A stretch of 28,161 bases of DNA. Origin: a virus. The translations under genes and the position numbers were made by a program. Position 1 is the first letter of the stretch, and every line of letters starts with the position of its first letter. Under the pieces are notes generated by a model that ran no database searches, was not told the origin of the DNA, and worked only from the letters and a program-made list of their open reading frames with translations. The DNA lies in the IMG/VR virus record IMGVR_UViG_3300028569_002832, positions 1-28,161 of that record; one strand, written 5' to 3'. Shown piece after piece: positions 1 through 28,161 of this stretch.

Positions 1-1473
1 TCAAGTCTTCGGTGGAAAGAGCAACTTGTGCTGAACGCGTGATTTTTCGAATGCATTGCACAGTTGCATATCTGCGATGACCTTGTCCAGGTCCTCGTAG
101 TCAAAGGCAGCGGTCCACTGACAAATCCATTGCATGGCGTCCAGAAAGGGACTGGGATTACCTTCACGCGTCAGGACACGAAGACAGTCCAGGTACTCTT
201 CCCGAAAAAGCGTTGGCACGATGATTCGGCAACTGTTGACGACCGAAAGTTCTGCATTCATCACAAGCCTAGCCAGGCGTCCGTTGCCATCGGTGAAGGG
301 GTGGACTTCGGAGACGAGGAACATCGCCATCAGCGCTCTGGCCGTGCCCGGGGGAACGGATGGAAGTAGCTTCGAGCCTTCGACCAGGGTGCCTCGAACA
401 AATTTCGGAGCCACGAATTCCGTATTGCCAGCCCGATTGGCCAGCGTCTTGAATTCTCCAGGTCCTACCTCTGGCCGCTCCTTCATCTGGTCGGCATGGC
501 GCTCACGCAGTTGAGTCAGGACAGACTCACCTGAGCCGAGCGTCTGGTTCGCCCATCCTGGATTGATGGCCTGCCGGAAGACACCGATGATGTCGTGCGA
601 GTCTTTAGGGCGTTCAGTGATGGGCTTGCCCTCCAGGACGAAGCCCCGAGCCTCGGTGACATCGAATTCGGTTCCCTCGATGAAGTTGCTGAAGTACGAC
701 TCCAGGAAAGCGAAATTCAGGCGAGCTCGTTCGCTCTTTGCCACTGCGGGAGGTTGCTTCAGTGGTACCGAACGCAACTGTGTTGCGAATTTTTCAAACA
801 GAGCAAAGCGATTGGCATCGTAAGGAATGTGGGCCATCATCCCTTTACCGGTGGCAGTGGACATCGCTGTCTTTCTCGTGCCCAGTACTGCACCAATGAG
901 GCCATCAAGCATGGTTAACTCGCGCTCCAGGCCTAACGATGGAGCCAATGCTCGAGCCTGGTCACGAAGGGTGTTGAGCGCTTCCTCGCCTCGGGCTTCA
1001 CAGGTGTCGATGAGGCGCTGTTCGACATCAGCCTTCCCGACTGATTTTTGCACCTTGCCACGTGAGATGGTCAGGTTCTCCAACAGGACTCGAGGCATTG
1101 AAGGAAAGTACAACGCTCTGCCCATCATCGGTGCGTCGCCTTGCGTGGGGCCGTGACCAGCGACCAACTGAACGGTCATGCCGGGCAGATCCACCCGTTT
1201 TGTATAAGAGTACGTGAGGTACATCACGCCATCGTTTGGCACCCCGCCATGGAAGGCGCTGCGCGGCCCCACGACAGCCTTGGGGTAGAGCGCTGCCAGG
1301 ACACGAATGCGTTCGCGGGCAATCAAGGCAGGCCATGCTTCCTCGGGAAGACTTGTCACCACGCCCGCAGCAATGCGCTTGAGGGTCCCTTCTCGCAACC
1401 GACGCTGGGTCGCTCTGATTTGCGCCGGAGAAAGCTCAGCGTATAGCAAGAGGGAGTCGTCGGGTGTCGGCAT
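1..1473 (-). CDS. Fic-domain protein (probable AMP transferase) with N-terminal AbiEi-like winged-helix region
   Basis: Fic enzymes usually transfer AMP from ATP to a hydroxyl side chain of a target protein. The catalytic Fic motif HPFTDGNGRLAR is complete at residues 391-402. An inhibitory-helix motif of the form SxxxEG (SNFIEG, residues 262-267) lies upstream in the same chain, as in self-inhibited class II Fic proteins. Residues about 10-200 precede the Fic core and look like an AbiEi-type antitoxin region: a short winged helix (LSPAQIRATQRRLREGTLKRIAAGV) followed by an alpha/beta part with SAFHGG. The total of 490 aa is long for a Fic protein because of this extension. The stop codon occupies bases 1-3, so the gene is complete. 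It is read leftwards and ends at the window edge, so its downstream partner, if any, is not visible. The Fic domain is certain; the N-terminal assignment is pattern-based. Confidence 0.9.
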   Translation of the reverse strand: MPTPDDSLLLYAELSPAQIRATQRRLREGTLKRIAAGVVTSLPEEAWPALIARERIRVLAALYPKAVVGPRSAFHGGVPNDGVMYLTYSYTKRVDLPGMTVQLVAGHGPTQGDAPMMGRALYFPSMPRVLLENLTISRGKVQKSVGKADVEQRLIDTCEARGEEALNTLRDQARALAPSLGLERELTMLDGLIGAVLGTRKTAMSTATGKGMMAHIPYDANRFALFEKFATQLRSVPLKQPPAVAKSERARLNFAFLESYFSNFIEGTEFDVTEARGFVLEGKPITERPKDSHDIIGVFRQAINPGWANQTLGSGESVLTQLRERHADQMKERPEVGPGEFKTLANRAGNTEFVAPKFVRGTLVEGSKLLPSVPPGTARALMAMFLVSEVHPFTDGNGRLARLVMNAELSVVNSCRIIVPTLFREEYLDCLRVLTREGNPSPFLDAMQWICQWTAAFDYEDLDKVIADMQLCNAFEKSRVQHKLLFPPKT

Positions 1474-1798
1474 TTTTTGTGCTGGGGCTGTGGTTGGCGC
1501 TGGAATGTTGTTTTTATTTGTTTTTAACGTTCAATTTGTCGTTGGTTTTTAAATAAATTCTGGAAGCTCATGTCGTATTTCTTTGATCAGGTTCGCGCGT
1601 GGAACTCGCAATATGTCGCAAACATTTTACATAAAACAAGAATATGTCGTCAATATTTAATTTTGTGATGAGGGGCAACTAAGAGCGGCGTGCAGATCAG
1701 GTTCCGCACTTGTCTGGAACTGAGTCCTGCGGCACGGAGCCTTGAACGGCTGCATCCGCTGCTGAGTGAACTTTGGTTCAGAGTCGGCTTGCGTTGCC
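1474..1798. other. AT-rich non-coding gap with short direct repeats
   Basis: No convincing gene is seen. The first 90 bases upstream of the Fic gene are T-rich on the + strand and probably hold its promoter, but I cannot fix -35/-10 boxes. AATATGTCG occurs at 1610 and 1641 with similar flanks (CAAACATTT and TCAATATTT), and a third ATGTCG at 1570. The gap lies directly downstream of the serine recombinase operon, where an attachment site would be plausible. No partner att copy is visible in the window. Confidence 0.4.
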
Positions 1799-2233
1799 TC
1801 AGCAGGCCTGGTTCGACATGAATTGCTCATGCCAAAGATCTGGGAGAGCGTTCCGTGTGAACCACATCATGTTGGCCTGCTGCGGCTGTTTTCCCTCCAA
1901 AATATCCAGCACCAGTGAGGGATCCAGTAGCGTCAGTCGCAAAAGTTCGTTGACCGTACTCGACGTGAGGTTCTCGAGTTTGGCGATTTCTGAGCCGCTG
2001 CTGACTTCGCCTGCATCGAGCAGGCGCTGCCAGTAATAGGCCCGAGCCAGCCCCTGAAACAGGGCGATCTGGCTGCTCTTGTCTTCTTCGAATTCGGCCA
2101 AAAAACCCTCCGCCGACTCTGGGGCCATCACCAGCGTTTTTCGGCCAGGACGTCGTTTGAGCTTGAACGGGCCGCGCGTGGAGATCCGAAGATCGCTGCC
2201 ATCCGCACCCCGACTGAGGTTCATCGTACTCAT
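1799..2233 (-). CDS. Small ParB/HTH-like protein downstream of the recombinase (split recombinase tail)
   Basis: This 144-aa protein starts at an ATG that overlaps the recombinase stop (ATGA at 2230-2233); a longer in-frame start at 2320 would lie inside the recombinase gene and is not needed. Residues about 60-115 read as a ParB/KorB-like helix-turn-helix: LARAYYWQRLLDAGE, then EIAKLENLTSSTVNELLRL, then LLDPSLVLDILEGKQP. In many proteobacterial large serine recombinases a very similar stretch (ARAxxWxxLLxxG, then LRLxxLxPDIVxxIL.G.QP) forms the C-terminal end of the recombinase itself. I infer that this gene supplies that DNA-binding module as a separate polypeptide acting with the recombinase. 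It is the last gene of a four-gene translationally coupled operon. Confidence 0.7.
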   Translation of the reverse strand: MSTMNLSRGADGSDLRISTRGPFKLKRRPGRKTLVMAPESAEGFLAEFEEDKSSQIALFQGLARAYYWQRLLDAGEVSSGSEIAKLENLTSSTVNELLRLTLLDPSLVLDILEGKQPQQANMMWFTRNALPDLWHEQFMSNQAC

Positions 2234-3573
2234 GCCGCCATCTCCATCGCCAACTTCTCTGCGCCCACGGTTCCCGGTTTCATGGTGTTGAGCAGGGACA
2301 GCCAATCCTGTGTCCGCCAATTGATCTCGAGCGTGTCGTCATTGTGCAGCGTGACCCGCTCAACCAGGCTGCGGATGATGTGGCTTTTGACCTGATCAAA
2401 GTAGCTGTCCCAAATGTCGGCGGTATGTTGCAGGATCAGCACAACCGCCTGAGACTCTGGAATACCAGGGTTGAGTGCCTGGATCCGATGCCAGTACTGG
2501 TTGAGCATCGTCCCTGAGCGCAGGAAATCCAGCACTTGCCGCGTGACCTCCTGCTCCACCGGCTCAGCCGGTTGGTTTGAAATATTGCTTTGACTGGCTC
2601 CCTCGTGCATTTTTCGGTTGTGCACGTAATAGCGGTAGACCTTGCCCGATTTCTTTTGCGTGGCCATGGGCAGGTACAGGTCTCCGGCTGGGCTGTAGAC
2701 CAAACCGCGCAGCAGAAACTGGGTTCGTGCTTTCAAAGACCATGTGGCCTTGGCCTTCTCCTCGCTGGGACGTTCCATCAACTGTTGCACGCGGTCCCAT
2801 TGAGCCTGCTCAATCAGCGGGGCGTGGGCTCCGGCAAAGTATTCACCCTTGTGCGCCAGCAAGCCCAAATACACCCGGTTGTGCAGCACCTTGTACAGCG
2901 ACTGCTTGCAAAAACTCCGTCCCGACTTGGTCAACAGATTCTGCGCCTTCATCTGCTGGACCATCTGCGTGGTTGAGCCCGTGCTGGCGTAGGTGTCGAA
3001 GATCCACCTCACGGTTTGGGCCTCCTTCTCATCGATCAGCAGCAGCCGGTTTTCTACCCGGTATCCCAGCGGTACGGGACCGCCCATCCACAGCCCCTTG
3101 CGCTTGGACGCGGCGATCTTGTCGCGGATACGCTCGCCTGTCACCTCGCGCTCGAACTGGGCGAACGACAGCAACATGTTGAGCATCAGTCTGCCCGTTG
3201 ATGTGGACGAATTGATCTGCTGGGTCACCGAACTGAAGCTGACCTTGTGCTTGTCAAAGATCTCCACCATCTTGGCGAAATCGGTCAGGGAGCGGGAGAG
3301 GCGGTCAATCTTGTAGACCACGACCATGTCAATCAGTCCTGACTTGATGTCGATCATCAGACGCTTGAGGCCAGGCCTCTCCATGTTTCCGCCCGAATAG
3401 CCAGGATCCTCATAGGTGTTTTGTACCGCCTCCCAGCCCTCTTGCCGCTGACTCATCACAAAGGACAGTCCCGACTCACGCTGGGCGTCAATGGAATTGA
3501 AGGATTGATCCAGTCGCTCGTCTGAAGAAACGCGGCAATAGACCGCACAACGTTTTGGAGTTGCCATGTTCAT
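2230..3573 (-). CDS. Large serine recombinase (resolvase/invertase family)
   Basis: A site-specific recombinase that would cut and rejoin DNA through a serine-DNA intermediate. The N-terminal resolvase domain starts with AVYCRVSSDERLDQ, with catalytic Ser16; the conserved arginine motif YKIDRLSRS and FEREVTGERI follow. A Recombinase domain comes next (PLGYRVENRLLLID to the region around GEYFAGAHAPLI), then the LRGLVYSPAG...YRYYV segment that is a zinc ribbon in relatives but has no cysteines here. I chose the ATG at 3573 (447 aa) because it forms an ATGA overlap with the DUF2924 stop; the ORF can be extended to 3621 but then overlaps that gene needlessly. It is shorter at the C-terminus than relatives, the missing part apparently being the next gene. 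It is the only integrase candidate in the window. Confidence 0.92.
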   Translation of the reverse strand: MNMATPKRCAVYCRVSSDERLDQSFNSIDAQRESGLSFVMSQRQEGWEAVQNTYEDPGYSGGNMERPGLKRLMIDIKSGLIDMVVVYKIDRLSRSLTDFAKMVEIFDKHKVSFSSVTQQINSSTSTGRLMLNMLLSFAQFEREVTGERIRDKIAASKRKGLWMGGPVPLGYRVENRLLLIDEKEAQTVRWIFDTYASTGSTTQMVQQMKAQNLLTKSGRSFCKQSLYKVLHNRVYLGLLAHKGEYFAGAHAPLIEQAQWDRVQQLMERPSEEKAKATWSLKARTQFLLRGLVYSPAGDLYLPMATQKKSGKVYRYYVHNRKMHEGASQSNISNQPAEPVEQEVTRQVLDFLRSGTMLNQYWHRIQALNPGIPESQAVVLILQHTADIWDSYFDQVKSHIIRSLVERVTLHNDDTLEINWRTQDWLSLLNTMKPGTVGAEKLAMEMAA

Positions 3574-4055
3574 TTGCCACCCGCCATATTCTTGACGCCA
3601 AAAAACGCCGGTCCAGACCATTGCGTGCCGGTGATGGTTTTGGCGATCGCTGACAGGCTGCCGTAAATCTGCTGGTTGTATTCGTAACGGCCGTCAGACA
3701 GCACATGCACCCGGTGTTGCCTGCCATCGAATTCCCGCACCAGCGTGGCACCCGGCATGGCCACCGCTTTGGCCGGGGTCTTGCTCTTGATGTTGGAGAG
3801 GTGCTGGCCGCAGTCAGCCAGTCTTTCCCGCGTGGATTGCGGCAGGGCGCCAAAGGCCAGCTCTTGGAGTCGGTAGGTCAGGCGCGAGGTCAGGAACTTG
3901 CGATTGGTGTGCTCCGGGCGACGAGAAAAATGCAAATCCCAGACTTTCCAAAGATCGGGCGTTTTCATCGCGTGCAGACTTGAGACTTGGTGCTGCACAG
4001 CGTTGAGCTTGTCTTGGCTGCGTTGCTCGCGCGGCGTGATGGAACGGTTTTTCAT
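3570..4055 (-). CDS. DUF2924 family protein, recombinase partner
   Basis: A 161-aa protein matching the DUF2924 pattern: an N-terminal helical segment with MKTPDLWKVWDLHF and RLTYRLQELAFG, a TRERL motif, and a C-terminal part GATLVREFDGRQHRVHVLSDGRYEY, YGSLSAIAKTITGTQWSGPAFFG. The family has no established activity, but it is regularly encoded just upstream of large serine recombinases in prophages and other mobile elements, as here. The C-terminal GSLSAIAKxITG part is commonly seen in proteins that may bind or assist on DNA. Start and stop both sit in ATGA overlaps with the neighbours (4052-4055 and 3570-3573), which fixes the start and points to translational coupling. Confidence 0.85.
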   Translation of the reverse strand: MKNRSITPREQRSQDKLNAVQHQVSSLHAMKTPDLWKVWDLHFSRRPEHTNRKFLTSRLTYRLQELAFGALPQSTRERLADCGQHLSNIKSKTPAKAVAMPGATLVREFDGRQHRVHVLSDGRYEYNQQIYGSLSAIAKTITGTQWSGPAFFGVKNMAGGK

Positions 4056-4495
4056 TTGTGAAATCCTTGGTCTGTAGACGGGTTCACATTCACGCTCTGC
4101 CAGGCATGAATGTCCACGAACTCGTCGATGTCAGTGGCATAAACCTGACTGCTGTGTGCTTCGGTCAGCACTTGGTGTTGACTGATGGCGGCTTGGGCCA
4201 TCAGTTCGCTGATTTGTGCCAGGGAGAGGAAACCGCTTTTTTCGCAGCGGTGGCCAGGGCGGCTTGTAGAGGGGTTCAGTGGGTCTGTCATGGATAGGAA
4301 TTGCGTCAAAAAACTGTCTACAAATCGTAGGCGCGACCCCCTCCAGCTGTAACGTGTTTTAGAGGGACACGAGTTGGAAAAGCCCATGAAATCGAGGATT
4401 TCGAGCTGCCAGCCTTGATCCATGCGGCCATCAGCAGCGGTTTTGACAAACTCGTCAAAAGCTGTATATTTATCCAGCAATCCAGCAAAACTCAT
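4052..4495 (-). CDS. Unrecognised first gene of the recombinase operon
   Basis: A 147-aa soluble protein with no family I recognise. The first 60 residues are helical and mildly acidic (LLDKYTAFDEFVKTAADGRMDQGWQLEILDF); the middle is basic (KTRYSWRGSRLRFVDSFL); the end has ISELMAQAAISQHQVLTEAHSSQVYATDIDEFVDIHAW. It ends in an ATGA overlap with the DUF2924 gene, which supports it as a real, co-translated gene. The start is less certain: ATG 4495 has only a weak GGGG element before it, and a near-consensus promoter for the opposite strand lies inside its first codons (4441-4470). A shorter start at 4423 (MDQGWQLEI) is possible. Confidence 0.6.
   Translation of the reverse strand: MSFAGLLDKYTAFDEFVKTAADGRMDQGWQLEILDFMGFSNSCPSKTRYSWRGSRLRFVDSFLTQFLSMTDPLNPSTSRPGHRCEKSGFLSLAQISELMAQAAISQHQVLTEAHSSQVYATDIDEFVDIHAWQSVNVNPSTDQGFHK
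4441..4470 (+). promoter_or_regulatory. Sigma-70-like promoter with a perfect inverted repeat over the -35
   Basis: TTGACA at 4443-4448 and TATATT at 4465-4470 are spaced by 16 bp. The -35 is part of a perfect 7-bp inverted repeat, TTTTGAC (4441-4447) and GTCAAAA (4454-4460) with a 6-base centre, so a dimeric repressor could bind over the promoter. Predicted transcription starts near 4477 and would serve the gene at 4573 after a leader of roughly 95 bases. Confidence 0.6.
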
Positions 4496-4572
4496 ACAAA
4501 CCCCAAACCGCCAGAGTCAGGGGTTGAGACGCTTCATTGCCGAATCACAAACAACAACAAAGGAGACTTGCA

Positions 4573-5814
4573 ATGAGCAAACCCCAGACCTACGCCGACA
4601 TCCTTTTGCGCCTACCGGTCGACGACACCCTCAAAACCTTCATGGAGCGTCATGCCTTGCCCTTGCCAGAGGGGTGGGCATGGAGTGACGACGTCCACAC
4701 TTCCAGAAAACTGATTGGACTCATCCAAAGTCACCTTGCGCCGCTGATGCGTGACCGCATCGTGGCCGGTTTACACGCCAGCACTCTACTGGCCCATCCC
4801 CTGGGCAAGCAGGCCATGTTTCAGGCGGCGCATTACCGGCCCACGGAATTGATGGGGCTCATCGCCTGCAAAAGCGATTTGCACCGAGCGTTTTGGCTGT
4901 ATGTTCACCATCCGGTACTGTTTGAGGCGGCGACCGAAATCGAGTACCTCGATCATCATGGGCAGCAAGCTCAGCAGCATGACCTGGGCATCAAGCGTGC
5001 TATCCAGCGCGATGACGCCTCGATCGCAGCCTTCGGCGAGGCCATCAAAGGGTTCTACCAACGGGAGCTGGGCTGTGGCGAGGTGTGTGTGGTCAACGTG
5101 TTGGACCGCGCACGCGGCACCCAACTGATCTCGATCCATGCAAAGGACCTGGCCACGGCCAAGCTCGAGTTCGAGGGCAGTCAGTTGCAGCGACGCGTGG
5201 GCAGTCCCAACATCCACATGGTGCTGGAGTACGCCCAGAGCACCGGTGTGGCCCGCACCATCATCCGGGGCGGCGCGAAGTACCACACCATGTTATGCGA
5301 AGCCTTTGCCAGACACATGCTGGGTGTGGATGCCGATGCTCAGCGCATCCAGACGCCGCAGCTGAACCTGTCGGTCTTGCGCTTGGGGATGAACATTCCT
5401 CAGGCGATCGAGGACGGCTTTGTGGGCCTGCAGGTCAAGAGTGTCAGCGTGGTCAGCGATTGCGGGCAACTCAAACTTGAATGCACCGTCCGGGCCGCCA
5501 ACGATCAGCGTTGCGTGACCGATTTGTTGGAAGAGTATTTGGGTTCAGTCAATCCGCTCACCCGGGGCTGGATGATCCAGGCGGCTGTGCTCAATTTCTA
5601 CCTTGCGCCGATGCAGGGCAAGAGCCGCTGTTCTGTGATCAGTGTGGAGCTCACCAGTAAGGGCCGGCTGAACCTGCACAAGTTCGATGAAGAGCTTCGC
5701 ACGCAAATCGAGGGCTACCTGGTGCAACTCGGGATCCTGAAATCACAGCAGGTGTTCAAGCTTGATCGGGTGCGGGAAATGGCATCCGGGATGGCCACTG
5801 ACTTGTTCGATTGA
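4573..5814 (+). CDS. Unrecognised 413-aa protein, first gene of a two-gene cassette
   Basis: I do not recognise a family. The start at 4573 follows a good ribosome binding site (AGGAG at 4561) and removes a 12-residue extension that would begin at 4537. The N-terminal 160 residues look helical (KTFMERHALPLPEGW, ELMGLIACKSDLHRAFWLYV). A middle segment, about 175-265, is mixed (CGEVCVVNVLDRARGTQLISIHAKD, then GVARTIIRGGAKYHTMLCEAFARHML). Residues about 290-400 are beta-rich (FVGLQVKSVSVVSDCGQLKLECTV). No signal peptide or membrane span is seen. It lies divergently from the recombinase operon and is followed after 9 bases by the zinc-ribbon gene, with which it probably forms an operon. A regulatory or recombination-related role fits the setting but is only inference. 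Confidence 0.75.
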   Translation: MSKPQTYADILLRLPVDDTLKTFMERHALPLPEGWAWSDDVHTSRKLIGLIQSHLAPLMRDRIVAGLHASTLLAHPLGKQAMFQAAHYRPTELMGLIACKSDLHRAFWLYVHHPVLFEAATEIEYLDHHGQQAQQHDLGIKRAIQRDDASIAAFGEAIKGFYQRELGCGEVCVVNVLDRARGTQLISIHAKDLATAKLEFEGSQLQRRVGSPNIHMVLEYAQSTGVARTIIRGGAKYHTMLCEAFARHMLGVDADAQRIQTPQLNLSVLRLGMNIPQAIEDGFVGLQVKSVSVVSDCGQLKLECTVRAANDQRCVTDLLEEYLGSVNPLTRGWMIQAAVLNFYLAPMQGKSRCSVISVELTSKGRLNLHKFDEELRTQIEGYLVQLGILKSQQVFKLDRVREMASGMATDLFD

Positions 5815-5823
5815 GGGGCGTGA

Positions 5824-6795
5824 ATGAAGCTGACGCATAACCAGCAAGCCTTCAATCTGGCCGCCCAGTTGTTCGTTCGAGGGGGACCAGTCCTGGAGTG
5901 CCATCTGCGTGCTGAGGAGGTTTCCGCACTGGCGATCTTGAAGGAGGCTAAAGCCGTCACGATGGGCCTGGTCAATCAACGTGATGCCGAATGTGCGTTT
6001 TGCGGCATGTACCGTGGCCTGATTTTCAGGAGCGCTGAGGGCTTGATGGTGCAGTGTCCGGATTGTGGTCCGTTTCGGCTGGATCCGGCCAGCCAGCGCA
6101 GTTGGGCACTCAATGATGAGTGGTTGATGCGCAAATTGCGCGGTGCCATGGACATCGCCCCGCATGCGTCCATCACCCAAATCACAGACGGGGTATGGGA
6201 CATCGGACGTTACAAAAAGCGCAGCGTGGTGCTGGCACGCCGGATTGATTTGGTGGAGCGCCATGGCCTGCGGATATTCCATGGGCCGGAGCCGCGCAGT
6301 CAAAGCTGGGTTATGACCCCCAGGCCTTTGGGAAAAATTCCCGTTGATCCACTGGTAGGAATCGCCACCTGGTGGCAACTGGAGGACCGGTTCGCCTTGC
6401 ATGGCATGGCCCTGCGCTTGTTCGAAGACGATTGGGGCGCGATTGCAAATGCCAGTGACTCATCCACCCCGGTCGCTGTCCACGGACCGTTCAGTGCGGA
6501 CTTTGCCTGGGTGCACCTTCCGGGCTGGGCGCATGGTCCGATCCGGTTGACCGATGCTCAGGCCCAGTTGTTTGTTGCGCTCTGGAAACACCGGCATGAG
6601 GCGCAGTCGGCCGAATTTTTGATGCGCGAGGCGGGCCTGGACAGTGCCCGGCCCATTGACGTGTTCAAGGTAAAGGCGGCAAACCGGGGTGACCCGGTGT
6701 ACGAGGGGCCTTTGCAAGCCTATGAGCAGTTGGTCAAGCGACAACGCAGATTGGGCCTGTATCGGCTGGATTGGGCGGAGTCGTCAAGCCTTTGA
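5824..6795 (+). CDS. Zinc-ribbon protein with C-terminal winged-helix-like region
   Basis: This 323-aa protein has a four-cysteine zinc-ribbon signature, C57-x2-C60 and C78-x2-C81 (ECAFC, QCPDCG), near the N-terminus. The C-terminal 60 residues (AQAQLFVALWKHRHEAQSAEFLMREAG, then VFKVKAAN, then LVKRQRRLGLYRLDW) have the spacing of a winged helix like that of OmpR-type regulators, ending in a beta-hairpin wing. I read it as a probable nucleic-acid-binding protein and cannot name the family. The ATG at 5824 lies 9 bases after the preceding stop, with GAGGGG upstream; the pair is probably co-transcribed from the promoter at 4443-4470. The following 58 bases carry the operator of the next module. 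Confidence 0.75.
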   Translation: MKLTHNQQAFNLAAQLFVRGGPVLECHLRAEEVSALAILKEAKAVTMGLVNQRDAECAFCGMYRGLIFRSAEGLMVQCPDCGPFRLDPASQRSWALNDEWLMRKLRGAMDIAPHASITQITDGVWDIGRYKKRSVVLARRIDLVERHGLRIFHGPEPRSQSWVMTPRPLGKIPVDPLVGIATWWQLEDRFALHGMALRLFEDDWGAIANASDSSTPVAVHGPFSADFAWVHLPGWAHGPIRLTDAQAQLFVALWKHRHEAQSAEFLMREAGLDSARPIDVFKVKAANRGDPVYEGPLQAYEQLVKRQRRLGLYRLDWAESSSL

Positions 6796-6803
6796 ATGCA
6801 GTA

Positions 6804-6861
6804 TCTAACAAGAAATTTGACTTCTAACATCAGCAATGTTAGATTCCGTTCCCATGTTAGA
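6804..6861 (+). promoter_or_regulatory. Promoter with nested four-half-site operator for the AbiE-like module
   Basis: Four copies of one 7-base half-site are arranged symmetrically: TCTAACA at 6804-6810 and 6823-6829, and its complement TGTTAGA at 6837-6843 and 6855-6861. The inner pair forms an 8-bp inverted repeat (TCTAACAT/ATGTTAGA) around a 5-base centre; spacing on the two sides is 19 and 18 bases. A promoter is embedded: TTGACT at 6817-6822, 17 bp, TAGATT at 6840-6845. Any dimer on the inner pair would block it, which fits autoregulation by the encoded winged-helix protein, as known for AbiEi. Confidence 0.7.
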
Positions 6862-7855
6862 CGCGACTCTTCCCCAGCAAACTGTCCGGTACCTGAACCA
6901 GGTGCTCGGAGGAGAAAGCGTGCGTGTAGCTTCCAATGGGAAGACCGCTCAACTGCCGTATTTTCTTCAGGACGGCTATGAGGTCTTGCCCGGCGAACTG
7001 CTGGGACAGCCAATCACACTGGCTTGTGTCAAAGGGCGTCAGCCGCTGGCTGCACAGCAACTAGACCAACATGCAAAGCGATTGCGGGAGTTGTTGCACG
7101 CACCGGTCATCATCGCTTTGCCAGACGTGGCCCCCGGTGAGCGCAAGCAGCTGATTGCGCATGGTGTGGCCTTCGTGGTTCCGGACCGACAACTGTTCGC
7201 ACCGCAGATGGGGATGATCTTGACCGAGCGCTTTGGTGCTGAACCTCGTCGGGAGCAAGAACTGGCCAGCCCGGCCACGCAGGCCCTCTTGATCTGGTTT
7301 TTGAATCACCATCCGGTCACTGAAACCTGGCATCCGTTTGAAGAGGCAGCCGCTCTTGGTTATGCCGGTATGACAGCCACCCGGGCCATTCGAGAGTTGC
7401 TGCAATTCAAGCTGTTTGAGTTGGAGGTGCGAGGCCGGGCCAAACACCTCAAGCTCAATGGAACGCGCCGTGAACTTTGGGAAAAGGCCAAGCCCCACCT
7501 GCGCACTCCGGTCATCAAAACCAAGTGGACCTACGATCGTCGCATTCTTGAAGTGACGGGCGCACGTTGGGCTGGCGAGAGCGCATTGGCACGCCTGACC
7601 ATGATCAATGAGCCGCAACAGCCAGTGATTGCCATGACGGCTGAGGCAGGGCAGCGTGCCCTGCAGGCGGGCATCTTCTTTGAACCACGGCAAATTGCCG
7701 ATGGCATGGCCGTGCAGGTGTGGCGCTATGAGCCCGGCATGCAAGCGAAGGAAAAGACCGTGGATCCCTTGTCTTTGTGGCTCAGCCTGAGGGACAACCG
7801 TGATGACCGGATCCAGATGGCGCTCGATGAGATTGAGGAGAAGTTTCTGTGGTGA
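6854..7855 (+). CDS. Winged-helix (MarR/AbiEi-like) protein, probable antitoxin/autorepressor
   Basis: The N-terminal 130 residues form an alpha/beta region (LLHAPVIIALPDVAPGERKQLIAHGVAFVVPD). Residues about 140-205 look like a winged helix: ATQALLIWFLNHHPVT, EEAAALGYAGMTATRAIRELLQFKLFELEV, RGRAKHLKLNG. The gene overlaps the following nucleotidyltransferase gene, the antitoxin-then-toxin order of AbiE-type systems. Three starts are possible. ATG 6836 lies inside the predicted promoter. ATG 6854 lies about where transcription would begin and so may be leaderless. GTG 6920 follows a strong GGAGGAGA. I chose 6854 because codons from there already show G/C at third positions. The role is inferred from the operator and gene pairing; I cannot confirm membership of the AbiEi family from sequence alone. 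Confidence 0.75.
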   Translation: MLDATLPQQTVRYLNQVLGGESVRVASNGKTAQLPYFLQDGYEVLPGELLGQPITLACVKGRQPLAAQQLDQHAKRLRELLHAPVIIALPDVAPGERKQLIAHGVAFVVPDRQLFAPQMGMILTERFGAEPRREQELASPATQALLIWFLNHHPVTETWHPFEEAAALGYAGMTATRAIRELLQFKLFELEVRGRAKHLKLNGTRRELWEKAKPHLRTPVIKTKWTYDRRILEVTGARWAGESALARLTMINEPQQPVIAMTAEAGQRALQAGIFFEPRQIADGMAVQVWRYEPGMQAKEKTVDPLSLWLSLRDNRDDRIQMALDEIEEKFLW

Positions 7856-8589
7856 GAGGGTTGGCGATTTTTCAGGCGTGGTTCAAAGACTTCGAGAGCC
7901 AGTACGTCCTCATCGGCGGGACAGCAGCTTCGATCACCATGACCGAGGCGGGGCTGCCATTCAGGGGCACCAAGGATCTGGACATCGTTTTGCATGTAGA
8001 GGTTTTAACGCCTGCGTTTGGCCAGAAATTTTGGGAATTCGTGCAAGCCGGGGGCTACCAGCAAAAGGAGGGTGATCCTGCGCAAAAGCCCTGCCTGTAC
8101 AGGTTCCAAAAGCCCCAAGACGAAGACTTCCCGCACATGCTGGAGCTGTTCTCGCGTGTGCCAGACGGTTTGAGCTTTGTCCCACCTGGCCATCTCACGC
8201 CCATCCCGATGGATGAGCAGATTTCTAGCTTGTCAGCCATTTTGCTGAATGACGAGTATTACCGGTTCGTGCTCGCTGGCCGCAAGAGCAAGCACGGCAT
8301 GCCGTCCTGGGTGGGTGAAGATCGTCTGATTCCACTCAAGGCTGTGGCTTGGTTGGAAATGAACGAGCGAGTGCGTCAGGGTGAGGTGATTGACTCCAAA
8401 AAGATCAACAAGCACCTGACCGACATCATCCAGTTGTCAGCTCTGCTGCAGCCAGGTCAAGTGATTGATTTGCCCGAACAACTCAGTGCTGATTTGCGGA
8501 CTTTTGCCCAAGCAATCGTCACATTGAATCGCCCTGAACAGTTGCAAGCCATGGGTAGGATTGCGACGGCATACGCTTTCGATTTGTAA
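7849..8589 (+). CDS. AbiEii-like nucleotidyltransferase, probable toxin
   Basis: A 246-aa protein with the minimal nucleotidyltransferase signature: GGTAAS at residues 23-28, followed by RGTKDLDIVL with the metal-binding pair D43 and D45. The helical C-terminal half (LIPLKAVAWLEMNERV, DSKKINKHLTDIIQLSALL) matches the arrangement of AbiEii-type proteins, in which K/H-rich helices follow the fold. AbiEii/MenT relatives transfer nucleotides to RNA or other targets and arrest growth. Translation starts at GTG 7849 (or GTG 7852), overlapping the preceding stop, with GAGGAG at 7835-7840. The overlap implies coupled synthesis with the upstream winged-helix protein. Confidence 0.8.
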   Translation: MVRGLAIFQAWFKDFESQYVLIGGTAASITMTEAGLPFRGTKDLDIVLHVEVLTPAFGQKFWEFVQAGGYQQKEGDPAQKPCLYRFQKPQDEDFPHMLELFSRVPDGLSFVPPGHLTPIPMDEQISSLSAILLNDEYYRFVLAGRKSKHGMPSWVGEDRLIPLKAVAWLEMNERVRQGEVIDSKKINKHLTDIIQLSALLQPGQVIDLPEQLSADLRTFAQAIVTLNRPEQLQAMGRIATAYAFDL

Positions 8590-8890
8590 ATTCAAACGAC
8601 ACCTAATTTGGCCGTTTTATTGACATCAGAACGCCCCTGTCTCAGATGTCTTTCGGGGCTTACGTACACGTTGGGGCAATTTCTCGTCCATCAGAGTCAG
8701 GCCGATGGTGTCCTGAGAGGTGTCGAGTAACTGATCGAGCTTGCCAAGTTCACCGAACACCTGCATGGCTCTTGCGAAATTAACCAGGGCAGTTCCGGGG
8801 TGCCCTGCTTCCATGCGGCGCACGGTGTGGCTGGACGTGCCAATGCGTTCAGCCAGATCCTGCTGCGTCAGGTGCCTGCGGCGACGTGCA

Positions 8891-8896
8891 AGCGAG
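8891..8896. repeat. Target-site duplication, left copy (AGCGAG)
   Basis: AGCGAG directly abuts the TG end of the IS21-family element; the same hexamer follows the CA end at 11420-11425. Deleting one copy plus the IS restores the XRE reading frame, which confirms the call. Confidence 0.85.
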
Positions 8897-8945
8897 TGTT
8901 TGACGACAATTACCTTGGCCGGTTGACGACAACTATGTTGGCCGG
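8897..8945 (+). repeat. Left end of the IS: two tandem 23-bp terminal repeats
   Basis: After the TGT tip, two 23-base repeats follow back to back (8900-8922 and 8923-8945). Both begin TTGACGACAA and end TTGGCCGG, and they differ at few positions. Multiple end repeats are a known feature of IS21-family elements and bind the transposase. Confidence 0.85.
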
Positions 8946-9020
8946 TTAGAGGCCTGTTCCGGGCGGGTCCGGGAGGCGGGGCTACCGTTGAGCCTTCGAG
9001 ACAAATCGAAGGTAGGCGGC

Positions 9021-10514
9021 ATGCCCGGCAAGAGAATCACGGACCACCAAGTGCACAAGTACAAGCAACACCGCAACCAACTCAGCCAAGTGGCCTCCGC
9101 CGCCAAAGCTGGCATCAGCGAGCGCAGCGCCAGGCGCATCGAGCAAGCCCCAAGCCTGCCCTCCCAGCGCCCCAAACGAAACTGGCGCACCAGACAAGAT
9201 CCGTTGAATGCGGTTTGGGACAGCGAGATCGTGCCTTTGCTTCAAACCGACGTACATCTCAACGCCGTCACCTTGCTCGAAGAACTCCAACGCCGCCACC
9301 CAGACCAGTGGGACACCCGCGTGCTGCGCACCTTGCAGCGGCGCATGCGCCTGTGGCGTGCCCAGTTCGGTGCCGAGCGAGAGGTCTACTTTGCCCAAGA
9401 GCACCCGCCCGGGCGACAAGGCATCTCCGACTTCACCGTGGCCGATGCGCTGGATGTGGAGATTGCCGGTGCCCCGTTCAAGCACCGCCTGTACCAATTC
9501 GCGCTGGCCCACTCCGGCTGGCGGCACGTCACGGTCATTGACACCGGCGAGAGCTTCTTGGCGCTGTCCACCGGTTTGCAGGCGGCGCTTTGGGCCTTGG
9601 GCGGCTCGCCAGAAGAGCACCGCACCGACAGCCTCTCAGCCGCCTTCAATAACTTGGCTGAGCAAGAGGAGCTGACCCAGCGTTACAGCGATCTGTGCCT
9701 GCACTATGGTCTTCGCCCGACCCGCTGCAACCCCGGGCAATCCAACGAGAACGGCTCCATTGAGGCGCGCAACAACTCTTTGAAGAAAGCACTGGACCAG
9801 GCGCTGCGTCTGCGCGGCACCCGCAGCTTTGAGACGCGAGTCGATTACGAGGCCTTTGTGGATACCGTCGTGCAACGCATGAATGCGCGCGTGGTCAAAC
9901 TGCTGGCCGCTGAGCGGGCCGTGCTCAAGCCCTTGCCCGTGCGCCGCACAGCAGAGTTTGAAGAGATCCCAGCCCGGGTGAGCAAATTCGCCATCTTCAC
10001 TCTCAAAGGCGTGCTCTACAGCGTGCCCAGTCAACTCATTGGCCACCGGCTGATGGTGCGCCAATACGCCCAGCATGTGGAAGGCTGGCTCGGTGGGCAA
10101 TGCGTGGTCAGTTTGCCAAGGGCCAAGCCTGTAGAGGGCCAGCGCGTTGGCCGCAGCATTGATTACAGGCACTTGGTGGGCGCTTTGAAGCGCAAGCCCG
10201 GTGCGTTTGCCCGCTGGGTGCTGCGCGATGCGGCATTCCCCCGTGCGGTGTACCGCCAAACGTGGGAGCGGTTGTCGGCGCAAAGGCCCGAGCTCGAGGC
10301 CTGCAAAACCATGGTCGGCTTACTGGCGCTGGCCGCTGACGGGCACGAGGCGCAATTGGCCCAGGAACTGCAGCAGTTGATCGAGCTGGACCAGTTGCCA
10401 GACCTGAGCGCTTTGAGCCTGCTGCTGCAGCCACCCCGCGCGAATGTGCCGTCGGTGGTGGTCACGCTGCCCACGCTGGCCGGTTATGACGATTTGTTTG
10501 GGGTGGCAGCATGA
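9021..10514 (+). CDS. istA: IS21-family transposase IstA
   Basis: A 497-aa DDE transposase that cuts and joins the IS ends. The N-terminal helix-turn-helix (HKYKQHRNQLSQVASAAKAG, SERSARRIEQA) starts soon after the chosen ATG, which has AAGGTAGG upstream. The catalytic triad is visible as the Asp in QGISDFTVADAL, the Asp in HRTDSLSAAFN and the Glu in NENGSIEARN. The C-terminal part has the RVGRSIDYRHLVGAL pattern usual in IstA. An upstream start at 8988 is possible but less supported. The stop overlaps the istB start (ATGA), so the pair is translationally coupled. Confidence 0.95.
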   Translation: MPGKRITDHQVHKYKQHRNQLSQVASAAKAGISERSARRIEQAPSLPSQRPKRNWRTRQDPLNAVWDSEIVPLLQTDVHLNAVTLLEELQRRHPDQWDTRVLRTLQRRMRLWRAQFGAEREVYFAQEHPPGRQGISDFTVADALDVEIAGAPFKHRLYQFALAHSGWRHVTVIDTGESFLALSTGLQAALWALGGSPEEHRTDSLSAAFNNLAEQEELTQRYSDLCLHYGLRPTRCNPGQSNENGSIEARNNSLKKALDQALRLRGTRSFETRVDYEAFVDTVVQRMNARVVKLLAAERAVLKPLPVRRTAEFEEIPARVSKFAIFTLKGVLYSVPSQLIGHRLMVRQYAQHVEGWLGGQCVVSLPRAKPVEGQRVGRSIDYRHLVGALKRKPGAFARWVLRDAAFPRAVYRQTWERLSAQRPELEACKTMVGLLALAADGHEAQLAQELQQLIELDQLPDLSALSLLLQPPRANVPSVVVTLPTLAGYDDLFGVAA

Positions 10515-11344
10515 ACGAGGTGTCAATTACAAAGCCCAAAACGACAACTACGGCGACAACTACCTGGGCCACCACATCAGCTCGGCTGGGCCTGATGCTG
10601 ACCGACTTGAGGTTGCCAACGGTCAAGCGTTTGGCTGGGGATCTGTGCGCCCAATCCGACTTGGAAGGCTGGCCTGCACACCGCTTTTTGGAAGCGTTGC
10701 TGGAGCACGAGATCAACGAGAGGGAGCGCAGGCGCATAGACCGACATCGCCACGACTCGGGACTGGGGCCAGACAAGCGCCTGTCGAGCTTTGACTTTGC
10801 GGCTGTGCCCAGCGTGTCCAAGGCGCAGGTGATGGCATTGAGCGAAGGGACAGAGTGGCTTGACCGGGGTGCGAATGTCTTGTTGTTCGGCCCGCCCGGG
10901 GTGGGCAAGAGCCACTTGGTCAGTGCTTTGGGCCATGCCTTGATTGACGCAGGCAAGCGGGTGTTGTTCACACGCTGCTCGGATCTGGTGCAACGCTTGC
11001 AGGCGGCCAGGCGTGATCTACGGCTGCCGCAGGAGTTGGCCAAGCTGGACAGGTTTGATTTGTTGATTCTGGACGACTTGAGCTACGTGCGCCGTGACCA
11101 AGCCGAAACATCGGTGTTGTTTGAATTGATCTCTGAGCGGTATGAACGCAAGAGCTTGGCCATCACGGCCAACACGCCGTTCTCGCAGTGGGGAGAGGTG
11201 TTTGTAGATCCGGCCATGACGATAGCGGCAGTGGACCGCTTGGTGCATCACTCCACGATATTGGAGATGAATGTGGAGAGTTACCGCAGGCGCTCGGCGC
11301 AGGCCATGGCCACACCGGTGAGAAAGGTCAGCTCAAAAAAGTAA
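10511..11344 (+). CDS. istB: IS21-family transposition helper ATPase IstB
   Basis: A 277-aa AAA+ ATPase of the DnaC/IstB group that works with IstA in target selection and transposition. The Walker A motif GPPGVGKSH and Walker B segment LLILDDLSYV are present, followed by FELISERYERKSLAITANTPFSQW and a conserved C-terminal HHSTILEMNVESYRRR. The first 30 residues are T-rich and less conserved; the start ATG overlaps the istA stop. Confidence 0.95.
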   Translation: MNEVSITKPKTTTTATTTWATTSARLGLMLTDLRLPTVKRLAGDLCAQSDLEGWPAHRFLEALLEHEINERERRRIDRHRHDSGLGPDKRLSSFDFAAVPSVSKAQVMALSEGTEWLDRGANVLLFGPPGVGKSHLVSALGHALIDAGKRVLFTRCSDLVQRLQAARRDLRLPQELAKLDRFDLLILDDLSYVRRDQAETSVLFELISERYERKSLAITANTPFSQWGEVFVDPAMTIAAVDRLVHHSTILEMNVESYRRRSAQAMATPVRKVSSKK

Positions 11345-11370
11345 CCCGATCAGTTTATTCCCCGCTTCCA

Positions 11371-11419
11371 CCGGCCAGGATAGTTGTCGCCGAGCGGTCA
11401 GGATAGTTGACGTCAACCA
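11371..11419 (-). repeat. Right end of the IS: two tandem 23-bp terminal repeats, inverted
   Basis: Repeats at 11371-11393 and 11394-11416, read on the - strand, match the left-end repeats (TTGACGTCAACTATCC and GCGACAACTATCCTGGCCGG cores), followed by the CCA tip. They form the inverted partner of 8897-8945. Confidence 0.83.
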
Positions 11420-11425
11420 AGCGAG
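11420..11425. repeat. Target-site duplication, right copy (AGCGAG)
   Basis: Second copy of the hexamer found at 8891-8896, directly after the CA tip of the IS. Confidence 0.85.
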
Positions 11426-11585
11426 ATCGCCTGTCCAAGGCGATTGAGGCTGCGCACGACGGGCAAAGGCGCAGGGGATGAGGTTTTCATATAAGCGGTG
11501 CTTTAAAGCTGCTTATGCAGCATAGTAGTGCATATATTAGCGATTAATTTCATTTTCCTGGTGTGAGGGAGTCCAGGCTGGGATT

Positions 11586-11641
11586 AAAGAACTGGAGATA
11601 TCGCCAAAGTTCTTTATTCAGTTCATTAACAGTTCTTTATT
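11586..11641 (+). promoter_or_regulatory. Putative operator upstream of the phage early operon
   Basis: Three copies of one half-site occur in the 200-base gap before the AlpA-like gene: AAAGAACT at 11586-11593, its complement AGTTCTTT at 11608-11615, and AGTTCTTTATT again at 11631-11641 (the second copy is also followed by ATT). The first two form an inverted repeat with a 14-base centre. The arrangement suits a repressor site controlling rightward early transcription. Left of it, 11491-11580 holds the leftward XRE promoter region, including the palindrome GCTTTAAAGC at 11500-11509 and a small stem GCTGC/GCAGC at 11508-11521. Confidence 0.5.
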
Positions 11642-11690
11642 GATTTCCTGAAATAGCAGCGTTGTCCCTCAACTCTTGAAAGGAGTCACC

Positions 11691-11975
11691 ATGCTGCTAG
11701 CAACAACAGCACCCACGGCACCAGCCCGCAAGGGCGCATATGCCGTTTTGCCACCCACCCCTGAAACATTTAACCTGAGCGAGACGGACCTGGCTTGGCG
11801 CTGGGGCATGAATCCCAAGACGCTGCAGCGCTGGCGTATGGAGGGGCGAGGTCCGAGCTACCTGAAACTGGGAAAGCGGGTGAACTATCCGCTCAATGCC
11901 GTGATCGCCTTTGAAATGTGTGTTCAGCACGTCTCCACGTCGCAGCGTGCAGTCACTGGAGGCAGTGGCGTATGA
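11691..11975 (+). CDS. AlpA/excisionase-like helix-turn-helix protein
   Basis: A 94-aa protein with a MerR-type (HTH_17-like) DNA-binding domain: NLSETDLAWRWGMNPKTLQR, WRMEGRGPSYLKLGKRVNYP, LNAVIAFE. Proteins of this size and pattern act as phage excisionases or early regulators. The ATG at 11691 has AGGAG at 11681-11685; an earlier in-frame start at 11676 lies before that site and is rejected. Its stop overlaps the next start (ATGA), so it leads a coupled early operon downstream of the putative operator. Confidence 0.8.
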   Translation: MLLATTAPTAPARKGAYAVLPPTPETFNLSETDLAWRWGMNPKTLQRWRMEGRGPSYLKLGKRVNYPLNAVIAFEMCVQHVSTSQRAVTGGSGV

Positions 11976-12457
11976 ATCATCTTCAACTGCAACAGGCGGC
12001 GTTGCCCGACCTCTCCGAAAGCCAGATCAGCCGTCTGCCCAAAGACCAGCTGGCCCATTTCAGCAACGCAGTGCAGCAGCTACAGGACTGGACGCAGCAG
12101 ATGCGTGGCCGCATCAACCGGGCCATGGAAATCCGCTATGCCGACCAGATCCGTCACGCCGAAAGCCTGGGCCAGGAGGAGGCAACCAAGTTCCGCATTG
12201 ACGATGGCGACTTGCAGATCGATGTCTCAAGCCCCAAAGAAATTGTCTGGGACCAGCAGCACCTGTCCCAGATCGCTGAGCGGATGGTGGTGGCCGGTGA
12301 CCGTGTCCAGGACTTCATGCAAGTCCAGTTCTCTGTGGCCGAGCAGGACTATGCCCGCTGGCACCCGTTGCTGCGTGCGGCTTTTCAGCCAGCCCGCAAG
12401 GAACTGATTACCGAGCCCACTTTCCAGATCCGCTGGGTGGGTGAAGTCCAGCTTTGA
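11972..12457 (+). CDS. Phage early protein of unknown function, 161 aa
   Basis: No family recognised. The start at 11972 is fixed by the ATGA overlap with the preceding gene. The N-terminal half is helical and Gln-rich (LPKDQLAHFSNAVQQLQDWTQ, then MRGRINRAMEIRYADQIRHA), suggesting a coiled coil. The C-terminal half has short strands (KFRIDDGDLQIDVSSPKEIVW) and ends FQIRWVGEVQL. Its position just before the putative ssDNA-binding protein suggests a role in phage replication or recombination, but nothing in the sequence proves it. Confidence 0.75.
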   Translation: MNHLQLQQAALPDLSESQISRLPKDQLAHFSNAVQQLQDWTQQMRGRINRAMEIRYADQIRHAESLGQEEATKFRIDDGDLQIDVSSPKEIVWDQQHLSQIAERMVVAGDRVQDFMQVQFSVAEQDYARWHPLLRAAFQPARKELITEPTFQIRWVGEVQL

Positions 12458-12510
12458 GCTCGATTCCACCGCAGCGCATGTCACAACTTTAATCCACAGG
12501 AATTTCAAGA

Positions 12511-13236
12511 ATGAACCACGATACCTACGATCAGGCCGCAAGTTATGGCCACCCCGCAACCCACGATGCACTGGCCGCCTGGTGTGATTTCAATGATGCC
12601 GAAGCCCAGCAAGGCGAATTCAACCTGATCCCCAAAGGCACCCAGGCCCTGGTGCGCATGGCCATCAAACCCGGTGGCCATGACGACGCCAGCAAGGGCT
12701 GGACGGGTGGCTACGCCACAGCCTCGGACGAAACCGGCGCAGTGTTCCTGTCTTGCGAATTCGTGCTGCTCACAGGCCCGTTTGCCAAACGCAAGATCTG
12801 GAGCAACGTCGGCCTGCACTCCAACAAAGGGCCGACCTGGGCGCAGATGGGGCGCAGCTTCATCAAGGCGGTGCTCAACAGTTCGCGCAACATCCATCCG
12901 GATGACAACTCACCCGAGGCGCAGCGTGCCCGCCAGATCCGCAGCTTTGGGGAGCTTGACGGTGCTGAATTCGCCGCCCGCATTGGCATCGAAAAAGACG
13001 GCAGGGATGAGCATCGCAACACCATCCGATTGGTGATCGAGCCTGACCATCAGGACTATGCAGAGCTGATTCAATCCAGGAATCCGCGCGAAGGTGGCTC
13101 GGGTGGTGGCCATGGCTCGGGTGGGGCGCCAGCGGCAGCAGCGCCCATGACCGGGGCACCTGTCGTGTCAACCAACCAGTCCGGCTACGCACCGCGTGTG
13201 AGCGGTGTGCAAGGCCGTCCGGCATGGGCTCAGTGA
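12511..13236 (+). CDS. Putative phage ssDNA-binding protein (DUF669-like)
   Basis: A 241-aa protein whose layout resembles phage DUF669-type single-strand binding proteins: FNLIPKGTQALVRMAIKPGG, then VFLSCEFVLLTGPFAKRKIWSNVGL, a helical part (AQMGRSFIKAVLNSS) and the strand pair LDGAEFAARIGIEKDG. The last 60 residues are a disordered Gly/Ala/Pro-rich tail ending GRPAWAQ, as expected for ssDNA-binding proteins that recruit partners. AGGA at 12497 precedes the ATG. The assignment rests on fold-level similarity, so it is moderate. It would coat ssDNA for the primase/helicase encoded downstream. Confidence 0.65.
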   Translation: MNHDTYDQAASYGHPATHDALAAWCDFNDAEAQQGEFNLIPKGTQALVRMAIKPGGHDDASKGWTGGYATASDETGAVFLSCEFVLLTGPFAKRKIWSNVGLHSNKGPTWAQMGRSFIKAVLNSSRNIHPDDNSPEAQRARQIRSFGELDGAEFAARIGIEKDGRDEHRNTIRLVIEPDHQDYAELIQSRNPREGGSGGGHGSGGAPAAAAPMTGAPVVSTNQSGYAPRVSGVQGRPAWAQ

Positions 13237-13248
13237 TGGCAGGGCCGC

Positions 13249-13677
13249 ATGAAATGCTGGGTGTGTTGCCGTCAGGCCAGAGGGTATGGCCATGTCGACC
13301 TTCGCTTCAAGGTTGGCCATCGCCGTCGGTATCCGATCGACTGGGTGTTTTGTTCTCAGCGTTGCCAGGCATGTTTTCACCGGCTCTACGTGGCAGGCGT
13401 CCGAGCCATCGAGCGCGATGGCCGGTTGCCTACGGAGAACGGTGTGATTGATCCCAGCGATGTTGAACTGGCCGCCATGCAGCAATGCCTCAAGCCACTG
13501 GGAGAGGCCGCCAGTGCGATCGGGATCGATCGACCGCTTGGCAGCTACACCGAGCACGAAGCCCTCAGGCTGATTAACGCCGTAGTCACAACTTATGTTG
13601 AGGCCATGGTCCAAGAACACGAACGCAGCAAGTTTGCGAGCGTTCGCATGCATCTGGATGCGCAGCCTTCACGCTGA
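13249..13677 (+). CDS. Zinc-binding DUF6511-like phage protein
   Basis: A 142-aa protein beginning with a treble-clef-like cysteine pattern: CWVC near the N-terminus (residues 3-6), then FCSQRCQACF around residues 34-43. The rest is helical (EALRLINAVVTTYVEAMVQEHERSKFASV). This is the shape of the DUF6511 proteins found in phage replication modules, whose function is unknown; zinc binding is inferred. The ATG at 13249 is the only start after an in-frame stop at 13234-13236, with AGGG at 13241. Confidence 0.7.
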   Translation: MKCWVCCRQARGYGHVDLRFKVGHRRRYPIDWVFCSQRCQACFHRLYVAGVRAIERDGRLPTENGVIDPSDVELAAMQQCLKPLGEAASAIGIDRPLGSYTEHEALRLINAVVTTYVEAMVQEHERSKFASVRMHLDAQPSR

Positions 13678-13747
13678 GCTCTTTCTAAATCCAATTTTTC
13701 AACCAATGAATGCGGGTGGTTAACGCCGCCTGCAGGGATGACTTTTC

Positions 13748-14044
13748 ATGAAAACGATCAAACACGAAAATTCCCTCGACATGATGTCAAGGCCGCAGCT
13801 CCTGGAAGCACTCCATGAGCGGCTCTTTACCGCAGAGCAAGTCGCGGTGGCTTTGAACCTGCCGCTGCACTACTTTAGCGACCGCCGCAAACGTACTGCC
13901 CTAGGGATTCCCTTTTACTGCATCAACCGCATGGTGCGCTATCGGATTCGAGAGGTGCACAAGTGGCAGCTCGAGTACAAGGCGAAGCAGGCTGCTCACG
14001 GACAGGTGCTGGGGGCAACCCAGGTGGGAGGTCGTCATGCTTGA
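13748..14044 (+). CDS. Small helix-turn-helix phage protein
   Basis: A 98-aa protein with an HTH-like segment, ERLFTAEQVAVALNLPLHYF, followed by SDRRKRTALGIPFYCINRMVRYRIREVHKW. The wing-like YCINRMVRYR part resembles excisionase/MerR-type domains that read a phage control or origin site. The tail is basic. It overlaps the primase start by 8 bases, so both are co-translated, which suggests a role in replication initiation or its control. Confidence 0.7.
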   Translation: MKTIKHENSLDMMSRPQLLEALHERLFTAEQVAVALNLPLHYFSDRRKRTALGIPFYCINRMVRYRIREVHKWQLEYKAKQAAHGQVLGATQVGGRHA

Positions 14045-16355
14045 TTTCAACGATGCCCATATCTGGAAAAACAGAAAAACATCCGCAGAGGGCTCTGAAG
14101 TGGCCAGAGAGAAGGACACCATACGCACTGCTCTGAATGAGCGGATGCAGCAGCTGATCCATCATATCTGGCCCTCGGGCAAGCAGCGTCAGAACAAGTT
14201 TTTCGTGGGCGATGCGCTGGGTGGACCAGGCGGCAGTCTGGAGTTGGTGCTCTCAGGCGCTAAGGCGGGGCTGTGGACCGACCGCGCGACCGGAGAGGGC
14301 GGTGACATATTTGACCTGATTGCCCGTTATTACGGTCTTGATGTGCATGCGCAGTTTCCGCAAGTCCTTGATCATGCGCGCGAGTGGCTGGCCCGTGTCT
14401 CGGCCGTACCCGTCAGTATGAACTCTGCAAGCAAAGCCAAAGCGCCTGCCGTGGATGAGTTGGGACCGGTAACAGCCAAGTGGGATTACCAGGACACCAG
14501 TGGCAAGCTCATCGCCGTGGTCTACCGCTACGACCCCGAACCTGGGCGCAAGGCGTTTCGGCCCTGGGATGTTCTGCGTCGCAAGATGGCACCGCCCGAG
14601 CGCAGGCCGCTGTACAACCAGCCGGGCATGCTCAAGTCCGAACAGGTCGTCCTGGTTGAAGGAGAAAAATGTGCCCAGGCGCTCATCGATCTGGGCGTGT
14701 GCGCCACCACGGCCATGCACGGTGCCAATGCGCCTGTGGACAAGACCGATTGGTCGCCCTTGAAGGGCAAGCGCGTGCTCATCTGGCCTGACCGGGATAA
14801 ACCGGGCTGGCTCTATGCAGACCAGGCCTCACAGGCGGTGATGCAGGCTGGGGCCACGTCGTGTGCCATCTTGCAGCCGCCCGATGGGGACCCCGATGGG
14901 TGGGATGCGGCTGATGCCATTCGTGATGGCTTTGACATTGCTGGGTTCTTGGCTGTGGGTGAGAGGATGCCGGTGGTTGTTTCGGTGGATCCTGATGTGC
15001 CCATGGAACTGCTCGAAGGGATCGATTACACGACCGAAGATGGTTTAGCCCGGGCCTTCACGCACCAGTTTTCTGAGGACTGGCGCTATTGCGCGCCATG
15101 GGGCAAGTGGTTTGTGTGGAACGGCGTTCGCTGGAACATCGACAAGTCACTGTATGTGCTGCATCTCTCACGCCTGATTTGTCGCACGGCCGCAGGACTT
15201 GCAGACGCTGCCAAGGTCAAGAGCCGCCTGTCCAGCTCGGGCACTATTTCGGCTGTTGAGCGAATCACACGGACGGATCCACAGCACACAGCCACGGTCG
15301 AGGGCTGGGATGCGTATGCATGGCTTTTGAACACACCAGGTGGCATTGTTGATCTTCGCACTGGTACCCGTGGCCCACATGATCGTCATCGCCGCATGAC
15401 CAAGGTGACCACGGCCACACCGCGCGGGGACTGTCCTGTCTGGCGCAATTTCCTGCACAACGTCACTGGAGGCGATGAGGAACTGCAGAACTACCTGCAG
15501 CGCGTGGTGGGGTACTGCCTGACGGGCGATGTCAGCACGCATGCGCTGTTCTTTTTGTACGGCACAGGGGCGAACGGCAAGTCGGTGTTTGTGAACGTGA
15601 TCTCCACGGTGCTGGGCGACTACGCGGCCAACGCCCCCATGGACACTTTCATGGAGTCCCGCACTGATCGTCATCCCACCGATCTGGCAGGCTTGCGTGG
15701 TGCCCGATTTGTCTCGGCCACCGAAACGGAACAGGGCAGGCGCTGGAACGAGTCCAAGATCAAGGCGATCACGGGTGGTGATGACATCACGGCGCGCTTG
15801 ATGCACCAGGACTTTTTTACCTACACGCCACAGTTCAAGCTGCTCATTGCGGGCAACCACAAGCCCGCGATTCGCAACATCGATGAGGCCATGCGTCGGC
15901 GCATGCACCTGATCCCCTTCACGATCACGGTGCCTCCAGAAAAGCGTGATCCGCTGCTCACAGAAAAGTTGCTGGCTGAGCGTGACGGGATCATGGCCTG
16001 GGCTGTCCAGGGCTGCTTGCTCTGGCAAAGCCAAGGCCTGAGCCAGCCCAAGTCTGTGATGGCTGCCACCGAGGAGTACTTCGAGGCCGAAGACGCCATG
16101 GGCAGGTGGATCAGTGAGCGTTGCAAACAAGGTGCGAACGACACGGCGCTGACGGCCACGCTGTTCAACGACTGGAAGCAGTGGTCTGAAATCAGTGGCG
16201 AGTACACGGGCACGCAGCGCCGGTTTTCTGATGCCTTGCTGGCCCGGCGTTTCGAGAAGTGGCGCAACTCCATGGGGGTGCGTGGCTTTCGGGGCATTGA
16301 CCTCAAGCAGCCCACTTCCTTGCCCTCGCGGTCCTATCCGTACAACGATGACTGA
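14037..16355 (+). CDS. P4-family phage primase/helicase
   Basis: A 772-aa replication protein that makes primers and unwinds DNA at the phage origin. The N-terminal part (about 40-120) has the primase-like GDALGGPGGSLELVLSGAKA, GLWTDRATGEGGDIFDLI segment. A Toprim domain follows, with VLVEGEKC at 205-212 and WPDRDKPG at 250-257. After a D5_N-like linker comes the superfamily 3 helicase: Walker A GTGANGKS at 509-516, then FVSATETEQGRRWNESKIKAITGGDDI and the LLIAGNHKP motif. The length is typical for fused primase-helicases of this family. It is the central gene of the replication module. Confidence 0.92.
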   Translation: MLDFNDAHIWKNRKTSAEGSEVAREKDTIRTALNERMQQLIHHIWPSGKQRQNKFFVGDALGGPGGSLELVLSGAKAGLWTDRATGEGGDIFDLIARYYGLDVHAQFPQVLDHAREWLARVSAVPVSMNSASKAKAPAVDELGPVTAKWDYQDTSGKLIAVVYRYDPEPGRKAFRPWDVLRRKMAPPERRPLYNQPGMLKSEQVVLVEGEKCAQALIDLGVCATTAMHGANAPVDKTDWSPLKGKRVLIWPDRDKPGWLYADQASQAVMQAGATSCAILQPPDGDPDGWDAADAIRDGFDIAGFLAVGERMPVVVSVDPDVPMELLEGIDYTTEDGLARAFTHQFSEDWRYCAPWGKWFVWNGVRWNIDKSLYVLHLSRLICRTAAGLADAAKVKSRLSSSGTISAVERITRTDPQHTATVEGWDAYAWLLNTPGGIVDLRTGTRGPHDRHRRMTKVTTATPRGDCPVWRNFLHNVTGGDEELQNYLQRVVGYCLTGDVSTHALFFLYGTGANGKSVFVNVISTVLGDYAANAPMDTFMESRTDRHPTDLAGLRGARFVSATETEQGRRWNESKIKAITGGDDITARLMHQDFFTYTPQFKLLIAGNHKPAIRNIDEAMRRRMHLIPFTITVPPEKRDPLLTEKLLAERDGIMAWAVQGCLLWQSQGLSQPKSVMAATEEYFEAEDAMGRWISERCKQGANDTALTATLFNDWKQWSEISGEYTGTQRRFSDALLARRFEKWRNSMGVRGFRGIDLKQPTSLPSRSYPYNDD

Positions 16356-16367
16356 GGGAGAAATCCA

Positions 16368-16583
16368 ATGAAAAAGATTTCAGATATCGGTTTTCCGACA
16401 CGACAGACGAGTCATTACATTGGTTTGTCTCGCGGGCGCGCAGGCGCAGATATAGAGAAGGGATGTTTTGTACCGTCCTTTGTGTCATCAGCCGTTTTCT
16501 TATCGGTCGAAATGACGATCTGCTCTGCTGTTGAATGTTTCCCAGCGGCGCACCGGAATATTTCGTTTGGAGGGCAGGTATGA
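16368..16583 (+). CDS. Possible small phage protein (71 aa), uncertain
   Basis: The ORF starts after GAGGGAGA with 6 bases to the ATG, and its stop overlaps the next start (GTATGA). Both features support translation. Against it, third-position G/C bias is weaker than in the neighbours and I recognise no family. It contains three cysteines and no clear domain. It could instead be a non-coding stretch between the primase and the 74-aa gene. Confidence 0.35.
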   Translation: MKKISDIGFPTRQTSHYIGLSRGRAGADIEKGCFVPSFVSSAVFLSVEMTICSAVECFPAAHRNISFGGQV

Positions 16584-16804
16584 AGATCCCTCCAGCACGT
16601 TACCCATCGCCCCTTGGGCGCATGCAAGCCACTCCCATGGATGTTGAGGCGACCAAGCGCCAGGGATGGCGCGATCAGCATATCCTGGTCATCTCAGACG
16701 AAGATGAGCGCCTGGACTTTCTGGAGCGCCAACTCATTCGCAGTATTGGCGAGCGGCTCTATGGCCAGGGTCATGGTCAGACCAAGGGAGGTGGCCATGG
16801 TTGA
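16580..16804 (+). CDS. Short conserved-type phage protein (74 aa)
   Basis: The start at 16580 follows GGAGGG (16569-16574). The sequence KRQGWRDQHILVISDEDERLDFLERQLIRSIGERLYG has the look of a small phage protein often located before DUF6362 genes, with a helical, charged core and a Gly/His-rich tail. Function unknown. Its stop overlaps the start of the DUF6362 gene. Confidence 0.7.
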   Translation: MKIPPARYPSPLGRMQATPMDVEATKRQGWRDQHILVISDEDERLDFLERQLIRSIGERLYGQGHGQTKGGGHG

Positions 16805-17192
16805 AGTCTGGACAGTCGAGACGGTGGCTGAGCGCTTTGTGGATGCTGCCAGAACCGCCAGGCGCCTGCCACGAGTGGCAGTACAGGGCTACGCCAGCAC
16901 TTGGCCCATCGTGATCCTGCCGGGCGATGTCTATCCGGATCCGCACAAGGTATACCGATTGCCGCCCCCGTCACCCAAAGATGTGGAGCGCATGCTCGAA
17001 GTCATGCGTTGGGTGCAATTGCTGGAACTGGACGAGCGTCACCTGGTGTGGATGCGGGCCAAGCGCTTTGACTGGGTGGAGATCAGCAAGCGCTTTGCCT
17101 GTGACCGCACCACGGCGTGGAGACGCTGGAAGCGGGACATGCAGGTTCTGGCTGATCTGCTCAACAAGAGGGAGGTGCCACTTAAAATTTGA
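16797..17192 (+). CDS. DUF6362 family phage protein
   Basis: A 131-aa protein matching the DUF6362 pattern: TVAERFVDAARTARRLPRVA, VQGYASTWP, then PPPSPKDVERMLEVMRWVQ and a C-terminal HTH-like stretch FDWVEISKRFACDRTTAWRR WKRDMQVLADLLN. The family is common in tailed phages and may bind DNA through that last segment. GGGAGG lies just upstream of ATG 16797. It is the last gene of the rightward early operon. Confidence 0.82.
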   Translation: MVEVWTVETVAERFVDAARTARRLPRVAVQGYASTWPIVILPGDVYPDPHKVYRLPPPSPKDVERMLEVMRWVQLLELDERHLVWMRAKRFDWVEISKRFACDRTTAWRRWKRDMQVLADLLNKREVPLKI

Positions 17193-17213
17193 GCGGCTCC
17201 AGCTAGAGGGGGA

Positions 17214-17270
17214 ATGCGCGTGTTTTAGCGTGCATGCGCGGCGCAATTCGAACTGTATAGTGAATGCGCG
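17214..17270. repeat. Three direct copies of ATGCGCG
   Basis: ATGCGCG occurs at 17214-17220, 17234-17240 and 17264-17270 in the gap after the early operon; the outer copies share GAATGCGCG. A TATAGT hexamer (17256-17261) lies between the last two. This may be a regulator site or promoter region, but no clear -35 is seen. The rest of the gap to 17372 shows nothing else I can support. Confidence 0.35.
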
Positions 17271-17372
17271 GTTTTTGAGGCCAAAACATGCTGCAACATT
17301 TCGGCGATTTTGAGCTACATTTTCGTCTACGGTCGACAAAGGTGTGTGTGCAGCAACTGCACCGCACCCGAC

Positions 17373-17594
17373 CTATCGATGAACTTCGATTTCTCCAGCG
17401 GCCTCGTACTCCACCAGCTTTTCAAGTGGCAGGTACACAGTCGGTTTTCCCTCGCGGAGAACTTCCAGGCGGCCATGAATTTCTGATCCCACTTCGTAGG
17501 TCCCAGCAATCAGCGGCGTAAAGCCTGCTCCGGATGCTGTGGCCTCAGTCGGGCTTTTGCGGGCTAGAACCCCGCGAACTACTTTGATTTGCAC
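17373..17594 (-). CDS. Possible small phage protein (73 aa), GTG start
   Basis: Reads QIKVVRGVLARKSPTEATAS near the start, then TYEVGSEIHG and LPLEKLVEYEAAGEIEVHR. The pattern of a short strand, a Gly-rich turn and a final helix LVEYEAAGEIE resembles small phage proteins of the form 'VLxxG...L.xAGxVE'. Codon positions look moderately coding. The GTG start lacks a good ribosome binding site, so the call is tentative. It would be divergent from the methyltransferase. Confidence 0.45.
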   Translation of the reverse strand: MQIKVVRGVLARKSPTEATASGAGFTPLIAGTYEVGSEIHGRLEVLREGKPTVYLPLEKLVEYEAAGEIEVHR

Positions 17595-17638
17595 TGCAGA
17601 ACATTCTCGTTTTGCGGTCGATTTTACCGGTCACCCCC

Positions 17639-18898
17639 ATGAATCATCCTGAGATCCGAATGGTCCCAGTGGACGCGCTCGTCCCTTATGCACGCAATGC
17701 TCGCACTCACAGCGATGCCCAGGTGGCACAGATTGCAGCCTCCATCACCGAGTTCGGCTGGACCAACCCGATCCTCACGGACGGTGCCAAAGGCCTGATT
17801 GCTGGCCACGGTCGCTTGATGGCTGCGCGCAAGCTCGGTCTCAAGGAGGTGCCGGTCATTGAGCTGGGGCACCTGACGCCCGAGCAGAAGAAGGCCTACA
17901 TCCTGGCCGACAACCGGTTGGCCGAGAACGCTGGCTGGGATGACGAGCTCTTAAAGCTGGAGTTGGCCGAGCTCAAAGCGGCCGACTTCGATCTGGACTT
18001 GATGGGTTTCACCGACAAGGAGCTCGAAGAGCTGCTCAACGGTGATGAATCAGGCGGTGGTTTGACTGAAGATGATGCAATCCCAGAAGCACCAGTAGAT
18101 CCTGTTTCCAGACCTGGGGACTTGTGGATTCTCGGCAACCACCGCCTCCTTTGTGGCGACTCAACGATCCTGTCGGATGTGGAGCGCCTCATGGGTGGCC
18201 ATCTGGCCGACATGGCCTTCACCGATCCGCCTTACAACGTGGACTACGGCAACAGTGCCAAGGACAAGATGCGCGGCAAAGACCGGCGCATCATGAACGA
18301 CGATCTAGGTGAGGGGTTCTTCCAGTTCCTCTACGACGCCTGCCTGAACCTGCTTCTGGTTACCAAGGGTGCCTGCTACGTGTGCATGAGCTCGTCCGAG
18401 CTGCACACCCTGCAAAAGGCCTGGATCAAAGCAGGAGGCAAATGGTCCACGTTCATCATCTGGGCCAAGAACACTTTCACGCTGGGGCGCGCGGATTATC
18501 AGCGACAGTACGAGCCCATCCTGTATGGCTGGAAGCAGGGCACGGACCACTTCTGGTGCGGTGATCGTGATCAGTCAGACATCTGGAACTACAACAAGCC
18601 CCGGGTCAACGACCTGCACCCGACCATGAAACCGGTCGAGCTGGTCGAGCGGGCCATCAAGAATTCATCGAAGAGCCGGGACATCGTGCTGGACCTCTTC
18701 GGCGGATCCGGTACCACCCTGATCGCCAGTGAAAAGACCGGGCGTCAGGCTCGCCTCATTGAGCTGGACCCCAAGTTCGTAGATGTGATCATCAAGCGCT
18801 GGGAGGAGTACACCGGCCAGCAGGCGGTGCGTGAGGACGATGGCGTCTCATTCGCCAACGCCGCTACATCTAAAAATGCCGAGCCTGTGGCTCAGTAG
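17639..18898 (+). CDS. ParB-domain DNA methyltransferase (N4/N6, beta-class order)
   Basis: A 419-aa phage methyltransferase. The N-terminal ParB-like nuclease/DNA-binding domain is at about 5-95 (VPVDALVPYARNARTHSDAQ, GLIAGHGRLMAARKLG, PVIELGHLTPEQKKAYILAD). The methylase domain has the catalytic DPPY at 196-199 before the SAM-binding FGGSGT at 354-359, the order of beta-class N6-adenine or N4-cytosine enzymes. Such fusions are frequent in prophages near terminase genes and methylate phage or host DNA, probably for protection or regulation. No restriction endonuclease partner is visible. A TTG start at 17612 would add 9 residues; I chose the ATG, though neither has a good ribosome binding site. 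Confidence 0.9.
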   Translation: MNHPEIRMVPVDALVPYARNARTHSDAQVAQIAASITEFGWTNPILTDGAKGLIAGHGRLMAARKLGLKEVPVIELGHLTPEQKKAYILADNRLAENAGWDDELLKLELAELKAADFDLDLMGFTDKELEELLNGDESGGGLTEDDAIPEAPVDPVSRPGDLWILGNHRLLCGDSTILSDVERLMGGHLADMAFTDPPYNVDYGNSAKDKMRGKDRRIMNDDLGEGFFQFLYDACLNLLLVTKGACYVCMSSSELHTLQKAWIKAGGKWSTFIIWAKNTFTLGRADYQRQYEPILYGWKQGTDHFWCGDRDQSDIWNYNKPRVNDLHPTMKPVELVERAIKNSSKSRDIVLDLFGGSGTTLIASEKTGRQARLIELDPKFVDVIIKRWEEYTGQQAVREDDGVSFANAATSKNAEPVAQ

Positions 18899-19251
18899 CA
18901 GACTTCATCCAAGCCGCAGTGAATCACAAAGCCGGTCAGGTAGGGCAGGCCTCGTGGGATGCCAGTTTCCCGCGCCGTGAGTCGGCCAATCTTCCAATCC
19001 ATCCATTTGGCGATGGCTTGGGCGACAGCAGCATCGATCGCAAGGCCACCGGCCAGTCCGTCTCGGACCGAGTCGCCGAAGTGCCTGCCTTGCTTGCTGT
19101 CCAGGAATGCCCGGACCGATTCAAGAGGTTCGCCGGTTGTCTCTGCGATTTGTTGCATGGCGACGGGCCAGGCTACGCAGGCGTGTCCACCCATCGTTCC
19201 CCAAAAGCCCCAGGCCTCGTTTTGCGTTGTCGGTGTGGTGTTGATGTGCAT
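18892..19251 (-). CDS. Conserved-type small phage/plasmid protein (119 aa)
   Basis: Not a named family to me, but it looks like a genuine protein: EAWGFWGTMGGHACVAWPVA, SVRAFLDSKQGRHFGDSVRD, AIAKWMDWKIGRLTARETG, IPRGLPYLTGFVIHCG. This resembles small proteins in mobile elements that share a 'FLDSxxGRHFAD' core. AAGGAAAA precedes the ATG. Its stop overlaps the methyltransferase stop convergently by 7 bases. Function unknown. Confidence 0.75.
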   Translation of the reverse strand: MHINTTPTTQNEAWGFWGTMGGHACVAWPVAMQQIAETTGEPLESVRAFLDSKQGRHFGDSVRDGLAGGLAIDAAVAQAIAKWMDWKIGRLTARETGIPRGLPYLTGFVIHCGLDEVCY

Positions 19252-19348
19252 GGTTTTCCTTGTTGCGATGCCTCTATGAACGCTTCACTTGGGGACGAAG
19301 TAAAGCGATTCTTCAAATCTTTTTGATCAGTTGCTTATCTGAGACTGA

Positions 19349-19708
19349 TCAGCCAAGACGCGCCAGATAGCGGACGTTATCTCCGCCAGACGGATCAATG
19401 AACAGGTAGGGACGACCGGGCGCATGCACTGCAACACACAGCCTGCCATCACCGTAATAACCTCCTTTGCCCTTGAGCCAGTCGCGACTCTTGTGCAGGT
19501 TCATCGTGAAACCGTCGAACTCTTCAGGCTCCATCTCGCGGATGTCGGTCACGTAGACCGCGTCGGCACCGACAGCGGCGATTTCAGAGATGTCTGACGG
19601 CTTTCTGCCAAAGGGCAGCGGGATGCCGAGCGCTTGAACTTGCAATTCGCGGCCATCAAAGAGGATGGTGGTGGGCTTAGATTCAATGGTGAAGATGATG
19701 GGTTTCAT
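19349..19708 (-). CDS. Unrecognised phage protein (119 aa)
   Basis: A soluble protein beginning with strands (PIIFTIESKPTTILFDGREL), then EIAAVGADAVYVTDIREMEP and a C-terminal PYLFIDPSGGDNVRYLARLG. No family recognised. It starts 7 bases after the DUF3489 stop, so it is in the same leftward operon. Its stop lies within one arm of an inverted repeat (TGATCAG at 19324-19330, CTGATCA at 19345-19351) that lacks a T-run and is not a convincing terminator. Confidence 0.7.
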   Translation of the reverse strand: MKPIIFTIESKPTTILFDGRELQVQALGIPLPFGRKPSDISEIAAVGADAVYVTDIREMEPEEFDGFTMNLHKSRDWLKGKGGYYGDGRLCVAVHAPGRPYLFIDPSGGDNVRYLARLG

Positions 19709-19715
19709 GTGAGCC

Positions 19716-20183
19716 TTAAACGGTTGTCGTGGTGATCCGGTAGATGCGGTCTGTGCCGGGGTGCTTCTCTGAGGTGATCTCCAGCCCCAGCTTCTTTTTG
19801 AGCGCGCCAGCCATTGCCCCGCGTACGGTGTGAACTTGCCATTTAGTTGCTTCGGTCATTTGCGACAACGTGGCCCCCTCGGGACGCTTGAGCAGGTCAA
19901 TCAATACCGCCTGCATGGTGCCCTCACGTGTTGTGCGTGTGGCCTGGGTTGTGATCGGTGTTGCCGGTTGTGTTGTGATGCCGATTGCTTGCATGCCCGT
20001 TTGCGTGGCCATGTACACGTTGGGTTCATCGGTACAGGGCTCAATCAACTGCGTGTTGATCATGGCGGTGATCACTTTCATACGGGCACCGCCTTTGAGG
20101 TTCTCCGGAAAGTCCACCAGTTTCTTTTGTGGATGCTTGGCGGCTGCTTTGAGCAGCGTGCGCTGGGTGTCTGTCAGTTGCAT
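19716..20183 (-). CDS. DUF3489 domain protein
   Basis: A 155-aa protein. The C-terminal 70 residues match the DUF3489 pattern: MQAVLIDLLKRPEGATLSQM, TEATKWQVHTVRGAMAGALK, KKLGLEITSEK, RIYRI, which is a winged-helix-like fold. The N-terminal part (LTDTQRTLLKAAAKHPQKKL) is a second helical module, joined by a Thr-rich linker. The chosen ATG at 20183 follows AAGGAGCAAACA. A much longer reading frame exists upstream to 20639, but it runs over the DUF6900 gene and is rejected. Probably a DNA-binding accessory protein; function unproven. Confidence 0.82.
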   Translation of the reverse strand: MQLTDTQRTLLKAAAKHPQKKLVDFPENLKGGARMKVITAMINTQLIEPCTDEPNVYMATQTGMQAIGITTQPATPITTQATRTTREGTMQAVLIDLLKRPEGATLSQMTEATKWQVHTVRGAMAGALKKKLGLEITSEKHPGTDRIYRITTTTV

Positions 20184-20383
20184 TGTTTGCTCCTTGTTGC
20201 TTTTACTTTTTTTCCTGCTGCGATCCCTTCTGCGTAGGCTGCGGCCAGCGCGCACTTGATGCCCCATACCGCCACCTCGTGAAAATCCAGCCGGTCTCTG
20301 TGCTGGGTCTCCAGGGTTTCGATGTAGAGGTGTTCGTTCGCGATGCGATTGAACAGCTGGTCGATTTCTTGGCTTGATTTCAT
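20174..20383 (-). CDS. DUF6900 family small protein
   Basis: A 69-aa protein with the DUF6900 core: IANEHLYIETLETQHRDRLD, FHEVAVWGIKCALAAAYAEG. The start at 20383 follows AAGGAGA and trims a 17-residue extension. The family is widespread in phages and plasmids with unknown function. It is the first gene of the leftward operon and overlaps the DUF3489 gene by 10 bases. Confidence 0.8.
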   Translation of the reverse strand: MKSSQEIDQLFNRIANEHLYIETLETQHRDRLDFHEVAVWGIKCALAAAYAEGIAAGKKVKATRSKQCN

Positions 20384-20489
20384 GCGCTTTCTCCTTGTGT
20401 TGATTGGATGTGGAGCATTGACGCTCTGAATCAAGATGAAGCCAAGTCAATTTTTGAAGCTGTCGCTTATTCCTTGAAAGCCGATTGAG

Positions 20490-20870
20490 ATGCCGCGAAG
20501 TGCGCCCACTCCATGCAGATATCCGGGTTGCGCGCAGGTGCTGAACGTGCCCGGCTACTGCACCAATCACCAGCCCCAAGTGCACCGTGAGTACGGACGT
20601 GCGCGGCGTGGGTTCGACACAGAGCTGGGCTTCTATCAATCGGCCAGGTGGCGCAACACGCGTGCAGCGGTGTTACGGGATAACCCGCTTTGCTGCAGGT
20701 GCCAGGCCAAGGGCTTGTTGCAACCAGCCAAGGTGGTCGATCACATCGTTCCGGTGAAGCTTGGCGGTGAGCGCTTTGAGCGAGCGAACCTGCAAAGCCT
20801 GTGCGTGCCCTGTCACAACGCCAAGACCGCCTCAGAGACGGCATCCCTGCGCAACCAGGCCCCGTCCTGA
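20490..20870 (+). CDS. HNH endonuclease of the phage packaging module
   Basis: A 126-aa HNH nuclease. The zinc-binding and active-site residues are visible: C68/C69 and C71 (LCCRC), DHIVPV at 84-89, N100, and LCVPCHNAKT with C105, C108, H109 and N110. An N-terminal CRYPGCAQVLNVPGYC cysteine cluster is also present. HNH proteins directly upstream of terminase genes assist terminase in cutting the packaging site in HK97-like phages, which is the likely role here. Confidence 0.9.
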   Translation: MPRSAPTPCRYPGCAQVLNVPGYCTNHQPQVHREYGRARRGFDTELGFYQSARWRNTRAAVLRDNPLCCRCQAKGLLQPAKVVDHIVPVKLGGERFERANLQSLCVPCHNAKTASETASLRNQAPS

Positions 20871-21032
20871 GGGGGGAGGGGGTCTGAATCTCTACAGACT
20901 GGCGCCCAAGATGCGTGGGCTTGCGCAAATTTTTGTGCGTGCAAATTGAACAAGGGGGGGTATCCCCTTTTCCCAAGACTCTGCGCAGCAAAGGCCGTGC
21001 ATCAAATGAACATCAAACCAAGCGGGTGATTT
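20871..21032 (+). other. Probable cos (packaging) region between HNH and terminase genes
   Basis: A 162-base gene-free stretch with marked features: a G-run with a single A (20871-20882) right after the HNH stop; GTGCGTGCAAA preceded by GCGCAAATTTTT (about 20923-20945); and a run of 7 G (20954-20960) followed by TATCCCC, which can pair into an AAGGGG/CCCCTT hairpin. The order HNH, G-rich gap, P27-type small terminase is where cos sites lie in related phages. The exact nick positions cannot be read from sequence alone. Confidence 0.5.
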
Positions 21033-21494
21033 ATGGGCGGACGCAAGCCACTGCCGACTCAAGTCAAGCAGATCAAGGGGACCTTGCAGCCATGCCGGAC
21101 CAACTACCACGAGCCCATCCCAGAGGGCTTGCTGGTCGAGCCTCCGGACTACATGCCTGAGGGTGCCAAGGCTGCCTGGCGCTACGCGCTTGAATGTGCG
21201 CCGCCCACCCTGATTCGCAAGCTGGACATGTCTGTTTTGGAAATCTGGGCCTGTGCGGCAGACCTATACCGGCAGGCCCAGGCGGGTATCGGCAAAACGG
21301 GACTCTTGGTTAAGGCACCCCACAGCGGTGTGCCCATGCAGTCGCCGTACCTGGCCATTGCCAACAAGCAGGCCCAGATCATGACCAAGGCTGCGATCGA
21401 GATGGGATTCACCCCCGCGTCTCGCTCGCGCATTTCCATTCCAAACGAGCGACCGGGCGAAGAACTCGATCTCTGGGAGGACATTGTTGGGTAG
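21033..21494 (+). CDS. Terminase small subunit (P27 family)
   Basis: A 153-aa protein with the P27-type pattern: MGGRKPLPTQVKQIKGT near the start, EPPDYMPEGAKAAWRYALEC, ADLYRQAQAG, and KTGLLVKAPHSGVPMQSPYL near the middle. It recognises phage DNA for packaging and delivers it to the large subunit. It starts after the probable cos region and is followed after 5 bases by the large-subunit gene. Confidence 0.92.
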   Translation: MGGRKPLPTQVKQIKGTLQPCRTNYHEPIPEGLLVEPPDYMPEGAKAAWRYALECAPPTLIRKLDMSVLEIWACAADLYRQAQAGIGKTGLLVKAPHSGVPMQSPYLAIANKQAQIMTKAAIEMGFTPASRSRISIPNERPGEELDLWEDIVG

Positions 21495-21499
21495 GACCG

Positions 21500-23206
21500 A
21501 TGAGCACATACGCTGCCAGCGCAAAGCAATATGCAGAACGCGTCGTCTCCAAGGAAATCCTGACCTGCGAGTGGGTTCAAAAAGCCTGCAAGCGTCAACT
21601 TGATGACCTGATCCGTTTCAAACGCAAGAGCAGCATTTACCAGTTCAACCCGGAGCTGCTCGATCGGTACGGCAGGCCCTACCGACCCGCAGACAACCTT
21701 TGTGCCTTCATCGAGCGCCTGCCTCACGTCAAAGGACCACTGGCCAGCCGGATGATTGTTCTGGAGCCTTGGCAGGTGTTCATTCTGTCAACGGTATTTG
21801 GTTGGGTCAAATCGGACGGCAAGCGCCGTTTCAGGCGTTCCTACATCGAGGTGCCTCGGGGCAACGCCAAGTCCACCCTGTCATCGGCGGTGGGTCTGTA
21901 CATGCTCGCAGCCGACCGCGAGGGCGGCGCTGAGGTGTACTCGCTGGCCACCACCCGCGATCAAGCCCGCATCGTCTTTGGCGATGCCCAGACCATGGCA
22001 CGCCTGAGCCCGGGATTTCGGAACCGGTTCGCGGTGAACGTCGGGGCGCACAACATGAATGTCTTGCAAACCGGCTCCAAGTTCGAAGCGCTCTCAGCTG
22101 AGGGCTCCACGCTGGACGGCCTGAACATCCACTTCGGTTGTATTGACGAGCTGCACGCCCACAAGACCCGAACGGTCTATGACGTGGTGGAGACCGGTAC
22201 CGGCAAGCGGGACAACTCGCTGCTGTGGGTGATCACCACGGCTGGCAGCAACCGCTCGGGGATTTGTTACGAGGTTCGAAGCTTTGTCACCAAGCTGCTC
22301 AACCGGGTGTTCGAGGACGACTCTCAGTTCGGGATCATTTACGGCCTCGATGAAGGGGACGACTGGACGATCAAGGACTCCCTCATAAAGGCCAACCCCA
22401 ACTGGGGCATCTCTGTGCGCGAAGAGATCCTGGTGCCCCTGCAGGCCAAGGCTATGCAGTTGCCCAGCGCGGTCAACAACTTCAAGACCAAGCACCTCAA
22501 CGAGTGGGTGAGCGCGGACAAGGCCTGGATGGACATGCGGGCCTGGGACGCGGGCACCAACCCGGATCTGGAGCTGGACCAGTTCTTGGGCCAGCCTTGT
22601 TGGGTGGGCTTGGACCTGGCCAGCAAGACGGACATCGCGGCACTGGTCATGGTGTTCCAGCACCCTGACACACCTGACGCATACGCGGTGTTTGGCAAGT
22701 ACTACCTGCCTGAGGACACGGTCCAGGCTGCGGGCAACAGCCAGTACGAGGGCTGGGCCCATACCGGACGCTTGTCGGTGACGCCGGGCAACGTGATCGA
22801 CTTCAGCTGGATCGAGGCCGATTTGCAGGACATCGCAACCCGGTTTTCAGTGGAGGCCGTGGCCTTCGATCCGTTTCAGGCCACACAGCTGTCCACCCGG
22901 ATGCTCTCCGAGGGCCTGCCCATGATCGAGGTGCGTCCTACGGTGCTCAATTTCAGCGAACCGATGAAGACGCTTGAAGCCCTGGTCCTGCAAAAGAAGC
23001 TCGTCCATGACGGCGACCCGGTATTGGCCTGGATGGCCAGCAACGTGGTGGCTCACACGGACGTCAAAGACAACATTTATCCACGCAAGGAGCGAGCAGA
23101 AAACAAGATCGACGGCATCGTGGCACTGATCATGGCCCTCTCACGGGCAATCAAACCGGGGGACTCGGTGGTGCTGGGATCCGACTACGAGCTGATGCTG
23201 CTCTAA
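21500..23206 (+). CDS. Terminase large subunit
   Basis: A 568-aa DNA-packaging motor ATPase and nuclease. The Walker A-like motif is RGNAKST at 120-126 and the Walker B region is CIDELHAHKT at 214-223. The C-terminal RNase H-like nuclease begins at GLDLASKTDIAAL (Asp at 372 and 378), with a later AFDPFQATQL segment and NKIDGIVALIMAL near the end. Length and motif order are typical of the HK97-type large terminase. AGGA lies just before the ATG. Confidence 0.95.
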   Translation: MSTYAASAKQYAERVVSKEILTCEWVQKACKRQLDDLIRFKRKSSIYQFNPELLDRYGRPYRPADNLCAFIERLPHVKGPLASRMIVLEPWQVFILSTVFGWVKSDGKRRFRRSYIEVPRGNAKSTLSSAVGLYMLAADREGGAEVYSLATTRDQARIVFGDAQTMARLSPGFRNRFAVNVGAHNMNVLQTGSKFEALSAEGSTLDGLNIHFGCIDELHAHKTRTVYDVVETGTGKRDNSLLWVITTAGSNRSGICYEVRSFVTKLLNRVFEDDSQFGIIYGLDEGDDWTIKDSLIKANPNWGISVREEILVPLQAKAMQLPSAVNNFKTKHLNEWVSADKAWMDMRAWDAGTNPDLELDQFLGQPCWVGLDLASKTDIAALVMVFQHPDTPDAYAVFGKYYLPEDTVQAAGNSQYEGWAHTGRLSVTPGNVIDFSWIEADLQDIATRFSVEAVAFDPFQATQLSTRMLSEGLPMIEVRPTVLNFSEPMKTLEALVLQKKLVHDGDPVLAWMASNVVAHTDVKDNIYPRKERAENKIDGIVALIMALSRAIKPGDSVVLGSDYELMLL

Positions 23207-23238
23207 CGAGACGGCAGGTGCGTTTTCTGACACTACCG

Positions 23239-24723
23239 ATGGGAATCTTCAACCTCTTTGACCGATTCAAGGCTTCCGCAAGTGATCGCTCCCCATGGGG
23301 TGATTTCTTTTTTGAGCCTGTGTCGGTGCGCAGCGTCTCGGGCATGCGCGTCTCGGCCGATTCGGCCATGCGCCTGGCAGCCGTCTATGCCTGCGTGCGC
23401 ATCCTGTCTGAAACCATGGCCTCGCTGCCTCTGGTGGTCTATCGCGCTCGGGCAGATGGCGGCAAGGACCGGGTGACGGACCATTGGCTCTACCGCTTGT
23501 TGGGCAAGAAGCCCAACCGGTACCAGAACCCGTTCGAGTGGCGCGAGATGCTGCAGGGGCACCTGGCCCTGCGTGGCAATGCCTTCTGCCAAATTCTGGC
23601 CAACGGCCGGGGCGAGATCACCGAGCTGATCCCTATCCATCCGGACCGGGTGCGAATGGAACTGCTCACTGAAGGTGACTACCGATATCGGATTCAGAAC
23701 CAGGCAGGCCACGAAATGATCCTGCCCCGCGGCGAGGTCTGGCACCTGCGGGGTTTGTCCTCGGACGGTCTGCTGGGCTTGAGTCCCATCGAGCTTTCCC
23801 GTGAGAGCCTGGGCATGGCATTGGCCGCGCAGGACTATGGCGCCCGGTTTTTCAACAACGATGCCAAACCCACGGGCGGCTGGATCGAGTTCCCGGGCAA
23901 CTTCAAGGACGCCGAAGCCAAGAAGGTATTTCGTGAGTCCTACCAGCAGGCGCAGTCCGGAGCGAACCGGGGCAAGGTGCTGGTGCTGGAAAACGGCATG
24001 AAGTTCCACGAGGTGGGCGTCACGAACAAGGACGCCCAGTTCCTGGAGCTGCGCAAGTTCCAGATCACGGACATCGCTCGCCTGTTTCGGGTGCCGCCGC
24101 ACATGATCGCGGACCTGGATCGGGCGACATTCTCGAACATCGAGCAGCAGAGCCTGGAATTCGTCATGCACACCATGACGCCGTGGGCCGAGCGCTGGGA
24201 GGCTTCGATCGAAGCGGACCTGATGCTGGACGGCGATCAGCTCGAAATCGAGTTTGACTTCGCCAACCTGATGCGCGGTGACGCGGCCAGCCGCTCGGCT
24301 TACTACCAAAGCGGCATCCAAAACGGCTGGCTCACCCGCAACGAGGCCCGTATCGCCGAGAACCTCAATCCGATTTCTGGTCTGGATCAACCCCTTCGAC
24401 CGCTCAATATGGTCGAAGAAGACGCGGCCGAGGCATTGGAATCACAGCGTGCAGCGGCAGACGGAACGATCCCATCTGACGCAGACCCCGGGTCTGATCA
24501 GGCCATTCACCAGAGGCTGCGGGGTTTGGTTCATGTCAATGCACAGCGTCTGGCCCGTCGAATCAGCAGGACCGGTGTGATCGGATCCAAAGAAGTGAAT
24601 TTGATCTCTGAGACTTTTGGGTTGACTCCTTCACGGGTTGAGCAGTGGGCCGCCCATATTGAAACACCTACCGATGAGCATGCACTGGCGCAAGCGCTCA
24701 TCGAACTTGGAATGCATGAATGA
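23239..24723 (+). CDS. Phage portal protein (HK97 type)
   Basis: A 494-aa protein forming the ring through which DNA enters the head. Typical segments are present: AMRLAAVYACVRILSETMAS, LPLVVYRA, NPFEWREMLQGHLALRGNAF, GEVWHLRGLSSDGLLGLSPI, ITDIARLFRVPPHMIADLDR, FSNIEQQSLEFV. The C-terminal 100 residues are longer and less conserved (TPSRVEQWAAHIETPTDEHA). I chose ATG 23239 (MGIFNLFDRF), usual for the family; a GTG at 23218 is an alternative. The stop overlaps the protease start (ATGA). Confidence 0.94.
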   Translation: MGIFNLFDRFKASASDRSPWGDFFFEPVSVRSVSGMRVSADSAMRLAAVYACVRILSETMASLPLVVYRARADGGKDRVTDHWLYRLLGKKPNRYQNPFEWREMLQGHLALRGNAFCQILANGRGEITELIPIHPDRVRMELLTEGDYRYRIQNQAGHEMILPRGEVWHLRGLSSDGLLGLSPIELSRESLGMALAAQDYGARFFNNDAKPTGGWIEFPGNFKDAEAKKVFRESYQQAQSGANRGKVLVLENGMKFHEVGVTNKDAQFLELRKFQITDIARLFRVPPHMIADLDRATFSNIEQQSLEFVMHTMTPWAERWEASIEADLMLDGDQLEIEFDFANLMRGDAASRSAYYQSGIQNGWLTRNEARIAENLNPISGLDQPLRPLNMVEEDAAEALESQRAAADGTIPSDADPGSDQAIHQRLRGLVHVNAQRLARRISRTGVIGSKEVNLISETFGLTPSRVEQWAAHIETPTDEHALAQALIELGMHE

Positions 24724-25658
24724 ACAAGCAACTTCTGATCTCTGAATTTTTGACCACGCCCTGGGCATTGATGCCCGAGCGTCTGCAGGCGATGACTGCT
24801 GTCCTCACCCGTTGGTCTTCTGACGTGCCCCCCAGCGACGAGACGCTGTTTCAGATCAATACGGACCGGGTGCTGCGGGATACGCGCAAACAGTTCGCAA
24901 CAGACCGTGCCCCTTCCCATACCGGAGCTGGCATCGCTGTCTTGCCTCTGTATGGCGTGGTCACGCAGCGCGGCAACATGGTCGATGACATCTCGGGGCC
25001 GGGCAGCACCAGTACCCAGAAATTCACAAGCGCAATGCGCCAGGTCCTGGCGGATGACACGGTGGGTCAGATCCTGATCGACATCGATAGCCCCGGCGGC
25101 AGCGTCTACGGCGTGGCCGAGTTGGCCGCCGAGATCGTCAAAGCCCGGGCCCAAAAGCCCGTGGTGGCTGTTGCCAACAGCCTGGCCGCTTCGGCCGCTT
25201 ACTGGATCGGTTGCTCAGCTGGTGAGTTCTACGTCACCCCGGGTGGTGAGGTGGGCTCCATTGGTGTCTGGCAGGCCCACTTTGATTACTCGAAGGCGCT
25301 GGAAGAGGAGGGGGTCAAGCCCACCCTGATCTCTGCTGGCAAGTTCAAGGTCGAGGGCAACCCATATGTGCCGCTGGATCCTGAGGCCCAGGCCTTTATG
25401 CAGTCCCGTGTGGACGACTATTACAACGCCTTCATCAAAGCTGTGGCCAAAGGCCGAGGCGTCTCAGTTGCCGATGTGCGTGATGGCATGGGCGAAGGCC
25501 GGGTGCTGGGTGCCGATGCGGCGCTTGCCGCCAAGATGGTGGACGGCATTGCCACTTTCGACGATGTGCTGGCCAAGATGCAAAAGTCGGCCGTCTCTCA
25601 AAAGCCATCGGGTGCTTCCCGGCTTGGCCGGGCACGAGCAGCCCTCGCGCTGATCTGA
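24720..25658 (+). CDS. S49/SppA-type head maturation protease
   Basis: A 312-aa protease of the ClpP/crotonase fold that trims capsid protein during head assembly. Visible landmarks: GIAVLPLYGVVTQRG, ILIDIDSPGGSVYGVAELAA, the nucleophile in ANSLAASAAYW (Ser158), GGEVGSIGVWQAH, and ISAGKFKVEGNPY with the candidate general base Lys208 or Lys210. It lies between portal and capsid as usual. The last 40 residues are short and basic, with no obvious scaffold domain. Confidence 0.94.
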   Translation: MNKQLLISEFLTTPWALMPERLQAMTAVLTRWSSDVPPSDETLFQINTDRVLRDTRKQFATDRAPSHTGAGIAVLPLYGVVTQRGNMVDDISGPGSTSTQKFTSAMRQVLADDTVGQILIDIDSPGGSVYGVAELAAEIVKARAQKPVVAVANSLAASAAYWIGCSAGEFYVTPGGEVGSIGVWQAHFDYSKALEEEGVKPTLISAGKFKVEGNPYVPLDPEAQAFMQSRVDDYYNAFIKAVAKGRGVSVADVRDGMGEGRVLGADAALAAKMVDGIATFDDVLAKMQKSAVSQKPSGASRLGRARAALALI

Positions 25659-25699
25659 CTTCGAACAGATTCCGTTTCCCCAATTCAGCAGTCCTCCGT

Positions 25700-25740
25700 T
25701 GAGGGCTGCCGACCACCTGCGACCCGTTGGTCGCGCCTCA
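25700..25740 (+). other. Stem-loop RNA element in the protease-capsid gap
   Basis: GCGACC (25719-25724) and GGTCGC (25729-25734) form a 6-bp stem with a CGTT loop; the outer TGAGG (25700-25704) and CCTCA (25736-25740) can close a larger structure around it. It directly precedes the terminator-like hairpin, so the mRNA before the capsid gene is highly structured. Confidence 0.5.
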
Positions 25741-25744
25741 AACC

Positions 25745-25778
25745 GCCGCCCCGTGCTTGCTGCCTGGGCGGCTTTTTT
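25745..25778 (+). terminator. Intrinsic terminator-like hairpin before the capsid gene
   Basis: GCCGCCC (25745-25751) pairs with GGGCGGC (25766-25772), a 7-bp G/C stem with a 14-base loop, followed by six T (25773-25778). It would end or attenuate transcription arriving from the protease gene. Because the capsid gene starts only 19 bases later, it may act as an attenuator or as an RNA-stability element. Confidence 0.6.
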
Positions 25779-25796
25779 ATTTCTGGAGCAACACCA

Positions 25797-27137
25797 ATGA
25801 GTAAGCAATTGCGCGAGCTTCAAGCTCGCAAAGCCACCCTGGTCAAGGACGCCCGTGCCCTGACCGACATCGCCGCATCTGAAGAGCGCGACATGACCGA
25901 TGAGGAGTTGAATGCCTTCAACGCCCTTAAGGCCAAGATCGAGGCAGCATCGGCTGCCATCGACCGCGAGGCAGCCCTGATCGCCGAAGAGGCACATATG
26001 GCTAACGTGGCCAATGTGGCCCATTCAGCAGTCTCCCATGGTCACACCGCCACGGTGATTTCCGTCACCGACAACCTCGAAGCCGATCCCAAGCACGGCT
26101 TCAAAACCGTGGGCGACTTCCTCAAAACCGTGCGTCAGGCGCAAAACCCCGGCAGCGCCATCGACGAGCGCCTCCTGATTGGCTCCGGTCGCGGTGCCGT
26201 CGCCCCTGCCTCTTTTGGCAGCGAAGGCTCGGCGCAAGACGGTGGCTTTCTGGTGCCGCCCCAATTCGCTCAAGAAATCTTCCAGCTCTCCCTGGGTGAA
26301 GACTCCTTGCTGCCGCTGACCGACAACGTCGAGATCACGGGCAACACCATGGCCTTCCCCAAAGACGAGACCACGCCCTGGGGCACCAACGGCATCCGAG
26401 CCTACTGGCAAGGCGAAGCCAATCCGGCCGGTGCCACCAAACCGGTGCTGGGTCTGTCTACCCTGCGCCTCAAAAAGCTCATGGCCCTGGTGCCAGTGAC
26501 TGACGAACTGCTGGACGACACCAATGCGCTGTCCACCTACCTGCCCGACAAGATCGCCACTTCCATTCGCTGGAAGACCAACGAGTCGATCCTGTTTGGC
26601 GCGGGCACCGGTCTGCCGGTGGGCTGCATGACCAACGCCACCACGGTGACGGTGGCCAAGGAGTCGGGCCAGACCGCCCAGACCCTTCTGGCCCAGAACC
26701 TGGCCAAGATGATCTCGCGCCTGCCGCCGGGTTCGTTTGGCAAGGCGGTGTGGATCGTCAACAACGACGTGTTGCCAGCTCTTTTCACGCTCATGCTGGG
26801 CAACTACCCGATTTACCTGCCCACGGGATTGCCCGTCGGGGGTATCCAGGTCTCGCCCTACGGCACTTTGCTCGGCCGCCCGGTGTTCGTCTCCCAGCAC
26901 GCCAACAGCTTTTCTGCGGCGGGCGATGTCTTGCTGGCCGACTTGTCCTACTACCAGACCATCACCAAGGCCGGAGGCATGCAAACGGCCACCTCCATGC
27001 ACCTGTACTTTGACTCGGACCTCACGGCGTTTCGGACCACGTTCCGCATGGACGGCCAGTCCAAGATCGCTGCGCCCATTGCCCCGGCCAAGGGCAACGC
27101 CACCTTGTCGCCCTTTGTCCAACTGGGCGCACGTTGA
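25797..27137 (+). CDS. Major capsid protein (HK97 fold)
   Basis: A 446-aa head protein. Residues 1-70 are a long charged coiled coil (LRELQARKATLVKDARALTD, EERDMTDEELNAFNALKAKI), the delta/scaffold domain normally removed by the protease. The HK97 core follows: DGGFLVPPQFAQEIF, LLPLTDNVEITGNTMAFPKD, LRLKKLMALVPVTDELLDDT, ESILFGAGTGLPVG, VQLGAR at the end. TCTGGAGCAA lies upstream of the ATG. The cleavage site probably lies between residues about 70 and 120, by analogy. Confidence 0.95.
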   Translation: MSKQLRELQARKATLVKDARALTDIAASEERDMTDEELNAFNALKAKIEAASAAIDREAALIAEEAHMANVANVAHSAVSHGHTATVISVTDNLEADPKHGFKTVGDFLKTVRQAQNPGSAIDERLLIGSGRGAVAPASFGSEGSAQDGGFLVPPQFAQEIFQLSLGEDSLLPLTDNVEITGNTMAFPKDETTPWGTNGIRAYWQGEANPAGATKPVLGLSTLRLKKLMALVPVTDELLDDTNALSTYLPDKIATSIRWKTNESILFGAGTGLPVGCMTNATTVTVAKESGQTAQTLLAQNLAKMISRLPPGSFGKAVWIVNNDVLPALFTLMLGNYPIYLPTGLPVGGIQVSPYGTLLGRPVFVSQHANSFSAAGDVLLADLSYYQTITKAGGMQTATSMHLYFDSDLTAFRTTFRMDGQSKIAAPIAPAKGNATLSPFVQLGAR

Positions 27138-27166
27138 TCGTCGCCCTACTCTGAAGGAGAACTCTG

Positions 27167-27616
27167 ATGTTTCCCAATGCAAAAGGCAGCGAGCAGCTGT
27201 CCATCTTGGCCACGCTCGACCCGGGCAATCAGGCACCGGGTGTCACCAACACTGGCTGGGTGTCGCTCAGTACCCACCATGGCCTGCTGGCGCTGGTTCA
27301 AACCGGCGCTCTAGCCACAGGTGCCACTGTTGACGCCAAGCTGCAGCAGGCCCAGGACACCAATGGCACGGGTGCCAAGGACGTGGCAGGCAAATCCATC
27401 GCGCAACTCACCCAGGCGAGCAACGGTGCCAACCGTCAGGCGCTCATCAACCTGCGCCCTGAAGAGCTCGATGTGAACAACGGCTTTGTCTTCGTTCGCC
27501 TCGTGGTCACGGTGGCTGCTGCTGCGGCCAACACCTCGGCGCAGCTGCTGGGCGTCAATCCGCGACTGGCCTCAGCCGAAACAGCCAACCAGGCTGCTGT
27601 AGCTCAGATCGTTTGA
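27167..27616 (+). CDS. Capsid-adjacent phage protein (149 aa), function unknown
   Basis: This protein is rich in Ala, Thr and Gln: TGWVSLSTHHGLLALVQTGA, GATVDAKLQQAQDTNGTGAK, RPEELDVNNGFVFVRLVVTV and SAQLLGVNPRLASAE. The layout suggests a small beta-rich structural protein, possibly a head decoration protein; I cannot assign a family. GAAGGAGAA precedes the ATG. It sits between the capsid gene and the head-tail connector gene, a common position for proteins of this look. Confidence 0.7.
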   Translation: MFPNAKGSEQLSILATLDPGNQAPGVTNTGWVSLSTHHGLLALVQTGALATGATVDAKLQQAQDTNGTGAKDVAGKSIAQLTQASNGANRQALINLRPEELDVNNGFVFVRLVVTVAAAAANTSAQLLGVNPRLASAETANQAAVAQIV

Positions 27617-27636
27617 TCTGAAGGGGAGAGAGGTGC

Positions 27637-28161
27637 ATGCCCATGCAGTTGATCACCCCGCCAGCGGCCGAGCCCATCTCGCTGGCCGAGGCCAAGCTCC
27701 ACCTACGTGTGGACTTTGACGACGACGATGCCCTGATTCAGGCGCTGATCTCTGCAGCCCGCCAGGCCGCCGAGATGCTGACCCAGAGGCAGCTGGTTAC
27801 GGCCCGCTGGCGCATGGTGCTCGACAGCTTTCCAGGCTGCGGCCTCATGGGGGTGCCCGCAGGGCAGACCTTCACGCTGCCTGGGCATGCCATCCTGATT
27901 CCCAAGTCACCCCTGCAATCGGTGGTGGAAATTCGTTATCTAGACATGGCAGGTGTTTCGCAAGTCATGCCCTCCGCCCATTACACGGTGGACAAGACCT
28001 GTGAGCCTGCCCGTATCACCCCGGTGTTTGGTCAGATCTGGCCTGTGGCCTTGCCGCAAATCGGTGCCGTCTCGGTGACTTTTGATGCTGGGTATGGCAG
28101 CGCAGCGGATGTGCCCGAAGGCCTCAAAAGCTGGATCAAGTTGCGTCTGGGCAGTCTGTAC
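27637..28161 (+). CDS. Head-tail connector protein (gp6-like), partial
   Basis: The window ends inside this gene; 175 codons are visible. The start LITPPAAEPISLAEAKLHLR, then DDALIQALISAARQAAEMLT, RQLVTARWRMVLDSFPG, SPLQSVVEIRYLD and VSVTFDAGYGSAADVPEGLK are characteristic of phage connector proteins that join the portal to the tail. GGGGAGAGAGG lies a few bases before the ATG at 27637. The C-terminal helix (SWIKLRLGSLY) is cut. Confidence 0.85.
   Translation, partial: MPMQLITPPAAEPISLAEAKLHLRVDFDDDDALIQALISAARQAAEMLTQRQLVTARWRMVLDSFPGCGLMGVPAGQTFTLPGHAILIPKSPLQSVVEIRYLDMAGVSQVMPSAHYTVDKTCEPARITPVFGQIWPVALPQIGAVSVTFDAGYGSAADVPEGLKSWIKLRLGSLY

Follow-up and report, generated by a model that had tools for sequence, protein, structure and literature searches.

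A widespread prophage gene pair at the head of a probably damage-induced early operon, with a predicted RdgC/RexA/CENP-N-type fold in its first protein

What is the task of two adjacent genes that lie back to back with the serine recombinase operon of a virus, and is this task tied to the recombinase? The window, i.e. the whole stretch of 28,161 nucleotides analysed here, is a temperate-phage record of 28 kb with terminase, portal, capsid and primase genes. The nearest relatives of this phage are found in Limnohabitans and other Burkholderiales, and a terminase was present in 7 of 12 related records. A sequence-only reading of the window had described a gene for a 413-aa protein followed after 9 bases by a second gene, and both could be confirmed (here called A and B, Table 1). 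The divergent recombinase operon with four genes described in the same reading is real, but its fourth gene is better read with 79 amino acids. A reading of this small minus-strand frame with 147 amino acids was dropped because the 79-aa form matches a small gene at the equivalent site in relatives, and the stretch between this gene and A is thus intergenic.

Table 1. Location of the A-B pair, its control elements and neighbouring genes in the window
Feature	Position	Strand	Evidence or remark
phrog_14161 protein, last gene of recombinase operon	1799-2230	-	PHROG match
Large serine recombinase / phage integrase	2230-3567	-	PF00239, PF07508, phrog_95
DUF2924 protein	3570-4055	-	PF11149, 2e-41
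Small gene, 79 aa; its homologue "f15" adjoins DUF2924 in distant relatives	4052-4291	-	homology
Divergent intergenic control region	4292-4572	.	minus-strand 79-aa ORF starts at 4291
A-B promoter TTGACA-N16-TATATT	4443-4470	+	11/12 consensus bases; kept in aligned relatives
LexA/SOS-type box CTGTATATTTATCCAG over -10 hexamer	4462-4477	+	conserved in close homologues
Gene A	4573-5814	+	ATG, 413 aa, matches phrog_37634 (no function annotated)
Gene B	5824-6795	+	ATG, 323 aa
f12, small HTH_17 / excisionase-like protein, conserved across family; heads next early-gene block	11691-11975	+	HTH_17 match
D5-type phage primase/helicase	14037-16355	+	marks window as phage
Large terminase subunit	21500-23206	+	marks window as phage

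The early operon runs in the order A, B, cargo, f12, g11918, g12511 and primase. Directly after B, two overlapping genes (6836-8589) were found, which also follow B in about ten relatives. They gave no significant match in Pfam, PHROG, NCBIfam or PADLOC, and the second of them presumably resembles an AbiE-type nucleotidyltransferase. The A-B side is separated from the early replication genes by an inserted IS21-type element (IstA/IstB) at 8988-11344, and a minus-strand XRE-type reading frame to its left (about 8600-8920), which is without evident start, may be interrupted by the element. The left end of the window (1-1473) encodes a Fic-domain protein that is absent from related loci and possibly represents host DNA or cargo.

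The pair, its context and its breadth could be read directly from sequence. Relatives were present on 29 (A) and 33 (B) viral contigs, and relatives of A were found at 113 genome places, 80 of which were kept for analysis; in nearly all relatives B follows A. The pair occurs in Pseudomonadota broadly, and dozens of contigs have retained it, with identities falling to about 20%. When 398 Pseudomonadota genomes were drawn evenly, a deeper profile identified A in 32, the number of 16 obtained in a shallower tally being too low. Distant forms with about 20% identity belong to the same family as the near ones, with an hhalign probability of 99.6% over 374 columns for A and of 93.7% (E 2e-7) for B. 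The match to phrog_37634 reached 1.6e-40 for A and 1.6e-71 for a distant A.

Neither the window forms nor the distant forms of A and B were present among the isolated phages of INPHARED, and a plasmid search with A returned nothing beyond a short match to 18% of the protein. The databases held no Pfam or NCBIfam model and no name for A or B, and the PADLOC models, which represent known anti-phage defence families, did not match either protein. A partial literature search, little of it aimed at the pair, did not return a paper describing it. The earlier impression that the pair has no named family was therefore justified, A matching only phrog_37634, to which no function is assigned. Its description as a unit of a mobile element was borne out as well, since the pair is conserved and located in temperate phages. 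As far as tested, A-B is an undescribed, widespread early-phage module, with A forming a new branch of a known fold. In addition, Limnohabitans lacus contains a second, broken copy of A with an intact SOS box (L085, G001:C27:19412-20913), and in some distant relatives (L025-L027, L060) the end of the predicted provirus follows B immediately, and an attachment site may therefore adjoin A-B there.

Of the near-consensus promoter with inverted repeat proposed in the sequence-only reading, the promoter stood and is conserved; the repeat TTTTGAC-N6-GTCAAAA exists in the window but is not conserved and was rejected as operator. Conserved instead is a LexA-type box, which was found in 35 of 38 close homologues when at least 12 of 16 matches with exact CTG/CAG ends were demanded, two more homologues being one base off. 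Among random windows from the homologue loci, 28 of 3200 (0.9%) reached this score. The four Limnohabitans genomes contain the box pattern six times, five times at promoters of A and once at a umuD-like gene, and do not contain the reversed control pattern. Similar boxes are located upstream of the lexA genes of Limnohabitans and Ramlibacter. A-B thus has what is expected of an SOS operon, a conserved CTG-N10-CAG box over its promoter. In Limnohabitans sp. JirII-31 (L151/L223) a umuD-like gene on the contig that carries A, at a distance of about 4-5 kb, has a 16-base SOS box identical to that of the A promoter.

In most other lineages the LexA-type box is missing, and an XRE repressor and an M78 (ImmA/IrrE) peptidase are encoded divergently from A. 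This ImmR/ImmA-type control was not found in the window itself and was found in most relatives. A compact layout is present at one locus (L209), where B and A followed by f12 point leftward and repressor, protease, DUF2924, recombinase and phrog_14161 point rightward. The linkage of A-B to the repressor side is kept between lineages despite rearrangement elsewhere in the genome. The repressor-side operon of several relatives also contains a gene for an OST-HTH/LOTUS-domain protein (L118:5609-6481). Three relatives (L054, L088, L089) have neither repressor nor protease and carry a CTGG-N8-CCAG box upstream of A, which resembles boxes beginning with CTGG at the lexA gene of Ramlibacter. Since a fully supported node in the A tree separates this group from the window group, LexA-type control has probably been gained twice. 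Promoter, box and the exchange of repressor and protease are features of the DNA sequence; with a LexA box in the window lineage and a repressor with protease in the relatives, both arrangements alike would imply that A-B is induced by DNA damage.

Whether the pair belongs to the recombinase was addressed with the neighbourhood survey that had been suggested for this locus. Serine recombinase and DUF2924 were both found near A at 44 of the 49 genome loci whose flank upstream of A measures 7 kb or more and, for distant A homologues, at 11 of 11 loci with enough flank; DUF2924 was also present in 29 of the 32 genomes having A. The homologues are thus not located mostly away from recombinases, and neither protein gave a clear match to a housekeeping or defence family. 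Seen from the other side, A lies within 12 kb of only 28 of the 145 DUF2924 copies in the 398 Pseudomonadota genomes, a number that undercounts the linkage since some copies of A are on very short contigs. Because 117 of the 145 DUF2924 copies have no A nearby, A-B is probably not the dedicated partner of the recombinase, and the specific shared function assumed earlier could not be upheld. Loci with repressor, protease, A and B and no serine recombinase in the flank (L116, L135, L084) have as neighbours a tyrosine integrase with methylase and AAA_15, an HsdM methylase, or an Abi_2 protein.

The same data bear on the possibility that one of the two proteins serves the neighbouring serine recombinase as recombination directionality factor, turning integration into excision at induction. 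The tight linkage to serine recombinase and DUF2924 and the early damage-type control would fit, great diversity is known among the factors of serine integrases (PMC5814800), and the promoter repressed by ImmR in ICEBs1 is Pxis (PMC11841131). However, only 28 of the 145 DUF2924 copies have A nearby, repressor, protease, A and B lie next to a tyrosine integrase at L116, and a separate HTH_17/excisionase-like gene, f12, is kept in the early operon. We therefore consider a directionality factor unlikely, although it survives better than the other alternatives discussed below.

For A, the structure search proposed earlier was successful on a predicted model. The model of A (mean pLDDT 82, pTM 0.62) consists of an N-terminal helical region and two alpha/beta lobes, and the best 14 Foldseek matches were all CENP-N/Chl4, RdgC or Iml3. 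With VIA-align, where Z below 8 may mean a common arrangement only, the CENP-N entries reached Z 7.6-10.0 over about 170-180 residues, mainly with A residues 58-261. RdgC reached Z 7.6 over 205 residues (2owy) and 6.6 (2owl), aligning nearly its whole chain with A residues 127-394 (127-386 for the Z 7.6 match), and CENP-L reached Z 6.4 with residues 121-367. In a viral structure library a phage RdgC ranked fourth. The structural matches lie mostly within residues 58-261 and hardly cover the C-terminal lobe. The predicted model of A has the two-lobed alpha/beta arrangement of RdgC and Iml3-Chl4; RexA was not among the structural matches listed, which we do not count as evidence against the fold.

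RdgC (PF04381) was rejected as a sequence homologue of A, with no Pfam match and an hhalign probability of 0.1-0.3%, and a sequence search of solved structures with A gave no match. Since no sequence relation to RdgC was found, our claim for A is a shared predicted fold of the RdgC/RexA/CENP-N/CENP-L type and not membership of the RdgC family. Few columns are invariant between near and distant A; most of them contain hydrophobic residues or glycine, and no evident catalytic set stands out among them, which fits a structural role in DNA binding. One could go further and see in A a genuine relative of CENP-N from prokaryotes, with the same three-part arrangement of helical bundle, CLN homology domain and dimerisation domain. 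The DNA-gripping core of the eukaryotic inner kinetochore and the phage protein would then come from one bacterial or viral DNA clamp, and A-B would be a new class of lysis-lysogeny effector; we regard this extension as doubtful.

Protein B is a predicted DNA binder. Its model (pLDDT 87) contains a winged helix within residues 1-97, which is interrupted by the zinc ribbon, a middle beta domain, and a second winged helix at residues 217-319 that matches the OmpR/PhoB-type DNA-binding domain; the C-terminal winged helix had already been suspected from the sequence. The structural matches, with Z 6-7.5 each, are fold-level calls only and cover the two ends and hardly the middle. The zinc ribbon noticed earlier (CX2C-X17-CX2C; C57-x2-C60-x17-C78-x2-C81) is invariant in 36 close homologues. 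As an essential trait or hallmark of the B family it had to be given up, because distant B proteins have lost the cysteines.

Taken together, we favour, at about an even chance, that A-B is a damage-induced early phage module in which a DNA-clamp-like A and a DNA-binding B act on phage or host DNA at lytic switching. In this temperate phage with its serine integrase, the early (lytic) operon would begin with A and B. In the window lineage the host LexA probably represses this operon via the box over the -10 hexamer, and DNA damage would destroy LexA and switch A-B on; in most relatives the divergent phage XRE repressor and the ImmA/IrrE-type protease would do LexA's job. Judging by its predicted fold, A would most likely work without enzymatic activity, as a DNA clamp forming a dimer on double-stranded DNA, and B, with its two winged helices, would most likely bind DNA in order to position A or to control the operon. 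Together the two proteins would most likely modulate the SOS state or RecA-driven recombination, or cover the phage DNA, and as outcome the phage would commit to excision and replication. By analogy with RdgC and RexA, A probably modulates processes that depend on RecA or makes the commitment to lysis more stable. Induction by damage, clamping of DNA and the effect on RecA or the lytic switch are the steps that we infer. A true chromosomal RdgC is present in 19 of the 20 host genomes checked, which we count against this explanation. Mobile elements also carry unrelated SOS modulators, and the position of A-B alone therefore does not establish its target.

A function in replication or partition of the phage DNA, with B recognising a phage site at which A grips the DNA in the manner of CENP-N at centromeric chromatin, would also make use of the two winged helices of B. 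The layout of CENP-N (PMC5777823) resembles the predicted layout of A, and A-B is located upstream of the replication genes. Cargo genes separate them from A-B in the window lineage, however, and units of repressor, protease, A and B exist without recombinase (L116, L135), which makes this function quite improbable. Still more doubtful is a prophage exclusion or defence system comparable to RexA-RexB of lambda, which the predicted position of A in the reported RexA fold group (PMC11077077) might suggest. The type I methylase, AAA_15 ATPase and Abi_2 protein next to some relatives would agree with such a system. Exclusion requires expression in the lysogen, whereas A-B is predicted to be silent there behind its LexA- or repressor-controlled promoter. 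RexB is a membrane protein, B is a predicted DNA-binding protein, and no PADLOC model matched. The one-sided association with the recombinase would also be expected if the two were linked only by flanking one divergent control region in a single phage lineage and A-B served a host takeover unrelated to DNA, which is the least probable alternative given that both proteins are predicted DNA binders and that the repressor-side linkage is kept although the remaining genome has been rearranged from one lineage to another.

With the damage-induced module as the preferred reading, an unnamed and widespread prophage gene pair is placed at the head of a probably damage-induced early operon with a control site that can be tested. 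The predicted fold of A joins phage RexA, bacterial RdgC and kinetochore CENP-N/L, and A-B thus offers a tractable phage system for finding out what a fold of the RdgC/RexA/CENP-N type does to DNA. It also provides one operon whose control moved from a phage repressor-protease pair to the host LexA, apparently twice.

Among catalogued families, phrog_37634 includes A and has no assigned function. The control of the operon can be compared with that of two known elements. In ICEBs1, immR-immA lie beside an inducible divergent promoter (PMC11841131), and the arrangement of repressor and protease on one side and an inducible operon on the other is shared by the A-B relatives (as at L209). ICEBs1 is a different element with a different integrase type, the first divergent genes in the phage family are A-B and not xis, and repressor and protease have been lost from the window lineage, where a LexA box is present. 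Phage GIL01 uses the host LexA directly as lysogenic repressor (PMC4551915), and repression of the early promoter by host LexA, predicted here, would be common to both phages, although GIL01 and its genes are unrelated and a gp7-like co-repressor was not identified in the window phage.

For protein A the best structural matches were CENP-N and Chl4 of the inner kinetochore. In CENP-N, a bundle of five helices is followed by the CLN homology domain and by a C-terminal domain that binds CENP-L (PMC5777823), and helical bundle and CLN homology domain follow each other in a similar order in the predicted A. CENP-N/Chl4 are eukaryotic, bind CENP-A nucleosomes and show 3-11% identity to A in the aligned part; the likeness is one of predicted fold. 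RexA, RdgC, Iml3 and Chl4 were reported to share one DNA-binding fold, and in the same report RdgC is cited as lowering RecA activity (PMC11077077). A is unlike RdgC, a chromosomally encoded, recombination-associated DNA ring, in its additional N-terminal helical region, in being phage-borne and in its pairing with B, and profile-profile tests detected no sequence similarity between the two. RexA of lambda, which binds DNA non-specifically and biases lambda toward the lytic state (PMC11077077), is like the predicted A a phage protein of the reported RdgC/Iml3/Chl4 fold; RexA is made in the lysogen and has RexB as partner, whereas A is located behind a putatively inducible promoter and is paired with the predicted DNA-binding protein B.
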